Positions 1-64,000 of a stretch of DNA of 64,000 nt are shown in pieces. The stretch is from Methanolinea sp. (GTDB lineage Archaea > Halobacteriota > Methanomicrobia > Methanomicrobiales > Methanospirillaceae): the NCBI GenBank assembly GCA_030055515.1, contig JASFYI010000001.1, forward strand, positions 372,001 through 436,000. The letters run 5' to 3'. Each line of letters begins with the position of its first letter. The stretch's first letter is position 1. Position numbers and translations under genes: made by a program. The notes under the pieces are model-generated. The model was not told the origin of the DNA. It saw nothing but the letters and a program-made list of their open reading frames with translations, and searched no databases.

Positions 1-361
1 GGAGGGAGAGCTGCAGGGACTCGATGTAGTCCTCGAGGTCGTCACTCGGCGCGTCCCCCATCACGATTGCCTCCACCTCGCCGAGCTTCTCGAGGGCCTC
101 CTCCTTCGTGTATCGCCCGTTCTGGTACAGCTTGATGATCTTCAAGACGGAGAGCGTGATGTCCATTGCAAAGTTATAGAGGACGGTATACCCCTCGGGC
201 ATCTCCTCGCTCCCGGGTTCCGGCTCGAACCTCGACTCCCGGAGGGTCTTTATCCAGTTGTCCCACCGGTCCTTGTTGTAGAATATGTAGAAGAGTTTGA
301 GCGGTTCTTCCTTTGCCACTCCCTTCTTCTCCGCCTTTTCTCTCTTTTTTGCCATTGCCAT
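1..361 (-). CDS. DUF2150-like archaeal protein (C-terminus outside window)
   Basis: About 120 N-terminal residues are visible and the frame runs off the left edge. The start is very Lys/Glu-rich (MAMAKKREKAEKKG), followed by a conserved-looking block LFYIFYNKDRWDNWIKTL and later an acidic, helical C-terminal part. ATG codons at 361 and 355 are in frame, and either could be the start. The YN.DRW.NWI pattern resembles the archaeal DUF2150 family as I remember it; no function is known for that family. No membrane segment or catalytic motif is visible. Confidence 0.6.
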   Translation of the reverse strand, partial: MAMAKKREKAEKKGVAKEEPLKLFYIFYNKDRWDNWIKTLRESRFEPEPGSEEMPEGYTVLYNFAMDITLSVLKIIKLYQNGRYTKEEALEKLGEVEAIVMGDAPSDDLEDYIESLQLSL

Positions 362-478
362 ACAGGTAATCGCCCCCATGATAAAGGTGTATCGGATTGT
401 CGCGCGCAAGGAGTTCGCAAAATGGAGAGTTTTTCCCGCGGGGGCGGTCCCGGCAACCCCGGCAACGGTTGGTGGCCT

Positions 479-2074
479 TCAGGTTTTCCGGCAGAGCCGT
501 GCAGTCTTCCTCATCTCCCGCACCGTGGCGCCGATCCCCTCGATGTAGAACAGCATCCTTGACCCGATGCTCCAGAACGGGCTCCTCCTCGTGGCGTGGT
601 TGATGAGGTAATGGTGGTAGAACCTCGTGATCTCCACGCGGAGCGACTCGTCCACCGATCGCATGGCTGCATCCACGTCGTCGGGGACGTCCGGGAATAC
701 CTTCGAGAGCCTCGAGAGATTCTCCGCGGACGCGACGAGGAAGTCCCTCATCACCGTCACCATCTCCTGGGGGAGATCTATTTCCCTCTCCCGCGCGAGG
801 GAGAGCACGGAGACGAGGTCCCTTGACTCGTCGGCGAGAACCCGCCCGAGGCTCGATATCCTCGCGAGGCACGCGAGTTTCTCTGCATCGCCCTTCCCTA
901 GTTCCCGCGTGGACACGTCGAGGATGGCCGCCGAGATCTCGTCGTAGAGGAAACGGACGTAGTCCTGCAGGAGTGTAATCCTCCCCGTGTCGAATTTCGG
1001 CGCGTCGATGAGGCCGCAGATGCACGAGAGGGCTTCCCCTGCCGTGGTCATGAGGTGGGTCACCTCGCGGCTCACGAGGGCAATCGCCTCCCCCGTGTCC
1101 CCCGGGAGGGGTTTTCCCAGGTATCTGGGTGAAAAGACGATCTCCTCCTCCTGCCCCGGGACCGTCATCTTGACGAGCGACGCGAACGGCTGAAGGGCGG
1201 CGAGGAAGACGATGCCGCACACGAGGTTGAATATCAGGTGCGCGTTGGCGACCTGCTGGGCGGGATCTCCGCCGAGCATGCGCACGAGGTCCGCAAACGG
1301 CCCGAGGAACGGCAGGAAAAGGAGGACGCCGAGGAAATTGAAGAGGAAGTGGGCACTCGCAACCCTCTTTGCCGGCATGTTCATCCTCCATGCGACGAGG
1401 AGAGCCGTCGTGGGAGTCCCGAGGTTTGCGCCGAGGAGGATGGGGATCGCGGTTCCGGGAGAAAGGAGGCCGTTCTGGGCCATCACGACGACGAGCCCCG
1501 TGGTGACAGAACTCGACTGGAACAGCGTCGTGACGAGGAAGCCGAAACCGATCTGGAGGAAGGGATTGTCGAGGGCAGCGAGGATCGAGACGAGGGAGGG
1601 ATCGTACCGGTAAGGTTCGAGGATTGTCGATATCAGCGAGAGGCTGAAGAAGACGAGGCCGAAGTAGAACAGGGGACGGCCGAGCACCCTGTACTTCCCG
1701 CCCGCTATCCCGATCGCAAAACCGGCCACGATGAGGAACGGCGCAAAGGACGTGAGCTTCAGTGCAACGAGCTGCGACGTCACCGTCGTCCCGATGTTGG
1801 ACCCGATGATGATCCCGAGTGAAGACGAGAACGAGATGATCCCGGCGTTCACGAGCCCGACCGTGATGACGGTCGTCGCGGTGCTGGACTGGATGACCGC
1901 GGTGACGAGGGTTCCCGCGAGGACTCCCCGGGCCGGGGTGCAGGTCACTTTCTGGATGAAGGAGCGGAAGTGCTCCCCCGCAGCCTGCTGGATCTCGCGG
2001 GAAAACTGCTCGATCCCGTAGAGGAAGAGGATTATTACGGGAATGACGGCAAAGACGAGTTCAATGAATATCAT
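479..2074 (-). CDS. Na+/phosphate cotransporter family protein with PhoU-like tail
   Basis: A 531-residue protein. The first ~310 residues contain many hydrophobic segments with two copies of the Na/Pi repeat, seen as QSSTATTVITVGLVNAG and FQSSSVTTGLVVVMAQNG, whose QSS(S/T)..T motif lines the transport site in this family. The remaining ~200 residues are helical and charged, like the PhoU-type domain found at the C-terminus of NptA/YjbB transporters. The role is inferred to be sodium-coupled phosphate uptake or export at the cytoplasmic membrane. It lies 52 bases behind a universal-stress-protein gene on the same strand, so the two may be cotranscribed. Confidence 0.9.
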   Translation of the reverse strand: MIFIELVFAVIPVIILFLYGIEQFSREIQQAAGEHFRSFIQKVTCTPARGVLAGTLVTAVIQSSTATTVITVGLVNAGIISFSSSLGIIIGSNIGTTVTSQLVALKLTSFAPFLIVAGFAIGIAGGKYRVLGRPLFYFGLVFFSLSLISTILEPYRYDPSLVSILAALDNPFLQIGFGFLVTTLFQSSSVTTGLVVVMAQNGLLSPGTAIPILLGANLGTPTTALLVAWRMNMPAKRVASAHFLFNFLGVLLFLPFLGPFADLVRMLGGDPAQQVANAHLIFNLVCGIVFLAALQPFASLVKMTVPGQEEEIVFSPRYLGKPLPGDTGEAIALVSREVTHLMTTAGEALSCICGLIDAPKFDTGRITLLQDYVRFLYDEISAAILDVSTRELGKGDAEKLACLARISSLGRVLADESRDLVSVLSLAREREIDLPQEMVTVMRDFLVASAENLSRLSKVFPDVPDDVDAAMRSVDESLRVEITRFYHHYLINHATRRSPFWSIGSRMLFYIEGIGATVREMRKTARLCRKT

Positions 2075-2126
2075 GTCCCCGCCCCGCGCGCACCCGCTCC
2101 GACGCGCACGCGGTGCCCCGTGCGGA

Positions 2127-3002
2127 TCACCCGCGCTGCGGCACGGCCTCCCCCGGCCTCTTCAGGACGAGGATCGGGACACGTGTCGTTCGCACGACGT
2201 TTCCGGTCGTCGTCCCGAGGAATCTCGGGATGAACCCCCTCCTGCCGGCCGACTTCACCACGATGAGCGAGGCGCCCTCCTCCCTCGCGTGCGCGGCGAT
2301 CTCCTCGGCGGTATTCCCGGCCCTGAGCGCCGTTCCGACCGGGACATTCCTCCGCGAGAACACCTCCGCGCACTTCTCGAGCTGGGCCCGCGCGGAATCC
2401 GCCAGTTGCCGGGTCTCGCGTTCCGGGGCGCCGCGGTCCATCACGTGGAGGATGGTGACGCGTGCGGGGCGGGGGAGCCTCTCCGCGGCGAGCGCGGAAA
2501 TGTCCGGCGGAGAAAAGTCTGTGCAGATGAGCACGTGGGAAAAAAGGTCCGCGCAGGGATGCACCTTGCCCTCGGCCCTCTCCTCTTGCGGTCTCCCGAC
2601 GAGGAGGATATCGGTCTGCCCGTCGCGGAGGACATCGGTCGCGACACTCCCCACGAAGATGGACTCGATGACGCCCTGTCCTTTCCTCCCCATGAGGGTA
2701 AGGGAGCTCCCCTCGGCGTCTGCAACCCGGTTGACCACGTCCGAGATACTCCCGCCCGTGATCTCTTCCACGCGCACCTTCACGGAGAAGCGTGTTTCAC
2801 CCGCTTTCCTCACGAGTTCCTCGAGGCGGAGACGGGCATAGTCAGCCTCCGGGCTCACGTACTCTCCCGGGATGGAGGGGTGCTTCGTGTAGACCACGTG
2901 GAGGAGGTCGACCTGCCGTATGCCCGGGATGTACCGGAGGCAGGAGAACGCGTGCTGCGAGTCAGGAGAGAAATCGAACGGAACGAGGACTTTTTCGTAC
3001 AT
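2127..3002 (-). CDS. Universal stress protein, two tandem Usp domains
   Basis: A 291-residue protein made of two UspA domains. Domain 1 begins MYEKVLVPFDFSPDSQHAF and carries the nucleotide-binding glycine motif GRKGQGVIESIFVGSVA near residues 100-120. Domain 2 begins near residue 150 (VLICTDFSPP) and ends with GRRGFIPRFLGTTTGNVV followed by VPILVLKRP. The second glycine loop is less regular, so ATP binding is more likely in domain 1. Tandem UspA proteins are cytoplasmic stress or nucleotide-sensing proteins, often next to transporters. Here it precedes the Na/Pi cotransporter gene by 52 bases, which suggests it modulates that carrier (inference). Confidence 0.9.
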   Translation of the reverse strand: MYEKVLVPFDFSPDSQHAFSCLRYIPGIRQVDLLHVVYTKHPSIPGEYVSPEADYARLRLEELVRKAGETRFSVKVRVEEITGGSISDVVNRVADAEGSSLTLMGRKGQGVIESIFVGSVATDVLRDGQTDILLVGRPQEERAEGKVHPCADLFSHVLICTDFSPPDISALAAERLPRPARVTILHVMDRGAPERETRQLADSARAQLEKCAEVFSRRNVPVGTALRAGNTAEEIAAHAREEGASLIVVKSAGRRGFIPRFLGTTTGNVVRTTRVPILVLKRPGEAVPQRG

Positions 3003-3222
3003 GGGAGATTCCTCCGGGAGACCCTGTCAGTGGTAAGGTAATGTGTCCCGCGGCGCATATTTAAAATGTGCAGGAAGGCGGCGCGCGGCACGGTGTTTCC
3101 CTCGCTTCGCAGCCATCACGCCCACCGTTCCCGCACGGGGGAAACCTGTTGCCCGGCCATTCCCGCTCGCCGCGGTTCCCTTTATCCGTCTGGATGGCGA
3201 AAGTTACCCCGGAAGCTTGCGC

Positions 3223-4431
3223 ATGTCAGCACTGCGGGAAGGACCTGCCGTGATGGTCCGCTACGGGGAGATATTCCTCAAGAGCAGCCCTGTCCACAGG
3301 GAGTTCACCGGCGTCCTCCTCCGGAACTGCAGGCAGGCACTCCTCTCGGAAGGCCTCGCCACGGACGCGAGGGTCATGAGGGGCAGGATATTCTTCTACG
3401 GCAATTCTCCCGGAAAGGTCGCGGACGTTCTCTCCCGCGTCTTTGGGATCGTCGACGTCGCGGTCTGCACGGTGACCGCGCCGGATCCCGATGCCGTCAC
3501 CCGCGCTGCCGTCGCGCTCGCGGCGCGCTCCCTCGGCAGTGGGATGCGGTTTGCGGTCCGGGCACGGAGGGAGGGCGTCCCCGGGATCACGAGCCAGGAC
3601 CTCGCCGCGCGGGTGGGGTCCGCCGTGCTCTCCGCCATCCCCGGTGCGGTCGTCGACCTCGACAACCCCGATTACGAGGTACACGTCGAGCTGCGGGCAT
3701 CGGGCGGGGTCGTGTACGACAGGCGCATCCCCGCACCCGGCGGGCTCCCCCTCGGGACACAGGGGAGGGTCCTCGTCCTCCTCTCGGCCGGAATAGACTC
3801 GCCCGTCGCCGCGTGGCTGATGATGAAACGGGGGTGCGAGGTCACTGCGCTCCACGTGAGCCCGGGGGGACCGGCAGGGGAGGAGACGGTCGCGGGGGTC
3901 CTCGGCCTCGCCTCCGTGCTCTCGGAGTGGTGCAGGGGTTTCCCTATCCGCGTCCTCGTCGTCGACGCGGGGCCTTTCTACCAGAGGCTCGTTGCGAGGG
4001 GCAACCCGAGGTTCCGGTGCATCCTCTGCAAGAGGTTCATGGTACGGCTCGGCAGTCTCCTCGCCATGCGCGAGGGGATCCCCGCGATCTGCACGGGCGA
4101 GAACCTCGGGCAGGTCGCGTCCCAGACACTCCAGAACCTCGCCGTGATCTCCCGCGCGGCAACGGTCCCCCTGTTCCGGCCACTCGTCGCGTACGACAAG
4201 CAGGAGATCGTCGCGCTCGGGAGGAAGATCGGGTCGTTCGAGAGGGCGAAGAGCACGCTTTCCTGCCCGTACGTGCCCCCGACGCCCGCGACGGTCTCCG
4301 ACGAGGGCACGATTGCCGCGCTCGAGGAAGGCTTTTGGGGAGACGCGCTCGGGGAGGCCCTCCTCTCCGGCGCGGAGGAGTACGTCGCGTTGAACGGGAG
4401 TGTCTCCCGGGCCGGCTCGCGGGAAGGGTGA
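3223..4431 (+). CDS. thiI: ThiI, tRNA 4-thiouridine synthase (archaeal, no rhodanese domain)
   Basis: A 402-residue protein. The order is an N-terminal ferredoxin-like region (VMVRYGEIFLKSSPVHREF), a THUMP domain to about residue 170, then a PP-loop ATPase domain beginning LLSAGIDSPVAAWL. Typical ThiI has SGGxDS here, so Gly is replaced by Ala. A CxxC pair (RCILCKRF) and a later Cys (LSCPYVPP) match the cysteines said to bind an Fe-S cluster in methanococcal ThiI. No rhodanese domain follows, as usual in methanogens. It would thiolate uridine 8 of tRNA. The frame is open further upstream, but similarity starts here. ATG 3253, preceded by GGAAGGA, is an equally good start giving 392 residues. 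Confidence 0.9.
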   Translation: MSALREGPAVMVRYGEIFLKSSPVHREFTGVLLRNCRQALLSEGLATDARVMRGRIFFYGNSPGKVADVLSRVFGIVDVAVCTVTAPDPDAVTRAAVALAARSLGSGMRFAVRARREGVPGITSQDLAARVGSAVLSAIPGAVVDLDNPDYEVHVELRASGGVVYDRRIPAPGGLPLGTQGRVLVLLSAGIDSPVAAWLMMKRGCEVTALHVSPGGPAGEETVAGVLGLASVLSEWCRGFPIRVLVVDAGPFYQRLVARGNPRFRCILCKRFMVRLGSLLAMREGIPAICTGENLGQVASQTLQNLAVISRAATVPLFRPLVAYDKQEIVALGRKIGSFERAKSTLSCPYVPPTPATVSDEGTIAALEEGFWGDALGEALLSGAEEYVALNGSVSRAGSREG

Positions 4432-4437
4432 CGGCAG

Positions 4438-5694
4438 TCAGGGGGCCTCGCCCGCGGCCGGCGCGTTCTCCGCGGGGGGCAACGTGACCTCCCGGACGGC
4501 GGGCCTCACACCGATGTAGGAGCAATACCCCTTGTAGCACGCGATCGCGCCCGCAGTCTGGTTGAAGAACAGCCTTTGCCGGTTCCCGGCATCCATCATC
4601 CACGAGTCTATCGCCTGGGTCTCGATCCCGGGGATGTAGGTTGTCCACTGGCCGTACAGGGTCTCGATGAGCGTCTCGTTGAGCGAGAACCCGTGGCCCC
4701 GCTTGAGCGCGAGGGCAGAGGACCCCGTGACCGGGTTCGTGTAATCGAGGTACCTGTACTCGGCCATGTCCCTCGCCCTCGCGAGGGCGAGCCCGTACGC
4801 CCTCTCGTCGAAGAGCACGGGGCTTGCCCCCTCCGCCACGCGGAGGCGGTTGAGGTAGAGGATCGCATGCCTGCTCTCGTCAGGCGTCGTGTTCGCCCTG
4901 AACGTGTCACGCGCGATGACCTGGAACCACCCAAGGGTCATCGCGGACAGCCCGCGGAGCGCGTCACCCGCGGCGATCCTCGCCCCCGGCACGGTGAGAA
5001 CGACGAGGATAGCAAAGAGGCCGAGGGCGAGGATGAGGACGAGGACGACGAGGGCCTTGCGGGAGAGGAGAGGGCGCCGCGCCGGCCTCGCGAGCGGGAT
5101 GAGCGGGGCGTCCTTCTCAAAGGAGTATTCCTCGAGGTGAAATCCGCGGACGATCGCGTCCATGTCCTGTATCCTGAGGGTGTACCCGGAATCGACGAAC
5201 CCTAGCCTCTCGACGAGGTCGTCTGCGGTCACCACCCTGAACCACTTGACCTTTCGGAAGTCGATCTGGCCTTCCGGGTACGTGCTCCCCCTGCAGAAGT
5301 ACAGCCACGACGCAGTCTTGCGGAGGTTCTGTTCCCCTATGTGGGGGAAGTTATCACGGCAGATCGGGATCATCCTGTCGATGAAGTCCTGCCTGTGCAT
5401 TTTTGCCTGGATGAAGAGGTTCGGGAGGACGATGGGGCCGTCCTTCGTCTCGACCTCCCAGTTCCCGTTCTCAAGCCCCCTTATCTCCCCGCGGAATGCC
5501 TTCAGGTCGAGGAGGACGGGGCCGTTCTTCGTGAGGATGATGCAGTCGATCTGCGCGTTTGCGACGAGCACCCCCGTGAGGACGTACACGGGCTCCTCTG
5601 CGTACGCCTCCCGCAGGATCCTCACGATCTCGCGGAGCTGCCGGTACTCGTGCTCGAGCTTGATCTTCTCTCCCCTGAAAAACCGGATTCCCAT
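4438..5694 (-). CDS. NERD domain - transmembrane helix - CAP/SCP-like domain fusion
   Basis: A 418-residue protein from ATG 5694; the frame extends 29 codons upstream, but that part looks non-conserved. Residues ~10-120 resemble a NERD (nuclease-related) domain: a helix, then ANAQIDCIILTKNGPVLLDLKAF, which contains the D...LD.K pattern of that fold. A strong membrane segment follows near 213-235 (ALVVLVLILALGLFAILVV). Residues ~275-400 resemble a CAP/SCP (PR-1-like) domain: LNRLRVAEGASPVLFDERA, then ARARDMAEYRYLDYTNP. The usual CAP histidines are not evident. The topology is likely cytoplasmic NERD with extracytoplasmic CAP. Its function is unknown. It converges with thiI, with six bases between the stop codons. 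Confidence 0.65.
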   Translation of the reverse strand: MGIRFFRGEKIKLEHEYRQLREIVRILREAYAEEPVYVLTGVLVANAQIDCIILTKNGPVLLDLKAFRGEIRGLENGNWEVETKDGPIVLPNLFIQAKMHRQDFIDRMIPICRDNFPHIGEQNLRKTASWLYFCRGSTYPEGQIDFRKVKWFRVVTADDLVERLGFVDSGYTLRIQDMDAIVRGFHLEEYSFEKDAPLIPLARPARRPLLSRKALVVLVLILALGLFAILVVLTVPGARIAAGDALRGLSAMTLGWFQVIARDTFRANTTPDESRHAILYLNRLRVAEGASPVLFDERAYGLALARARDMAEYRYLDYTNPVTGSSALALKRGHGFSLNETLIETLYGQWTTYIPGIETQAIDSWMMDAGNRQRLFFNQTAGAIACYKGYCSYIGVRPAVREVTLPPAENAPAAGEAP

Positions 5695-5795
5695 GCCGCA
5701 CACCCGACTGCCGCGCGGGCTTCGGGACCTCGTACAAGGTATGCGCTGTATTTTGATAACCTTGTCGAGAAGTTCCCCCAATCCATGGGTTTTTT

Positions 5796-6884
5796 GTGGG
5801 GAAACGGAAGACGAGATCCACGGGAGTGAGGGTGCCCCGGAAGAAACGTGCGGGATTCACCGGATGGGAGCGCGTCACCATCCGCGACGACCGCGGGACC
5901 GAGAGGGAGGCGATCGCCCCGGTCATCGTCTCTGCGTCCCGTTCGACGGACATCCCCGCGTTCTACGGCGACTGGTTCGTGGAGAGGCTCCGGAGGGGGC
6001 ACGCGGCGTGGGTCAACCCGTGGAACGGGAACGTGCAGTACGTCTCGTTCGCGAAAACGAGGGCAATCGTATTCTGGTCGAAGAATCCCGCGCCATTCCT
6101 CGAGGAAATCGACGTCGTGCGGGAGATGGGGTACTCGGTCTCCTTCCTCTACACCCTCAATGATTACCGGCAGGAGTCACTCGAGCCACGCGTCCCCCCG
6201 CTCCCCGAGAGGGTGAGGACTTTTGCCCGCCTCTCCTCCATCCTCGGCCCGGCAAGGGTCACGTGGCGGTACGATCCCCTCCTCCTCTCGGACTCACTCT
6301 CCGTAGACGATCTCCTCTCGCGCGTGGAGTCCATCGGTGCCTCTGTCCACAGGTACACGCGGCGCCTCGTCGTGAGCTTCGTCGATATCGCGAAGTACCC
6401 GAGAGTCCAAAGGCTCCTCTCCGTGTCGGGGCACACCGGTGTACGGGAGTTTTCCCCCGGGGAGGTCGACCAGTTCTGCGCGGGGCTCGCAGACATCGCG
6501 TCCGGCTGGAACCTCGATATTTACGCGTGCGGGGAGGAAAGGGACCTCTCCTCGTTCGGCATTCACCGCGGCGAGTGCATCAGCGCGTCGCACCTGGCCT
6601 CCGCATTCCCGGGTGACAGGCAACTCCTCTCGTTCCTCTCGCCAGCGCTCCGCGGGGGCGATTCCGCGGGTGCCGGGCCTCTCAAGGATCCGGGGCAGAG
6701 GAGGGAGTGCGGCTGCGTCGCGAGCAAGGACATCGGGCGGTACTCGACATGCATGCACCTGTGTGCGTACTGCTATGCCAATGCATCGCCTGAAGAGGTC
6801 CGGAAAAACTGGGAGAGGCACGCGAAGTTGCGGGAAGCGGGCTTTGTTCCCGAGGCCATCGGGGGACTCGGGGAAGGAATTTAA
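5796..6884 (+). CDS. DUF1848 family protein (possible Fe-S enzyme)
   Basis: A 362-residue protein from GTG 5796. Landmarks of DUF1848 are VSASRSTDIPAFYGDWF near residue 47, RAIVFWSKNPAPFLEEID, then VTWRYDPLLL and VVSFVDI. A Cys cluster ends the protein: ECGCVASKDIGRYSTCMHLC followed by AYCYAN, likely a metal or Fe-S site. The family is uncharacterised; a distant relation to radical SAM spore-photoproduct-lyase-like proteins has been suggested, but no CxxxCxxC is visible at the N-terminus. GTG 5832, five bases after GGGAG, is an alternative start. The next gene begins 22 bases downstream, so the two may be cotranscribed. Confidence 0.8.
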   Translation: MGKRKTRSTGVRVPRKKRAGFTGWERVTIRDDRGTEREAIAPVIVSASRSTDIPAFYGDWFVERLRRGHAAWVNPWNGNVQYVSFAKTRAIVFWSKNPAPFLEEIDVVREMGYSVSFLYTLNDYRQESLEPRVPPLPERVRTFARLSSILGPARVTWRYDPLLLSDSLSVDDLLSRVESIGASVHRYTRRLVVSFVDIAKYPRVQRLLSVSGHTGVREFSPGEVDQFCAGLADIASGWNLDIYACGEERDLSSFGIHRGECISASHLASAFPGDRQLLSFLSPALRGGDSAGAGPLKDPGQRRECGCVASKDIGRYSTCMHLCAYCYANASPEEVRKNWERHAKLREAGFVPEAIGGLGEGI

Positions 6885-6906
6885 GCCAGAGCGGTGACAG
6901 CAGAGT

Positions 6907-7446
6907 ATGCCACGACGCGACCCCCTCACACCGGAGCAGAAATGGCAGGCTGCCACCCGTTTTGCGAATGCATTCCCCGTCCTCTACGATGTCACCTTCA
7001 GAGAGAGGGTAGGAGATGACTACGACGCACTCGAGCAGCATCTGTGGGTCCACCTCGCGGGCGTCGCGCGGAACATCGCCACCGCGGCAGGACTGCTGGC
7101 AGGAGACGCAGAGGAGATCATGGCCACGCTTGGATCCCTCCTCTCCGTGCTCTTCGGGCCGGAATTCCGCGCGGAAGAGATCCCCATCGACCACGGGCGG
7201 GCCGTCCTCATGATCAAGCGTTGCCCATTCATGTACCGCGAGGCAGAAGTGCGGGACGCGCGCGCAAACCTCCTCTCGCGGTGCCTCGCCTTCTCCATCG
7301 CGACGGTCGAGGCACTCAACCCCGGCTACACCCTCCGGTTCGTGCGGAGCATGTGCATGGGTGACAGGACGTGCGAGCTCAAGATCATGACGCGGGAAGA
7401 CGCGGAGAGGGAGGACTCGAGGGAGCTGCCGGCCTCCCGGTCGTGA
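6907..7446 (+). CDS. Hypothetical protein resembling L-2-amino-thiazoline-4-carboxylic acid hydrolase
   Basis: A 179-residue soluble protein. It is helical at the N-terminus, with a C-terminal stretch FVRSMCMGDRTCELKIM. The C.GD..CE signature near the end is shared by ATC-hydrolase-like and V4R-type small-molecule-binding proteins, which is the only basis for the call. There is no membrane segment or DNA-binding motif. It starts 22 bases after the DUF1848 gene on the same strand. A ligand-binding or sensory role is as plausible as hydrolysis. Confidence 0.5.
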   Translation: MPRRDPLTPEQKWQAATRFANAFPVLYDVTFRERVGDDYDALEQHLWVHLAGVARNIATAAGLLAGDAEEIMATLGSLLSVLFGPEFRAEEIPIDHGRAVLMIKRCPFMYREAEVRDARANLLSRCLAFSIATVEALNPGYTLRFVRSMCMGDRTCELKIMTREDAEREDSRELPASRS

Positions 7447-7519
7447 CCGGGCAGCCGGGACGGCCGGGCACGTCGCTCCCGCGGTCGTCCCCGTGCGGGG
7501 CTGTTTTAGGGGGTGAGGG

Positions 7520-8200
7520 ATGAGACTCGGCGTCCTCTGTTCGGGGGGGAAGGACTCGCTCTACGCGTGCATGCGTGCAATGCAGGAGGAAGAGGTCTCC
7601 TGCCTCATCACGGTATTGCCCGATAACCCCGAGAGTTTCATGTTCCACACGCCGAACGTCGCGCTCGTCAGGCTCCAGGCGGAGGCAGCGGGGATCCCCC
7701 TCGTGGCCTGCAGGAGCCACGGCAGGGAGGAGGAGGAACTCGGGGACCTCTCCCGCGCGATTGCCACTGCGAGGGACAGGTACGGGATCGAGGGAGTGGT
7801 GACGGGCGCCCTGCGGTCGGTCTACCAGGCCTCGCGGGTCCAGCGCGTCTGCATGGACCTTGACCTATGGTGTTTCAACCCCCTCTGGCACGTGGATCCT
7901 GCCCTCTACATGGAACGCCTGGTCTCCTCCGGTTTCCACGTCATCGTCTCCGCTGTGGGATCCGAGCCCTTCGGCGCGGAATGGCTCGGGAGGGAGCTCG
8001 ACGCCGCCGCGGTCCGGGACCTCGCGGCGTACGGGGAGAAGTACGGGATCTCCCTGACGGGGGAGGGTGGCGAATACGAGACGCTCGTCCTCGATGCACC
8101 CTTCTTCCACAGGAAGATAGTCGTCGAGGAGGCGGAAGCGGAGTGGAAGAATTACAGGGGGATCTACCGCGTCACGAGGGCCCGGCTGGAGGGGAAATGA
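7520..8200 (+). CDS. dph6: Dph6-type diphthine-ammonia ligase (adenine nucleotide alpha hydrolase)
   Basis: A 226-residue protein. The start MRLGVLCSGGKDSLYACMRA is the PP-loop SGGKDS motif. CLITVLPDNPESFMFHTPN and the later GEGGEYETLVLDAPFF are hallmarks of the Dph6/MJ0570 family. Dph6 adenylates diphthine on translation elongation factor 2 and amidates it with ammonium, the last step of diphthamide synthesis. The start follows a good ribosome site (GGTGAGGG). The stop overlaps the start of a glutamine amidotransferase (ATGA), so translation is probably coupled; that neighbour may feed it ammonia (inference). Confidence 0.88.
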   Translation: MRLGVLCSGGKDSLYACMRAMQEEEVSCLITVLPDNPESFMFHTPNVALVRLQAEAAGIPLVACRSHGREEEELGDLSRAIATARDRYGIEGVVTGALRSVYQASRVQRVCMDLDLWCFNPLWHVDPALYMERLVSSGFHVIVSAVGSEPFGAEWLGRELDAAAVRDLAAYGEKYGISLTGEGGEYETLVLDAPFFHRKIVVEEAEAEWKNYRGIYRVTRARLEGK

Positions 8201-8805
8201 TGGTCCTCCTCGTCGGACTCGGGTACAGGGATTCCGGCCTCCTCTTCGACGAGTTCGTCCGCCCCGTGGGGGACCTCGTGCAATCCGCCGGTGCCGGGTG
8301 GGAATACCGCCATTACTCGGGGATCAGGGGTGATTACGCGTGGGACCACGACGCCGTCATCCTGTGCGGAACGGCGCTCAAGGATAGGGGGTACCTCGGG
8401 GAGGTCGACCGGTTCGACTGGCTTTCCGGCATCCCCGTCCCGGTCCTCGGGATATGCGCGGGCATGCAGGTGATCTCCCTCGTCTTCGGGGGAGGGATCG
8501 TGGAGGCCGCCGAGGTAGGGATGGTGGAGGTCAGGACCCTCTCCCCCCACCCTCTCCTCCCGCGGGGACCCTCTTTCCAGGCGTGGGAACTCCACAGGTG
8601 CGCCAGTGTCCCGCCGCCGGGTTGGACGGTCCTCGCCGAGTCCGGGAAATGCGTGCAGGCAATCGCCCACCCCGATCTGCCGATCTACGGCGTCCTCTTC
8701 CACCCGGAGGTGAGGAACGGGGGGGTTGTCAGGGCATTCGTCTCCCTCGCGCGGAGGGCAGCAGGGGAGTGGAGGTCGCGGGAATCCCACGACCCGGCCT
8801 CATGA
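8197..8805 (+). CDS. Class I glutamine amidotransferase domain protein
   Basis: A 202-residue protein from the overlapping ATGATG at 8197. The nucleophile elbow is GICAGMQVISLVFGGG (Cys87), and the catalytic His-x-Glu is FHPEV (His169, Glu171), so the class I triad looks intact. AWELHRCAS matches the conserved strand before the active site. The size fits a free-standing GMP synthase subunit A-like glutaminase, but the sequence is not a standard GuaA. It overlaps the Dph6-type gene by four bases. The tail overlaps the convergent SepCysS gene by six bases. Its synthetase partner is unknown. Confidence 0.8.
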   Translation: MMVLLVGLGYRDSGLLFDEFVRPVGDLVQSAGAGWEYRHYSGIRGDYAWDHDAVILCGTALKDRGYLGEVDRFDWLSGIPVPVLGICAGMQVISLVFGGGIVEAAEVGMVEVRTLSPHPLLPRGPSFQAWELHRCASVPPPGWTVLAESGKCVQAIAHPDLPIYGVLFHPEVRNGGVVRAFVSLARRAAGEWRSRESHDPAS

Positions 8806-9978
8806 GACGGGTATCCCGTTCTCGCGCGCGATCTCGAGGAACGCGTGGGCAACGTGTTCTGCCTGGGCGCGCGTGATCCCGTAGCAGTTGAACTTCCAGA
8901 CCTTCGTTGCGCCGGGGATGATCCCCGAGATCCCCCTCGCCGCGAGGGCACTGGAAAGGAAGAACCCCCTCTTCTTGTGCTTCGCGGCGACCCTGTCGAA
9001 CGACTCCGTGGTGTCCACCCTCGTGAGCGTGTGCTGCCTTGGGTACTGGCTGAGTATCCTCGTCCCGCTTATCCGCACCAGCGAGTCGACGACGAGCATC
9101 GTGTTTTCGAGCTCGTCCTCCCAGTGCTTGACGCGTTCCCTCACGGCGGGGAACGACGCCATCATGCCGACGAGGGTCGCCCCCATCAGGGTGCACCCCA
9201 TCATCTCGACCTCCTTGATCCCGAATGTGCGGCCCGTCACGTCCGTCCTCGCTGCAGTCGTCCTGAATACTTCCCGTGCCCTCTCCTCCCTCGCGGCGAG
9301 GATGCCCGAAGGGGCCGGTGCAGCCATGCTCTTGTGTCCCGAGCCTACGAGGAAATCCACGCCGATGTCTTTTCCGTCGACGGGCATGATCCCGACGGTG
9401 TACGCGCCATTGAGGAGGACGGGGATATCGTACTGGTGCGCGACCCGCGTGATCTCCTTCACGGGGTGGAGGTTCCCGTAGCTGTAATCCACGTGGTCGA
9501 GGAAGAGGAGGGGAGGAGTCTTCCCGGTCTCCCTGGCGACGGCCTCGATCTTTTCTGCCGTCGCGTCGGGCGTGATGATGTTTCCCTCCGATGCGGGGAT
9601 CTCCCTCGGGATACCGCCCCGCGCCTCGATCGCGAGGATCTCGGTGTAGTGGGAGAGTGCCGTGACGAGGACAGGGTCCCCCTTTTCCACGTAGGTGTCC
9701 GCGACGGCCTGGAAGCCCCTGCGGGCGCCGGGAACGACCCTTACCACGTCCATGTTGACGAATTCCGCGAGGTCCCTGTGGAACCGGTCGATGGGCGGTT
9801 TTTTGATGTAATCGAGGCGGTTGGGAGACCGGCAGTGGTCGCACACCGAGTACCCGTCCCCGTACGCGATGAGCGCCTTCATCGCCTCGGCGGTGAGGCG
9901 GCCCCCCGCCTGGATGGGATCGATGTTGATCGTCGATTCCTCGACGTCGCGGAGGTCGATGTCACCGGCACATTTCAT
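8800..9978 (-). CDS. pscS: SepCysS, O-phosphoseryl-tRNA(Cys) to Cys-tRNA synthase
   Basis: A 392-residue PLP enzyme of fold type I. Features seen are YGDGYSVCDHC near the N-terminus with its conserved cysteines, FLDHVDYSYGNLHPVKE, GAYTVGIMPVDG, and the PLP lysine motif DFLVGSGHKSMAAPAP. These match SepCysS, which converts phosphoseryl-tRNA(Cys), made by SepRS, into Cys-tRNA(Cys) using a sulfur donor. The length is normal. The start overlaps the stop of a 60-residue gene by four bases. SepRS is not in this window. Confidence 0.93.
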   Translation of the reverse strand: MKCAGDIDLRDVEESTINIDPIQAGGRLTAEAMKALIAYGDGYSVCDHCRSPNRLDYIKKPPIDRFHRDLAEFVNMDVVRVVPGARRGFQAVADTYVEKGDPVLVTALSHYTEILAIEARGGIPREIPASEGNIITPDATAEKIEAVARETGKTPPLLFLDHVDYSYGNLHPVKEITRVAHQYDIPVLLNGAYTVGIMPVDGKDIGVDFLVGSGHKSMAAPAPSGILAAREERAREVFRTTAARTDVTGRTFGIKEVEMMGCTLMGATLVGMMASFPAVRERVKHWEDELENTMLVVDSLVRISGTRILSQYPRQHTLTRVDTTESFDRVAAKHKKRGFFLSSALAARGISGIIPGATKVWKFNCYGITRAQAEHVAHAFLEIARENGIPVS

Positions 9979-10157
9979 GCGAGGAGCTCCCTCTTCAGGA
10001 CGTCCACCCGCTTCTCCAGCCCCTCGATGAGCGCCCTCACCTCCTCCCGCTCCCCCGCGCCGAGCGCGTGGTGGGGGGCAGTCCTGCGGAGGATGACGCG
10101 GAGGTCAGTGAGGATGAACATCGCCTCGAAGAGGGCAACGATTGCTGTTTTTGACAC
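9975..10157 (-). CDS. Small helical protein translationally coupled to SepCysS
   Basis: A 60-residue protein starting at GTG 10157 behind GGTGATC. The sequence opens MSKTAIVALFEAMFILTDLR and ends with an amphipathic helix, REEVRALIEGLEKRVDVLK. It has no cysteine and no membrane-length hydrophobic run. Its stop overlaps the SepCysS start by four bases. I do not recognise the family. Class I methanogens encode SepCysE, an adaptor that binds SepRS and SepCysS; a shortened counterpart is an attractive but unproven idea. The ribosome site and tight coupling argue that it is a real gene. Confidence 0.6.
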   Translation of the reverse strand: MSKTAIVALFEAMFILTDLRVILRRTAPHHALGAGEREEVRALIEGLEKRVDVLKRELLA

Positions 10158-10274
10158 CAGATCACCATACCTATATGCAGAACGCGACTATAAGATACCG
10201 TGAGGCAGGCATTCACGTTCACCCCGTGCGGCCAGTCTTTTTGGGGGAATGAATACCCGGGATCGTGGTGAGAG

Positions 10275-11426
10275 ATGAAGCTCGTCCACATCGCTGACAC
10301 GCACCTGGGTCTCTCGCAGTTCCAGAAGGTGGACCCGGATTCCGGGATGAATCTCCGGGAAAAACTCATTTACTCTCACTTCCTCGATGCCATCGACAGG
10401 ATCGTGTCGCTGCGCCCCGACGTCGTGGTGCACGCGGGCGACCTCTTCGACCAGGTCAGGCCCAAGACGATGGCGTACATGACCGCGCTCGAGGCGATCG
10501 ACCGGCTATCGGCTGCGGGAATCCCCCTCGTGCTGATCTCGGGGAACCACAGCATGCCCAAGACGCGCTACACCCCCTCCCCTTTCAGGGTCCTCGAGTT
10601 CCACCACGGCGAGCTCCACGCGGCGTACTCCTACCGGTACGAGCGGGTCGAGCTGGGGGAGGCCGTCTTCCACCTCATCCCCAACATGCTCAGGCCCGAG
10701 CACTACAGGGAAGCCTACGACAGCATCGTCCCGGACAGGAATCGCTACAACGTCCTCGTCACGCACGGCCTCTCGTCGACACTCAAGGAAAAGAGGCTCA
10801 ACACGGTCGCGGAACACGAGATAGACTCGACAATGGTGACCGGCGGCAGCACTTTCGACTACATCGCGCTAGGGCATTACCACGGGCAGGTACGCGTGGG
10901 GGAAAAGGCGTGGTACTCCGGTTCGCTCGAGTACCTGACGTATGGCGAGGCCGAGGACCAGAAGGGCGGCATCGTGGTTGACCTCGCGAAGAAAACGACC
11001 TCGCACCTGCCCCTCCCGCACACGCCACTGGTAAAACTGGATACCATCGATGCGCGGGAAGTGCCACCCGCGGAAGTCCCCGGCATCATCAGGAGGAGGA
11101 TCGAGGAGAATTGCGTCCCCCCGCTCTCGATGGTGACAGTCACGGTATGTTTCCCCGACCGGGAGCACCAGCGGCAGCTCGCACAGAGGGATCTCTCGGA
11201 GATCCGGAGGACGATGCTCGACCTGAAGGTACAGGCGAGGGTCCCCGGGGAGTACAGGAGGGCGAGCGAGAACAGGGACATAAAGTCCCTCGACTACCTC
11301 GCCGAGTATGCAAGGTTCGTCTCGGGGAAGAACATGGGGACCGACGACATGAATTTCGTCAGGGACTACGGGTCGAGGGCGATAGCAATCGCACTCCAGG
11401 AGGAGGGCGAGAGGGGTGCTGATTGA
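10275..11426 (+). CDS. mre11: Mre11 double-strand break repair nuclease
   Basis: A 383-residue protein with all five phosphoesterase motifs in order: HIADTHLG (residues ~5-12), HAGDLFD (~54-60), SGNHSM (~91-96), VTHGLS, and LGHYHG. These bind the two Mn ions of the nuclease centre. The C-terminal ~100 residues form the capping and Rad50-binding part. Mre11 works with Rad50 as endo/exonuclease at broken DNA ends. The stop lies inside the first codons of rad50 (11-base overlap), which fits stoichiometric coupled translation. Confidence 0.95.
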   Translation: MKLVHIADTHLGLSQFQKVDPDSGMNLREKLIYSHFLDAIDRIVSLRPDVVVHAGDLFDQVRPKTMAYMTALEAIDRLSAAGIPLVLISGNHSMPKTRYTPSPFRVLEFHHGELHAAYSYRYERVELGEAVFHLIPNMLRPEHYREAYDSIVPDRNRYNVLVTHGLSSTLKEKRLNTVAEHEIDSTMVTGGSTFDYIALGHYHGQVRVGEKAWYSGSLEYLTYGEAEDQKGGIVVDLAKKTTSHLPLPHTPLVKLDTIDAREVPPAEVPGIIRRRIEENCVPPLSMVTVTVCFPDREHQRQLAQRDLSEIRRTMLDLKVQARVPGEYRRASENRDIKSLDYLAEYARFVSGKNMGTDDMNFVRDYGSRAIAIALQEEGERGAD

Positions 11427-14121
11427 GAGGCTCGCACTGCGGAACTTCAAGCGGTTCGAGGACGCGGAGATCCACTTCAGGGACGGAATCACGGGGATAG
11501 TCGGGAACAACGGGACGGGAAAGAGCAGCATCGTGGAGGCAATCCTCTTTGCGCTCTTCGGCATCCAGGGTACCGGTGTCCAGTCCGAGTACATCGTCTC
11601 GTCTTTCGCGGACGAACGGGCGAAGTGCGAGGTGCGGCTGGACTTCGTCGTCGGGGGTGAACGGTACTCGGTCGTCCGCTCTTTCAGGAAGAGAGGTGCG
11701 GTTTCCCACGAGGCACAGCTGAACATGGGCGAGAGGCTCCTCGCGACAGGGGTCTCCGAGGTCGCCGCGGAGATCGAGAGGCTCTGCGGCATGGGACCGT
11801 CCGATTTCAGGAATACCGTGTATGCCGCGCAGAAGGATCTCCTCGCCCTCCTCGAGGTCCGCCCCGGCGCGAGGAAGGAGTGGTTCATGCAGGTCCTCGG
11901 CATCGAGAAGCTGAAAACCGCGAGCGACGAGGTCATCAGGCAGTGGGTCGAGGAGACCGAGGCGTCCCTCGAACGCGAGAAGAACAGGCTCGAGGTGCTC
12001 GCGGCCAAGGGCGATGCCACCGCGATTCCCGCCCTCGAGCAGGAGATAAAGGACATCGCGCGGGTGCTCCGCGGAAAATACGAGGAGAAGGCGCTCCTCG
12101 AGGAAGCAGACCGGCTGCTCGGGGAGGAGGCGACCCTCGGGGAAGCGCGTGCCGCCCTCGAGGAGAAACTCCGCCAGAAAGAGTCCGAACTCCTCCAGCT
12201 CGCGGGCGCGCGCGAGAGGCTCGAGTCACTCGCACCCGCACTCGGGCGGTTGGCAGAGATCACCGCGGAACTGGAGGCGATGAAAAAGAAGGAACGGGAG
12301 TACCTCGACCTCCGCGACAGGATCGCGCAGGCAGAGGCCGCGGCACGTGTCGGGAAGGCGAGGCTCCTCGACCTCTCGGACCAGATCGAGGCGTACACCG
12401 CGGAAGCCGGCGAACTCGCGTCTCTCTCTCCCGTCGCCTCCCGGCTCGCGCAGGCGCGCGACCTCCTCTCCAGGCTCGAGAAGGCCCAGGTCGAATGGAG
12501 GGCACTCTCCGATCTCTCGGCCCTCGCGGGGAGGATCCGCGGGGAGATCGAGGAATGCGAAGGGAAAGCGAGGGTGCTTCGGGAGAGGCTGGAAGGGGCA
12601 TCCCGGTCGAGGGAGAAGAGATCCGAGCTCGAGTCGCGGCTGCGCCAGCTCGGGACGAGGGCCGCGCAACTCGAAACGCGCGCGGAAACGCTTCGAAAAG
12701 AGGAGGAATCGCTCTCCTCCGACCGGGAGAGAATCCTCTCCGCCGGCCCGGGCGGGACCTGCCCCCTCTGTCACCAGGTCCTCGGGGATCACTACCCCCG
12801 CATCGAGAGGGAGTACGCGGAACGGATAGCCCGGATCGAGGGGGAACTCGACGAGATCCTCTCCGCCCTCTCTGCATGCAGGGAGGAGGAGGAACGCACG
12901 GAGGGAGAGATCGCCGCGATAGACCGTGACCTCGTAGAATTCTCGCACGTCGAGCGCGGACTCCACGAGGCGGTAGCGCGCAAGGAGAATCTCGAGGAGA
13001 GGTTGCGCGAGGTCGAGGAGGAACGCGCATCCCGCGCGGGGAGGCTCGAAGCACTCGGGGTGGGAGAGTACAGCCCCGACATCCACGAGAAAACGCGCGG
13101 GGAAGTCGCCGCCCTCGAAAAGATGGCGGAGCGGCTGCGCGAACTGCAGTTCCACCAGGAGAGGCTCGGGGCTCTCGTCGCGGAGAGGGACGGGCTCCTC
13201 CGCGAGATGGAAGGAGAGATGGCACGCTGCCGCTCCCTCGTGCAGGCGCTCGAGTCGCTCGGCTACGACCCGGTCCTGAAGGCGGAGAGGGAGGAAGAGT
13301 TCCGGTCGCTCCAGGCGTCCCGCGACGAGGCCCTCATCCTGCAGGAGCGGCTCGCTCGCGAAGCGGATATCCGGGCCGAGAGGGACGCGATCAGGGCAGA
13401 ACTCGAGGCTCTCGGGGCACGGCTCTCTTCATGCAGGGAGAACCTCGGGAGGCTGGGCTTTCTTTCCGCCGACAGGTCCCGCCTCGCCTCCCGACTCCGG
13501 GAGATCTCGGGGGAGATCTCTTCCCTCGACACGAGGTCCGGGATCCTGCAGGAACGTCTCTCCAGTCTCCGCGCGGTCGTGGAGGAGCAGGAGAGGGCAA
13601 AGGGGGAGATCGCCGCCCTCGAGAAGAGGGCCGCCCTGCTCCGCGTCACCCGCAGAACAGTCGCAGAGTTCGTCCTCTACCTCGCGGGGGTCATAAGGGC
13701 AGACATCGAGGAAGAGGTGAGCCGGATCCTCGCGGAGATCACCTCCGGGCGGTACGACCGCGTGCTCGTGGACGAGGATTTCAACATCCTCGTGCGCGAC
13801 ATCGACGGTGACTACCCCATCTCCCGCTACTCCGGGGGAGAACAGGACGACATCGCTGTCGCACTCCGGGTGGCCCTCTCGCGGTACATCTCCGGCCTGC
13901 ACAGCGTCAGGGAGAGCACGTTCCTCGTCTTCGACGAGATATTCGGGAGCCAGGACGAGGAGAGGAGGGCAAACCTCCTCCAGGCCCTCCGCTCGCAGGA
14001 GGCACATTTCCCCCAGATCATCCTCATCTCCCACATCCCGGAGATACAGGGGGAATTTGCCCACACCCTCCTCGTCGAGATGGTCGACTCGCAGAGGAGC
14101 AGGATCGTCGAGGTGACGTAG
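11416..14121 (+). CDS. rad50: Rad50 ATPase
   Basis: A 901-residue SMC-like protein starting at GTG 11416. Walker A is GNNGTGKSSIVEA (~residues 32-44). Long coiled coils flank a zinc hook CPLC near residues 449-452. The C-terminal lobe has the ABC signature SRYSGGEQDDIAVAL and Walker B STFLVFDEIFGS. ATP-driven opening and closing gates Mre11 at DNA ends, and the hook dimerises through zinc. The length is typical for archaeal Rad50. It overlaps mre11 upstream, and nurA starts immediately after its stop. Confidence 0.95.
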   Translation: MLIERLALRNFKRFEDAEIHFRDGITGIVGNNGTGKSSIVEAILFALFGIQGTGVQSEYIVSSFADERAKCEVRLDFVVGGERYSVVRSFRKRGAVSHEAQLNMGERLLATGVSEVAAEIERLCGMGPSDFRNTVYAAQKDLLALLEVRPGARKEWFMQVLGIEKLKTASDEVIRQWVEETEASLEREKNRLEVLAAKGDATAIPALEQEIKDIARVLRGKYEEKALLEEADRLLGEEATLGEARAALEEKLRQKESELLQLAGARERLESLAPALGRLAEITAELEAMKKKEREYLDLRDRIAQAEAAARVGKARLLDLSDQIEAYTAEAGELASLSPVASRLAQARDLLSRLEKAQVEWRALSDLSALAGRIRGEIEECEGKARVLRERLEGASRSREKRSELESRLRQLGTRAAQLETRAETLRKEEESLSSDRERILSAGPGGTCPLCHQVLGDHYPRIEREYAERIARIEGELDEILSALSACREEEERTEGEIAAIDRDLVEFSHVERGLHEAVARKENLEERLREVEEERASRAGRLEALGVGEYSPDIHEKTRGEVAALEKMAERLRELQFHQERLGALVAERDGLLREMEGEMARCRSLVQALESLGYDPVLKAEREEEFRSLQASRDEALILQERLAREADIRAERDAIRAELEALGARLSSCRENLGRLGFLSADRSRLASRLREISGEISSLDTRSGILQERLSSLRAVVEEQERAKGEIAALEKRAALLRVTRRTVAEFVLYLAGVIRADIEEEVSRILAEITSGRYDRVLVDEDFNILVRDIDGDYPISRYSGGEQDDIAVALRVALSRYISGLHSVRESTFLVFDEIFGSQDEERRANLLQALRSQEAHFPQIILISHIPEIQGEFAHTLLVEMVDSQRSRIVEVT

Positions 14122-15147
14122 GTGCCCCCCGACCCGTACCTCGAGTCAATCCGGGCAATCGCCCGCGCCGTGGTGGAGTACGTCCCCCGGGACATCGGCG
14201 AGGTATTCAGGGAATACACGGGTTTATCCCGCCGCGACTTCCGTCCCGTCGGTCCACGGGGTTCCTGCATGGCATGGGCGGTAGACGGGAGCAATGCGAC
14301 GGTGCTCGACGCACCGGGCATGACAGTGGTCGCGGTGAGGGCGGGTTTTTCCCGTTTCCGCGGCGGCGAGAGGGAACCTGCCGGCATCACCCCGGTGCTC
14401 CTCCACGCGGCGGATTCCCCCGGTGCGGGGAGAGAGTTCTCCTCGCTCTACGAGGAGTGTTTCGGCGTCCCACCGCGGAACCTCCCGAATTTCGACGACC
14501 CCTCCCGGGCCGCGGCCGCGATCCGGGACACCTACGAGTACTGGGTTGCGCTGGCATGTGCCCGGCGGTGCGCGCGGGCCGATCTCCTCCTCCTTGACGG
14601 CGCACTCCGGGTCTCCGAGGAATGCCACGACCCTGTCCTCGTCTCCATCATCAAGGAGTCCCGCGATCGAGGCATCCACCTCGTCGCGGTTGCAAAGCGG
14701 ACTGCCGCGACGTGGGGGGGAAAGTACCCCCTCCTCCCCGCCGTCGGGGCACTCGCGCAGGCTGAGGGCCTGCGTTCCCCGTGGTGGGTGAAGATCGGGG
14801 AGGACATCCTCGACCGCACGCGCTACGCCCAGTGGGAGCACGGCGATGTGTACGTCTGTTCCCTCGCGAGGGGAAAAACAGTCCCCGTCAAGGTCGAGCT
14901 CCCGCGGGGAACCCCGGAACAGGCTGCAGACGACGCGTTCTCGCTCCTCTCGGCGTGCGCGGACGACGCGAGGGTCGAGGGGTATCCCTACCCCCTCCTC
15001 GACGTGCACAGGCACGTCGCGATAAACGCAGACGTCCTCGAGAAGGTCAGGTCTGACCTGATGGCCGGATTCGCGGACGTGGGCCTGCGGGCATCCGATG
15101 TCGACGTGCTCTTCGGTGATTACCATGATACATTTGGACGCTATTGA
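14122..15147 (+). CDS. nurA: NurA 5'-3' nuclease
   Basis: A 341-residue protein starting at GTG 14122 with no gap after rad50. The conserved first acidic motif is WAVDGSNATVLDAPG (~residues 51-65), and the second is LLLLDGALR (~residues 155-163); these carry the catalytic Asp residues of NurA's RNase H-like core. NurA and the hexameric HerA translocase form the resection engine that makes 3' overhangs. The gene order mre11-rad50-nurA-herA and the 23-base overlap with herA support the assignment strongly. Confidence 0.92.
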   Translation: MPPDPYLESIRAIARAVVEYVPRDIGEVFREYTGLSRRDFRPVGPRGSCMAWAVDGSNATVLDAPGMTVVAVRAGFSRFRGGEREPAGITPVLLHAADSPGAGREFSSLYEECFGVPPRNLPNFDDPSRAAAAIRDTYEYWVALACARRCARADLLLLDGALRVSEECHDPVLVSIIKESRDRGIHLVAVAKRTAATWGGKYPLLPAVGALAQAEGLRSPWWVKIGEDILDRTRYAQWEHGDVYVCSLARGKTVPVKVELPRGTPEQAADDAFSLLSACADDARVEGYPYPLLDVHRHVAINADVLEKVRSDLMAGFADVGLRASDVDVLFGDYHDTFGRY

Positions 15148-16747
15148 AACGCAGGACAACTCGAAGTGGCGGCTGATTGGGACGAGCGTGCTCTCGTACC
15201 GGTTCGTCGTGCCCCACGACGAGACCGTCTACGTGGGGGACATCGTGAAGGTGCAGGACCGGAAGAAGGGGCTCGTCTTCTTCGCGCGGGTGACAGACCT
15301 CGTCCACGAGAGTAACTTCGCGGACGAAAAGTGGGACACGAGACCATATTCCGGCCGGTTCTACAACCTCGGCGAGGACGTCTTCATCGGCGTCGAGGCG
15401 TTCCCCCTCGGGTACGTGGATGCACGCGGGAAGTTCCACAAGCCGCGCACCGTGCCCACGAAGTTCTCGCCCGTGGATTACCCGTCCGGGGATGACCTCG
15501 GGTTCCTCTCCACGGTCATGGGGGACATCGAGGTGGGGGCGATGAGGACGGGGCAGGACGTACTCGCGGGGGTCCCCGTCAAGATCCACAGCAGCGTCCT
15601 CCCCCAGCACATGGGAGTCTTCGCGACGACCGGAATGGGGAAGAGCAACTTCATGAAGGTCTTCTGCGCGTCCTGCATGCAGGCGAGGAAATTCGGCCTC
15701 CTCGTCGTGGATCCCCACGGGGAGTACCTCACGGGCGGGCAGAGCTCCACGGGCGAGCCGACGAGAGGGCTCACGCACGTGAAGGGGCTGCAGGACGGCC
15801 TCGCGGTCTTCACGACCCGGCCCGAGGAACAGCGCAGGCTCTACAGGGCAAGCAGCCTCTCGCTCGAGTACGACGACATGAGGGCAAGCGACCTCTCGAT
15901 CCTCTACGACCTCTCTGACCCGCAGAGGGACATCCTCGAGGCCCTTGGCGACTACAAGGGGGGGACGGTGATAGGGTTTTTCTCGCGGCTCGATCCCGAG
16001 GAGTTCACGCCGACCACCTACCAGGCCCTCCAAGGAACCGACCGGGATATCGCGTACCGGCTGCGGACGTCCAACCCCGGGCCTCTCCGCGTCATCAAGA
16101 GGAGGCTCGAGAACCTCGTGAAGGGGAACCGGAATTTCTTCAGGGAGAAAGGATCCTGCATCCCTGACATCCTCGCGGCCTTGAGAGACCGGAAGGTTGT
16201 CCTCGTGGACATCCCCGGGATGAGCGAGAGGAGCGAGATCTTCGTCCTCTCGGTCCTCACGCGCGTGATCCTCGAGGCACAGAAGGAACAGGCGGAGAGG
16301 TACGGTGCGGGCGGGAACGCCGGGGAATCGGCCCCGGCCATCATCGTCGCAATCGAGGAGGCGCAGAGGGTCCTCGGTGCGGGTGGCCAGTCGACGCAGG
16401 TCTTCCGGGAGTGTGCCATGGAGGGGAGGAAGTTCGGCGTGGGCCTCTGCGTCATCACCCAGCAGCCCAAGAACATCGACCCGAAGGTCCTCGCGCAGAT
16501 CAACACGTTCGTGATCATGGGTCTCGGCGACAGGGGAGACAGGGAGACGATCGCGAGCTCGGCAAAGCAGGATCTCTCCCGGATGGACACGGAGATTCAG
16601 ACGCTCGATCGGGGCGAGGCCATCATCAGCTCTTTCTCGATCCCGTTCCCGGTGAGCACGAGGATCCACAAGTTCGAGGACTACATCGAGAGGATGCCGT
16701 CAAGGCGCGATGAGCCCCTCGCGCGGGGACTCGCAACGAGGTTCTAG
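15125..16747 (+). CDS. herA: HerA bipolar DNA helicase/translocase
   Basis: A 540-residue protein from ATG 15125. The N-terminal HAS-barrel region (MIHLDAIETQDNSKWRLIGT) is followed by a RecA/FtsK-like ATPase with Walker A ATTGMGKSNF (~residues 168-177), Walker B VVDPHGEY and later IIVAIEEAQRVLG. HerA forms hexamers that pump DNA through NurA. The gene starts inside nurA. Its 3' end is ten bases from a convergent gene. Confidence 0.94.
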   Translation: MIHLDAIETQDNSKWRLIGTSVLSYRFVVPHDETVYVGDIVKVQDRKKGLVFFARVTDLVHESNFADEKWDTRPYSGRFYNLGEDVFIGVEAFPLGYVDARGKFHKPRTVPTKFSPVDYPSGDDLGFLSTVMGDIEVGAMRTGQDVLAGVPVKIHSSVLPQHMGVFATTGMGKSNFMKVFCASCMQARKFGLLVVDPHGEYLTGGQSSTGEPTRGLTHVKGLQDGLAVFTTRPEEQRRLYRASSLSLEYDDMRASDLSILYDLSDPQRDILEALGDYKGGTVIGFFSRLDPEEFTPTTYQALQGTDRDIAYRLRTSNPGPLRVIKRRLENLVKGNRNFFREKGSCIPDILAALRDRKVVLVDIPGMSERSEIFVLSVLTRVILEAQKEQAERYGAGGNAGESAPAIIVAIEEAQRVLGAGGQSTQVFRECAMEGRKFGVGLCVITQQPKNIDPKVLAQINTFVIMGLGDRGDRETIASSAKQDLSRMDTEIQTLDRGEAIISSFSIPFPVSTRIHKFEDYIERMPSRRDEPLARGLATRF

Positions 16748-16756
16748 GAACTGCTA

Positions 16757-17296
16757 TCAGGCGGGACCCTTCCCTTTTTCCCTCTCCCGGGAGTCCGCGG
16801 TCCTCTGCACGGGGACGATGGAGACCGCGTTTATCACGGGGTCGCCCGTGACCACGTACCTCTTCATCACCTGCCCGAGAACCTCGACCACGTCACCCTT
16901 CCTGACCTTCTGGCGGGGCGACGTGAACATCTTCACGGAGATCTCGCCGCTCCTGTCGGCGACGAGGTACTGCGGCCGGTTGAGGAACTGGAAGTAGACC
17001 CTCTCGACGACCCCCTCGACCTTCACGATCTCACCGATCATGTGGGGCTTTATCATCCTGATCCTCACGGGACGCGCCCTCTCCCTGTACACCGGCTCGA
17101 GGGCGGCGTATTCCTTCTGGCTCATGTAGTTGAGGGCAAGGGGGATGGCAAAGAGCATGACCACAGTCGGGATTCCCCAGGCAAGGAGCGTCCAGTCCCC
17201 CGTGGCGAGGAACGCGTAAATCAAAAGAATCGCGAAGATCCCGACCACCGCGGTGGCGAGGATCGAGATCTTCGCATTAACTTCCCCTATCTTCAT
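16757..17296 (-). CDS. Membrane-anchored OB-fold protein
   Basis: A 179-residue protein with two hydrophobic helices at ~11-30 and ~38-58, then a soluble domain. The soluble part (IGEIVKVEGVVERVYFQFLN, then YLVADRSGEISVKMFTSP, then VRKGDVVEVLGQVMKRYV) has the strand pattern of an OB fold of the nucleic-acid-binding type. The C-terminus is charged. It converges with herA and lies ten bases downstream of fdhC. A membrane-tethered nucleic-acid or oligomer-binding function is plausible but unproven. Confidence 0.6.
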   Translation of the reverse strand: MKIGEVNAKISILATAVVGIFAILLIYAFLATGDWTLLAWGIPTVVMLFAIPLALNYMSQKEYAALEPVYRERARPVRIRMIKPHMIGEIVKVEGVVERVYFQFLNRPQYLVADRSGEISVKMFTSPRQKVRKGDVVEVLGQVMKRYVVTGDPVINAVSIVPVQRTADSREREKGKGPA

Positions 17297-17305
17297 CCAG
17301 TTCAG

Positions 17306-18184
17306 CTACTTCAGGGCTGCGATCTCCTTCCTGAAGGCAACCCAGTAGAGCACGCCGACGAAGAACATGCCACCCACGATGTTGCCGATCGTGACGATGA
17401 TCATGTTGTTCGTCCAGAAGGTCACCCAGTTCAACCCCGCGTTTATCTTCGTTGGGTCGGTGATGAATCCCTGGGTGAGGATGCCCGCGGATATGAAGTA
17501 CTGGTTGGCAATCGAGTGTTCAAACCCGGTGGAGACGAAGCACATGATCGGGAACCAGATGCCGAAGAACTTGCCAATCGCGTCGTCCGCGCAGATACCG
17601 AGGAGGATGGCCAGGTTCACGAGCCAGTTGCAGCCAATGCCCTTGAGGAACGCCGACCACATCCCCATCGTCCCTACGTAGCTCACCTTGGCCGACGCGA
17701 TCGCTATCGCCCTCGTACCGAAGGCGGTCACCGTCGCTGCTCCCGCGGCATCGAAGGAGACGAACGGGCCGTATGCCATGATGTAGGCGTACACGATTGA
17801 CCCGATCAGGTTGCCGATGTACACCCACACCCAGAGGTTGAGGACCTGCGCCCAGGAGACCTTGTGGATGAACGCGGCCATGGGTGCGAGCATCGCGTCA
17901 CCGGTGAAGAGCTCTGCGCCCGTGAGGACGGTGATGATAAGCCCGACAGGGAACACGGCTCCCGTGATGAGCTGTGCGAACCCCGCGCTCGCCGTGCCAT
18001 ACCTGAGCGCAGCATCGGTTGCAAGGACACCGGTGCTGCACACAGTCGCGAGACCGCCTCCCATGGCGATGTAGGCCCCCGACATGAACCCACGCATCAC
18101 CATGTTCCATGCTGGCAGTCCTACCTTGTACTTCCCGGCATCGCCTGCTTTCGCGACGATTGCAACAGGGGGATGAAACACCAT
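17306..18184 (-). CDS. fdhC: FdhC formate transporter (FNT family)
   Basis: A 292-residue protein with six hydrophobic helices. The FNT fold is shown by AGAELFTGDAML in the first re-entrant loop and GCNWLVNLAI in the second half, which carry the family's conserved Asn/His-region residues. FdhC imports formate for formate dehydrogenase. In many methanogens it sits with fdhA and fdhB, but no dehydrogenase subunit is near here. A strong ribosome site (GAGAGGTGTG) lies eight bases upstream of the ATG, and a long A+T-rich leader region precedes it. Confidence 0.92.
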   Translation of the reverse strand: MVFHPPVAIVAKAGDAGKYKVGLPAWNMVMRGFMSGAYIAMGGGLATVCSTGVLATDAALRYGTASAGFAQLITGAVFPVGLIITVLTGAELFTGDAMLAPMAAFIHKVSWAQVLNLWVWVYIGNLIGSIVYAYIMAYGPFVSFDAAGAATVTAFGTRAIAIASAKVSYVGTMGMWSAFLKGIGCNWLVNLAILLGICADDAIGKFFGIWFPIMCFVSTGFEHSIANQYFISAGILTQGFITDPTKINAGLNWVTFWTNNMIIVTIGNIVGGMFFVGVLYWVAFRKEIAALK

Positions 18185-18387
18185 TTGTTACACACCTCTC
18201 TGACGATTACCTATACCATACCAATAATTCACTTTGCGTATAGGTTCAAAACTAAAATCCTTTCTGGTCTTATTAAAACCTTTCTAAATGATTTTCGCTG
18301 CGCATTCGCTTTTTTTGCGGATTTAACCTGCATTATCGGTCCTGATCGTGCCACAAATATATACAAAAACTTTCTGCCTGCCGGGGA
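18185..18387 (-). promoter_or_regulatory. fdhC upstream region with promoter and three repeats
   Basis: This A+T-rich spacer stands out from the surrounding sequence. Read towards fdhC, a TATA-like CCTATACGC (18236-18245) would start transcription near 18212, leaving a ~30-base leader with the ribosome site. The 11-mer AAA(A/T)(A/C)CTTTCT occurs on the plus strand at 18255-18265, 18275-18285 and 18365-18375. The copies start 20 and 90 bases apart, whole helical turns in both cases. They may be operator sites or degenerate box A elements. Confidence 0.5.
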
Positions 18388-19152
18388 TCAGGCCGGCCGA
18401 CGTCGCCCCGCCGCGTCCCGCGAGTACCTCCCGAACTCGCCCCTCTCGAGGATTGCCGCGGGGAACACGGGGCCGTCCCGGCAGACCCGCAGGCCGTCCG
18501 GGTCGATGCAGCAGGAGCCGCAGACACCGATCCCGCACTTCATGTACCTGTGGAGGCTGAAGTGTCCCTTCTCCTGGCATCCCCTCTCGCGGAGCACGGA
18601 GAGGACGGTTGCCATCATCCTCTCTGGACCACAGCAGATAACCGCGTCGTACCGGTCGAGGTTCTCTTCGCGCAGGAGGTCGGTGACGAGTCCACGGTGC
18701 CCAAGCGACCCGTCGTCGGTTGCAACCGCGAGGTCAGAAAGCGACGCGAAATTCTCCAAGAAGAGGAGTTCCTCCCTCGAGCGGGCACCGAGGAGGATCT
18801 TCTCCACGCCCCCCGCGACCACGGCAGGGAGGATCGGGGCCGCACCGACACCCCCCGCGACGGCGAGCATTCTCCTGCCAGCCGGGAATCCGTTCCCGAA
18901 CGGCCCCCTGATCCCGATACTGTCACCCGGGCAGAGTGATGAGAGGACAGTTGTCGCGTCGCCGACGCGCTGGACCGTGATCGAGGAGGGCGAGGAGAGC
19001 GCCATCGGGACCTCGTCGATGCCCGGGACCCAGACCATCACGAACTGGCCAGGGACGAAGTGGAACTCCCGGTTGAAAACCAGCGTGGTGACCGTGGGGG
19101 TCTCCCGGAAGACCCGCGTCACGCGGACGGGGACGGGAAGACCTTCAATCAT
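18388..19152 (-). CDS. pyrK: Dihydroorotate dehydrogenase electron transfer subunit PyrK
   Basis: A 254-residue protein from ATG 19152. FAD-binding is shown by FVPGQFVMVWVPG and LSSPSSITVQ, the NAD-binding half by MLAVAGGVGAAPILP and VICCGPERMM, and the [2Fe-2S] site by four Cys: MKCGIGVCGSCCIDPDGLRVC. PyrK passes electrons between NAD or another carrier and PyrD in pyrimidine synthesis. The start lies within the end of pyrD (8-base overlap), so the two are one operon. The frame is open upstream to 19236, but that part overlaps pyrD. Confidence 0.92.
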   Translation of the reverse strand: MIEGLPVPVRVTRVFRETPTVTTLVFNREFHFVPGQFVMVWVPGIDEVPMALSSPSSITVQRVGDATTVLSSLCPGDSIGIRGPFGNGFPAGRRMLAVAGGVGAAPILPAVVAGGVEKILLGARSREELLFLENFASLSDLAVATDDGSLGHRGLVTDLLREENLDRYDAVICCGPERMMATVLSVLRERGCQEKGHFSLHRYMKCGIGVCGSCCIDPDGLRVCRDGPVFPAAILERGEFGRYSRDAAGRRRPA

Positions 19153-20032
19153 GGGCGCACCCCACGATCTCGCGCGCGGGAACGCCGTCCGCGGAGTAAA
19201 GGTCGGCCGCGATCCGGGAGAATATGGCCGTGTCATCCATGACCGCGGTCCCTATCTCGACGGCAACGGCGCCCGCCATCATCATCTCGAGGACATCGGA
19301 TGCCGACGACACGCCCCCGCACCCGATGATGGGAATGGAGCACGCCTCGTAGAGCTCGTACACGCACCTCACCGCGACGGGGAAGATCGCCCTTCCGGAG
19401 AGCCCGCCGTACCTGTTCCCAAGGACGGGGCGCCGCAGTCCCACCGAGATTCTCATCGCCTTCAGGGTGTTGATCGCGACGATCGCCGACGCGCCGCCCC
19501 GCTCTGCGGCCATCCCGATCTCGGCGATGTCGGTGACGTTCGGCGTCAGCTTCACCCACGTCGGGAGGCCGACAGATGCAACGGCCCTCGTGCACTCCTC
19601 GACCATCGTCGGGTCCGTCCCGAGCGCCGCGCCGTACCCCCTCGCGTGGGGACACGAGAGGTTCAGTTCCACGCCCGCGACCCTGTCCCGGAACCAGCTG
19701 CACACGGTCGCGCACTCTTCTGGCGTCCCCCCGAAGATGCTCGCGATGACCGGTTCGCCGCGGAGCGGCGCGAGCTCGTCGAGGAATTCCATGGAGGGAT
19801 TGGGGAGTCCCATGGCGTTGAGGAGGCCGCAATCGAGGGGGACGACGCAGGGGCCGGGGTGCCCCTCGAGGGGGAGGGGCCCGATCGACTTCGTCACGAC
19901 GCCGCCCGCACCACCGCGGAGGATCCGGGCGAGGGATGCCCCCGTGGTGCCGAGGATGCCCGCCGCGAGGAGCATGTGGTTCCGCAGGGTGACCCCGCCG
20001 GCCACGACCGGGCCCGGGAGAAGCCTGAGCAT
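19145..20032 (-). CDS. pyrD: Dihydroorotate dehydrogenase PyrD (class 1B type)
   Basis: A 295-residue TIM-barrel flavoenzyme from ATG 20032. It has GVELNLSCPHARGYG (catalytic-loop Cys), WVKLTPNVTDI, IVAINTLKAMRI, GLSGRAIFPVAV, and the FMN phosphate site IIGCGGVSSASD. The NLSCPH context with Cys rather than Ser as base and the adjacent pyrK indicate the class 1B NAD-linked enzyme. It oxidises dihydroorotate to orotate. The open frame extends upstream to 20284 but overlaps the divergent mdh, so the internal ATG is preferred. Confidence 0.93.
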   Translation of the reverse strand: MLRLLPGPVVAGGVTLRNHMLLAAGILGTTGASLARILRGGAGGVVTKSIGPLPLEGHPGPCVVPLDCGLLNAMGLPNPSMEFLDELAPLRGEPVIASIFGGTPEECATVCSWFRDRVAGVELNLSCPHARGYGAALGTDPTMVEECTRAVASVGLPTWVKLTPNVTDIAEIGMAAERGGASAIVAINTLKAMRISVGLRRPVLGNRYGGLSGRAIFPVAVRCVYELYEACSIPIIGCGGVSSASDVLEMMMAGAVAVEIGTAVMDDTAIFSRIAADLYSADGVPAREIVGCAHD

Positions 20033-20094
20033 GTGTATGAGGTGGGCGAACCGATTGTAATTATTTATCCTTTTCCCGCGCGAATGAGAATGGC
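20033..20094. promoter_or_regulatory. Divergent promoter between pyrD and mdh
   Basis: Sixty-two bases separate the two divergent starts. A single A+T block, AATTATTTATCC (20059-20070), could serve as box A in both directions. It lies about 30 bases from each ATG, so both transcripts would be leaderless or nearly so. This is inferred from spacing only. Confidence 0.5.
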
Positions 20095-20961
20095 ATGGCA
20101 CGGATATCCGTCCTCGGGACGGGGAGAGTGGGCGGCGAGGTCGCGTACCTCTGTGCGGTGCTCGGGCTCGCGGACGAGCTCGTGATGTACGACAGCGCGT
20201 CCGAATTCCTCCGCGCACAGGTCCTCGACATTCTCCACGCGGGCATCGATATCCAAATCGGCACGGACTGGAGGGAGGTCCCAAAGACCGACGTATGCAT
20301 TTTTTCGGCCGGCGTGCCGCGTAACCCCGGGATCAGGACACGTGCGGATCTCCTCGACGCGAATCTCCCCGTCGCGACCGAGTGCAGCCAGGCCATCCGC
20401 GGATTCGACGGTATCCTCATCACCGTGACAAACCCCGTCGACGTAAACAATTATTACCTCTGCAAGAAAAACGGCCTTGAACCGGAGAGGTGCATCGGGT
20501 TCGGCGGCCAGCTCGATTCCGCGAGGTTCGGCCTCATCCTCCGGGAGGCGAATATCCGCGGGCGCCCCTTCGTCATCGGAGACCACGGGGAGAACCAGGT
20601 GCCCCTCTTCAGCCGGCTGGACGACCCGGTGGACATCCCGAGGAGGGAAGAGATACTCGCCTGCCTGAAGGGGGCGAGCATGGAGGTCATCAAGGGGAAG
20701 GGGGGGACGGTCTTCGGCCCCGCGTACCACATCGCAACGCTCGTGAAAACGATCCTCCGGAACGAGGGGACTGTCCTCCCGTGTTCCTGCATCCCGAGCG
20801 GGGAGTATGGTGCAGCGGATTGTTCGATCGGACTCCCCGCGCGAATCGGGCGGGGCGGGATAGAGAAGATCGAGGAATGGGCACTCGATTCATGGGAGAG
20901 CGAGAAGTTCTCGCGGGCCCTCGAGGAAGTGAAGGGGCTCTGCGCGAGACTGGGTGTTTGA
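20095..20961 (+). CDS. mdh: Malate dehydrogenase (LDH/MDH superfamily)
   Basis: A 288-residue protein. The Rossmann start is ISVLGTGRVGGEVAYLCA. Substrate residues appear in SAGVPRNPGIRTR (mobile-loop Arg), TNPVDVNNYY, GGQLDSARF (Asp and Arg) and the catalytic His of VIGDHGENQVPLFS. Arg residues at the loop point to malate rather than lactate. In methanogens this enzyme interconverts malate and oxaloacetate in the incomplete citric acid pathway. The end is five bases from the polB start. Confidence 0.9.
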   Translation: MARISVLGTGRVGGEVAYLCAVLGLADELVMYDSASEFLRAQVLDILHAGIDIQIGTDWREVPKTDVCIFSAGVPRNPGIRTRADLLDANLPVATECSQAIRGFDGILITVTNPVDVNNYYLCKKNGLEPERCIGFGGQLDSARFGLILREANIRGRPFVIGDHGENQVPLFSRLDDPVDIPRREEILACLKGASMEVIKGKGGTVFGPAYHIATLVKTILRNEGTVLPCSCIPSGEYGAADCSIGLPARIGRGGIEKIEEWALDSWESEKFSRALEEVKGLCARLGV

Positions 20962-20966
20962 GGGAG

Positions 20967-23423
20967 ATGCGAGGGGAACCCGGGACGGGAGGAGAGGGCG
21001 GAGGCGAAGGAACTGCAGGACTCGCCATCTCCGTGAACCAGATCGAGTACACGGTGGGCCCCTCCGGGCCCGTCGTCCACGTCTTCGGCAGGGACACCGG
21101 GAGGAACTCCGTTCACCTGCAGGTGACGGGATTCCGGCCGTACTTCTACGTCCCCGCCGAGCTCGCCGCGGAAATTCCCCCGTCCCCGAGGGCCGAGGTG
21201 GAGGAAGGGAAGAGGTACCGGTCGATCCGCGGAGAGACCCTCGTGAGGATCTTCACGCAACGGCCGACCGACGTCAGGGAAGAGAGGGAGCGGTACAAGG
21301 TCCACTACGAGGCGGACATCCCCTTCACCACGCGGTTTGCGATCGACTGCGGGATACGGGGAGGGATGTCCTCGCCGGCCCCCTGTGCCGACTACGGGCA
21401 GGTCTCCCCCTCGGACACGGACGTGCCGCCGCGGATCTGCATGGTGGACATCGAGTGCGACGATGCGCACGGTTTCCCCCAGCCCGCGCGCGACGCGATC
21501 ATCTGCATCACGGCGTGGGATTCCTACACGGGCAGGTACACCACGTTCGCGTGCGCTCCCCCGGGGAAGGCACTCGGCGGGCCGGTCCCCTTGCGCGAAG
21601 CGCCGCGGGAATCCGGCTGTTTCGATCCCGCGCGGCACGAGGTGACGCTCTACCCCGACGAGAGAACGATGCTCCAGGCATTCGTATCCTACGTGAAGCA
21701 GACGGACCCCGACATCCTCTCGGGCTGGAACTTCACCGAGTTCGACCTGCCCTACATCTCCCGGAGGATGGATGCCCTCTCCCTTGCATTCTCGGGCCTC
21801 TCGCGGATCGAGGGCGAGATCGAGCGCCTCGCGGTCCGGGGGAGGGCGATATTCGACCTCCTCCTCGCGTACCGGAAGATGCACGTGACACAGAAGGAAT
21901 CCTACCGGCTCGACGCCGTCGCGGAGGCGGAACTGGGCGACACGAAGGTAAAATACAAGGGGACGCTCTCGGCCACGTGGCGGGACGACCTGCCCGCACT
22001 CGTCGAGTACAATTACAAAGACGTGTACCTCTGCGTGGGGATCAACGAGAAGAACAGGATAATCGAGTTCTACCGGGAGATCGCGCGATACGTGGGCTGT
22101 CCCCTCGAAAAGACGCTCAACTCCTCGAACATCATCGACATCCTCGTCCTCCGGAAGGCACACGGGAAGTTCGTCCTCCCCTCGAAGGGATACGCCCCCG
22201 CGGAAGAGTTCGAGGGGGCGACGGTATTCGACCCGACGAGGGGTATCCGCGAGAACGTCGTTGTCCTCGACCTAAAGTCGCTCTACCCCATGGCCATGAT
22301 GACGATCAACGCGTCCCCGGAGACGAAGGACCCGAAGGGAGAACTCCGGGCACCAAACGGTGTCAGGTTCAGGAAGGAACCGGACGGCCTTACCCGGAGC
22401 ATCATCCGCGACCTCCTCGCCGAGAGGGACGAGAAGAAGGCGATGAGGAACAGGTTCCCCTTCGGGTCGCCGGAATACGTCCTGTACGACATGCAGCAGA
22501 ACGTCATCAAGGTCATCATGAACAGTTACTACGGGGTGAGCGGGTACGCGCGGTTCCGGCTCTACGACAGGGAGATCGGCGCGGCGGTCACGTCCGTAGG
22601 GAGGGCGATCATCGAGCACACCCGGAGGGTGATCGAGGGACTGGGGTACCGCGTCATCTACGGGGACACGGACTCCTGCATGGTCGAGCTCCCGGGGCTC
22701 GGCCTCGAGGAGACGATCGCGGAGTCCCGGCGGATAGAGGCGGTGGTCAACGAGAGCTACGCGGAATTCGCCCGCAGGGAACTGAATGCAGACGTCCACT
22801 ACTTCTCGATAAAGTTCGAGAAGGTCTACCGCAGGTTCTTCCAGGCCGGGAGGAAGAAGAGGTACGCCGGGCACCTGGTCTGGAAGGAAGGTGTGCCCGT
22901 GGACGGGATCGACATCGTGGGCTTCGAGATCCGGCGGAGTGACTACCCCCAGATCACGAAGGTCGTCCAGGCCCGGGTCATCGAGCTGATCCTCAAGGGG
23001 GAAGGCTACGAAGCCGTCCGGAAGTACCTCGGGGAAGTGATCAGGGACTTCCGCGCCGGGAAGTACACGCTCGACGAGATCGGGATCCCCGGGGGGATCG
23101 GGAAGGAACTCGGAGATTACCAGAACGACGATGCCCACGTGAGGGGGGCGAAGTACGCGAACGAGTACCTCGGCATGGACTTTTCGCGGGGGAGCAAGCC
23201 GAAGAGGGTGTACATCAAGAACGTCACGGGGAAGTACCCGAAGACCGATGTCCTCTGCTTCGAGTATGGCGACCAGGTCCCGCCCGAGTTCCAGGTCGAC
23301 TGGGAGGTCATGATGGAAAAGACCATCAAGCAGCCGATATCCCGGATCATCGAGGCGCTCGGGTGGTCGTGGTCGGACATCGACCCCTCCCGGACGACCC
23401 TCGCCCAGTGGGGGATAGGGTGA
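20967..23423 (+). CDS. polB: Family B DNA polymerase with 3'-5' exonuclease
   Basis: An 818-residue protein. Exonuclease motifs are MVDIECDD (Exo I, ~residue 160), GWNFTEFDLPY (Exo II) and YNYKDVYLC (Exo III). Polymerase motifs are VVLDLKSLYPMAMMT (A, ~433), KVIMNSYYGVSGY (B, ~514) and YGDTDS (C, ~564). All catalytic Asp residues are present, so it should be an active proofreading replicative polymerase. No intein is seen. The start at ATG 20967 is preceded closely by GGGAG; GTG 21033 is an alternative. It lies between mdh and cfbB. Confidence 0.95.
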   Translation: MRGEPGTGGEGGGEGTAGLAISVNQIEYTVGPSGPVVHVFGRDTGRNSVHLQVTGFRPYFYVPAELAAEIPPSPRAEVEEGKRYRSIRGETLVRIFTQRPTDVREERERYKVHYEADIPFTTRFAIDCGIRGGMSSPAPCADYGQVSPSDTDVPPRICMVDIECDDAHGFPQPARDAIICITAWDSYTGRYTTFACAPPGKALGGPVPLREAPRESGCFDPARHEVTLYPDERTMLQAFVSYVKQTDPDILSGWNFTEFDLPYISRRMDALSLAFSGLSRIEGEIERLAVRGRAIFDLLLAYRKMHVTQKESYRLDAVAEAELGDTKVKYKGTLSATWRDDLPALVEYNYKDVYLCVGINEKNRIIEFYREIARYVGCPLEKTLNSSNIIDILVLRKAHGKFVLPSKGYAPAEEFEGATVFDPTRGIRENVVVLDLKSLYPMAMMTINASPETKDPKGELRAPNGVRFRKEPDGLTRSIIRDLLAERDEKKAMRNRFPFGSPEYVLYDMQQNVIKVIMNSYYGVSGYARFRLYDREIGAAVTSVGRAIIEHTRRVIEGLGYRVIYGDTDSCMVELPGLGLEETIAESRRIEAVVNESYAEFARRELNADVHYFSIKFEKVYRRFFQAGRKKRYAGHLVWKEGVPVDGIDIVGFEIRRSDYPQITKVVQARVIELILKGEGYEAVRKYLGEVIRDFRAGKYTLDEIGIPGGIGKELGDYQNDDAHVRGAKYANEYLGMDFSRGSKPKRVYIKNVTGKYPKTDVLCFEYGDQVPPEFQVDWEVMMEKTIKQPISRIIEALGWSWSDIDPSRTTLAQWGIG

Positions 23424-23427
23424 GGGA

Positions 23428-24801
23428 GTGGATCTCTCCGGGGATCGCATAGGGATGACGCGGGGGCCCGGGGTGTCGATCCCGAGGGTAGTGGTCTGCG
23501 GTACCCACAGCGGGTGCGGGAAGACCACGATCACCCGCGGGATAATGGAGGCCCTCGTCGCGCGGGGACTCTCCGTCCAGCCGTTCAAGGTGGGGCCGGA
23601 CTTCATCGATCCCACGCACCACACCGCCGTGTGCGGGAGGATCTCGCGCAACCTCGACCCCTTCATGATGGGCGAGGCAGGTGTCCTCGAGACATTCGCG
23701 AGGGCGTGCCGGGGTGCAGACATCGCGGTCGTCGAGGGCGTGATGGGGATGTTCGACGGCGTGGACGGGACCGACACCTCGAGCACGGCCCACGTCGCGC
23801 GGATCCTCTCTGCCCCCTGCATCCTCGTCGTGGATGTCCACGGGATGTCCCGCAGCGCGCACGCGCTCCTGCGCGGGTACGCGGGTTTCGACCCCTCGGT
23901 GCGGATCGCGGGGGTGATATGCAACAGGACCGGGAGCGAGCGCCACAGGAGGATGATTGCCGCGGGGCTCGAGCTCCCCGCGCTCGGGTTCATCCCGCGG
24001 GAACCTTCCCTATCTGTGGAGAGCAGGCATCTTGGGCTCCACATGGCCCACGAGACCGACAAGAGGGGCGTGCACGGCCGCGTCGTCGCGGAAAACTGCG
24101 ACATCGACGGGATACTCCGGGTCGCGTCTGGGGCCCCCCCGCTGCCATTCGCGGAGGATTACGACCGCGCGCCCGCTCCCCCGCGCGTGAAGGTGGGCGT
24201 CGCGATGGACTCCGCGTTCTGTTTCTACTACCATGAGAACCTCGATCTCCTCCGGTGTCGGGGAGCAGAGGTCACGTTCTTCTCCCCCCTCGCCGATCCC
24301 CTCCCCCGGGTCGACGCGGTCTACCTCGGGGGGGGATACCCCGAGCTCTTCGCGGCAGCACTCTCCCGTTCGCCCTGCACGAGGGATCTGCGCGGGGCTG
24401 CATCCGACGGGATGCCCGTGCTCGGAGAGTGCGGCGGTCTCCTGTACCTCTCCGAATCGCTCGAGTCCGGGGGCACGCACCGGATGGCCGGAGTCCTCCC
24501 CGCGACTTCCCGGATGACCGGGAGACTCCAGGCGCTCGACTACGTGGAGGGGACGTGGGAGGACGGACCCCCCCTCTCGCCGCGCGGGTCTGCCGTGCGG
24601 GGGCACGAATTCCACTATTCCATCGTGGAACCTGAACGGGACGCGCGTTTCGCGCTCTCCCTCTCCCGGGGAAAGGGCATCCTCGGCGGCAGGGACGGTC
24701 TCTTCGAGCACGGCACCGTCGGCACGTACACCCACACCTACTTCTCGCCCGCGTTCGCCGATTCCCTCGTCCGCGCCGCGGAGATGTACCAGAGGACATA
24801 G
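23428..24801 (+). CDS. cfbB: Ni-sirohydrochlorin a,c-diamide synthase CfbB (CbiA-like)
   Basis: A 457-residue protein from GTG 23428; ATG 23455 is an alternative that removes nine residues. The N-terminal P-loop amide synthase domain has [23 protein letters not shown] and [11 protein letters not shown]. The C-terminal class I amidotransferase domain has [14 protein letters not shown] and a catalytic-His region with GHEFHYS. CbiA and CfbB amidate a and c side chains of cobyrinate or Ni-sirohydrochlorin; in a methanogen the F430 pathway is expected. No other cfb gene is nearby, so a cobalamin role cannot be excluded. Confidence 0.87.
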
Positions 24802-24898
24802 CCGGCGGAAAGGAAGCCGGCCGCGGGACCGGGCCCACCGGCGGGATCACTTATTTGGTATCCCGGAAAGAGCTCTTTCCAGAGGCAGGCGTTCACCA

Positions 24899-26548
24899 AT
24901 GATGCGGAGCAGGATCGTGAAGGAGGGGTACCAGAGGGCGCCCAACAGGTCGCTCCTCCGGTCCCTCGGGGTGACTGACGGCGAGATAGACCTCCCGTTC
25001 ATCGGTATTGCGAATGCGTGGAACGACATCGTCCCGGGACATGTCCACCTGCGCACGCTTTCCACGAGGATCCGGGAGGGTATCGCCGCTGCGGGCGGTG
25101 TCCCGTTCGAGTTCGGCGTGATTGGGATATGCGACGGGATCGCGATGGGGCACGCGGGGATGCGGTACTCCCTCCCCTCCCGCGAGAACATCGCGGATTC
25201 CATCGAGCTGATGGTCGAGGCGCACGCATTCGACGGGATCGTCCTCCTCGGGACGTGCGACAAGATCGTCCCCGGGATGCTGATGGCCGCGGCAAGGTGC
25301 AACATCCCCGCGATCGTCGTGACAGGTGGCCCGATGCTCCCGGGGTACCTCGACGGGAGGGACCTCTCGCTCATCGACGTCTTCGAGGGAGTGGGGAAGG
25401 TGGCAGCGGGGACGATGACGGAGGCGGGCCTCCACGAGCTCGAGTGCGCCGCGATGCCGGGGTGCGGGAGCTGCCAGGGTCTCTACACGGCAAACACGAT
25501 GGCATGCATGACCGAGGCGATGGGGATGTCCCTCCCCGGGTGCGCTGCAACGCCTGCCGTGCACGCGGAGAAGCTCCGCATCGCCCGCATGTCGGGGGAG
25601 AGGATCGTTGCGCTCGTCCGCGGGGGAATTCTCCCGCGCGAGATCATCACGGCGGAAAACCTCAGGAACGCGATACGCGTCGACATGGCACTCGGTGGCT
25701 CGACGAACACCGTTCTCCACCTCCTCGCGATCGCGAGCGAGGCGGGCGCGGACCTCTCGCTCGACGACTTTGACAGGATCTCGGCGGAAATCCCCCACAT
25801 CTGCCACATGCAGCCCGCCGGGCCGCACTCCATGCTCGAGCTCTACAGGTCGGGGGGGATACCCGCGGTCCTCCACGAGCTCTCGGACTACCTTGAGGAC
25901 GGGCTGACGGTCTCGGGGAAGCGCGTCCACGAGATCGCCGCCGGGGCGAGGAAGCGGGAAGGCGGGATCGTCCGCGCGGTGTCTGACCCCATCAGCCCCG
26001 CGGGAGGCCTCCGCATCATCCGCGGGAGCCTCGCTCCCCTCGGTGCGGTCGTGAAGTCCGCCGCGGTCCCGCGCGAGATGTGGACGCACACCGGTCCTGC
26101 CCGCGTTTTCGACGGGGAGGCCGCGGCAATGGAGGCCATCCTCTCCCGGAGGATAAGGGAGGGCGACGTGGTCATCATCCGGTACGAGGGGCCGGCGGGG
26201 GCACCGGGAATGCCTGAGATGCTCTCCCCGACGTCGGCCATCGTGGGGCTCGGGTACAGGAGAGTCGTCCTCGTCACCGACGGGCGTTTCTCGGGGGGGA
26301 CGAGAGGCCCCTGCATCGGGCACGTGGCGCCCGAGGCCGCGGCCGGTGGCCCCATCGCGCTCGCGAGGGACGGCGACATGGTCGCGGTCGACCTCCACGC
26401 AAAGAAGATCGATCTCCTCGTCGACGATGCCGAGATCGCGCGCCGGAGGGACGAATGGAAACCCCCGCGCAGGACCCTGAGGGGCGTTCTCGCGCGGTAC
26501 GCGAGGACGGTCGGGCAGGCAGACAGGGGAGCAGTCCTCGGGGAGTGA
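24899..26548 (+). CDS. ilvD: Dihydroxy-acid dehydratase IlvD
   Basis: A 549-residue protein of standard length. Fe-S ligands appear in [13 protein letters not shown] and [16 protein letters not shown], with the substrate loop [13 protein letters not shown]. The C-terminal [15 protein letters not shown] is also typical. It dehydrates dihydroxy-acids in isoleucine and valine synthesis. ATG codons at 24899 and 24902 are both possible. A CTTATTTGG box near 24850 fits a promoter about 50 bases upstream of the start. Confidence 0.95.
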
Positions 26549-26583
26549 GGTCAGTACACCGGGCGAGGGCGGGAGATGTAGGG

Positions 26584-26781
26584 ATGGCCGAAGATACCAG
26601 CCGGAAGTACGAGAGGGTCCTCTGTACACACTGCGAGGGGGCAGGGTGCATATACTGCGAGAAGACCGGCTACGTCCTCGTCACCGCACCCGCGCGGAAG
26701 TGCAGGCACTGCGGCGGGGACGGGTGCATCTACTGCGGGTTCGCGGGGTGGGAAGGCCTGAAGGGCAAGTACGACGAGTGA
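26584..26781 (+). CDS. Small protein with two DnaJ-like CxxCxGxGCxYC zinc motifs
   Basis: A 65-residue protein from ATG 26584. It contains CTHCEGAGCIYC and CRHCGGDGCIYC, two near-identical four-Cys repeats that resemble the zinc modules of DnaJ. The eight Cys would bind two zinc ions or act as a redox scaffold. It follows ilvD by 35 bases on the same strand. No J-domain or other module is present. The function is unknown. Confidence 0.65.
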   Translation: MAEDTSRKYERVLCTHCEGAGCIYCEKTGYVLVTAPARKCRHCGGDGCIYCGFAGWEGLKGKYDE

Positions 26782-26860
26782 CGGGGGCAGGCCTTCCCCG
26801 CGCGCCCGGTGGTCGCCCAGGGGAAGACGGCACGCAGTGAGATGGAGATTTTCTCCCTTG

Positions 26861-27499
26861 CTAGTACTCCTGGAGGAACATCAGCGTCCCCGCGATGATG
26901 TCGTGGAGACCCTGCTTGTACCGCGTGAACGCGGGGATGAGGAACCCGACGAAGAGCGTCAGGAACGAGAGGAAGATGCAGAAGAACCGGAGGGTCCCCC
27001 TCGCGAAGGAGATCCTGTTGCCCCTCATGTCCGTCACGGCGATCCGCATCACCATCTTCCCGAGCGTCGCCTGGTTTGCGGAACTCTCGAGGTACGCAAA
27101 GTAAAACCACGGGATGAGGATGAAGAAGAGCCCGACGAAGATGATGACCTGGGTGGGGAGGAGGGCGTGGACGACGTTCCCGTACGCGTCCGTGCGGGGG
27201 ATGCGGAGGTAGTACTGGTAGAGCATGACCACCGCCTCGGAGAGGGGACTCGGTTTCTGGAAGATCCACGAGACAACCGTGACGATCCCCGCGGCGAAGA
27301 TGTCGAAGATGAGGAGGAAGAATATGTCGAGGATCCCCGCGCCAATCCTCCTCGGGAGGCTCGCGTACTTCTCCGTGGTGATCTCCCCCACCCTCTTGCG
27401 GAGAACGGCCCTCGGGGGAGCGATCTTCAGGTCTGCACCGCACCACTGGCAGTAACGCCCCCCTGATTCCGTTTCCCTCCCGCACTTCGGACAGAACAT
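26861..27499 (-). CDS. Zinc-ribbon RDD family membrane protein
   Basis: A 212-residue protein. It opens with a zinc ribbon (MFCPKCGRETESGGRYCQWC) followed by an RDD domain. RDD hallmarks are LPRRIGAGILDIFFLL with the Arg and Asp, NQATLGKMVMRIAVTD, and the C-terminal QGLHDIIAGT. Three to four membrane helices are visible. RDD proteins are poorly understood membrane proteins, some linked to ion exchange or osmoadaptation. It is downstream of the ABC permease genes on the same strand, but 168 bases away. Confidence 0.85.
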   Translation of the reverse strand: MFCPKCGRETESGGRYCQWCGADLKIAPPRAVLRKRVGEITTEKYASLPRRIGAGILDIFFLLIFDIFAAGIVTVVSWIFQKPSPLSEAVVMLYQYYLRIPRTDAYGNVVHALLPTQVIIFVGLFFILIPWFYFAYLESSANQATLGKMVMRIAVTDMRGNRISFARGTLRFFCIFLSFLTLFVGFLIPAFTRYKQGLHDIIAGTLMFLQEY

Positions 27500-27667
27500 C
27501 GGGTCCAGCTCCTAGAGATCAGGTAGTAATCGACGGGTATCACTTCAATGTATCGAATTTTCTCCATAAAGGGAGCCCGGGACCGGCGGGCACGTTCCCG
27601 GGGCACTTACCCTGTCAATTCCGCGCGAACCGGGAGGAAACGCGTCCCGGGTCTCCCGGAGACGTCC

Positions 27668-28744
27668 TCACTCTCCTCCCCTGCCCTGCAGCTTCCGTGC
27701 AGCCGCGTGTGTCGCGAGGGCAAGGACGATGCACGCGGCGAGTGCGAGGAGGAGGGCCGCGAACTGCGGGGGGGCAACCGTGCCGGTCGAAAGCTGCGCG
27801 ATTGCATTCAGCGGGTTCCCCGGGAAAGCGAGCGCGGCGAGCATGATCACGACGACAGCCGTGGAGAAGACGAACTGGGCCGATGTCCTCTCGCGGTAGA
27901 ACAGCGCCACGAGCGTTGCGAACAGGACGAGGACGAGCGACGTGGTTACCACGTGGGCCATGACCAGGGGGATGTTCTCGATGGCGATGCGGTTCAGCGA
28001 GAGGAGGGCGATCCACGTTCCCGCCTGGAGGGGGACGAGGAGGAGGCAGGCCGCGACCTTGCCCCAGACGACCTCGGGCATCGTCATCGGCGTCGAGAGG
28101 AGGGTCTCGAGGGTGTGGTGCTGGTACTCCTCGCAGACGAGGTCTATCACGAGGGCGGCCGAGATGATCGCGGGCATCATGAGGAGGAGGGGGACGAGGA
28201 GGCCGTAGATGAACTCGTAGAACCCCGGTCCCGACCTATCGGCAGGGAATTCGAGGGTCTCGGGAACGACGTCGAGGCGGGAGGCGCGCACGGTCCGCAG
28301 GAACTCCTCGTAGGCGAGGAATACCTCCTTCAGCTTCACGCTCACGATTGTGGACTGGATGTCGTTCTGGAGGACGTAGAGGGTGACCTTGACGGGCCCC
28401 GGCGAATCCGGGGGTATGGACGGCGCATACACGACCGCCGAGAGCTTGCGCTCCTTGAGCGCCCCGACCGCGTTCGCGAGGTCCATGGTGTACACCGAGA
28501 ATTGTCCGCTCTCCCGGAGGAGGCGCGCGAGATCCCCCTCCTGCCCGACGTAGCCGACCGGGTACTGGGTGCCCGGGAACCGCGCGAGCGCGGAGGGATC
28601 GTACATGGAGGTCAGGCCCACCATGAGGAACGAGGAGAAGAGAGCGACGAAGAGCTGGAGGAGGATCGCGAGTACTATCGTCCTCTCGTTCCCGAGGCTC
28701 CGCAGGTCCTTGGCCGCGACGAGGAGAACGTTCCTCCCGTTCAC
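27668..28744 (-). CDS. ABC-2 type transporter permease
   Basis: A 358-residue protein. It has one N-terminal membrane helix (ERTIVLAILLQLFVALFSSF), a ~150-residue extracytoplasmic domain, then five helices starting at FIYGLLVPLLLMMPAIISAALV. The segment CEEYQHHTLETLLSTPMT is the conserved cytoplasmic loop of ABC-2 permeases. It abuts the stop-to-start of the fused permease upstream, with no gap, and probably forms a heterodimer with it and with the divergent ATPase. The exported substrate is unknown. Confidence 0.88.
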   Translation of the reverse strand: MNGRNVLLVAAKDLRSLGNERTIVLAILLQLFVALFSSFLMVGLTSMYDPSALARFPGTQYPVGYVGQEGDLARLLRESGQFSVYTMDLANAVGALKERKLSAVVYAPSIPPDSPGPVKVTLYVLQNDIQSTIVSVKLKEVFLAYEEFLRTVRASRLDVVPETLEFPADRSGPGFYEFIYGLLVPLLLMMPAIISAALVIDLVCEEYQHHTLETLLSTPMTMPEVVWGKVAACLLLVPLQAGTWIALLSLNRIAIENIPLVMAHVVTTSLVLVLFATLVALFYRERTSAQFVFSTAVVVIMLAALAFPGNPLNAIAQLSTGTVAPPQFAALLLALAACIVLALATHAAARKLQGRGGE

Positions 28745-30562
28745 CTACATCAGCCCCCCGATGACGACGAAGTTGTACGCGCTGTGGACGAGGGTCGCAA
28801 TCGCTACTCCCGGGATGTACCCCCTCTCCCCGAGGAAGCTGACAGCGGATGCGAGGCAGAGCGTGCAGGCGAAGTGGAGGAGCAATGGGTACACGAGGAA
28901 ACCGGCAGTGAGGAAGAGGATGCTCCCGAAGAGGCTCTCCGTGATCTGGGCGAGCGTGACGAAGAGGAGGAGTTTCTCCGCGGCAAAGAAACCCGCGGCC
29001 GTCGCGAGCGAGGAGAGCACGGCGAACCGGAGGGATGCGCGCCTGCCACCGTCGAGGACGAGGGTCGCGACGCCGACGGACTTTGCGATCTCCTCGACGC
29101 ACGCGGCAGACACGATGAGGATTGCGAGGGAGAGTGGCATGGGGAGGTTGAAGACGAGGACGAGGAGGAGCATCTGGACCATGAAGACGAAAGGCACGAG
29201 GAACGCGCTCACCGAAAAGACGGAGAGGTACGGGTGGGCCGGGGAGAGGGAGGTGGCGACGAAATCCCTCGCGCGGCGCGCGATACCGGAGAGGGAAAAG
29301 AGGCGCTCCTCGCGGAAGTTCACGATCCCCACGTAGAAGAGTATCGTGCTCGTGAGGAAGAACAGGGAGGTCGAGTAGAGGTACTGGCTCGCGGTGTACC
29401 CCTCGCCCTGCAGCGCGAGCACGATGAGGGTGAGGGGCGAGACGATGCTGATGACGTGGACGTGGGCAAAGATGCTCGGGAAGAAGAGGTACGAGGTCAC
29501 GACCGTGGAGAAGAAGATGGAGACGAACGAGAGTTCCTTGAAGCTCCGCGATACCATCCCTATGACGAGGGCACTTGAGAGGAAGAAGAGGATGACGGGG
29601 ACGAGGGGGACGAGGACCGAGAGCGGCGCCCGGATGTACGTCGCGATCGCCGCGCAGAGGAGGAGCATCCCGCAGAAGTAGGGGAGTGCTTTCCCCACGA
29701 CGATCGCCGCCGCCCCCGCGGGGCTCGAGAGGAGAGGTTCGCCCCTCCGCTCGACCCTCTCCTGCATGATGCTCATCATGTAGAATTGCGCGGAGAAGTA
29801 GAGCGGGAAGATGAAGAGGAAGACGAGGATGATCGAGTCGAAGGGGAGGGGGGGCGAGAGCTGCGAGGGTGTCCTGTAGGAGCCGAACGGGCTTTTCGGC
29901 CCCACGAGCTCGGTGTAACGGGCGAATTCGCCTCTCTGTTCCCATGACTGCCGGAGACCCTGCCGGAGGTCCTCGACCGGGACGGGAATGTCGGGCGACG
30001 GGGGCACGACCTCTCCCGGCGGGTTTTCCGGGACGGGGGGCCTGTCGGGCTGGGGCAGCGCCGATATCTGCCTGCCCGACTGCGTCGCGGAAAAGTCAAG
30101 CTCGCTCTTCACCTCCTGCACTTCTATCCAGAGGGGATAGGCCGCGAAGAGATCCTGCTGGGCGCCGTATACGGAGTCGAGGTACCTCTGGTAGTCGCGC
30201 TCGAGCGTTTTCAGCGCGGCCCTCCCCTTCTCGGTGTCGTGGACGTACACATCAGACCCGAGGACGATGATGTCGAACATCCCGCGGTTCGCGAAGAGGG
30301 ATTCCCTCTCCCCCGCGAGGAGGTCGAAGCGTGCATCCCCCCCGACGATATCCGCGAGCAGGCGTGGATTGTCGGTCCCGAGCTTGTAGATCCCGTCCTG
30401 GATGTGGAGACCGCGTTCCGCGGCAAACCCGGTCACCACGACGAGGCAGACGACGAGGACGATTGCAACGGGGAGCGTGTGCCTCCCCATCACGCCGAAC
30501 GTGCGGCGGACCTCCCACCGGGCGATGGTTGCCACGTGGGAGAGAAATGCACTCGGGTTCAC
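28745..30562 (-). CDS. ABC-2 permease fused to a PrsW-like membrane protease domain
   Basis: A 605-residue protein. Residues ~1-400 form an ABC-2 permease: an N-terminal helix, a Pro-rich external domain, then helices with the cytoplasmic loop QERVERRGEPLLSSP. Residues ~450-605 form a second membrane domain with the four PrsW-type motifs: VEEIAK (Glu490, Glu491, Lys494), GFFAAEKLL, LLLHFACT and LVHSAYNF. These match the EExxK, FAxxE, H and HxxxN motifs of putative metal-dependent or glutamic membrane proteases. The gene is directly upstream of a second permease. See findings. Confidence 0.75.
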   Translation of the reverse strand: MNPSAFLSHVATIARWEVRRTFGVMGRHTLPVAIVLVVCLVVVTGFAAERGLHIQDGIYKLGTDNPRLLADIVGGDARFDLLAGERESLFANRGMFDIIVLGSDVYVHDTEKGRAALKTLERDYQRYLDSVYGAQQDLFAAYPLWIEVQEVKSELDFSATQSGRQISALPQPDRPPVPENPPGEVVPPSPDIPVPVEDLRQGLRQSWEQRGEFARYTELVGPKSPFGSYRTPSQLSPPLPFDSIILVFLFIFPLYFSAQFYMMSIMQERVERRGEPLLSSPAGAAAIVVGKALPYFCGMLLLCAAIATYIRAPLSVLVPLVPVILFFLSSALVIGMVSRSFKELSFVSIFFSTVVTSYLFFPSIFAHVHVISIVSPLTLIVLALQGEGYTASQYLYSTSLFFLTSTILFYVGIVNFREERLFSLSGIARRARDFVATSLSPAHPYLSVFSVSAFLVPFVFMVQMLLLVLVFNLPMPLSLAILIVSAACVEEIAKSVGVATLVLDGGRRASLRFAVLSSLATAAGFFAAEKLLLFVTLAQITESLFGSILFLTAGFLVYPLLLHFACTLCLASAVSFLGERGYIPGVAIATLVHSAYNFVVIGGLM

Positions 30563-30643
30563 GGCCTTCCGGAAATAGGGTAGCTTCAGTACCTATAATA
30601 CGTTGCAGGTCGAGGAATCTGGACAGGCACTCCGCCCAATGAC
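30563..30643. promoter_or_regulatory. Divergent promoter between ABC permease operon and ATPase
   Basis: The 81-base spacer holds one clear TATA-like block, TACCTATAATACG (30590-30602). It is placed about 25-47 bases from both starts, so it could drive both directions. No obvious operator repeat is seen. Confidence 0.4.
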
Positions 30644-31531
30644 ATGATTTCCGCACGGAATCTCTCGAAAACCTACGGGAGGACACAGGTTCTCCGGGAT
30701 ATCAGCTTCGACCTTGCCGAGGGGAAGATACTCGGGATCATAGGCCACAACGGCGCAGGAAAGACGACTCTCCTCAAGATCCTCGCGGGTCTGGTCGAGC
30801 CATCTTCCGGCGACATCCTCGTGAACGGGGAGAGCATCCTGCACAATCCCGACGGGTACAAGGAGATGGTCGGGTACCTCCCGGAAGAGTCGCGCCTCTA
30901 CGAGACGATGAAGGTGGACGATTACCTCACGTTTTTCGGGGAGATCTACGGGATGGACCGTGCATCGATAAGGAGGCGGAGCAGGGAACTCCTCGAATGG
31001 CTCTCGCTCAACGACGGGGGAAAGAAGATGGGCGAGTTTTCGAAGGGTATGAAGAGGAAGGTCGCGATAGCCCGCTCGCTCATCCACGACCCCTCCATCC
31101 TCATCTACGACGAGGCGACCTCCGGGCTCGACCCGATGACGTCGCGCCAGATCGTCGATCTCCTCCGGGATTTGAGGGCGAAGGGGAAAACCATCGTCCT
31201 CTCGGCGCACAACCTCTACCAGGTCGAGGCGATCTGCGACCTCATCATGATCCTCCGCCGCGGCCACCGCGTCGCCCTCGGGACGCTCTCCGACCTGCGG
31301 GAGACATACGGGTCTGTCTCCTACTCGCTGTACTTCACCATCCGCGACCCGGCGCTCCTCTCGGGTGTCGCCCGCTACACCCACGAGGGCGGGTACTTCC
31401 GCGTCGATGTCCCCGACGTGAGGGAGATGAATAGGATCGCGCAGGAGGTCACTTCGGCCGGGGGGACGGTCGAGCGGGTGGAATCGCACTACCCGAGCCT
31501 CGAGGAGATGCTCGCGAAGATCGGGGCGTGA
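30644..31531 (+). CDS. ABC transporter ATP-binding protein
   Basis: A 295-residue protein. Walker A is GHNGAGKTTLLK, the Q-loop region is VGYLPEESRLYE, the signature is FSKGMKRKVAIARS, Walker B is ILIYDEATSGLD and the switch His is in LSAHN. The signature has FSKGM rather than LSGGQ, common in NatA/CcmA-type exporters. The C-terminal ~80 residues form an accessory domain. It is divergent from the two permease genes, and the three would make one exporter. Confidence 0.92.
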   Translation: MISARNLSKTYGRTQVLRDISFDLAEGKILGIIGHNGAGKTTLLKILAGLVEPSSGDILVNGESILHNPDGYKEMVGYLPEESRLYETMKVDDYLTFFGEIYGMDRASIRRRSRELLEWLSLNDGGKKMGEFSKGMKRKVAIARSLIHDPSILIYDEATSGLDPMTSRQIVDLLRDLRAKGKTIVLSAHNLYQVEAICDLIMILRRGHRVALGTLSDLRETYGSVSYSLYFTIRDPALLSGVARYTHEGGYFRVDVPDVREMNRIAQEVTSAGGTVERVESHYPSLEEMLAKIGA

Positions 31532-31597
31532 GGTTTGCCAACGGCGAGTGGCAACGATCCCCGTGGTACCCCCGAAATGGATTGAAAAGGAGAATAG

Positions 31598-31671
31598 CGG
31601 GCCTGAAGGGATTTGAACCCTTGACCTACGGATTAAGAGTCCGTCGCTCTTCCGAACTAAGCTACAAGCCC
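31598..31671 (-). tRNA. trnK: tRNA-Lys (anticodon CTT)
   Basis: The reverse strand folds as a 74-base tRNA. The acceptor GGGCTTG pairs with CAGGCCC (one G-U), with G as discriminator. The anticodon stem is ACGGA/TCCGT around loop CTCTTAA, giving anticodon CTT, and the T arm contains GGTTCAAATCC. There is no intron and CCA is not encoded. A TTTATG box lies about 35 bases upstream of the 5' end. Confidence 0.96.
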
Positions 31672-31816
31672 GTGCAAACCTGCTTGTATTTATGCGCACG
31701 GGTAAAACATAAAGTTTCCGCAACGGGGCCCGCGGTGCCACGGAATTCCCGCCGGGTGCAGTCCCGTGGCGTGTCGTGTTTGTAAATTTAATTATCCCGC
31801 GGACTGACATTGTCTC

Positions 31817-33280
31817 ATGCAGAGGGCGGGCGAAGGGGAGAGGGGAACGGCCGCGCGCTACGCGGTCCTCGGCTGCGGGAGCACGGGATACCACGTCGCG
31901 TGCGAACTCGCCGCGAGGGGAGAGAGGGTCATCGTCTGCGACATCGACGCCTCGCGGGTGAGGGAACTCCGCGAGCAGCGGTTCGACGCCGTCCAAAAGG
32001 ACATCTCCGACCCGAATTTCCTCTCTGACCTGCCGGGTTTCGAGGTGGCGTTCGTCCTCTCGGGAGACAACAAGGTGAACACCGCTGCCGTCCGGACCCT
32101 CCGGCAGGCAATCCCCGGCCTGCACATCGTCGCCCGCGCGACAGACCCGATCGGCGCGGGACTCCTCTCTTCCGCCGGTGCAGACCTCGTCCTCTACCCC
32201 CAGCAGGTCGTCGCGAAGGCCGCCATCCGCCAGGCGGACAAGATCCACTCCGCGGGCCTCGCGCGCAGGCTCTACAACCTCCTCTCGGGTCTCGAGGGGA
32301 CGCTCGGGATCATCACCCACAATAACCCTGACCCGGATGCCATCGGGAGCGCGATGGCGCTCTCTGCCATCGCGAAGAGCGCGAACCCCCAGAAACTGAA
32401 GTGCCGGATCTTCTACGACGGGATCATCGGCCACCAGGAGAACAGGACCATGGTCAACCTGCTCGACATCAAGATGGAAAAGTTCGATCCCCGGGCCGTG
32501 CAGGACTGCACGCACCTCGCCCTCGTGGACAGCTCGGGGCCGGGCCTGAACAACCCCCTCTCCCCGCGGACCCGGGTCTCCATCATCATCGACCACCACA
32601 GGGACGGGCACGGGCAGGAGAGTGCCACGTTCTCCGACGTGCGGCCGGGCCTCGGCGCGACTGCGAGCATCCTGGCCCAGTACCTCCAGGAACTCGACAT
32701 CCCGGTCGACAGGAACGTCGCGACGGGGCTCCTGTACGGCATAAGGGCTGACACGAAGGAATTCCGCCGGAATGTCACCCCCCAGGACCTCTCCAACGCC
32801 GCGTTCCTCCTCCCCCTGACCGATGCCGAAATCCTCGACCAGATCATGTCCCCTTCCCTCTCCCAGGAGACGCTCGACGTGCTCGGCGCCGCGATCAAGA
32901 ACCGGCACATCAGGAGCGGCTACCTCTTCTCCAACGTGGGGTATGTACACAACCGCGACTCACTCCCCCAGGCCGCGGACCTGCTCATCTCCCTCGAGGG
33001 GGTGAACACTGCCCTCGTGTACGGGATCACGGACGACGCGATTGTCGTTTCTGCGCGCAACAGGGACATCCGTCTCCACATCGGAAACGTCCTCAAGGAG
33101 GCCTTCGGGGACATCGGCGACGCGGGGGGGCACCCGAACATGGCAGCCGCGACGATCCCCCTGTTTTACTTCCGCCACGTGAAGGACAAGGAGGGTCTCC
33201 TCTCCCTCGTGATGGACCCCCTCCTCTCCCGGTTCATGGGCCTCGTGGGACTCGAGCCGGAGTCTGGCCATGGAATTTGA
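31817..33280 (+). CDS. RCK/TrkA-N domain fused to DHH-DHHA1 phosphoesterase
   Basis: A 487-residue protein. Residues ~12-140 are a Rossmann-type TrkA-N domain (YAVLGCGSTGYHVACELAAR, then VIVCDIDASRV). Residues ~165-330 are a DHH domain with THNNPDPDAIGSAMA, LVDSSG and IIDHHRDGHG. The C-terminal DHHA1 part ends with DAGGHPNMAAATIP. The catalytic Asp/His residues look intact. Relatives degrade nanoRNA or cyclic di-AMP; the RCK fusion hints at a nucleotide-gated phosphodiesterase. A box A near 31789 lies about 28 bases before the ATG, so the mRNA is probably leaderless. Confidence 0.85.
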   Translation: MQRAGEGERGTAARYAVLGCGSTGYHVACELAARGERVIVCDIDASRVRELREQRFDAVQKDISDPNFLSDLPGFEVAFVLSGDNKVNTAAVRTLRQAIPGLHIVARATDPIGAGLLSSAGADLVLYPQQVVAKAAIRQADKIHSAGLARRLYNLLSGLEGTLGIITHNNPDPDAIGSAMALSAIAKSANPQKLKCRIFYDGIIGHQENRTMVNLLDIKMEKFDPRAVQDCTHLALVDSSGPGLNNPLSPRTRVSIIIDHHRDGHGQESATFSDVRPGLGATASILAQYLQELDIPVDRNVATGLLYGIRADTKEFRRNVTPQDLSNAAFLLPLTDAEILDQIMSPSLSQETLDVLGAAIKNRHIRSGYLFSNVGYVHNRDSLPQAADLLISLEGVNTALVYGITDDAIVVSARNRDIRLHIGNVLKEAFGDIGDAGGHPNMAAATIPLFYFRHVKDKEGLLSLVMDPLLSRFMGLVGLEPESGHGI

Positions 33281-33884
33281 GGAGTGGGAACCGGTATACG
33301 AGGAGATACTCGAGTACTTCGGCTTTGACAGGGCGGAGGACGAGAGGGCTGCAGCCCTCCTCTCGACCCTCCTCGAACGCGATGACCTCGACCTCCTCCA
33401 TGGGATCACGAGGGGGAGGGAGGTGTGCGTGTGCGGCAACGGCCCCTCCCTCCCGAGGGAGATCCCGGGTGTGGGCGGGTGCGTGTTCGCCGCCGACGCG
33501 GCAGCCCTCGTCCTGCAGTCCCACGGGATACTCCCGGACGCGATCTTCACGGACCTCGACGGTGCAACCGAGGAATTCGTGGAGATGAACAGGAGGGGAA
33601 CGGTCATCGTGGTCCATGCCCACGGCGACAACATCCCCCTCATCAGGCTCTGGGTCCCGAGGTTCCGCGGGCCCGTCGTGGGGACGACACAGGCAAGGCC
33701 GCTCCCCCGCGTGCACAACTTCGGGGGATTCACGGACGGGGACCGCGCCGTCTTCGCCGCGAAGGCACTCGGCGCTGCGCGCGTCACCCTCGCCGGGTTC
33801 GACCTCGACGACCCGCGGGTGGACAGGGTGAAGAAGGCGAAACTCCGCTGGGCAAAGCGCCTGCTCGCGATGGTCTACCCATGA
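33270..33884 (+). CDS. mptE: 6-hydroxymethyl-7,8-dihydropterin pyrophosphokinase MptE-like
   Basis: A 204-residue protein. The DUF115/MptE pattern is clear: VCVCGNGPSLPREIP, FAADAAALVLQSHGILPDAI, FTDLDGATEEF, VVHAHGDNI and FGGFTDGDRAVFAAKALGA. MptE phosphorylates the pterin in tetrahydromethanopterin synthesis. The start overlaps the RCK-DHH gene by 11 bases, and the stop overlaps the next start by ATGA, so three genes form a coupled operon. Confidence 0.9.
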   Translation: MEFEEWEPVYEEILEYFGFDRAEDERAAALLSTLLERDDLDLLHGITRGREVCVCGNGPSLPREIPGVGGCVFAADAAALVLQSHGILPDAIFTDLDGATEEFVEMNRRGTVIVVHAHGDNIPLIRLWVPRFRGPVVGTTQARPLPRVHNFGGFTDGDRAVFAAKALGAARVTLAGFDLDDPRVDRVKKAKLRWAKRLLAMVYP

Positions 33885-35536
33885 GGGAGAAGAGGGCATT
33901 CATCCTCGACGGCTACGTGGACGAGCCCGCGTGCCTCGGTGTTCCCCCCTACATCTCGCCCTACGTGAGGACACTCGCGGGGGTCCTCGGGGAACACGAG
34001 TACACCGTCTCCTACGCGACGATCGACCAGGCGAGGAGGGATCCCGGGTTGATCCGCGCGATGCAGGCCGCGTCGCTCGTCGTCGTGGTCGCGGGAGTGA
34101 CCGTCCCGGGGAAGTACATGGGCGGGACCCCGGCAACCCTCGCCGAGATACTCCAGATCGGGGCGGCCCTGAAGGATCCCCTCGCCATCCTCTCGGGACC
34201 CATCGTCTTTGGATACTCGCCGGGCGGGGGAAAGAAGGCGGAGAAGAATACTTTCCCCGGGTTCGACGTCGTCCTCCGCGGGTCTCCGGCATCCGCCCTC
34301 GACAATTACCTCTCGGGCAGGGAACCGCGGGGGGACTTCGACTACCGTAGGGAAGACCCGTGGAGCGTGCGCGGCGCGTGGGTCGTCGCCCAGCACCCGA
34401 GGTTCCCGTGGGTGATGTGCGAGGTCGAGACGGCGCGGGGGTGCCCGAGGTCCCACTCGGGCGGGTGCTCGTTCTGCACGGAACCCCTCTACGGCCCGCC
34501 CGTCTTCCGTCCCGTGGAGGGGATTGCACGCGAGGTCGAGAGCCTCTCCCGGACGGGTGCCCGGCACTTCCGGCTCGGGCGGCAGCCCGACATCCTCGTG
34601 TACGGGTCATCCCCCTCCGAGGAGTACCCGTCCCCCGTCCCGGAGAGACTGGAGGAGCTCTTCACGCTCGTCCGCGAGTCCGCCCCTGCCCTCGAGACCC
34701 TCCACATCGACAACGTGAACCCCGCGACGATCGCGCGCCACCCGGACGCGAGCCGCGCGGCACTCGAGGTGATCGTCTCCCACCACACGCCCGGGGACGT
34801 CGCCGCGTTCGGCATGGAGACCGCCGACCCGGCCGTCATCGAGCAGAACAATCTCAAGGCGCGGCCGGAGGAGGTCCTCGAGGCCATCCGGATCGTGAAC
34901 GAGGTCGGGGGGCACCGCGAAAACGGGATCCCCCACCTCCTCCCCGGCCTGAACTTCGTCTGCGGCCTCGCGGGCGAGACGGCGCAGACCTACAGGGAGA
35001 ACATCGCGTTCCTCGACCGCGTCCTCCGTTCCGGCCTCCTCGTCCGGAGGGTCAACATCAGGCAGCTGATGCCGTTTGGGGGGACGAGGGCCTACGCGCA
35101 GAATACCCTCGGTCTCCACAGGGAACTCTTCTCCTCGTTCAAGGCGCACGTGCGCGAGCGCTTCGACCTCCCCATGCTCAGGCGCGTCTTCCCCGTGGGA
35201 ACCGTCCTCCGGAAGGTCTTCATCGAGGAGGAGGGGGATTCCCTCTCGTTCGGCAGGCAGATGGGTTCTTACCCCATCCTCGTCGGGTTCCCCCTGCGCC
35301 TCGGGGTCAATTCCGTCGTCGACGCGGTCGTCGTCGACCACGGCATGCGGTCCGTCTCGGCCCTCCCCGTCCCCATAGAGGTAAACGCGCTACCCCGGAG
35401 GGCGCTCACGTGGATCCCCGGCGTAGGGAAACAGCTGGCCGCCCGGATCGCCGCCAAGAGACCGTTCCGCGACCTCGAGGCGCTGAGGGCGGTCGCGGGC
35501 GCCCTCCCCCTCGAGCACCTCGTCGCCCTCTCCTAG
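33881..35536 (+). CDS. Radical SAM enzyme with C-terminal helix-hairpin-helix
   Basis: A 551-residue protein from ATG 33881. A long N-terminal domain with some B12-binding-like features precedes the cluster site at Cys188, Cys196 and Cys199 (ARGCPRSHSGGCSFC), a Cx7Cx2C spacing instead of the classic Cx3Cx2C. Barrel strands follow (FRLGRQPDIL, LHIDNVNP, FGMETADPAVIEQN, GLNFVCGLAGET). The end has a helix-hairpin-helix, WIPGVGKQLAARIAAKRPF. This matches the archaeal group known as COG1031; its substrate is unknown. It overlaps mptE by four bases. Confidence 0.8.
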   Translation: MREKRAFILDGYVDEPACLGVPPYISPYVRTLAGVLGEHEYTVSYATIDQARRDPGLIRAMQAASLVVVVAGVTVPGKYMGGTPATLAEILQIGAALKDPLAILSGPIVFGYSPGGGKKAEKNTFPGFDVVLRGSPASALDNYLSGREPRGDFDYRREDPWSVRGAWVVAQHPRFPWVMCEVETARGCPRSHSGGCSFCTEPLYGPPVFRPVEGIAREVESLSRTGARHFRLGRQPDILVYGSSPSEEYPSPVPERLEELFTLVRESAPALETLHIDNVNPATIARHPDASRAALEVIVSHHTPGDVAAFGMETADPAVIEQNNLKARPEEVLEAIRIVNEVGGHRENGIPHLLPGLNFVCGLAGETAQTYRENIAFLDRVLRSGLLVRRVNIRQLMPFGGTRAYAQNTLGLHRELFSSFKAHVRERFDLPMLRRVFPVGTVLRKVFIEEEGDSLSFGRQMGSYPILVGFPLRLGVNSVVDAVVVDHGMRSVSALPVPIEVNALPRRALTWIPGVGKQLAARIAAKRPFRDLEALRAVAGALPLEHLVALS

Positions 35537-35541
35537 TTCTC

Positions 35542-36675
35542 CTATATCTCGCGAAGCTCGATGACCTTCAGGATATCCGTCTTCGTCACGATCCCGACGA
35601 GGCGGTCGCCTGCCATGACGGGGAGGCGCCCGATGTTCCTCGCGGTCATCGTCTTCAATGCGTCGATGACCGGGGCCTCCGGGGGGAGCGTGACCACGTC
35701 GCGCGTCATCACGTCCCTGACCTGCATCGCCTCGCGGTCGATGGGCGAGACGCGGTGGATGTCGGCGAGCGTGACCATCCCCACGAGGTACCCCCTGTCC
35801 GTCACGGGGAACCCGAGGTGCTTCGTCACGTACATGAGGTCGATCACCTCGCGAATGGGGGTTTCGGGGGTGACCGAGATCACGGGGCTCGACATGATGT
35901 CCCCCACCGAGACGTCCCTTAAGAGGAACGTGTACTTTATCGCGTGGAATTCCTGCGTCGCCCCGATGTAGATGAAGAGCGCGATCAGGATGAGGAGGGG
36001 GGAGAAGAGGAGGACCCCCACGATGCCGAAGATCACCGCGAACGCCTTCCCCACGTCCGCCGCGATCCGCGTCGCCTCCGGGAGCGGCATGCGCGACGCG
36101 AGGTACGCCCTGAGCACCCGGCCGCCGTCCATGGGGAACGCGGGGAGGAGGTTGAAGAGGCAGAGGAAGACGTTCAGCAGGCCGAGGTAGGAGAAGGTGA
36201 AGGTGAGCAGGCCCAAGACCGGGCCACCCGCGAGGGTTGCATCGACGAGGTACACCGCGGCGATGAACGAGATGCCGATGCCGAGGCTCGTGAGGGGGCC
36301 GACGAGCGCCATGGGGAGCTCGACGCCCGGCTCGGGCGAGCTCTCCTCCATGGAAGCGACGCCCCCGAAGACGAGGAGGGTGATGCTGTGGATGGGGACG
36401 CCCCTCCTCATCGCGACGATGCAGTGCGCGATCTCGTGGAGGAGGACGCCTCCAAAGAGCCCGAGCGCGAGGAGGAGCCCGATGATGTACGGGTTGTATC
36501 CGGCCACGAGGTAGGTCGTGTCAATCGAGACGCCGAATACAGACGAGAGGATTCCGACCGTGGGTACTATCTGGTTCCCGATTATCCATGCAAAAACGGG
36601 GATGATGACGAGGAAAGTCCAGTGGATCTGGATCGGAATACCAAAAATGGACCCGATTTTGAACGACCCGTCCAT
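35542..36675 (-). CDS. Site-2 protease (M50) with two CBS domains
   Basis: A 377-residue protein. The zinc motif LLHEIAHCIVAMRRG sits in a membrane helix (~residues 79-93), and the second motif LLPAFPMDGGRVLRA provides the Asp ligand. Six membrane helices are likely. The C-terminal ~120 residues are a CBS pair (VGDIMSSPVISVTPETP and VRDVMTRDVVTLPPEAP), a nucleotide-sensing module. It is a regulated intramembrane protease of the S2P-CBS group common in archaea. A TATA block on the minus strand, ATATATACTA, lies ~31 bases upstream. Confidence 0.93.
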   Translation of the reverse strand: MDGSFKIGSIFGIPIQIHWTFLVIIPVFAWIIGNQIVPTVGILSSVFGVSIDTTYLVAGYNPYIIGLLLALGLFGGVLLHEIAHCIVAMRRGVPIHSITLLVFGGVASMEESSPEPGVELPMALVGPLTSLGIGISFIAAVYLVDATLAGGPVLGLLTFTFSYLGLLNVFLCLFNLLPAFPMDGGRVLRAYLASRMPLPEATRIAADVGKAFAVIFGIVGVLLFSPLLILIALFIYIGATQEFHAIKYTFLLRDVSVGDIMSSPVISVTPETPIREVIDLMYVTKHLGFPVTDRGYLVGMVTLADIHRVSPIDREAMQVRDVMTRDVVTLPPEAPVIDALKTMTARNIGRLPVMAGDRLVGIVTKTDILKVIELREI

Positions 36676-36715
36676 GAAAAGAGTATCTTTTTAACCATCA
36701 TAGTATATATCTTCC
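36676..36715. promoter_or_regulatory. Compact divergent promoter between S2P and PRC genes
   Basis: Only 40 bases separate the two starts. CTTTTTAACC (36687-36696) is centred 25 bases before the PRC-barrel ATG, which would give a leaderless mRNA. TAGTATATAT (36701-36710) read on the minus strand is centred ~31 bases before the protease ATG. Two promoters facing away from each other therefore overlap. Confidence 0.5.
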
Positions 36716-37000
36716 ATGATTAGGATGAGAACCCAGATCACCGATTTATTCGGCCTGAATATCTACACGGAAAAGAGCGTCTTCGTGGGGGAGGTAGAGG
36801 ATGTCCTCATCGACATAGAGGGGAAGAAGATGGATTCGCTCCTCGTGGGCAAGCTCAACCAGGACCTCCTGGACATCAAGAACTACAAGGGCATCAAGAT
36901 ACCGTTCCGGATGATCAGGAGCATAGGGGACATCGTCATCATCCGCCACCTCCCCGGGGCATTCAAGAAGGGCGAGGCGCCGGCCGAAGCGCCGCGGTGA
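36716..37000 (+). CDS. PRC-barrel domain protein
   Basis: A 94-residue protein. It has GLNIYTEKSVFVGEVEDVLI, DSLLVGKLNQDLLD and KIPFRMIRSIGDIVIIR, a typical PRC-barrel as in RimM and photosynthetic reaction centre H subunits. Archaea carry many free-standing copies, some linked to RNA metabolism or division. Its stop overlaps the GTG start proposed for thg1. The exact role is unknown. Confidence 0.85.
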   Translation: MIRMRTQITDLFGLNIYTEKSVFVGEVEDVLIDIEGKKMDSLLVGKLNQDLLDIKNYKGIKIPFRMIRSIGDIVIIRHLPGAFKKGEAPAEAPR

Positions 37001-37788
37001 AATCCCCGCGGCAGGCCGTCTCCTGGGAAACTGCGCCCCTGCCATCCTCGTTTTTCATGCGGCAGAGGGAACTCTACTCGAACCTCGTCGCCGTCCCCCC
37101 GGTCTTCGTCAGGCTCGACGGCCGCGCCTTCCACAGGCTCGCGGAGACGTGGGGTCTCCAGCGTCCCTTCGACGAGCGGTTCGGCAACGCGATGGCGAGG
37201 GTGGGGGAGCTCCTCGTTTCGCAGAGCGGGCTATCCCCGGAGCTCGCCTACATCTTCTCCGACGAGATCAACCTCTACTTCTCCCACCTCCCCTACAGCG
37301 GGCGCGTCGAGAAGATCGACTCGGTCACCGCGTCCTTTGCCGCGAGTGCCCTCACGATAGAGATGGGGAGCCGGCAGCCCGTCTCGTTCGATGCCCGCAT
37401 CGTCCACGTCACGCCGGCGATTGCGCAGGAATACCTCATCCAGAGGCAGGCCGAGGCGTGGAGGAACCACATGAACGCCTACTGCCAGCACATCCTCGTG
37501 GAGGAGGGGATGACGAGGAAGGAAGCCGCGTCATTCCTCAAGGGCAAGGCCGCACCCGAGATGCACGAGCTCGCATTCTCGAGGGGACTGAACCTCGCCG
37601 CGACACCCGCGTGGCAGCGGAGGGGGATTCTCGTCATGAAGAGGGCAAGGAGGGTGGAAGGGTTCAACCCGAGGGAGGGGAGGGTCGTGGAGAGCTACCG
37701 GAGCGAGGTGGTCACCGAGAGGGACCTGCCGGTCTTCTCATCCGCGGAGGGGCGCGCGCTCCTCGCCTCGATCCTGCCGGGCCCGTGA
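36997..37788 (+). CDS. thg1: tRNA(His) guanylyltransferase Thg1
   Basis: A 263-residue protein from GTG 36997, overlapping the previous stop. ATG 37057 would give a 243-residue form starting MRQRELYSNL, closer to other archaeal Thg1. Motifs are PPVFVRLDGRAFHRL (metal-binding Asp), then LAYIFSDEINLYF with the second and third acidic residues. C-terminal to these lies the characteristic RQAEAWRNHMNAYCQ. The enzyme adds guanosine to the 5' end of tRNA(His) or repairs 5' ends. The 3' end overlaps the convergent ileS by 51 bases. Confidence 0.9.
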   Translation: MKSPRQAVSWETAPLPSSFFMRQRELYSNLVAVPPVFVRLDGRAFHRLAETWGLQRPFDERFGNAMARVGELLVSQSGLSPELAYIFSDEINLYFSHLPYSGRVEKIDSVTASFAASALTIEMGSRQPVSFDARIVHVTPAIAQEYLIQRQAEAWRNHMNAYCQHILVEEGMTRKEAASFLKGKAAPEMHELAFSRGLNLAATPAWQRRGILVMKRARRVEGFNPREGRVVESYRSEVVTERDLPVFSSAEGRALLASILPGP

Positions 37789-40700
37789 GAGGGCGAGGGT
37801 CATCTTTACCCCCTCGACGTCCCAGTCCGTGCACAGGTCCATCCCTGAGGCGACGTCGTGCACCCCGCACGAGATCTCGAGCGACGCGGCCCTGACCTCG
37901 TCCATGATGCCCTTCTTCCACGTGGCCGCGACCAGCCTGCAGATCCTCTCGTCGGCGATGAGGGCACGCGCGTGGACGTATTCCTCCACGGCGAGGTTGA
38001 GCTGCCGGCGCATCTCCTGGTACCTCCTGATTATCTCGCGGGCGTACCCCTCGGCCTCGAGATCCTCGGAGAGCGTCGTGTCGACATACACGGTCCCCCC
38101 CTCCATGGGGGCCGGGTAGACGCCCGGCGGCAGGACCTCGGTGAACGTGACCTGCCCGGGATGCACCTCGAAGGTCTCCCCGCCGGCGGAGACGACCGCC
38201 GTGCCCCTCGCCTCGAGTTCTGCCTTCAGGACGTTCCCGTCTGCCGCGGCGATCGCGTCGCGCACGCGCGGCGCATTCTTCCCGAACGCCGGTCCCAGTG
38301 CCTTCATGACGGGTTCTGCCTTCCACCCGACCCTGTCCCACCTCCCCCTCACGACCCTGACTGCGCGTGCATTCGCCCTCTCCCGGCAGATTGGCAGGAG
38401 CGCCTCGATCGCGGTGGCCACCCGCTCGTTCTCGGTCGCGACGACGCACTCGCGCACGGGCCAGCGGAGCTTCCTCTTCCCCGCCTGCCGCGCGTTCGCA
38501 CACGCGTCGTCAAATGACCGGGCGACCTCCATCATCTCCTCGAGTTCCCCGTCGACGAGCGCGGGGTCCCCGCCGGTCCAGTCGAGCATGTGGACGCTCT
38601 CGGGATCCCCCGGGAGCCGCAGGTTCCGGTACATCGCCTCCGCGACGTGGGGGATGAAGGGCGCGGAGAGGGAGAGGAGGGCGCGCATCACGTAGTACAC
38701 CGTCTCGTACGCGTCGGTCTTCTCGCGTGACGTTCCTTCCGCCCACATCCTCTCCCTCACGAGCTGGATGTACCAGCGCGAGAGATCCTCGAGGATGAAC
38801 TGGACGAGTGCGCGCGATGCCCGGTGGAGTTCGCAGGAGGTGATTCCCGCCGTGACCTGCGACGCGAGGGAATTGACCCTCGAGACGATCCACCTGTCGA
38901 GGGGAGCCATCGACGTGAAATTCTCCCTCACGTAGTGCCCGTCGTAAGCACCCGCCGGCGCGGCCGGCGAGAACCCGTCGAGGATCATGTAGGGGAGGGG
39001 GAACCGGTAGACGTTCCAGAAGATGTTGATGGCCCGCGCGGTGTTCTTCACGCCCTCCCAGTTGAACCTGAGGTCTTCCCACGGCGCGTTCTGCGAGAGG
39101 ACGTAGAGGCGCAGGACGTCCGCCCCGTACGCCTTTATCACCTCCTCGGGGGTGACGACGTTCCCGAGGCTCTTGCTCATCTTCCGCCCCTCGGCATCCA
39201 GCGCGAAGCCGTGCATGAGGACGCTCCGGTACGGGGCCCGGCCGAACGCGATCACGCTCGCGCCCAGCTGACTGTAGAACCAGCCGCGCGTCTGGTCCTG
39301 CCCTTCGGTGATGAAATCGGCTGGCCAGAGGCGCTCGAAATCTTCCCTCCTCGCGGGGAATCCGAGCGTTGCCCACGAGGCCACGGCCGAGTCGAACCAC
39401 ACGTCGAAGATGTCCTCGACGCGGCGCATCGTGCCGCCGCACGCGCACGGGATCACCACCTCGTCCACCCACGGGCGGTGCGGGTCGGAAATGGGGGTCC
39501 CGCTCGCCTCCTCGAGCTCCCGGAAGGTCCCGACCACGCGGTACTTCCCGCACGACCCGCACGTCCATATCGGGATGGGAATGCCCCAGTACCGCTGGCG
39601 CGAGATGCACCAGTCCCTCGCCTCCTTGATCCAGTCGTGGAACCTCGCGCTCCCTGCCCACTCGGGGTACCAGGTCACCCGCGCGACCTCGTCGAGCATC
39701 TTGTCCCTGATCTCCGATGCCTTCAGGAACCACTGTTCCGTCGCCCTGAAGATGATGGGGGTCTTGCACCGCCAGCAGTGCCCGTACCGGTGGGTGACCT
39801 TCTCGCGCGCGAGGAGGTTATGGCCGAGGTCGGCCATGATGACGGGATCCGCCTCCTTCACGAAGAGCGCCGCGTACTTTCCCCCCTCCTCGGTGAACTT
39901 CCCGTGGGCGTCCACGGGGCAGAGGATGGGGAGGCCTTCCCTGCACCCGAGGACGTAGTCGTCCCACCCGTGCCCCGGCGCGATGTGGACGATACCCGTG
40001 TTCTCGGGGGCGACGAAATCGGCCGTGACCACCCTGTGGGCTATCCCCTTCTGGGCGGGGACCTGATCCCCGAGGGGGGAGGAATAAGAGAGGTCCCCCA
40101 TTGCCGTTCCCGGCCGCGTCTCGAGGACAGAGTACCTTTGGTACCTGCCCTTCTTGAGCACGCTCTCGACGAGTCCCTCCCCGATCCAGAGGACCTCCCT
40201 CTGCCCGTCTTTTTCCGCTTCGACCCTCGCGTACGACAGTCCCGGGTTGACCGCGACCGCGACGTTCGCGGGGAGCGTCCACGGCGTCGTCGTCCATATG
40301 ACGATGTACTCGCAGCCCCGCCCCTCGACCGGGAATTTCACGAAGATGGAAGGGTCAGACTCGTCCCAGTACTCGACCTCCGCATCCGCGATCGCCGTCG
40401 CGCACCGCGGGCACCAGTTCACGACCCTGTACCCGCGCTCGAGCATCCCTTCCTCGTCTGCCCTCTTGAGCGTCCACCACGCGGCCTCGATGTAGCCGGG
40501 GTGCATCGTCTGGTACGGGTCGTCGAAGTCGAGCCACGCGCCCAGCCGCATGAACTGCCTGCTCATGATGTCCTTGTTCGCCGCGGCAAATTCCCTGCAG
40601 TGCTGGATGAAGGGGCCGATCCCGAAACGCTCGATGTCTTTTTTCGAGGAGAAACCGAGTTTCTGCTCGACCCTCACCTCGATGGGCAACCCGTGCATGT

Positions 40701-40953
40701 CGTACCCGGCCCGCGCGATCACGTTCCAGCCGCACATCCTGCGGTACCGCAGGATGCAATCCTTTATGATCTTGTTCCACGCGGTCCCGAGGTGAATGTG
40801 CCCCGTCGTGTAGGGAGGTCCGTCCACGAAGAAAAATTCCTTGCCTCCCCTGCGCATCTCCTCGACACGCCGGAAGATGTTGTTCTCCTTCCAGAATGCC
40901 TGGACTTCCTCCTCGATCTCGCCCGCGTGGAAACTACTCTTCTCTTCCTTCAT
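37738..40953 (-). CDS. ileS: Isoleucyl-tRNA synthetase
   Basis: A 1071-residue class I synthetase. The HIGH-type motif is YTTGHIHLGTAWNK (~residue 48), the editing domain has WTTTPWTLPANVAVAVNP, the SWIM-like YWGIPIPIW follows, and the KMSKS loop is GRKMSKSLGNVV (~residue 590). The C-terminal anticodon-binding and zinc-like regions are present. The length matches archaeal/eukaryotic-type IleRS. Its last 51 bases overlap the end of thg1. Confidence 0.96.
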   Translation of the reverse strand: MKEEKSSFHAGEIEEEVQAFWKENNIFRRVEEMRRGGKEFFFVDGPPYTTGHIHLGTAWNKIIKDCILRYRRMCGWNVIARAGYDMHGLPIEVRVEQKLGFSSKKDIERFGIGPFIQHCREFAAANKDIMSRQFMRLGAWLDFDDPYQTMHPGYIEAAWWTLKRADEEGMLERGYRVVNWCPRCATAIADAEVEYWDESDPSIFVKFPVEGRGCEYIVIWTTTPWTLPANVAVAVNPGLSYARVEAEKDGQREVLWIGEGLVESVLKKGRYQRYSVLETRPGTAMGDLSYSSPLGDQVPAQKGIAHRVVTADFVAPENTGIVHIAPGHGWDDYVLGCREGLPILCPVDAHGKFTEEGGKYAALFVKEADPVIMADLGHNLLAREKVTHRYGHCWRCKTPIIFRATEQWFLKASEIRDKMLDEVARVTWYPEWAGSARFHDWIKEARDWCISRQRYWGIPIPIWTCGSCGKYRVVGTFRELEEASGTPISDPHRPWVDEVVIPCACGGTMRRVEDIFDVWFDSAVASWATLGFPARREDFERLWPADFITEGQDQTRGWFYSQLGASVIAFGRAPYRSVLMHGFALDAEGRKMSKSLGNVVTPEEVIKAYGADVLRLYVLSQNAPWEDLRFNWEGVKNTARAINIFWNVYRFPLPYMILDGFSPAAPAGAYDGHYVRENFTSMAPLDRWIVSRVNSLASQVTAGITSCELHRASRALVQFILEDLSRWYIQLVRERMWAEGTSREKTDAYETVYYVMRALLSLSAPFIPHVAEAMYRNLRLPGDPESVHMLDWTGGDPALVDGELEEMMEVARSFDDACANARQAGKRKLRWPVRECVVATENERVATAIEALLPICRERANARAVRVVRGRWDRVGWKAEPVMKALGPAFGKNAPRVRDAIAAADGNVLKAELEARGTAVVSAGGETFEVHPGQVTFTEVLPPGVYPAPMEGGTVYVDTTLSEDLEAEGYAREIIRRYQEMRRQLNLAVEEYVHARALIADERICRLVAATWKKGIMDEVRAASLEISCGVHDVASGMDLCTDWDVEGVKMTLALSRARQDRGEERAPLRG

Positions 40954-41153
40954 CGCTCAAGACACCCGTAAAATCCTCGGCAGCGTGCGGGGATGCACCG
41001 GACGTGCACGCAAATTCCTCCCGTCCTCCCCCGCGCGGTGGTCCCCCGTGCCAGGCCACGATTCTCCTGGCCAACGCCGTTTTCGGCGCGCATCAGGGAA
41101 TAAAACAATCCGTCATGGAGTTATTCCACCACGAAGATGTACATGGGGTTTGT

Positions 41154-41165
41154 GCATATAAAAAT
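41154..41165 (+). promoter_or_regulatory. TATA box of the aldehyde dehydrogenase gene
   Basis: GCATATAAAAAT is the strongest archaeal TATA element in this interval. It would place the transcript start near 41185, shortly before ATG 41199. Confidence 0.55.
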
Positions 41166-41198
41166 CCCCCCGGTGTTTCCCTGCCCCTCCGGGCCGTG

Positions 41199-42611
41199 AT
41201 GCGGGAAGGGATCCAGTTCCCCGGGGGAGCTTCATGGGAAACCGTTCGCAACCGATCTCCCATGGTGGACAGGGGTCACGCAAGCGGTTTTGACGTTCCC
41301 GAGCACGGGTGCATCGTCGGCGGGACGGAGCGGTTTTCGGGGGAGGTGCATGCGGTCCGGTTCCCCTACACGGGGGAAACATTCGCGCGTGTCCACGAGG
41401 CCACGGGGGCTGACCTCGGGGACGCGGTTTTTCTCGCATCACGCGGGTTCTCCGAGACCCGGGAACTCTCGGCGTCGGAGAGGTACCGTGTCCTCTCGGA
41501 CGTCTCCGCGAGGGTCCTGCGGGATTCCGATGCACTCGCCCGCGTCCTCGTGATGGAGGGCGGAAAGACCATCGCGTCTGCACGCACGGAGGTCCGGCGG
41601 GCGGCCGAGACCCTCCGGACATCAGCCGAGGAGGCAAAGAGGATCGGAGGCGAGGTCATCCCGCTCGACTGGACTCCGGGGAACGAGGGGAGGTTTGCGA
41701 TCACGCGTCGGATGCCCCTCGGGGTGGTCCTCGGGAGGATGCTCGTCGACGCATGGTTCCCCCCCGACGCGCTGAACGTCGTTCCCTGCCCCGGAGAGCG
41801 TGCCCAGCGGCTCGTCGAGGACCCCCGCATCTCGGTCCTCTCCTTCACGGGGAGCCCGGAAGTCGGGTGGGCCCTCCGCGGGAAGGCGGGCCAGAAACGG
41901 GTCCTGCTGGAACTCGGGGGGAGCGCCCCCGTGATAGTCCACGATGACGCGGACGTCGGGCACGCAGCGGCCCGCGTCGTGCAGGGGGGATTCGGCGACG
42001 CGGGGCAGGTGTGCATCTCGGTGCAGCGGGTCCTCGTCCATGAGGCAGTCTACGCGGAGACGTGCCGCGCGGTCTGCCGGCTCGCGGGGGACCTCGCGGT
42101 GGGGGATCCCCGGGACGAGAGGACCGACGTCGGCCCGATGATCTCGGCGGACGCGGCAGAGAGGGCCCTTGCAATGGTACGGGACGCCGTCGTGCGGGGA
42201 GCGAGGATCGCGGCGGGCGGGCACGCGGAGGGCGCGACGATGGTCCCCACGGTCGTTGCGGGCATCAGGCCCGGCATGCGCCTTTTCGACGAGGAGGTCT
42301 TCGCACCGGTCATTGGCCTGTGCAGCTACAGCGACTTTGCAGAGGCACTCTCCCTCGCGAACCGGACCCGCTACGGCCTCCAGATGGGCATCTTCACGCG
42401 CGATATCGGCAGGATCGTGGAAGCGTTCGCGAAAGGGGAATTCGGCGGGATCGTCGTCAATGACGTCCCGACATTCCGGGCCGACCACATGCCCTACGGC
42501 GGGGAGAAGGCATCGGGCCTCGGGCGCGAGGGGCCGAGGTACGCGATAGAGGAGATGACCACGCTCCGGCTCCTCGCCCTCAGCCCCTGCCACGGAGGTG
42601 GTGCGGGGTGA
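41199..42611 (+). CDS. Aldehyde dehydrogenase (CofA/lactaldehyde dehydrogenase-like) with internal gap
   Basis: A 470-residue protein from ATG 41199; ATG 41262 is an alternative closer to the family's usual N-terminus. The ALDH fold is clear: VLVMEGGKTIASARTEVRRA, SFTGSPEVGWALRGKAG, catalytic Glu in LLELGGSAPVI, catalytic Cys in DAGQVCISVQRVL and FGGIVVNDVPTFR. However, after TRRMPLGVV the sequence jumps to LGRMLVDAWFPPDALNVV. About 43 residues that normally hold the ITPFNFPLN segment, with the oxyanion Asn and the coenzyme-binding Lys, are missing in frame. Relatives in methanogens oxidise lactaldehyde for coenzyme F420. Activity is doubtful unless the gap is an assembly error. Confidence 0.8.
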   Translation: MREGIQFPGGASWETVRNRSPMVDRGHASGFDVPEHGCIVGGTERFSGEVHAVRFPYTGETFARVHEATGADLGDAVFLASRGFSETRELSASERYRVLSDVSARVLRDSDALARVLVMEGGKTIASARTEVRRAAETLRTSAEEAKRIGGEVIPLDWTPGNEGRFAITRRMPLGVVLGRMLVDAWFPPDALNVVPCPGERAQRLVEDPRISVLSFTGSPEVGWALRGKAGQKRVLLELGGSAPVIVHDDADVGHAAARVVQGGFGDAGQVCISVQRVLVHEAVYAETCRAVCRLAGDLAVGDPRDERTDVGPMISADAAERALAMVRDAVVRGARIAAGGHAEGATMVPTVVAGIRPGMRLFDEEVFAPVIGLCSYSDFAEALSLANRTRYGLQMGIFTRDIGRIVEAFAKGEFGGIVVNDVPTFRADHMPYGGEKASGLGREGPRYAIEEMTTLRLLALSPCHGGGAG

Positions 42612-43081
42612 CCGGGCAGGGGGCCGGCGCGCCCCGGCCGTGGCAGGTCGCGGTGATCGGGCCTTCGGACTGCACGCCAGGGGAGGCACGCGCTGCGGAA
42701 ATCGCGGGGAGGATCCTCGCGGAGAGGGGGGCAATCCTCGTCTCCGGCGGGATGTCAGGCGTCATGGAGGCATCGTGCCGCGGTGCGAGGGACGCGGGGG
42801 GAATCGCGATCGGAATCCTCCCGTGGGGAGGGGAAGGGAACGCCCATCTCTCGGTGCGCGTGAGGACCGGGATGTCGCACGCGAGGAACTTCATCGTCGT
42901 GGAGAGTGCCGACGCGGTCGTCGCGATAGGGAAGGGGTACGGGACCCTCTCCGAGATTGCCTTTGCCCTCAAGACGGGAAAGCCCGTGTACGGGTATCGG
43001 ACGTGGGAAATCCCCGGCGTCACTGCCTGCGAGAGTCCGGAGGAGGCGTGCCTGCGCGCACTCTCCGCCGCGTCCCCGTGA
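42608..43081 (+). CDS. TIGR00725-like SLOG/LOG family protein
   Basis: A 157-residue protein starting at GTG 42608, overlapping the previous stop. It has AVIGPSDCTPGEARAAEIAG, the loop LVSGGMSGVMEASCRGARDAG, and GKGYGTLSEIAFALKTGKPV. These are SLOG/Rossmann features shared with lysine-decarboxylase-like LOG proteins and the molybdenum-cofactor carrier protein. The full PGGxGTxxE motif of LOG enzymes is replaced by GKGYGTLSE. A nucleotide- or cofactor-binding role is likely. The 3' end overlaps the convergent MoeA fusion by 62 bases. Confidence 0.75.
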   Translation: MTGQGAGAPRPWQVAVIGPSDCTPGEARAAEIAGRILAERGAILVSGGMSGVMEASCRGARDAGGIAIGILPWGGEGNAHLSVRVRTGMSHARNFIVVESADAVVAIGKGYGTLSEIAFALKTGKPVYGYRTWEIPGVTACESPEEACLRALSAASP

Positions 43082-44906
43082 GGTCCGTCCTGTAACCCCC
43101 CATCCTTTCCAGCACTGCGCGGAATTCCGCCGAGGCGACGGCGCCGAGGAGGGCCTCGACCCTCGGGTCACCGAGCATGTCCGCCGGGACGGCGAGTTCG
43201 TACCTCTCGTGGGCGACAGGAACGAACGAGAGGCCAAAAGCCCGCGCAGCCGACCGGATTCCCATCGCCGCGTCCGCCTGGCCGTTCTTCACGGCGAGGG
43301 CAACGGCCGTGTGCGTCGTCACTTCCCTCCCGTAGCCGGGAATGTCCCGGGGAGATATCCCCCTCCTCGCGAGCTCGAAATCAAGCAGGATTCGCGTGCC
43401 CGAGCCCTTCTGCCTGTTCACGAAGGTTTTCCCGGGAATCTCGTCGAGGGAGAGCCCTGTCCGCGAGATGATGCCCTGCTCCCTCTCCGCGACGCAGACG
43501 AGTTCGACCTCCATTCCCGGGAGGTACTTCTCGATGAAGGGGACATTGTACTCCCCCGACTCGGAGAGGAGGTGCACCGGCGCGGCGTGGCAGTATCCTC
43601 CCCGGAGGGCGAGGAGTCCCCCCATGCTCCCGGCATGCGCCGAGAATACCCTCGTCCCCCGGCACGCGAGCATGTCCGCGAGCCAGTCGAGCGCGGGGTC
43701 GTGGCTCCCCGTGACGACGAGCGCCGCGCGCGCCTCGTCCGTCCCCGTGGCCAGGTGCACGTCGACCTTCTCTCCCGCCCGGTACCCCTCGACAGAGGCG
43801 GGGATGCAGACGTGCCCATTCGACCGGACGGCACTCATCTGGATCCCCGATCCCCGGGGGAGGGGAATCGCGACCCATTCCCCCCGGACGTTCCCGCACG
43901 CGACGAGGACGAACTCGTCCACGCCCGCCTCGGAGGGCAGCGTGGAAGCGAGCCTCGCCTCGACTGTCGAGTGCCCAAAGACCGGGATCCCAGAGACCGT
44001 GAGGAGGTGGGCCACGATCTCCCTTAGGACCGTGAGGGCAGAGAGGGGGTACCCCGGGAGACCGATGACGGGGACCTGCCCGACAGCCCCGACGATGACC
44101 GGCTTTCCCGGTTTCATCGCGACGCCGTGGACGATGACCTCCCCGAGCTCGGAGATGACTTCCGCCGTGAAGTCCCGCGTTCCCGCCGAGGAACCGGCGG
44201 AGACGATGACGAGGTCGTTTTCTCCCGCGGCTCGCGCGAGGGCTTCGCGGATGAGGGCCGGGTCGTCCCTCACCGGGGGATACCGCGTGCAGACCCCGCC
44301 GTGCGCCGAGAGGAACGCCTCCGCGAGGCGCGTGTTACTCTCCACGACCTGTCCCGGCCCCGGCCTCGTCCCGGGCTGGACGAGTTCGTTCCCCGTCGGG
44401 ATGAGACCCGCCCGGAACGACCTCACCGGGACGTGGGTGATGCCGTAGGTGGCGAGGGCGCCGACGTCCTGTGGCCGGACCCTGTGCCCGGAGGGGAGGA
44501 TCATCTCGGACTCCGCGATGTCCTCCCCCGGGGGACGGATGTTCTGCCACGGGCTCGCCGGTCTCCTGACGAGGTAAGCGTCCCCTTCCCTCCAGACTTC
44601 CTCGACCATGATGACCGCGTCGTACCCCGGCGGAATGACATTCCCCGTGTTGACCGGCACGGCATCCATGAGAACCACGGGTGACTGCTCGGACGCCCCG
44701 GCAGTGTCGGCACTCCTGACGCAGATCCCGTCCATAGCCGCGAGGTGTTCGCCCGGTACCGAGTAGGCGGCAAAGAGGGGCCGGGCCGTCACGAGGCCGA
44801 CTGCCTCCCCGAGGGGAACGAGCGTCTCCCTCCACCTGACAGGCACTCCCGACAGTGCCCTCCTCGCGTCGCCGAGCGAGACCACCGAGAGGAATCTCTT
44901 TACCAC
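43020..44906 (-). CDS. moeA: MoeA molybdopterin molybdenumtransferase fused to periplasmic-binding-like domain
   Basis: A 628-residue protein from GTG 44906, overlapping the upstream moeA stop. Residues ~1-400 are MoeA: AAMDGICVRSADT, VIVSAGSSAGTRDFTAEVI, VIGLPGYPLSALTVL. Residues ~405-628 resemble the substrate-binding domain of molybdate or LysR-type proteins: LVVTGSHDPALDWLADML, GGYCHAAPVHLL, VNRQKGSGTRILLDFEL and AVKNGQADAAMGIRSAA. This MoeA-PBP fusion is widespread in archaea. The binding domain may sense molybdate/tungstate or hand metal to the transferase. Its end overlaps the convergent SLOG gene by 62 bases. Confidence 0.88.
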   Translation of the reverse strand: MVKRFLSVVSLGDARRALSGVPVRWRETLVPLGEAVGLVTARPLFAAYSVPGEHLAAMDGICVRSADTAGASEQSPVVLMDAVPVNTGNVIPPGYDAVIMVEEVWREGDAYLVRRPASPWQNIRPPGEDIAESEMILPSGHRVRPQDVGALATYGITHVPVRSFRAGLIPTGNELVQPGTRPGPGQVVESNTRLAEAFLSAHGGVCTRYPPVRDDPALIREALARAAGENDLVIVSAGSSAGTRDFTAEVISELGEVIVHGVAMKPGKPVIVGAVGQVPVIGLPGYPLSALTVLREIVAHLLTVSGIPVFGHSTVEARLASTLPSEAGVDEFVLVACGNVRGEWVAIPLPRGSGIQMSAVRSNGHVCIPASVEGYRAGEKVDVHLATGTDEARAALVVTGSHDPALDWLADMLACRGTRVFSAHAGSMGGLLALRGGYCHAAPVHLLSESGEYNVPFIEKYLPGMEVELVCVAEREQGIISRTGLSLDEIPGKTFVNRQKGSGTRILLDFELARRGISPRDIPGYGREVTTHTAVALAVKNGQADAAMGIRSAARAFGLSFVPVAHERYELAVPADMLGDPRVEALLGAVASAEFRAVLERMGGYRTDLTGTRRRVRAGTPPPDSRRQ

Positions 44907-46105
44907 AGGATCACCTCGACGACCTCCCCCGACTCCAATCCCTCCCGCTCCGCGGGGATGCGCACGATGCCGTCCGACTCCGCGAGTGTATTCAGGAGAC
45001 CCGATTTTCCGAAAACGGGGTATGCCCTGCCCCCTTCGAGCCGGACCCTCACGTAGTCCTCGCGGCCCCGCGCGGAGGGGACGTGTTCCCCGAGGACTGC
45101 CGTCGCGGTCCGTTCGATGCGGGCGGTCTCTCCCGCGAGCGCGCAGAGGAGCGGCCTTGCGACGCGGTCGAGCACGACGAGTGCCGATGCCGGGTGACCG
45201 GGGAGCCCCACGACGGGTTTCCCCCGGCACCTCCCGATGATCGTGGGTTTCCCCGGTGAGATCGCGATCCCGTGGACGAGAACCTCGCCCATTTCCCCGA
45301 TGAGGGCTGCGGTGTGGTCCCTCTCGTCCTTGCTGCTCCCGCCTGAGAGGATGACCGCGTCGTTCTCGCCGAGTGCCTTGTCAAGGGCGTACCGGAGTCT
45401 CTCCCTCTCATCCGGGACGATCCCGTACGTCCTCGCCGCGCACCCTGCCTGCGCGAGGTACGCGGCGATCATCGGCCCGTTGCTGTCCCTCACCCAGCCC
45501 GGCGCGGGAATTTCTCGGGCATCCACGAGCTCGTTCCCGGTGGATATCACCCCCACGCGCGGGACGCGGAAGACGGGGACCGAAGTGCAGCCCACGGCGG
45601 CGAGAACACCGCAGTCCGCCGGCCGGATCCTCCGTCCCGCCCGCAGTGCCGGTCTATCGCGGGAGAAATCCTCTCCCCTCCGCACGATGTTCTCCCCTCG
45701 CCCCACGGGTCTCTTCACGAGGACCTGGTCCCCGATGGCCTCGCAGTCCTCGACCATCACGACCGCGTCCGCGCCCGCCGGGATCGCTCCCCCCGTGGGA
45801 ACGTACGCGCACGTCCCCTCCCGCACGTGAATCCGGGGTTCTTCCCCCATCCTCACCGTCCCCACGAGTGCGAGGAGGGAGGGAACCGCGTCCCCCGCCC
45901 CGGCGGTATCAGAGGCGAGCACCGCGTACCCGTCCACGGTGGAGCGGTGAAACGCCGGGATATCCATGTCAGGGAAGACATCCCGCGCGAGCACCCTCCC
46001 GAGTGCCTCCCCTAGCGGGACCTCTTCGGGGGGAGGGGGGACCGCGATCCCGCGCGCGACGCGTACCGCCTCGGCGACGGGAACTGTCCGGAGAAAGAGG
46101 CTCAT
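44900..46105 (-). CDS. moeA: MoeA molybdopterin molybdenumtransferase
   Basis: A 401-residue protein. Features are DMDIPAFHRSTVDGYAV, GAIPAGADAVVMVED, VGVISTGNELV, ILSGGSSKDERDHT and VVGLPGHPASALVVL. It inserts molybdate or tungstate into adenylated molybdopterin. Methanogens commonly have two MoeA paralogs, possibly for Mo and W. The start overlaps the stop of a 59-residue gene (ATGA), and the stop overlaps the start of the second MoeA, so the three are one translational unit. Confidence 0.92.
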   Translation of the reverse strand: MSLFLRTVPVAEAVRVARGIAVPPPPEEVPLGEALGRVLARDVFPDMDIPAFHRSTVDGYAVLASDTAGAGDAVPSLLALVGTVRMGEEPRIHVREGTCAYVPTGGAIPAGADAVVMVEDCEAIGDQVLVKRPVGRGENIVRRGEDFSRDRPALRAGRRIRPADCGVLAAVGCTSVPVFRVPRVGVISTGNELVDAREIPAPGWVRDSNGPMIAAYLAQAGCAARTYGIVPDERERLRYALDKALGENDAVILSGGSSKDERDHTAALIGEMGEVLVHGIAISPGKPTIIGRCRGKPVVGLPGHPASALVVLDRVARPLLCALAGETARIERTATAVLGEHVPSARGREDYVRVRLEGGRAYPVFGKSGLLNTLAESDGIVRIPAEREGLESGEVVEVILW

Positions 46106-46281
46106 TTGAAGCAGCCGAGCTGGCAGGCACGGATCTTGATGCCGTGGGCGTTACAGTACTTCCCGATGTCCATCCTCGGGATCCCGTACTTCTCCGAGAG
46201 GGCGAATGCCTCGGGACACCTGATCTCCTTTCCAATCCCCTCTTTCTCGAATGCATCCCGAATCCTTTCTTCGTCCATCAT
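46102..46281 (-). CDS. Small Cys-containing conserved protein heading the moeA operon
   Basis: A 59-residue protein from ATG 46281. A helix-rich start (MMDEERIRDAFEKEGIGKEI) precedes CPEAFALSEKYGIPRMDIGK, then YCNAHGIKIRACQLGCFK. The pattern of helices looks like a small helix-turn-helix, and four Cys could bind metal. It overlaps moeA by four bases. A TATA element at 46303-46312 lies ~27 bases upstream, so the operon mRNA would be leaderless. It may be a regulator or metal-handling partner for molybdopterin enzymes (inference). Confidence 0.7.
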   Translation of the reverse strand: MMDEERIRDAFEKEGIGKEIRCPEAFALSEKYGIPRMDIGKYCNAHGIKIRACQLGCFK

Positions 46282-46302
46282 CCTGTACTTCGGGCGCGAA
46301 TG

Positions 46303-46312
46303 GTATAAAAAT
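46303..46312 (-). promoter_or_regulatory. TATA box of the moeA operon
   Basis: Read on the minus strand it is ATTTTTATACC-like. Its centre is ~27 bases before ATG 46281, which predicts a leaderless transcript. Confidence 0.5.
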
Positions 46313-46482
46313 GGTCGATGCCCCCCGCCGAGTACACTAAACCGCCCTGAACGCCGGTCCCACGCGTCAGGGGAAAAAGGGAGAGGTGCACGCGGGGAGG
46401 AGTTGCGGCGGCGTGCACCCGGGAAAAAAGCGACCGAGGGATGTCCCGTGCCCTCTCCCATGCCTCGCGCGTGCCCCACGCT

Positions 46483-47169
46483 TCAACCCTTCCCCCGTGC
46501 GGCGAGGAGGGCAGCCGCGGCAGACGAGAGGAGCACCGGCAGGACCGCGAGGGGAGACCTCGCCGGGGACGTTGGCGGCGCGGGCTCGAGGGTTGCCTGC
46601 AGGTCTATCGTCTCTCCCTTCGCGGGATACCGGTCGATCGTCCCGGTGAAGGGGAGGTACCCTTTCATAGTAACCGTGTACGTCCTGTACGGCGTCGCGG
46701 TGGTGTATACAGGCACGGTGAGGATACCGTTCGCGATGTACCCCACGTGGGTCCCGTCGAATGATACTGCCGCGCCGTCGACGTTGCAGTGGACCGTGAT
46801 CCACCCCATGTCCCCGCCCACGAGTGGCGGCCTCGTCTGCGGCGCGGGAACCAGCGTCACTTGGAGGTCGTACGTCTCGCCCTTCCCGGGGACACCGGGG
46901 ACAATCGCGGTGAAAGCCGTGTATCCCTCGGCCTGCACCGAGTACATCCTGGAGGGTGTACCGGCCGTGTGGACCGGAACCACGAGGACGCCGCCCCGTA
47001 TCTCGCCCTTATAGTCCCCGTCGAAGTAGACCTTCGCGCCGTCGACGTTGCAGTGGACGGCATACCATGCCTGTTCTTCCCCGGCAGGGGATTCCGCGCC
47101 TGCAAAGAACGGTGCGAGGGAGAGGCACGCGACGAAGAAGACCACGAAAACCCTGGCACTCGCGTTCAA
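46483..47169 (-). CDS. Secreted PEGA-repeat surface protein
   Basis: A 228-residue protein that must start at TTG 47169, since an in-frame stop lies just upstream. It has a signal peptide (VFVVFFVACLSLAPFFAGAES). Two PEGA domains follow: CNVDGAKVYFDGDYKGEIRG with YSVQAEGYTAFTA, and CNVDGAAVSFDGTHVGYIAN with YTVTMKGYLPFTG. The C-terminus has a hydrophobic anchor (LAVLPVLLSSAAAALLAA) and basic end. PEGA proteins are S-layer-associated surface proteins in methanogens. A CCATTAAAACG box lies ~35 bases upstream. Confidence 0.82.
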   Translation of the reverse strand: MNASARVFVVFFVACLSLAPFFAGAESPAGEEQAWYAVHCNVDGAKVYFDGDYKGEIRGGVLVVPVHTAGTPSRMYSVQAEGYTAFTAIVPGVPGKGETYDLQVTLVPAPQTRPPLVGGDMGWITVHCNVDGAAVSFDGTHVGYIANGILTVPVYTTATPYRTYTVTMKGYLPFTGTIDRYPAKGETIDLQATLEPAPPTSPARSPLAVLPVLLSSAAAALLAARGKG

Positions 47170-47503
47170 TCGCCATCACCACATGACCATCGCCTTTCCC
47201 CGTTTTAATGGATTCCCCCCGGGGAGCGGCATTCCCGGGCGAGGGCCCCCCTCCCCGCGCAGGGTCCGCACGGGGAGGAAGGCCCGCTGCTTCTCCCCAC
47301 ACGTCCTCCCGTCCACGACCCGGCCGGAACGCGAGGCACGGGGAAGCAGTGGGCGGTGCCGGAGTTTCCCCGCGGGATTCGCGCGCGTGGAGACCGGGGA
47401 CAGAAGGAGCAAAAATTGCAATCTTTTTTTGTATCGGGGCCCGATGCTGCGTCTGACGCCACCTTTACATCCCCGGGTGGACCATAGGTAATGCGGTGGC
47501 ATC
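47170..47503. other. Intergenic region without a recognisable gene
   Basis: The left end holds the promoter of the PEGA gene. The middle is G+C-rich with no conserved frame. A short palindrome GCAAAAATTGC is followed by AATC and seven T at 47424-47430, which looks like a weak terminator or an A+T promoter element for the plus-strand gene at 47504. No tRNA or other RNA fold is evident. Confidence 0.5.
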
Positions 47504-47911
47504 ATGGCACGCGGTGCGGGACCGACCCTCGTCAGGGCCGGCAAGGCCCGGCGATCGGGCAGGGGAATCGCCCTCGTCCTCGAGGCAGGCACTTTTTACG
47601 TGACAGAGGAAGAGCTCGCGCACCTCGCGTCGGGCGGGAACGCGGCGGTCGTCAACGGGCAGGGGGAGGGGGAAGGGTACGCGTGGCTCTCCCCGGTCCT
47701 CGCGGCAAGGAAACGCGAGCTCATGGTCCTCGTCGACGACAGGCTCTTCTGCATCGGGACGAGGCACGTGGCAGCCCTCCTGCAGAGGGAGAGGAATGCC
47801 GTCCCGGTCCGGGAATACAGGGGGAACGCGGGTGACGTGCATCCCCGCGGCGGGAATCGCACCGGAAAATCGTGCGTCTCGTGCCCGGTGCGAAGGGAAG
47901 CGCTGCCGTGA
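47504..47911 (+). CDS. Hypothetical protein, possibly Methanomicrobiales-specific
   Basis: A 135-residue soluble protein. The central part, GIALVLEAGTFYVTEEELAH, with later LMVLVDDRLFCIGTRHVAAL, suggests a small beta-rich domain. The C-terminus is Arg/Gly-rich with CVSCPV. I do not recognise the family. Codon use is like its neighbours. It is followed after 149 bases by a sensor kinase on the same strand. Confidence 0.55.
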   Translation: MARGAGPTLVRAGKARRSGRGIALVLEAGTFYVTEEELAHLASGGNAAVVNGQGEGEGYAWLSPVLAARKRELMVLVDDRLFCIGTRHVAALLQRERNAVPVREYRGNAGDVHPRGGNRTGKSCVSCPVRREALP

Positions 47912-48060
47912 AATGGCCTTCCCGCGGGACCCCTTTTTCACCCATTTTTGCGCCGGGGAGTTCCGCGGGGTGCAACCCTGCGCGGTGTTTCCACCCGGCG
48001 ATACGAATATGTGCGACACTACACCTCTATCTATCATGCCGAGGTGGGGAGTGGACCGCG

Positions 48061-49914
48061 ATGCGGGTATTGCTCGTCGACGATGATCCTTTGCTCCCGG
48101 ATCTCGTCCAGAGGTTCCTCGAGGACGAGGACGTGGAGGTCGAGGCCGCGGGGACGGGTTCCGAGGCGCTCGAGCGGCTCTCCCGTTCCCGGTTCGACGC
48201 GGTCGTGATAGATTACGAGCTGCCCGGCATGAGCGGGATCGACCTCCTCCAGATGATAAGGCGGCAGGGCGACGAGATCCCGGTTGTCATCTTCACGGGC
48301 AGGAGCAGGGAGGAAGTCGCGATAAAGGCCCTCAACTACGGTGCCGACTACTACCTCCAGAAGAAGGGGGACCCGAAGATCAACTTCCTCGAGCTCTTCT
48401 ACATGGTCCGCGAAGCCGCAAGGAGGCACGAGGCGAGGCTCGCCCTGCGGGAGAGCGAGCGGAGGTTCCGCGAGTCGCTCGAGAACGCCCACCTGATCGC
48501 TTTCCAGCTCGACGCGGACCAGAAGATCACCTTCTGCAACGATTACTTCCTCGGGGTCACAAAGTACGGCAGGGACGACCTCCTCGGAAGGCCTTTCCCA
48601 GAGGCGTGCGTTCCCCCGAGGGACAGGCCGAAAGTGTCCCAGCTCTTCCACGCAGCGCTGCGGGGCGATCCCGATACCACGTACTTCACGTGCAGCATCC
48701 TGACGGCGGAGGGGGAGGAGAGGCGGATCGCCCTGAATAACACGCCGCTCCGGGACACAAGCGGGAATCCCGTCGGGCTCTCGTGCCTGGGAGAGGACAT
48801 CACGGAGAGGGAGCGGATAGAGGAGGAGAAGGCCGAGTCGGAGGAGAGGCTGAAGGTTTTCTTCGAGTACGCCCCGTTCCCCTATTACATCATGGACCTC
48901 CGGGGGACTTTCCTCGACGGGAACCACGCGGCCGAGATCTTCGTCGGTTACCCTAGGAAGGAGCTCGCGGGGAAGAATTTCCTCGAGGCGGGCCTCCTCT
49001 GCCAGGAAGACATCCCGCGGGCGATCGCCCTCCTCGCGAAACACGTCAAGGGCGAGGCGACGGGCCCGGAGGAGTTCACGCTCGTGCGCAAGGACGGGAG
49101 CCTCGTCGTGGCCGAGGTGAGGAACCAGCCCGTGAAGGTGAAGGGGCAGACACTCGTCCTCGGATCTGCCCACGACGTGACGGGGAGGCACATCGCGGAA
49201 GAGTCGCTTCGCCGCGCGAACGCGAAGCTCACACTCCTCAACATCATCACGCGCCACGACATCCTCAACACCGTCACCGCGCTCCTCCTCTACATCGAGC
49301 TCCTCAAGGAGGGCGTGCTGGATGCATCCCAGAAGGAGACCCTCGCGAAGATCGAGATCCTCGCCCAGACCATCAAGCGGCAGGTGGAATTCACGAAGAT
49401 CTACCAGGACATCGGGGTGGGAAAGCCCCAGTGGCAGGCGATCGGACCGATCCTCGAGCGGGAGAAAAATGCGCTCTCGGGCTCGGGTGTCGCCGTCTCC
49501 ATCGATACGGGGAACATCGAGGTCTACGCCGACCCCCTCCTCGAGCACGTGATCCACAACCTCTTTGACAATTCACTCAGGCACGGCGGCGGCGTCACGT
49601 CGATATGGATCTCTGCCCTCCAGGACGACGCGGGACTGAAGATCGTGTACGAGGACAACGGGCAGGGCATCCCCCCCCGCGAGAAGGAAGACATTTTCCG
49701 GAGGGGTTACGGGAAGAACACCGGCTACGGCCTCTTCCTCGCGCGGGAGATCCTCGAGAGCACAGGACTTTCCATCAAGGAGACGGGGATCTTCGGGAAA
49801 GGGGCACGCTTCGAGATAAGGGTACCCGATGGGCACTTCCGCATCTCTGGCACGGGCGCGGAAACCGGTGCCGCGGACGTCCCCGGAGAGGAACGGGGGC
49901 AGAAGGCGGGATAG
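48061..49914 (+). CDS. Receiver-PAS-PAS-histidine kinase signalling protein
   Basis: A 617-residue soluble protein from ATG 48061. Residues 1-120 are a response-regulator receiver (LLVDDDPLLP, phospho-Asp in VVIDYELPGMSG, VIFTGRSREEV). Two PAS domains follow at ~140-250 (FQLDADQKITFCNDYFLG) and ~265-385 (YYIMDLRGTFLDGNHAAEIF). The kinase has the H box RHDILNTVTALLLYIELL, N box IHNLFDNSLRHGGG and G boxes DNGQGIPP and GYGLFLAREIL. With no membrane helix it should sense internal signals. It converges with a receiver-PAS protein, its likely partner. Confidence 0.9.
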   Translation: MRVLLVDDDPLLPDLVQRFLEDEDVEVEAAGTGSEALERLSRSRFDAVVIDYELPGMSGIDLLQMIRRQGDEIPVVIFTGRSREEVAIKALNYGADYYLQKKGDPKINFLELFYMVREAARRHEARLALRESERRFRESLENAHLIAFQLDADQKITFCNDYFLGVTKYGRDDLLGRPFPEACVPPRDRPKVSQLFHAALRGDPDTTYFTCSILTAEGEERRIALNNTPLRDTSGNPVGLSCLGEDITERERIEEEKAESEERLKVFFEYAPFPYYIMDLRGTFLDGNHAAEIFVGYPRKELAGKNFLEAGLLCQEDIPRAIALLAKHVKGEATGPEEFTLVRKDGSLVVAEVRNQPVKVKGQTLVLGSAHDVTGRHIAEESLRRANAKLTLLNIITRHDILNTVTALLLYIELLKEGVLDASQKETLAKIEILAQTIKRQVEFTKIYQDIGVGKPQWQAIGPILEREKNALSGSGVAVSIDTGNIEVYADPLLEHVIHNLFDNSLRHGGGVTSIWISALQDDAGLKIVYEDNGQGIPPREKEDIFRRGYGKNTGYGLFLAREILESTGLSIKETGIFGKGARFEIRVPDGHFRISGTGAETGAADVPGEERGQKAG

Positions 49915-49931
49915 GGAGAGGGTTGGTTTCC

Positions 49932-50690
49932 CTAGCGGAAGTCGAGGTCGAGGATGTAGCCCTCGATGAAGTACCCATCGGGACGGAGCGTGGGGAACCC
50001 CCTCTCCATGACCCGCCTCTCTTCCGCCGGCCTGCGCTGCAGGACGTACCTGACCTCGTATTCCTTTGCCTTCCGGAATGCCTCTGACCGTGCGTGTCTG
50101 ACCTTCTCCCTGTCTTCCGGGTGGACCCACCCGAGGATGTCGTGCTTCTGGACCTTTCCACGGCAGAGGGATGCGGGCAGGAACGTCGAGGCGGCATCCC
50201 CCGCGAGAACGGAGGCTTCTGCATCCCCTTCCTTCTGCCAGAACAGCGCGCAGGGGAGCTTCTCCAGGAGGATGTGCAGGTACCGGCAGCGTTCCTTCTC
50301 CTCGCGGTCCTCCGACCTCGCGGAGATCAGGTTCCTGACCTTCTTCACGACGTCCGCGACCTGTCCGCGGACATCCGGGCTCTTCTCGAGGTAGAGGTCG
50401 GCGCCGAAGTTGAGGGCATCGATCACGACATCCTCGCGCCCCTTGCCCGTGAATATGATGAAGGGGGTATCGTCGCCGAGGGCCTTGACGCGCTTCATGA
50501 ACTCGATGCCGTTCATGCCCGGCATCGCGTAGTCGGAGATGATCGCGTCGAACTTCTGGTTTTTCAGGATCTCGAGGGCCTCGTCCCCCGACGTCGCGGT
50601 GGTGACACGTATTCCACGTCCCTTCTCGAGGAACATCTTCGTGACCTCGAGAAATTGCACCTCGTCGTCCACGAGAAGAATGGAGATCAT
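49932..50690 (-). CDS. Response regulator with C-terminal PAS-like domain
   Basis: A 252-residue protein from ATG 50690, behind an AGGGGTGA ribosome site. The receiver (LLVDDEVQFLEVTKMF, phospho-Asp in IISDYAMPGMNG, FIIFTGKGREDVVIDALN) closely resembles the receiver of the neighbouring kinase. A short helix leads to a PAS-like domain with WVHPEDREKVRHARSEAF. No DNA-binding output domain is present, as is common in methanogens. It converges with the kinase gene 17 bases away. Confidence 0.85.
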   Translation of the reverse strand: MISILLVDDEVQFLEVTKMFLEKGRGIRVTTATSGDEALEILKNQKFDAIISDYAMPGMNGIEFMKRVKALGDDTPFIIFTGKGREDVVIDALNFGADLYLEKSPDVRGQVADVVKKVRNLISARSEDREEKERCRYLHILLEKLPCALFWQKEGDAEASVLAGDAASTFLPASLCRGKVQKHDILGWVHPEDREKVRHARSEAFRKAKEYEVRYVLQRRPAEERRVMERGFPTLRPDGYFIEGYILDLDFR

Positions 50691-50812
50691 CGTCACCCCT
50701 TGGAGTACAGCCACTCGCTGCAAGGAGGAAAGTGGACGGTACACTTATTTAAATGAGACGGATCCCGCGGGAACGGCACGGGAAGTGACCTGCGGGGGAA
50801 ACCTGCAGGAGA

Positions 50813-50822
50813 AGTATATATG
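50813..50822 (+). promoter_or_regulatory. TATA box for the membrane protein gene at 50850
   Basis: AGTATATATG is centred ~33 bases before ATG 50850 and would start transcription about seven bases before the start codon. Confidence 0.5.
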
Positions 50823-50849
50823 GGAGTCCCACGTACATCTTGCCATCTG

Positions 50850-51545
50850 ATGGTTCCCGTGCCGGTCATCGAGGTCGAGGAGGGCGAGTTCCGTCTCCAC
50901 GCCTTCCTCAGGGCATACTGGTACCTCTTCGTCTTCGTCTCGCTCTTCTCGGCACTCACCGTGTTCCTCGCGATATCTTACTCCATCAGCACGGAGATCC
51001 CGGTCACGTTCTCGTACGCCGGGGCGCTCTTCGACCTGCGGGTAGTCAGCATGGGTGCATCCCTCCTCATCACGTACCTGGGAGCACTCGCAGTCCTCTG
51101 GACGGCATTCGAGAAACCCGCGGGACGCCCGATATTCTATTACTTCATCGGGATCGAGGCATTCAAGAGGCTCCTCCTCGTGGTCCCCCTCGTGACGCTC
51201 CTTGTCGCGCTCACGATATGGATATGCAATTTCTACAGGGGCATCCTCACGTACATGTTCTCGATCATCGGATTTTGTGCCGGGCTCGTCGCGTTCTCGA
51301 CGGTACTCGTCCTCATCAGCAGGACAGCGCGCGTGAAGAACATCATTCTCGCGACGACGGGCTACGCGCTCGCCGTCTTTTTCGCCTCGCTCGCGATCCT
51401 CCTCCTCGTCGACATCGGCAAACTCCCGGATTTTCTCGGCCCGGTCATCCTCTTCATCCTCGCGATGGGGATCGCGTCCGTGTTCTTCATCGTCGCGACA
51501 CTCATCTTCGAGATCCTCATCCCTTCGCTTAGAGGCGGCAAGTAA
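50850..51545 (+). CDS. Multi-pass membrane protein of unknown function
   Basis: A 231-residue protein from ATG 50850; an in-frame ATG at 50820 lies within the TATA region and is rejected. About six hydrophobic helices are visible (for example AYWYLFVFVSLFSALTVFLA and LLLVVPLVTLLVALTIWIC). No transporter or enzyme motif is recognised. The N-terminus is acidic and short. It is monocistronic by spacing. Confidence 0.6.
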   Translation: MVPVPVIEVEEGEFRLHAFLRAYWYLFVFVSLFSALTVFLAISYSISTEIPVTFSYAGALFDLRVVSMGASLLITYLGALAVLWTAFEKPAGRPIFYYFIGIEAFKRLLLVVPLVTLLVALTIWICNFYRGILTYMFSIIGFCAGLVAFSTVLVLISRTARVKNIILATTGYALAVFFASLAILLLVDIGKLPDFLGPVILFILAMGIASVFFIVATLIFEILIPSLRGGK

Positions 51546-51619
51546 ACCTTTTCCGGTACAATTTCCGGCAGTTTGAATACGTGTGTGCCCCGGGGGATCT
51601 CGGCGGGGGAAAAGAATTC

Positions 51620-52150
51620 ATGCGATCAGGTTCAAAAGGGGTGGATGGTGATTTTGCTGTGAAAACCCTCGCGCGACCCATCGTCCTGTCCGTCCTCGTG
51701 CTTGGAGCGCTCTGCGGGTGCGCGGAAGCGGGATGTTTCTACCTCGGTATTGCTGACAGCGGCAGGACCGTGCACGCTTTCCCCGGCGACAGCCTATTCC
51801 TGTCGCTTCCCGAGAACCCCTCGACGGGATACCGGTGGGACCTCGACGTCTCGGGAGTCGTCGAGCTCGTCAGGAGTTCGTACAGGCCACCGGACTCGCG
51901 CCTCCTCGGGGCACCGGGAACCCGCACGTGGCACTTCGTCGTGAAGAGGACGGGGGAGGGAGAGATCTCCGCGGTGTACCGCCGGCCGTGGGAGCCCGGG
52001 GAGATTGCGGGCAATTTCGTCCTCCATGTCATTGCGCGGTCTCCCGGCGTGTCCCCCGGGATAGTGCAGGACGAATCGTTCAGGAAGAAGTTCGAGGCCA
52101 TCACTGGGGGAATCTCGCTCTCCCACTTCGGGAAGGTGCGATACCCGTAG
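51620..52150 (+). CDS. Chagasin-like (I42) cysteine protease inhibitor, secreted
   Basis: A 176-residue protein from ATG 51620. After a signal peptide (PIVLSVLVLGALCGCAEAG, with a possible lipobox-like Cys) the inhibitor loops of the I42 family are visible: ENPSTGYRW, GTRTWHFVV and YRRPWEP. These correspond to NPTTGY, GxGG and RPW loops that block papain-like proteases. It is probably anchored or secreted outside the cell. Its target is unknown, since no C1 protease is in this window. Confidence 0.8.
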   Translation: MRSGSKGVDGDFAVKTLARPIVLSVLVLGALCGCAEAGCFYLGIADSGRTVHAFPGDSLFLSLPENPSTGYRWDLDVSGVVELVRSSYRPPDSRLLGAPGTRTWHFVVKRTGEGEISAVYRRPWEPGEIAGNFVLHVIARSPGVSPGIVQDESFRKKFEAITGGISLSHFGKVRYP

Positions 52151-52425
52151 GGAATGCGTCCACGGGCACCGCGTGATTCGCAACTGCACCGGAATCGCGC
52201 GTGCGCGGGAAGACGCGGGGGTTTCGAAAGCTTGGGCGGTACTCCACGGTCGCACCTGAAATGGGAACATTGACTCGTGCCGCAGGGACGGACGCGCCGC
52301 CTGCACCGGGGAGGATACCGGGAAAATAACCGGGACCGGGCTTACCGGCGCGTGCAGCACGGGCAGTCGTCCTGCGTCCCGAACACTCCACACCCCCGCG
52401 AGTCGCGTATTTTGGAAAGGGTTTT

Positions 52426-53019
52426 TTACCCGCCTGCCGCGGCAGGTTCCCGCACATCGGCGTGTCGCATGCGCATCGTGGCCCTCGCGGCGAGACGTGC
52501 CACTCTCACAGGCTCTGGGAGTCGCCCGTCGAGGGTGAAGTCCCTGCAGAGCCTCGTCGCGTCGGGGAGATCGAGGCCGAAAGGCCGGAGGTGCACCACG
52601 TGGCCCGAGGGGAGCGTGACGGGGCACGGCCTCCCGAGTGCATCGTAGGCGGAGAGGCGCGCGGTGTCCCCGGGGAAGAGGGCTTCGATCTTGTCGCGTA
52701 TCCCCTCGGAGTGCCGGTAGGTGACGACGACGACGGGGAGCCCGGTCACCCTGTGCACCTCCGCGGGGTCAATGATATTGTACCACGCGATGATGCAGCC
52801 GCCGAGGAAGATGCAGTTGATGTCGCGCCTCCCGAGTGCACGGTATATCCTCATGACGCCCTCCGTCGCATCCATCCCCCCCACGGTTATCCCCGCGAAC
52901 GCGACACCGTCGACCCTCAGGTCCTTCCTCATCACGATGCCGCAAAGGACGGAAGTGGTGCGGGACGAGAAGCTCTCCGCGATGCCGAGGACCCGCAGCC
53001 CCTTCTTCGCGACGTGCAT
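52426..53019 (-). CDS. DUF99 / UPF0215 family protein (endonuclease dU-like)
   Basis: A 197-residue protein. The family pattern is RVLGIAESF, VLCGIVMRKDLRVDGVAFAG, IFLGGCIIAWYNIIDPAEVH and VVVVTYRHSEGI. DUF99 proteins are archaeal, and one Pyrococcus member has been described as an endonuclease acting at deoxyuridine. The start is only 41 bases from the divergent glycosyltransferase start. Its biochemical role here is inferred from the family alone. Confidence 0.8.
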   Translation of the reverse strand: MHVAKKGLRVLGIAESFSSRTTSVLCGIVMRKDLRVDGVAFAGITVGGMDATEGVMRIYRALGRRDINCIFLGGCIIAWYNIIDPAEVHRVTGLPVVVVTYRHSEGIRDKIEALFPGDTARLSAYDALGRPCPVTLPSGHVVHLRPFGLDLPDATRLCRDFTLDGRLPEPVRVARLAARATMRMRHADVREPAAAGG

Positions 53020-53060
53020 GCAAGTCCTTATGAACGGTGATGGAAAAAAGTATTACCCGG

Positions 53061-53978
53061 ATGGCCATCGCGAGAGACCAGGTCTGCGTGCTCATCCCCA
53101 CCCTCAACGAGGCCCCCACCATCGGCGGGATCGTCCGCCAGTTCAGGGAGATGGGTTTTCCCCACGTCCTCGTGATGGACGGGCACAGCAGCGACCGGAC
53201 CCGCGAGATCGCCGCGCGCGAGGGTGCCCGCGTGGAGGTCCAGTCCGGGAAAGGGAAGGGCCAGGCGCTCGTGGAGGCGTTCTCCCTCGTTGAGCAGCCC
53301 TACATCCTGATGATCGACGGCGACGGGACCTACGACCCCGCCGACGCAGAGAAGCTCCTCGCGCCCCTCGAGCGGGGTTACGACCACGTCATTGGAGACC
53401 GGCTGACCGAGGAGAACAGGGATGCCTTCTCGCGACTGAATCTCTTCGGGAATTACGTCCTCAACCGCCTCTTCAAGACAGCCCACTCGGTCTTCCTCTC
53501 CGACATCCTCTCGGGGTACAGGGCCTTCACCCGCGAGTCGGTCCTCCAGTTGAGGTTAAAAGAGGTGGGTTTCGGGATAGAGACCGAGATCTCCGCGGAG
53601 GCGGTGAGGAGGGGCCAGAAGATCGCCGTGGTCCCCGTCGGGTACAGGAAACGGAGTGGGACGCCCACGAAGCTCTCTCCCTTCCACGATGGGCTGAAGA
53701 TCACTGCCACTATCTACAGGCTCGCGAAGATGAGCAACCCCCTCTTTTACTTTGGGCTGATGGGCCTTGCCATCATGGCCGCGGGGTTCCTCATCGGTAT
53801 CTACATCGTGATCGAGTGGTTGAGACAGGTCGAGCACCTCCCCCTCACGATCCTGACCGTCCTCCTCATCATCGTGGGATTCCAGATATTCATGTTCGGG
53901 GTGTTCTCCGACATGATGCTCGCGATGCACCGCGAGGTCCTCGCGGAGATCCGCGGGGGGAGGCAGAGAGAGAAGTGA
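53061..53978 (+). CDS. aglJ: Glycosyltransferase family 2, AglJ-like
   Basis: A 305-residue protein; ATG 53040 is an alternative start, giving 312. The GT2 core has VLIPTLNEAPTIGGIV, VMDGHSSDRTREIA and the DXD motif MIDGDGTYD, then GDRL and SGYRAFTRE. Two C-terminal membrane helices follow (YFGLMGLAIMAAGFLIGIYI and LTILTVLLIIVGFQIFMFG). AglJ attaches the first sugar to dolichol phosphate for S-layer N-glycosylation. It acts on the cytoplasmic face of the membrane. Confidence 0.83.
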   Translation: MAIARDQVCVLIPTLNEAPTIGGIVRQFREMGFPHVLVMDGHSSDRTREIAAREGARVEVQSGKGKGQALVEAFSLVEQPYILMIDGDGTYDPADAEKLLAPLERGYDHVIGDRLTEENRDAFSRLNLFGNYVLNRLFKTAHSVFLSDILSGYRAFTRESVLQLRLKEVGFGIETEISAEAVRRGQKIAVVPVGYRKRSGTPTKLSPFHDGLKITATIYRLAKMSNPLFYFGLMGLAIMAAGFLIGIYIVIEWLRQVEHLPLTILTVLLIIVGFQIFMFGVFSDMMLAMHREVLAEIRGGRQREK

Positions 53979-54070
53979 GCGCGCAGACGCGAGGGGAATG
54001 CCCGCGGTTTGCACCCGCAAAATAATCTTTATCTCCGGAGCACGCGAGATATACATACAGGATTTCTCGT

Positions 54071-54141
54071 GCGATAGTAGTCTAGCGGCAGGACAGGGGC
54101 TTCCCAAGCCTCTAACCCGGGTTCGATCCCCGGCTATCGCA
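54071..54141 (+). tRNA. trnG: tRNA-Gly (anticodon CCC)
   Basis: A 71-base cloverleaf. The acceptor GCGATAG pairs with CTATCGC, discriminator A. The anticodon stem GGGGC/GCCTC encloses TTCCCAA, giving CCC, and the T loop is GGTTCGATCC. No intron and no encoded CCA. A CTTTATCTC box at ~54027-54035 is well placed as promoter. The next start codon is eight bases after the tRNA. Confidence 0.97.
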
Positions 54142-54149
54142 TTTCTCCG

Positions 54150-54830
54150 ATGGATGTAGTGGAAAAGGATCTCTCTGCCCTCCGCATCATCGCAGAGAAC
54201 CAGAAGGGAGTTCTCAGGGACATCGCGACGGTCGTTGCCGGCCACGACGGCAACATCCTCATGATCCACCAGGAGATCTTCGACTCCGGGCCGTGGAAGG
54301 GTATGGCCGAGATCTACATGGAGTTTGACGGGTGTGCCAATGCCGAGGAACTGGCAAGCCACCTCGTCTCGCTCCCCCACGTCAGGGAAGTGAAGGTCGT
54401 CGAGCCTTTCAGCCATATATACGGGACCCGCGTCATCATCATCGGGGGCGGGGCGCAGGTTGCCCAGGTGGCAATGGGCGCGGTCAACGAGGCGGACCGC
54501 CACAACATAAGGGGAGAACGCATCTCGGTCGACACGATACCCCTCGTCGGGGAAAAGACCGTCGCGCAGGCCGTCGAGGCAGTCGCGAGGCTCCCCCGGG
54601 CCGCGATCCTCGTGCTCGCCGGGTCCCTCATGGGGGGCGAGATCTCGCGGGCGGTGGACAAGGTGAGGGAGGCAGGGATCCCCGTCATCGCCCTGAAGAT
54701 GGCCGGGAGCGTGCCAAAGCACGCGGACATGGTCGTCACGGACCCCATCCAGGCCGGCGTATTCGCCGTGATGCACGTCAGCAGCAAGGCAGTGTTCGAC
54801 ATCAACAGGGTCAGGGGCAAGGAATTCTAG
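54150..54830 (+). CDS. ACT-domain regulator of amino acid metabolism (DUF5612)
   Basis: A 226-residue protein. The N-terminal ACT domain is ALRIIAENQKGVLRDIATVV with GNILMIHQEIFD. The remainder is a second domain (RVIIIGGGAQVAQVAMGAVN, AILVLAGSLMGGEISRAVDK) found in archaeal proteins annotated as regulators of amino acid metabolism. ACT domains bind amino acids, often glycine, serine or branched-chain types. It follows tRNA-Gly by eight bases and precedes a Sua5-type gene by two bases, so it may be cotranscribed with the tRNA. Confidence 0.83.
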   Translation: MDVVEKDLSALRIIAENQKGVLRDIATVVAGHDGNILMIHQEIFDSGPWKGMAEIYMEFDGCANAEELASHLVSLPHVREVKVVEPFSHIYGTRVIIIGGGAQVAQVAMGAVNEADRHNIRGERISVDTIPLVGEKTVAQAVEAVARLPRAAILVLAGSLMGGEISRAVDKVREAGIPVIALKMAGSVPKHADMVVTDPIQAGVFAVMHVSSKAVFDINRVRGKEF

Positions 54831-54832
54831 GG

Positions 54833-55414
54833 ATGGACAGGCTAAAAGAGGCCGCCCGGATCATCAGGCAGGACGGCCTCGTCGTTTACCCGACGGACAC
54901 GATATACGGCCTCGGCGCGGACGCATTCTCCGACGAGGCGATAAGGAAGGTCTTCGAGGCGAAGAGGAGGCCGTTCTCCCAGCCCATATCCGTCGCGGTG
55001 GCGGACATCGAGATGATCTTCGGGATCGCCCGCGTCGACGCGGATGCCCTCCGGTTCATCGAGGAGTTCCTCCCAGGACCGGTCACGGTGGTCATCCCCG
55101 CACGCTCCTCCATCCCGTCGTCCCTCACGGGGGGGACGGGGATGATCGGGATACGCATCCCGAACCACCCCGTCGCACTCAGGCTGGTATCACTCGTCGA
55201 TTCGCCCATAACCGCGACCAGCGCGAACATCCACGGTGCCCGCGACCCCGTGACCCCCGACGAGTGCCACGTGCCACACGACCTCCTCCTCGACGGGGGC
55301 AGGCTCTCCGGGACGCCGAGCACCGTCGTCGACCTCAAGAACAGGTGCATCGTCCGGAAGGGGGCGCAGGAAGCGGAAGTTGCTGCCTTCCTCCGCCGGC
55401 TGGAGGAGGAATGA
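54833..55414 (+). CDS. L-threonylcarbamoyladenylate synthase (Sua5/YrdC family)
   Basis: A 193-residue protein. It has GLVVYPTDTIYGLGADAFSD, KRRPFSQPISVAV, FLPGPVTVVIPA, GMIGIRIPNHPVAL, ITATSANIHG and STVVDL. These make up the YrdC fold that uses threonine, bicarbonate and ATP to start the t6A37 tRNA modification. The length matches the YrdC-only form, with no Sua5 domain. It begins two bases after the ACT regulator and overlaps the next gene. Confidence 0.9.
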   Translation: MDRLKEAARIIRQDGLVVYPTDTIYGLGADAFSDEAIRKVFEAKRRPFSQPISVAVADIEMIFGIARVDADALRFIEEFLPGPVTVVIPARSSIPSSLTGGTGMIGIRIPNHPVALRLVSLVDSPITATSANIHGARDPVTPDECHVPHDLLLDGGRLSGTPSTVVDLKNRCIVRKGAQEAEVAAFLRRLEEE

Positions 55415-56346
55415 CGGGGGACAAGCCCATAAGGCTGCGCGACTTCGTCGAGGACACGGGTGGCTGGCTCTACGCGGTCGCTGCGTACGATAACAGGGAG
55501 AGGGTAGGGTGCCTCCTCCGGTACATCCCCGACGAGAGAGGCGACCGGGTCGCGCCGGACGGGACCCGGTACCGGAAGGTCGGGTTCGAAGAGGCATACG
55601 CGCTCGTCTCCCGCGAGAGGCCCGGGTACCACGACATCTTCCACAGGGTCCCTTCCCGCGACGTCCGCCGCGTATTCAAGCCCGAGGTCGAGATAGGCCG
55701 GATTTCCCGCCGGGACGCGCGGGTGGAGAGGCTCCTCTCCGTTTTCTCCCTCCCGCCGGGGGCGATGGGGTGCACCGGCTCGCACCTCTGCGGGCTCGCG
55801 GACGACTCTTCTGACATCGACCTCGTGGTCTACGGGGATTACTACTTCCACGCCATCCGGCGGCTCAGGCTCGCCGTCGAGAAGGGGCTCATCGACCCCG
55901 TGGACGGGGAGACGTGGAGGAGGATATACGAGAAGAGGAGGCCGGAGATAGGCTTCGAGGAGTTCCTCGCGCACGAGGTGCGGAAATGGAACCGCGGGAT
56001 GATCGGCGGGACGTACTTCGACATCCTCTACACCCGGGAGTACGGCGAACTCCTCGAAACGCCCCACGTGAAGGGGCGGGCGCTCGGGAGGAAGACCATC
56101 GAGGCGAGGGTCACCGACGCGCGTTTCGCCCACGACAGCCCGGCAATATACCGGGTGGACCACGAGGAGGTCGGGACGGTCCTCTCCTTCACCCACACCT
56201 ACAGCGGCCAGGCACGGGAGGGAGAGGTCATCGAGGCGCGGGGTGTCCTCGAGGAACACGCCGACGGTCTCTGCCTCGTCGTGGGGACGACGCGCGAGGC
56301 GAGGGGGGAGTACATCCGCTCGCTCTCACTCCTCGGCGAGGTCTGA
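55411..56346 (+). CDS. Predicted nucleotidyltransferase (COG1665-like)
   Basis: A 311-residue protein starting in the upstream stop (ATGA). The nucleotidyltransferase motif is GCTGSHLCGLADDSSDIDLV (~residues 129-148), with the third acidic residue probably in YFDILYT. The N-terminal ~110 residues and the C-terminal beta-rich ~80 residues are specific to this archaeal group. Its substrate is unknown. It is the last gene of the tRNA-Gly/ACT/YrdC cluster. Confidence 0.8.
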   Translation: MTGDKPIRLRDFVEDTGGWLYAVAAYDNRERVGCLLRYIPDERGDRVAPDGTRYRKVGFEEAYALVSRERPGYHDIFHRVPSRDVRRVFKPEVEIGRISRRDARVERLLSVFSLPPGAMGCTGSHLCGLADDSSDIDLVVYGDYYFHAIRRLRLAVEKGLIDPVDGETWRRIYEKRRPEIGFEEFLAHEVRKWNRGMIGGTYFDILYTREYGELLETPHVKGRALGRKTIEARVTDARFAHDSPAIYRVDHEEVGTVLSFTHTYSGQAREGEVIEARGVLEEHADGLCLVVGTTREARGEYIRSLSLLGEV

Positions 56347-56407
56347 AAGGGGAGGGAGATCGACCCGCGCGGACAGCGGTCCGGGAAACCGGCACGCGGT
56401 GGTCCTC

Positions 56408-57076
56408 TCACCCGAGGATGTCGGAGAGCCTCCTGCCCATCGGGAGGCATTCCGCGTGGAACGGGCACGACCTGCAGCGCGGGCCTGTCACCCTCGCGGG
56501 AACCTTCCCGGAGATGACCTCGCGCGCGCTCTCGAGGGCACGGAGAAACCGCCGCTTGTCGACAGGGTTCGGCGTGCAACTCCTCGACACGCCTGAAGGG
56601 ATGTACTCGATAGAACCGTGCGGCACGTCCCTCCCCGCGGCATCGGAGAGGAGGAGCATGTAGCCGAAGACGCGCAGCCGGTCGGAGGCGTGAGTGCCGG
56701 ATGGCGGGGCGTGGACCGCGCGAACGACGGCAAAGTGCGGGACCGCGTCAAAGACCTTGTCGACGTTTCCCACGAGGCCGAACCTGCGCGACGCGAGGGG
56801 GAGGTCCGATTCCCGCGGGAGGGGCCATGGACCTCCCCGTGCGCACCTCTCGATGCATTCACCGAGGAACTCCCGGAGCGAGGGATCTATCCCGGGATCG
56901 ATCGCGAGGGCCTCGTCCCAGATCCTCTCCGGGTCGAGTTCCCTGCCGAGGTGGGATGCAACTTGCCTGCAGAGCACGTATCTCGGTCCCGGTCCCCTGG
57001 GCGTCCCCGTTCTCCTCTCGAGGTACAAGCGCATCGGGCAGAAGGCGGCCGTCACGACGGCCGATACCGGCACCAT
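56408..57076 (-). CDS. Cas4/Dna2-like Fe-S protein with degenerate nuclease site
   Basis: A 222-residue protein from ATG 57076 (MVPVSAVVTAAFCPMRLYLE). The N-terminal Cys and the C-terminal CRSCPFHAEC provide four Cys placed like the [4Fe-4S] ligands of Cas4. In between, GNVDKVFDAVPHFAVVRAV aligns with the Cas4 D...ExK motif, but the Glu and Lys are replaced. The Asp remains, as does DRLRVFGYMLL for the D..Q..Y block. Nuclease activity is therefore doubtful. No CRISPR array or other cas gene is near. Confidence 0.7.
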   Translation of the reverse strand: MVPVSAVVTAAFCPMRLYLERRTGTPRGPGPRYVLCRQVASHLGRELDPERIWDEALAIDPGIDPSLREFLGECIERCARGGPWPLPRESDLPLASRRFGLVGNVDKVFDAVPHFAVVRAVHAPPSGTHASDRLRVFGYMLLLSDAAGRDVPHGSIEYIPSGVSRSCTPNPVDKRRFLRALESAREVISGKVPARVTGPRCRSCPFHAECLPMGRRLSDILG

Positions 57077-57243
57077 CACGGTGCTCCCATCCTCACCGCG
57101 AGAGTCCACGGGTCGCCACCCTGCCACCGCGGGGTCCTTCCCTTCTCCTCGCGTTCCGAGCCCAAATACCGAGATCCCGCGCGGTGTCCCTGCCATTTTC
57201 GGCCGGGAAAGGGTTTTGCACTCGCGCGGAGAAGAGTACACCC

Positions 57244-57540
57244 ATGACTTCCCACGAGATCGCCGTCAATATCCCCAACACCCTGGACCCTGTCTACAGT
57301 AACATGATCCAGATCGCGTACAAGGAAGATGAATTCACCTTTATCTTCCTCCACCAGATCCCGGGGGTGAACCAGGCGCGTGCGAAGGCGATCGTGAGCA
57401 TTACCCCGCAGCACGCAAAGACTCTCCTCGCCGTCTTTTCAAAGACCATGGCCGATTACGAGGCGAAGTTCGGGAAGGTCGAATCGACGGGGGGAAAGCA
57501 GGAAGGAGAGAGCGTGACGACGATCCGCGGCTATTCATGA
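57244..57540 (+). CDS. DUF3467 domain protein
   Basis: A 98-residue protein from ATG 57244. The DUF3467 pattern is YSNMIQIAYKEDEFTFIFLH followed by ARAKAIVSITPQHAKTLLAV and FSKTMADYEAKFG. The family is widespread and uncharacterised. The frame extends far upstream but only this part looks like protein, and the ATG is divergent from the Cas4-like gene. Confidence 0.88.
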   Translation: MTSHEIAVNIPNTLDPVYSNMIQIAYKEDEFTFIFLHQIPGVNQARAKAIVSITPQHAKTLLAVFSKTMADYEAKFGKVESTGGKQEGESVTTIRGYS

Positions 57541-57643
57541 AAGGTCACGCGTCGCGCAAGGACGATTGCGGGAAAAGCGCGGCCAATGGCGAAACCTTTC
57601 CCAACCTTCATATTTCAGGACGTCGAATCTAATGGACAATCGT

Positions 57644-57715
57644 GCCGCCATGGCTTAGTGGTATAGCGGCTGATTCGTAATCAGCAGGTCGGGGGTTCAA
57701 ATCCCTCTGGCGGCT
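57644..57715 (+). tRNA. trnT: tRNA-Thr (anticodon CGT)
   Basis: A 72-base cloverleaf. Acceptor GCCGCCA pairs with TGGCGGC, discriminator T. The anticodon stem GCTGA/TCAGC encloses TTCGTAA, giving CGT. The T loop is GGTTCAAATCC. No intron, no encoded CCA. CTTCATATTTC at 57607-57617 is a likely box A. Confidence 0.97.
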
Positions 57716-57825
57716 CTCCGGATTTCCCCTATTTCGCTTTTCATTTCCCTCTCCGCGCGGGAACCGCCGGAATATAACGGATACCTTGATGCAGTCGGTT
57801 GCTGCATTCTCCTGCACGGGATCGC

Positions 57826-58388
57826 ATGTGGGAGCCGGCCCTGCTCGATCCCCTCGTCATCCTCGTGGCCCGGGTCATCGGGACGAGCCTCGAGACGATA
57901 AGGACGAACTACATCAACCGCGGCCACTCGAACCTCGCCACGAGGATTGGGGTGGTCAAGGTCGCGATATGGCTCTTCTCGACGGGGCTCGTCTTCTCGA
58001 ATCTCCGGGACGTCCTCGGGATCACCGCGTACGTAGCCGGTTATGCCATCGGGACGGTCATCGGGATGCGGATCGAGGAGAGGATAAGTCTCGGGAGTGT
58101 CATCGTCAGGGTGTTCCACCCGGGAGACCCTACTCCCCTTCGTGGAGAAGTGCGGCGAAATGGGTTTTGGCATCACGCGCCTCGATGGAAGGGGGTAACC
58201 GCGCGTCACCCGTTGCCGTCCTCTACATGGTCGTTCCCCGCGCGCACCTCCGGGAACTCCTCTCTCCCCTCGGCACTGGATACGATTACCTCATCTACAG
58301 GGTGGATGACGTGAGGCCGGGGAGCGGGGAGTCGCGGATCTTCCACGGGGCGACGATAAGATGGTGGGAACGGTTCCTCGGCCTCTGA
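57826..58388 (+). pseudogene. UPF0316/DUF2179 membrane protein broken by two +1 frameshifts
   Basis: The gene starts at ATG 57826 (MWEPALLDPLVILVARVIGT) with UPF0316 membrane helices through GYAIGTVIGMRIEERISLG. After VFHPGDPTP the frame breaks at the C run 58135-58138; deleting one C restores FVEKCGEMGFGITRLDGRG. A second break is at the G run 58191-58195; deleting one G restores NRASPVAVLYMVVPRAHLRE up to the stop at 58386. Both lesions are single extra bases in homopolymers, so sequencing error is as likely as real decay. The intact protein would be ~187 residues. Confidence 0.78.
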
Positions 58389-58455
58389 ATCGAATTCCAC
58401 GCCACGTCCCCGCGCCCGCGGATGGTGGCCTGCCCGCGGGTGCATGACCACGGGT

Positions 58456-59283
58456 TCACGGGGTGCATGCGCGCAGGACCCTGACCCATTCCGCGAGGAC
58501 TTCACGGAGGGTCTCCCTCGTCTCTTCCACCCTCTCCCCGTCGACGATGCTCCCTGTATCGGGGGAAGACCGGGCAGACTCGTAGACGGCGCGGTTCATC
58601 TCGACCTGGATCCAGGGGACACCCGTGTGCCAGTAGTGTGCATTCACGATGAAGCCGCCGTGGAACGGGTGGTTGATCTCGACTCCCCCCTTGCCCGCGA
58701 AATGCTCGCGGATCGAGTCCCTCAGCGCCAGTATCCACCCCGCGGGGCATGTCGGGAGGGCACCGGGCCGCGCATTGCCGGTGCCATCACCGTTGTTGGA
58801 GAGGCAGAAGAGGGGTCTCTTCTTCCCCTCGTCGGGCTGCCCCGGGAGTCCCACGGGGACCATCGTGTGGCAGTCGAGGCCCGCGAGGATCCTCCGGGAT
58901 GGTTTGTGGGCGAGGAGAACGCGGTCGATCTCGGCGTGGTACGGGAAGTAGTGGGAGAGCAGGAGCCTGTGGATGCAGGGGAGATCCGGCTGCCACCCGT
59001 CCTTCCACACGGGCTGCCCGAGGGATGTCCTCGTCTTGACGACACCGTCGGGGTAGCGGGGGGGAAGGTGGTACGGCGGCCTGTTGAGGTCGACGACCAC
59101 GCGCGAGATCTCGGAGCGGAGGCAGGAAATGACGCTGTCCCCCATGTCGTAGAGGAGGTCTGACGCGGGATCGCTGTAGTAGGAGAGTGCGCGATCGGAA
59201 AGGGATACCCGGGACCGCACCTCTCGCGGGACGCGGACCCCGCAGTGCGGGATTGAGACGAGGATCGGGAGCCTCTTTTTCAC
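58456..59283 (-). CDS. N-formylglutamate amidohydrolase family protein
   Basis: A 275-residue protein starting at GTG 59283. It has VSIPHCGVRVP, SDPASDLLYDMG, VVVDLNRPPY, LDCHTMVPVG and INHPFHGGFIV with an additional His pair, as in zinc-dependent N-formylglutamate amidohydrolases. The substrate in a methanogen is uncertain because histidine degradation is not expected. Its start overlaps the stop of the GNAT gene by four bases. Confidence 0.82.
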   Translation of the reverse strand: MKKRLPILVSIPHCGVRVPREVRSRVSLSDRALSYYSDPASDLLYDMGDSVISCLRSEISRVVVDLNRPPYHLPPRYPDGVVKTRTSLGQPVWKDGWQPDLPCIHRLLLSHYFPYHAEIDRVLLAHKPSRRILAGLDCHTMVPVGLPGQPDEGKKRPLFCLSNNGDGTGNARPGALPTCPAGWILALRDSIREHFAGKGGVEINHPFHGGFIVNAHYWHTGVPWIQVEMNRAVYESARSSPDTGSIVDGERVEETRETLREVLAEWVRVLRACTP

Positions 59284-59888
59284 CCGTCATCCCTCCCGTC
59301 TCTCCATCCCGTCCCGCTCCGGGAGACGTAGTCCCTGAGGTAGTCGGCGACACAGATACCGTATACCTCGACGTCGTGGAAGGTCCCCCACCAAAGGGCG
59401 TGCCCCGCGAGTGTCCCCTCGTGCCTGAACCCGGTAGCCGAGAGGACGCGGGCGGATGGAGCGTTCCACGCGAGGTGCCGCGCGTAGACGCGGTGGAGGC
59501 CGAGGCCGAAGAAACCGAGTTCCAGGAGGGCTGATACAGCCTCCCTCGCGTATCCCCTCCCCCGAAAGGGCCTGCAGATCCAGTACCCGAGTTCCGCGTG
59601 CGCGTGCTCCGCGTTGACCCTAAGACCCGCAGCCCCGGCGAGGATGCCGGTATCCCTCTCGCACACCGCGTAGACAAATGAAGTCCCCTTTCTCCTCCCC
59701 TCCTCCTGACGGAGTATCCAGTCGAGTGCATCCTCCGGGGTCGAGGGGCAGGAATCGCCGAGTACCCCTGCCGCGATCGCGGGGTCGTCGAGGGCCCCGC
59801 GGAGGGCCGCGGCATCGCCGCGGTGAAATGGCCGCAGCAGCAGTCTCTCCGTGTACATCAGTTCCGGGACCGGCACGCGGGAAGTCAT
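59280..59888 (-). CDS. GNAT N-acetyltransferase (RimJ/RimL type)
   Basis: A 202-residue protein from ATG 59888. It has MYTERLLLRPFHRGDAAALR, LGYWICRPFRGRGYAREAVS (acetyl-CoA loop) and LHRVYARHLAWNAPSARVLS with GFRHEGTLAG. This is the RimJ/L group that acetylates amino groups of proteins or small molecules. ATG 59858 is an alternative start. It overlaps the amidohydrolase gene (GTGA), suggesting an operon. Confidence 0.86.
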   Translation of the reverse strand: MTSRVPVPELMYTERLLLRPFHRGDAAALRGALDDPAIAAGVLGDSCPSTPEDALDWILRQEEGRRKGTSFVYAVCERDTGILAGAAGLRVNAEHAHAELGYWICRPFRGRGYAREAVSALLELGFFGLGLHRVYARHLAWNAPSARVLSATGFRHEGTLAGHALWWGTFHDVEVYGICVADYLRDYVSRSGTGWRDGRDDG

Positions 59889-60115
59889 CCGGTAAGGAGT
59901 GGTAAACCCGCATTTCACTTATGGGTATTGGCATTCCGTGAAATCCGGGGAACTTTTTGCCCCGGGAGACCGTTTGCAGGACTGCAAGCCGGACGGCGCA
60001 CATTTCCGGGAATCCGGCGCGGACCACCACTTTTGGCAACCGGGCGGGGACCGGTGGGAACCGGAGGGGCAATATCCTCGCCCGCAGATATTAAGACGCG
60101 GCAAGTACCGGTGGG

Positions 60116-60643
60116 ATGGGAGAGATGCGCGAAGCGGGCGTGAAGATTCTCCTTGGGAGGGGCACGGTTGCACTGATCCTCGGGATCCCTGCCTTTCTCT
60201 GCGGGTATTTCTCGATTGGAATCGCGATAGGGAACGCCACGGTGTTCGATCCGAGGGACTTGCTCGTTGTCTCTGCCGCGGCTCTCGCGGGGCCGGCCGG
60301 GGGCGGCCTCTCCGGGTTCCTCGCGGGACTCGGAGGGCCGGATATCTCCGTCATGCTCCTTTTCTACACGATCGGGGGAACGCTCTCCGGGTTCCTCGCG
60401 AGGATCCTCACCGGGAGGGGAGAGTGGCTGGGAGGATCCGCGCTCGGACTCGGTGCATGCTACCCTCTCGCGGGGCTCCTTGCGATCGCGAAGGGTTACT
60501 GGGACTGGATTGCTCCCCTCGCACTCCAGTCGCTCGTCATGCAGTGCGTAAGCATCCTCGTCCTGTCCATCATCCAGTCCCTTGGGCTGCACGCGATCAT
60601 CGCGGGTGAGGGTCCGGGAGGTTCCCTCGGGGGCGTGGTGTGA
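60116..60643 (+). CDS. Membrane protein, 5TM LytS-like
   Basis: A 175-residue protein with about five hydrophobic segments. LLVVSAAALAGPAGGGLSGF and TIGGTLSGFLARILTG recall the 5TM region of LytS-type sensors (GP..G...G). The C-terminal LVMQCVSILVLSIIQSLGL is a further helix. No cytoplasmic domain follows. ATG 60125 is an alternative start. The function is unknown; an ECF-transporter S-component-like role is another possibility. Confidence 0.5.
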   Translation: MGEMREAGVKILLGRGTVALILGIPAFLCGYFSIGIAIGNATVFDPRDLLVVSAAALAGPAGGGLSGFLAGLGGPDISVMLLFYTIGGTLSGFLARILTGRGEWLGGSALGLGACYPLAGLLAIAKGYWDWIAPLALQSLVMQCVSILVLSIIQSLGLHAIIAGEGPGGSLGGVV

Positions 60644-61105
60644 TAGCGAGGGGTATCCCTCCCACCCTCGCTGCGGAAATACCGTGTCGCAGTTTCCGAT
60701 TCCGGTCCTTGCGGGAGTATTCGCCGCGCACAAGTCCGGGATCCGGCAGTCAAGGGAAATGGCACGACGTCCCGTGCTGCCGGTCCGCGCGGCATGCACG
60801 GTGATCCATTCGATTTTCCAAGAACAGTTTCCCCGCGGAAAGCCAGCGGTCACCCCGGTATCGACCGCGAGGTACCCGTTTGCGGTCATCTGGGGAGTTG
60901 ATACCGGGTGACCAGGCCATTCAAGGTGTGGAGGGCTGCATTCCGTCCACATGGAGGGTGCCAGACAATAAATAGGTGACCGCGAGAGTGTGCATGTCAC
61001 CTGTCTAGCATGGGTCTTATGGCGTGCGTGACTAATAAAGATTATGACCCTTGCAAAGTGACGCGGGGGTTAGCGGGGGCATCGCCCCGCGGGAAATCGC
61101 GGGAT
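60644..61105. other. Long intergenic region with TATA elements and a hairpin
   Basis: No conserved frame is seen here. CAATAAATAGG near 60965-60975 and CTAATAAAG near 61031-61039 are box A-like and point to the small zinc protein. Just before that gene, GCGGGG (61073-61078) can pair with CCCCGC (61085-61090) over a six-base loop. The rest is G+C-rich without repeats that I recognise. Confidence 0.45.
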
Positions 61106-61300
61106 ATGGACGGGGAAAGAGAAAAACGACAGGATGAAAGGGAAAAATGCGATCTCTGCGGGAGGCCGGCGATCGGGCTCCAGGTGATGGGGTGCTGCGG
61201 TTACCGGGTCTGCGAGGACCATGCCGACCCCCGTCTCCGCGACCTTGAACCCGGGGGGAGGCTCGAATGGGGGGGCTGTTACTTCATGAGGTTCGGGTAA
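61106..61300 (+). CDS. Small zinc-binding protein
   Basis: A 64-residue protein from ATG 61106. A charged N-terminus (MDGEREKRQDEREK) leads to CDLCGRPAIGLQVMGCCGYR, then VCEDHADPRLRDL and WGGCYFMRFG. The Cys/His pattern (CxxC, CC, CxxH) suits one zinc, or two sharing ligands. I recall similar short proteins in Methanomicrobia but no function. It precedes hxlB, which is convergent, by 16 bases. Confidence 0.65.
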   Translation: MDGEREKRQDEREKCDLCGRPAIGLQVMGCCGYRVCEDHADPRLRDLEPGGRLEWGGCYFMRFG

Positions 61301-61316
61301 CCCGCGTCTCCTGCCA

Positions 61317-61898
61317 TCAGACATGGTTCGCGGTGACCTTCCAATCTGGGATACCCCTCGACCTCCCGTACGCGGTCAGGAAGATCTCCTGGAAGATCCA
61401 GGCGGCGAGCTCGAAATCGCCCCCGCCGTACGGGATCCCCCCCTCGAGCGATGGCAGGATTATCGACTGGTGCGATTCCCTCGCGAGGACCGAGGAGGAC
61501 GAACCCGTCACGGCAATGCAGCACGCTCCTTTCCGCGTGGCATTGCGGAAGTGCGAGAGGACTTCGTCCCTCTTGCCGGACCTCGAGAAGAAGATCGCGA
61601 GGTCATCCTTCCTCACCGGGTCCCGGACCTGGTCCCCGAGCCAGAAGACCTGTTTTTCCGGCGCGAGGAAGTGCCGGAGTCGTATCGCCATCGCGAGCGC
61701 GGCACTGCCGCTCCGCCCGAATCCGTACAAGTGAATCGCGCGGGCAGAATCAATCTCCCCCGCGAGGCGATCGATCTCCGGCTCCATCCTCTCGATGGTG
61801 CAGAACACTTCGCGGGCGAAATCCCCGTACACTTTCAAGACCCTCTCCGTCTCCTGCATGCTCTCCCTTGCGGTGTAAACGGTCCCTTCTATTTTCAA
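61317..61898 (-). CDS. hxlB: 6-phospho-3-hexuloisomerase (SIS domain)
   Basis: A 193-residue SIS protein. The sugar-phosphate sites are HLYGFGRSGSAALAMAIRLR and FFSRSGKRDEVLSHFRNA, followed by AVTGSSSSVLARESHQSIIL. Length and pattern match HxlB/Phi, which isomerises hexulose 6-phosphate and fructose 6-phosphate. In archaea without the pentose phosphate pathway, this with 3-hexulose-6-phosphate synthase makes ribulose 5-phosphate. Confidence 0.9.
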   Translation of the reverse strand: MKIEGTVYTARESMQETERVLKVYGDFAREVFCTIERMEPEIDRLAGEIDSARAIHLYGFGRSGSAALAMAIRLRHFLAPEKQVFWLGDQVRDPVRKDDLAIFFSRSGKRDEVLSHFRNATRKGACCIAVTGSSSSVLARESHQSIILPSLEGGIPYGGGDFELAAWIFQEIFLTAYGRSRGIPDWKVTANHV

Positions 61899-62048
61899 TT
61901 CACATGAACATTAAGTCGTCCCAAGAATGTCATCTCCGTCCCGGCAGGACAGGTCACTGCAGGGGATACTTTGCGGATGAGGGACAGTTGCTATTCACAC
62001 GTTCTGCATATGAGAAGAATCTCATGATAGCTCCGCCATTTTCCACGG

Positions 62049-62054
62049 AAAAAA
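62049..62054 (-). terminator. T6 terminator after tRNA-Arg
   Basis: On the minus strand, six T begin ten bases downstream of the tRNA-Arg 3' end, a typical archaeal oligo-T termination signal. Confidence 0.55.
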
Positions 62055-62063
62055 CAGTCTGAA

Positions 62064-62135
62064 CGCCCCAGCCGGGATTTGAACCCGGGTCGGAAGCTCC
62101 GGAGGCTCCCAGGATGTCCACTACCCTACCGGGGC
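62064..62135 (-). tRNA. trnR: tRNA-Arg (anticodon CCG)
   Basis: The minus strand folds as a 72-base tRNA. Acceptor GCCCCGG pairs with CTGGGGC (one G-U), discriminator G. The anticodon stem GGAGC/GCTTC encloses CTCCGGA, giving CCG. The T arm contains GGTTCAAATCC. An AAAATATTTTTAC box lies ~35-45 bases upstream. Confidence 0.96.
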
Positions 62136-62245
62136 AAAAAGGTCTTTAGTAATTGGCCCCTCCTCCCGTAAAAATATTTTCCGAAATTCCCAGAGGATAT
62201 GGAATTAGTCTCCTGCCGGAAAGGATTGCAGGATCGACTCTCCCA

Positions 62246-63277
62246 TCATGCTCCATGCGACCTGTATGTATACCATATCCTGCACGCCCCCTCGTGGCTC
62301 ACCATGCAGGGTCCAACAGGCTTTCGGGGCGTGCATGCGGTCCCGTAGAGCCTGCAGTCCGTCGGCGACGCGATCCCCCGGAGTACCCTGTCACAGATGC
62401 ACGCGGTATGTTTCTCCACGTGGCGGATGGAAAGGTCGAACTTCTTCTCGGCGTCGTACTGTTCGAATTCCGGCCGGAGCTTGAGGCCTGATGCGGGGAT
62501 GACGGGAAAGCCGCGCCACTCGGCGTCCACGGGCGCAAAGACCTCGTACATCATCTCCATTGCCCTCCTGTTCCCCTCCCTCGTGACCGCCCGGGGGTAC
62601 GCATTCTCCACGCGTGCTTCCCCGTTCCTTATCTGCTTCACGAGCATGAGGAGACCGAGGAGGATGTCCTCCGGTTCGAATCCCGCGACGACCTGGGGGA
62701 CAGGGAACTGCTCGTAGTCCCTGTACCCCGCGACGGTGCACACGTGCCCCGGGAGGATGAACCCGTGGAGGTGCGCCTCCCCTTGCTCGAGGAGCCACTT
62801 CATCGCGGGGGGGACGAGCCGGTGGCAGGAGAGGATGCTGAAGTTCTCGGGGGGCCTTGAGAGGATGGTCGCGGCGACCGTGGGTGCGGTGGTCTCGAAA
62901 CCGACGGAGATGAAGACAACCTCCTTCCTCGTATTCCGCGCGATCTCGACCGCCCTGTGGATCCCCTGCACGACCCTCACGTCCCCGCCGGAGGACTCGA
63001 GCGATCCGCTGCTCCCCGGGACCCTGAGGAGATCGCCGTACGTCGCGATGGTATACCCCCTGCCCGCGAGTTCGAGCGCGGCATCGATCTCCCCCTGCGG
63101 CGTGATGCAGACAGGGCAGCCGGGACCCATCACGACCTTCAATCCCGGGGGGAGCATCCGCCGGAGCCCAGAACGCGAGATCGAGGCCTCGTGCGTCCCG
63201 CAGATGTGCATGATGGTGATGTCCCTGTCGACGAGTTCCCCGAGTTTTTCCGATATTTCCCTTCCCACGGAAGCCAT
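62246..63277 (-). CDS. hypD: HypD hydrogenase maturation factor
   Basis: A 343-residue protein. The key motifs are MHICGTHEASISRSGLR, MGPGCPVCITP, VVFISVGFETTAPTVAAT, LPGHVC and the Fe-S Cys at the C-terminus (HTACICDRVLRG, DCRLYGTACTP, GPCMVSHEGACRIWY). HypD with HypC builds the Fe(CN)2CO centre of [NiFe] hydrogenases, needed for the hydrogenases of methanogenesis. Other hyp genes are outside the window. A box A-like TTATCAG element on the minus strand lies ~30 bases upstream. Confidence 0.96.
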   Translation of the reverse strand: MASVGREISEKLGELVDRDITIMHICGTHEASISRSGLRRMLPPGLKVVMGPGCPVCITPQGEIDAALELAGRGYTIATYGDLLRVPGSSGSLESSGGDVRVVQGIHRAVEIARNTRKEVVFISVGFETTAPTVAATILSRPPENFSILSCHRLVPPAMKWLLEQGEAHLHGFILPGHVCTVAGYRDYEQFPVPQVVAGFEPEDILLGLLMLVKQIRNGEARVENAYPRAVTREGNRRAMEMMYEVFAPVDAEWRGFPVIPASGLKLRPEFEQYDAEKKFDLSIRHVEKHTACICDRVLRGIASPTDCRLYGTACTPRKPVGPCMVSHEGACRIWYTYRSHGA

Positions 63278-63318
63278 TTCCAGTTATATTTTGTATCCTG
63301 ACTGATAATGATACTCCC
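63278..63318. promoter_or_regulatory. Divergent promoter between hypD and the MscS channel
   Basis: The 41-base spacer contains GTTATATTTTG (63283-63293), centred ~31 bases before the channel ATG. On the other strand, CATTATCAG is centred ~30 bases before hypD. Both mRNAs would have leaders of only a few bases. Confidence 0.45.
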
Positions 63319-64000
63319 ATGGTCGGTCAATGGAGCCCGGAAAACTCGTTTTCGCCTGGCATGCCGTGGATCCCCGCCCTCCACGGGAACGTCCTCTCGG
63401 TCTTTATCCTCCTGTCCGGTGCCGTCATCGCGGTAGTGCTCTTCTTTTGCGTTGGCTGGCTGCAGAAGAAGGCAGACAGGACGGCCTCCCAGATCGACGA
63501 TATCGTCCTTGCGGCCATCGGTACCCCGGCGGTCATCGCGACGTTCATCGTCTCGATCTACCTCGCACTCAGGTTCGCGGACCTCCCCCCCTCGCTCGAC
63601 TGGCTGGTAGACAGCAAGTACTTCAACGCGGTGTACATCATCCTCGGCGCGTGGGCGGTCTCGAGCTTCGCATACAACTTCATCAGCACGTACGGACACC
63701 GGATCGCCTCCGTCACCGCGACGGACATCGACGACAGGATGGTCGCTCTCGGGCTCATCGTGGTGAAGTACATCATATGGTTCGCGGCGCTCCTCCTCAT
63801 CCTCCACATCCTTGAAGTCGATATCACGCCGCTGCTCGCGGGCGCGGGTATCGTGACACTCGCGGTCGCCCTCGCGGCGCAGGACATATTCTCCAACTTC
63901 TTCGGGGGCGCGGTCATCGCGGTCGACAAGCCGTTCCGCCTGAACGACCGCATCCAGATCGACCAGTTCTCTGGGGACGTGATCCACGTGGGCCCGAGGA
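63319..64000 (+). CDS. MscS-type mechanosensitive channel (C-terminus outside window)
   Basis: 227 residues are visible from ATG 63319. Several membrane helices (VFILLSGAVIAVVLFFCVGW, VAAIG-type helix, VVKYIIWFAALLLILHIL) precede the pore helix region LLAGAGIVTLAVALAAQDIF with FSNFFGGAVIAVDKPFRLND, the start of the beta domain. This is the MscS signature. It should act as an osmotic safety valve. It is divergent from hypD. Confidence 0.92.
   Translation, partial: MVGQWSPENSFSPGMPWIPALHGNVLSVFILLSGAVIAVVLFFCVGWLQKKADRTASQIDDIVLAAIGTPAVIATFIVSIYLALRFADLPPSLDWLVDSKYFNAVYIILGAWAVSSFAYNFISTYGHRIASVTATDIDDRMVALGLIVVKYIIWFAALLLILHILEVDITPLLAGAGIVTLAVALAAQDIFSNFFGGAVIAVDKPFRLNDRIQIDQFSGDVIHVGPR

Follow-up and report, generated by a model that had tools for sequence, protein, structure and literature searches.

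ABC exporters and intramembrane proteases that handle hydrophobic peptides between them have been described in bacteria as EcsAB/PptAB and RasP/Eep (PMC7157817, PMC2996298). In Staphylococcus aureus, peptides derived from lipoprotein signals are made and exported only if both Eep and EcsAB are present (PMC7157817), and loss of Ecs inhibits intramembrane proteolysis, with a membrane 'cleaning function' having been proposed (PMC2996298). In these bacterial systems, exporter and protease are encoded by separate genes and the protease belongs to the site-2 (M50) class, making them analogues only of the archaeal locus described below. A peptidase built into an ABC exporter is found in the C39 bacteriocin exporters, in which a cytosolic cysteine peptidase acts in another type of exporter and dedicated, leader-bearing substrates are encoded alongside; the archaeal locus shares none of these traits. 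Judged by its name and length, the family NF041647 (ABC permease/CPBP) follows the same principle, with an ABC-2 permease and a protease of the CPBP superfamily in one protein; the idea of such a union is already catalogued, although we know of no function for this family. To our knowledge, little has been established about the way in which archaea dispose of cleaved signal peptides and fragments of membrane proteins.

The window, a stretch of 64,000 nucleotides from Methanolinea sp., encodes a protein in which an ABC-2 permease half is joined to a membrane-embedded domain of the PrsW clade (Table 1). Re-reading of the sequence returned the fused open reading frame (ORF) with the position, strand, length and motifs given to it in the first-pass annotation; the C-terminal domain is likewise present, its length being nearer 160 residues (446–605) than the 155 first estimated, and its second motif, originally written FAAE, is better described as FxxxEK.

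Table 1 Features of the permease–protease locus. Positions count from the first nucleotide of the window.
Feature	Position	Strand	Length or basis
Permease–PrsW fusion	28745..30562	-	605 aa, GTG start
ABC-2 permease half, residues 1–417	29312..30562	-	PF12698, AF2 helices, Foldseek
PrsW-type domain, residues 446–605, five TM helices	28748..29227	-	
Motif 1, EEIAK, residues 490–494	29081..29095	-	
Motif 2, GFFAAEK, residues 524–530	28973..28993	-	
Motif 3, His563 (PLLLH)	28874..28876	-	
Motif 4, HSAYN, residues 593–597	28772..28786	-	
Partner ABC-2 permease	27668..28744	-	358 aa; PF12698 E 2e-13
ABC ATPase, DrrA-like	30644..31531	+	295 aa; PF00005 E 9.6e-32, PF13732 (DrrA1-3_C) E 2.6e-8
Shared 81-bp intergenic region, permease operon/ATPase	30563..30643	.	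sequence

The permease half consists of a first transmembrane helix (residues ~29–49), an extracytoplasmic region (~50–240) and five further helices. ABC2_membrane_3 (PF12698) matched it weakly in the window protein (residues 241–413, E 0.005), and the same model was found in 20 of 26 fusion homologs, at best with E 1.2e-17. Six transmembrane helices together with an extracytoplasmic region, and PF12698 in both the homologs and the partner protein, mark this half as that of an ABC-2 exporter. Although an AlphaFold model of the full-length fusion was mediocre (mean pLDDT 68.5), Foldseek placed its permease half near ABC-2/ABCG-type exporters, with probabilities of 0.95–0.99 but E > 0.05. Homolog searches yielded 104 distinct sequences, 101 of which cover the C-terminal domain; since these 101 share one architecture, an assembly or frameshift artefact is ruled out. 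One divergent homolog (G111:C47:2657-4219, locus L169) was reported with an internal TAG stop and is possibly a decaying copy or a sequencing error.

The fused subunit lies in a cassette of three genes. As first described, the partner permease follows without a gap, its GTG directly adjoining the fusion stop codon, and the ATPase gene is transcribed divergently, so that the fused half stands beside the components of a complete exporter. The ATPase, with its ABC_tran and DrrA1-3_C domains, is the cognate subunit beside the permeases. Both this DrrA-type ATPase and the ABC2_membrane_3 permeases are shared with exporters of the DrrAB/NatAB/NosFY type, which differ in having no protease domain, whereas the cassette has two unlike permeases, one of them bearing the protease-like domain. 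ATPase, permease–protease and permease occurred together in all loci compared; in diverse loci with enough uncut sequence, the two permease genes were invariably neighbours and the ATPase gene lay beside them. The ATPase gene is divergent in methanogen loci and co-directional in a group of loci from larger genomes of haloarchaeal type and in Haladaptatus. Two loci (L068 and L085) have an ORF inserted between ATPase and permeases, and the inserts are not common to both: that of L068 is lipoprotein-like, and that of L085 is a channel-like ORF that we take for MscS-type.

Scanning of the window fusion protein against Pfam and NCBIfam returned no protease model for its C terminus, as would be expected if this region consisted simply of extra permease helices with chance motifs. 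Comparison across homologs argues strongly against such an explanation. The 101 homologs covering the domain all retain E490, E491, K494, E529, K530, P559, H563 and H593, and 100 of them have F525; at position 597, 97 carry N and four carry D. Aligning 26 diverse homologs gave 35 invariant columns, of which 11 hold motif residues (E490, E491, K494, F525, E529, K530, P559, H563, H593, Y596 and N597), and the motif residues persist in homologs down to ~26% identity. The four PrsW motifs EExxK, FxxxE, H and HxxxN/D are thus all present and in order. When the C-terminal family was compared by profile–profile alignment (hhalign) with the phylum's standalone PrsW proteins, E was 1.1e-8 and 1.2e-7 and all four motifs lined up in register, as against E 0.036–0.046 for reversed-sequence controls, while the permease half aligned with standalone PrsW gave nothing. 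In a genome scan, the PrsW model PF13367 scored above its gathering cut-off (23.5 bits) on the same domain in ~13 sister fusions (including those of genomes G178, G110, G033, G158, G147, G116, G173, G137, G188, G131, G141 and G183); in single-protein scans of 26 fusion homologs, the model matched one (2.8e-6), and the window protein itself had no PF13367 match. Motif invariance, the hhalign alignment and PF13367 in sister fusions together show that the PrsW domain is more than a chance resemblance, supporting the originally proposed fusion of an ABC-2 permease half to a PrsW-clade domain. With family-level homology and motifs invariant throughout the phylum, the notion of extra permease helices alone is effectively refuted at the sequence level and barely credible.

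Other protease families fit the domain less closely. Alignment with CPBP proteins of related genomes reached E 0.011 and spanned motif 1 only, and the motifs EExxK and FxxxE set the domain apart from CPBP/Rce1 (PF02517), which has EExxxR, FxxxH and HxxxN. The fused subunit had no match to NF041647; its partner permease weakly matched the permease part of that model, with 40 bits over positions 50–299, where membership needs >435 bits over 636 positions, and the protease of that family is of the CPBP type, not PrsW as in the fusion. A PDB sequence search, and an NCBIfam scan of the homologs, returned chance matches only.

PrsW proteins generally have about eight transmembrane helices. The five deduced for residues 446–605 from AlphaFold, hydropathy and the distribution of indels fall short of this number, and we conclude that this is a reduced PrsW-like domain, with the four motif helices retained, and not a canonical PrsW. 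It shares with PrsW (PF13367; B. subtilis PrsW, MEROPS M82) the four motifs in register, the membrane-embedded character and family-level homology, and differs in its helix number and its placement behind an ABC-2 permease; its second motif reads E-K where aligned archaeal standalone PrsW proteins have E-N. In the published PrsW model the motifs come in the same order: TMH3 carries EExxK, TMH5 a conserved His and TMH6 HxxxD, which together form one predicted site (PMC4602095). In four other loci (L104, L110, L123 and L128; family f14), standalone PrsW proteins of ~510–560 aa bear an additional N-terminal region that looks secreted, and several added helices.

Modelled alone, the C-terminal domain gave a confident helical structure (pLDDT 87.7, pTM 0.83), with a first helix lacking a motif (A) followed by the motif-bearing helices B, C, D and E. 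Its most sensible Foldseek neighbour, although weak, was APH-1 (probability 0.60, TM-score 0.46–0.52, E > 1), and Rce1 was absent from the matches to this domain. AlphaFold draws residues 557–601 as a single long helix joining D and E, which would part H563 from H593. Against this joining, hydropathy dips at residues 577–580, where indels also cluster, and the coevolving pairs C569–I588, C569–V592 and L560–L591 match a D–E hairpin. Coevolution register sums of 1083 (B–E), 1088–1095 (C–D) and 1155 (D–E) lie close to the values for motifs at one level (1083.5, 1092 and 1156), while that of B–C is off (~1010 compared with 1019.5). The signal was weak (Neff 62, with only two couplings above the shuffled maximum), and the side-by-side placement of motif residues in three of four helix pairs is suggestive only. 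These weak registers and the homology to PrsW are the basis for a predicted convergence of EExxK and HxxYN in one site, and they answer only indirectly the refuting condition set at first pass, namely a structure in which these residues do not converge.

Lysine and arginine residues are concentrated in the B–C and D–E loops (2.0 and 1.65 per sequence), compared with 0.08 in A–B and 0.15 in C–D, which, by the positive-inside pattern, means that the permease half and linker end on the cytoplasmic side, whereas the protein's C terminus lies outside. Counted along the helices, motif residues lie ~6–13 positions from the outer helix end. In the best explanation, the four motifs would sit at much the same depth within the membrane's outer half.

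The likeness to APH-1, a distant and non-catalytic fold relative of PrsW in gamma-secretase, raises the alternative that the PrsW fold has been kept as a scaffold for exporter assembly or lateral gating. Such scaffolds usually lose some of their catalytic motif residues, whereas here EExxK and both histidines are invariant and N597 changes only to D. B. subtilis PrsW itself has HxxxD (PMC4602095). We therefore regard a purely structural role as very doubtful; judged from its sequence, the motif set is conserved well enough for catalytic activity to be expected.

The fusion, its nearly unvarying motifs, its kinship with PrsW, and the existence and distribution of the three-gene cassette are established. 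From these we infer, as follows, that the domain is catalytic, which way transport runs, what the substrate is and that cutting is coupled to export. The complex would be a heterodimeric ABC-2 exporter, made up of two unlike permease halves and an ATPase homodimer, with one half ending in a catalytically active intramembrane protease of the PrsW type. The tethered protease would cut peptides embedded in the membrane, or proteins with a single span, within the outer half of the bilayer, and the neighbouring permease pair, providing an ATP-driven path, would pull the freed hydrophobic fragments from the bilayer and extrude them. We assign this reading a probability of roughly 0.45. The likeliest substrates would be of a housekeeping kind, for instance remnants of signal peptides or transmembrane segments whose genes lie elsewhere, and the working mode may resemble that of RasP/Eep with EcsAB/PptAB, in one polypeptide and with another class of protease.

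A peptide or lipidated substrate had been suggested at the outset, with adjoining small genes as candidates. Clustering of ORFs from 31 diverse loci revealed no small or substrate gene conserved beside the cassette, whose three genes alone were common, and the proposal of a lipidated or dedicated peptide substrate is not borne out by these loci. Other recurrent neighbours are confined to the order and to at most 11 loci, namely a TrkA-DHH protein, an MptE-like protein, an RDD protein and IlvD. In the window, the TrkA_N-DHH-DHHA1 gene (31817–33280, +) overlaps the MptE-like gene (33270–33884, +), a pair seen in ~11 loci of the order, and a zinc-ribbon RDD membrane protein (26861–27499, -) adjoins the cassette, an arrangement found in eight loci, all of them from close relatives. 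Since nothing beyond the cassette is conserved alongside it across the phylum, a dedicated bacteriocin-like system, with leader-bearing substrates as in C39 exporters, is unlikely; the missing substrate gene and the single copy count instead for a housekeeping system.

The same survey bears on regulated proteolysis, in which the ABC module would act as a sensor or gate, ATP-driven movement would turn the protease on with no product exported, and the PrsW domain would make the site-1 cut in a membrane-anchored regulator. ECF-type sigma/anti-sigma pairs are, as far as we know, not an archaeal system, and in the 31 loci the cassette has no conserved regulator gene as a neighbour. For this alternative speaks the founding member, B. 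subtilis PrsW, described as the site-1 protease of the anti-sigma factor RsiW (PMC4602095, PMC9263693, PMC3482391), and so does a standalone PrsW in the source genome, which indicates that the family is also used separately. On balance, we consider regulated proteolysis unlikely. That standalone protein (G000:C1:102423-102953; locus L129, 1414-2091; 225 aa, PF13367 E 3e-39) is encoded outside the window, so that fused and free PrsW coexist in this genome, in which no CPBP match was found.

Alternatively, the fusion could be a sorting or maturation enzyme that trims a C-terminal tag or signal from surface or lipid-linked proteins during export. CPBP proteases are known from bacteriocin loci, which would be in keeping with such a function. 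A precedent is the myxosortase MrtX, a related CPBP protease that cleaves MYXO-CTERM tags (PMC11980579). No tag family is linked to the fusion, however, and its occurrence (53 of 100 genomes) shows no obvious match to that of archaeosortase (PF09721, 59 of 100), a comparison tempered by the failure of PF09721 to detect the control H. volcanii, in which ArtA is known. We consider a sorting role quite unlikely.

Of 59 good genomes in the family, 53 encode a full-length homolog, and single-sequence search detected one in 223 of 393 genomes, small and large, sampled across the phylum. The survey of its frequency proposed at first pass was carried out by profile search, which detected the fusion in 53 of 100 sampled phylum genomes, in a single copy wherever present; its absence from the other 47 implies that it is not universally required. 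Bearers include Methanolinea, Methanoregula, Methanoculleus and Methanocalculus strains or metagenome-assembled genomes, and Haladaptatus; fusion-bearing families f8 and f9/f17/f20/f22 are probably Methanosarcina-like, Archaeoglobus-like and haloarchaeal. Among 72,556 records, one plasmid match was found, and it is haloarchaeal. The fusion is ancient, and its vertical, single-copy, phylum-wide spread points to a housekeeping function more than to a system of the bacteriocin kind.

Present annotation hides the protease domain, the public record of one homolog being labelled just 'ABC transporter permease subunit'. The PrsW passages of a comparative-genomic study report fusions to toxins and signalling domains and name no ABC permease (PMC3482391); no description of a PrsW–ABC fusion was found in the literature searched, and one may exist outside that scope. 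Retained in both methanogens and haloarchaea, the protease–exporter fusion presents itself as a direct candidate for the removal of signal peptides and membrane fragments. It would also be a second, independent case in which a CPBP/PrsW-superfamily protease has been joined to an ABC-2 permease, suggesting that the coupling of cutting to export is a recurrent solution. That it represents a new, ancient class of archaeal machine, an exporter–protease complex that cuts transmembrane peptides and uses ATP to extrude the pieces, clearing or secreting signal-peptide or transmembrane remnants, is a somewhat unlikely extension.

Two further features lie near the cassette. A tRNA-Lys (ctt) gene (31597–31671, -) is located between the ATPase and TrkA-DHH genes, and a site-2-type protease with Peptidase_M50 and two CBS domains is encoded ~5 kb away (35542–36675, -), with homologs near the cassette in only some loci of the order.
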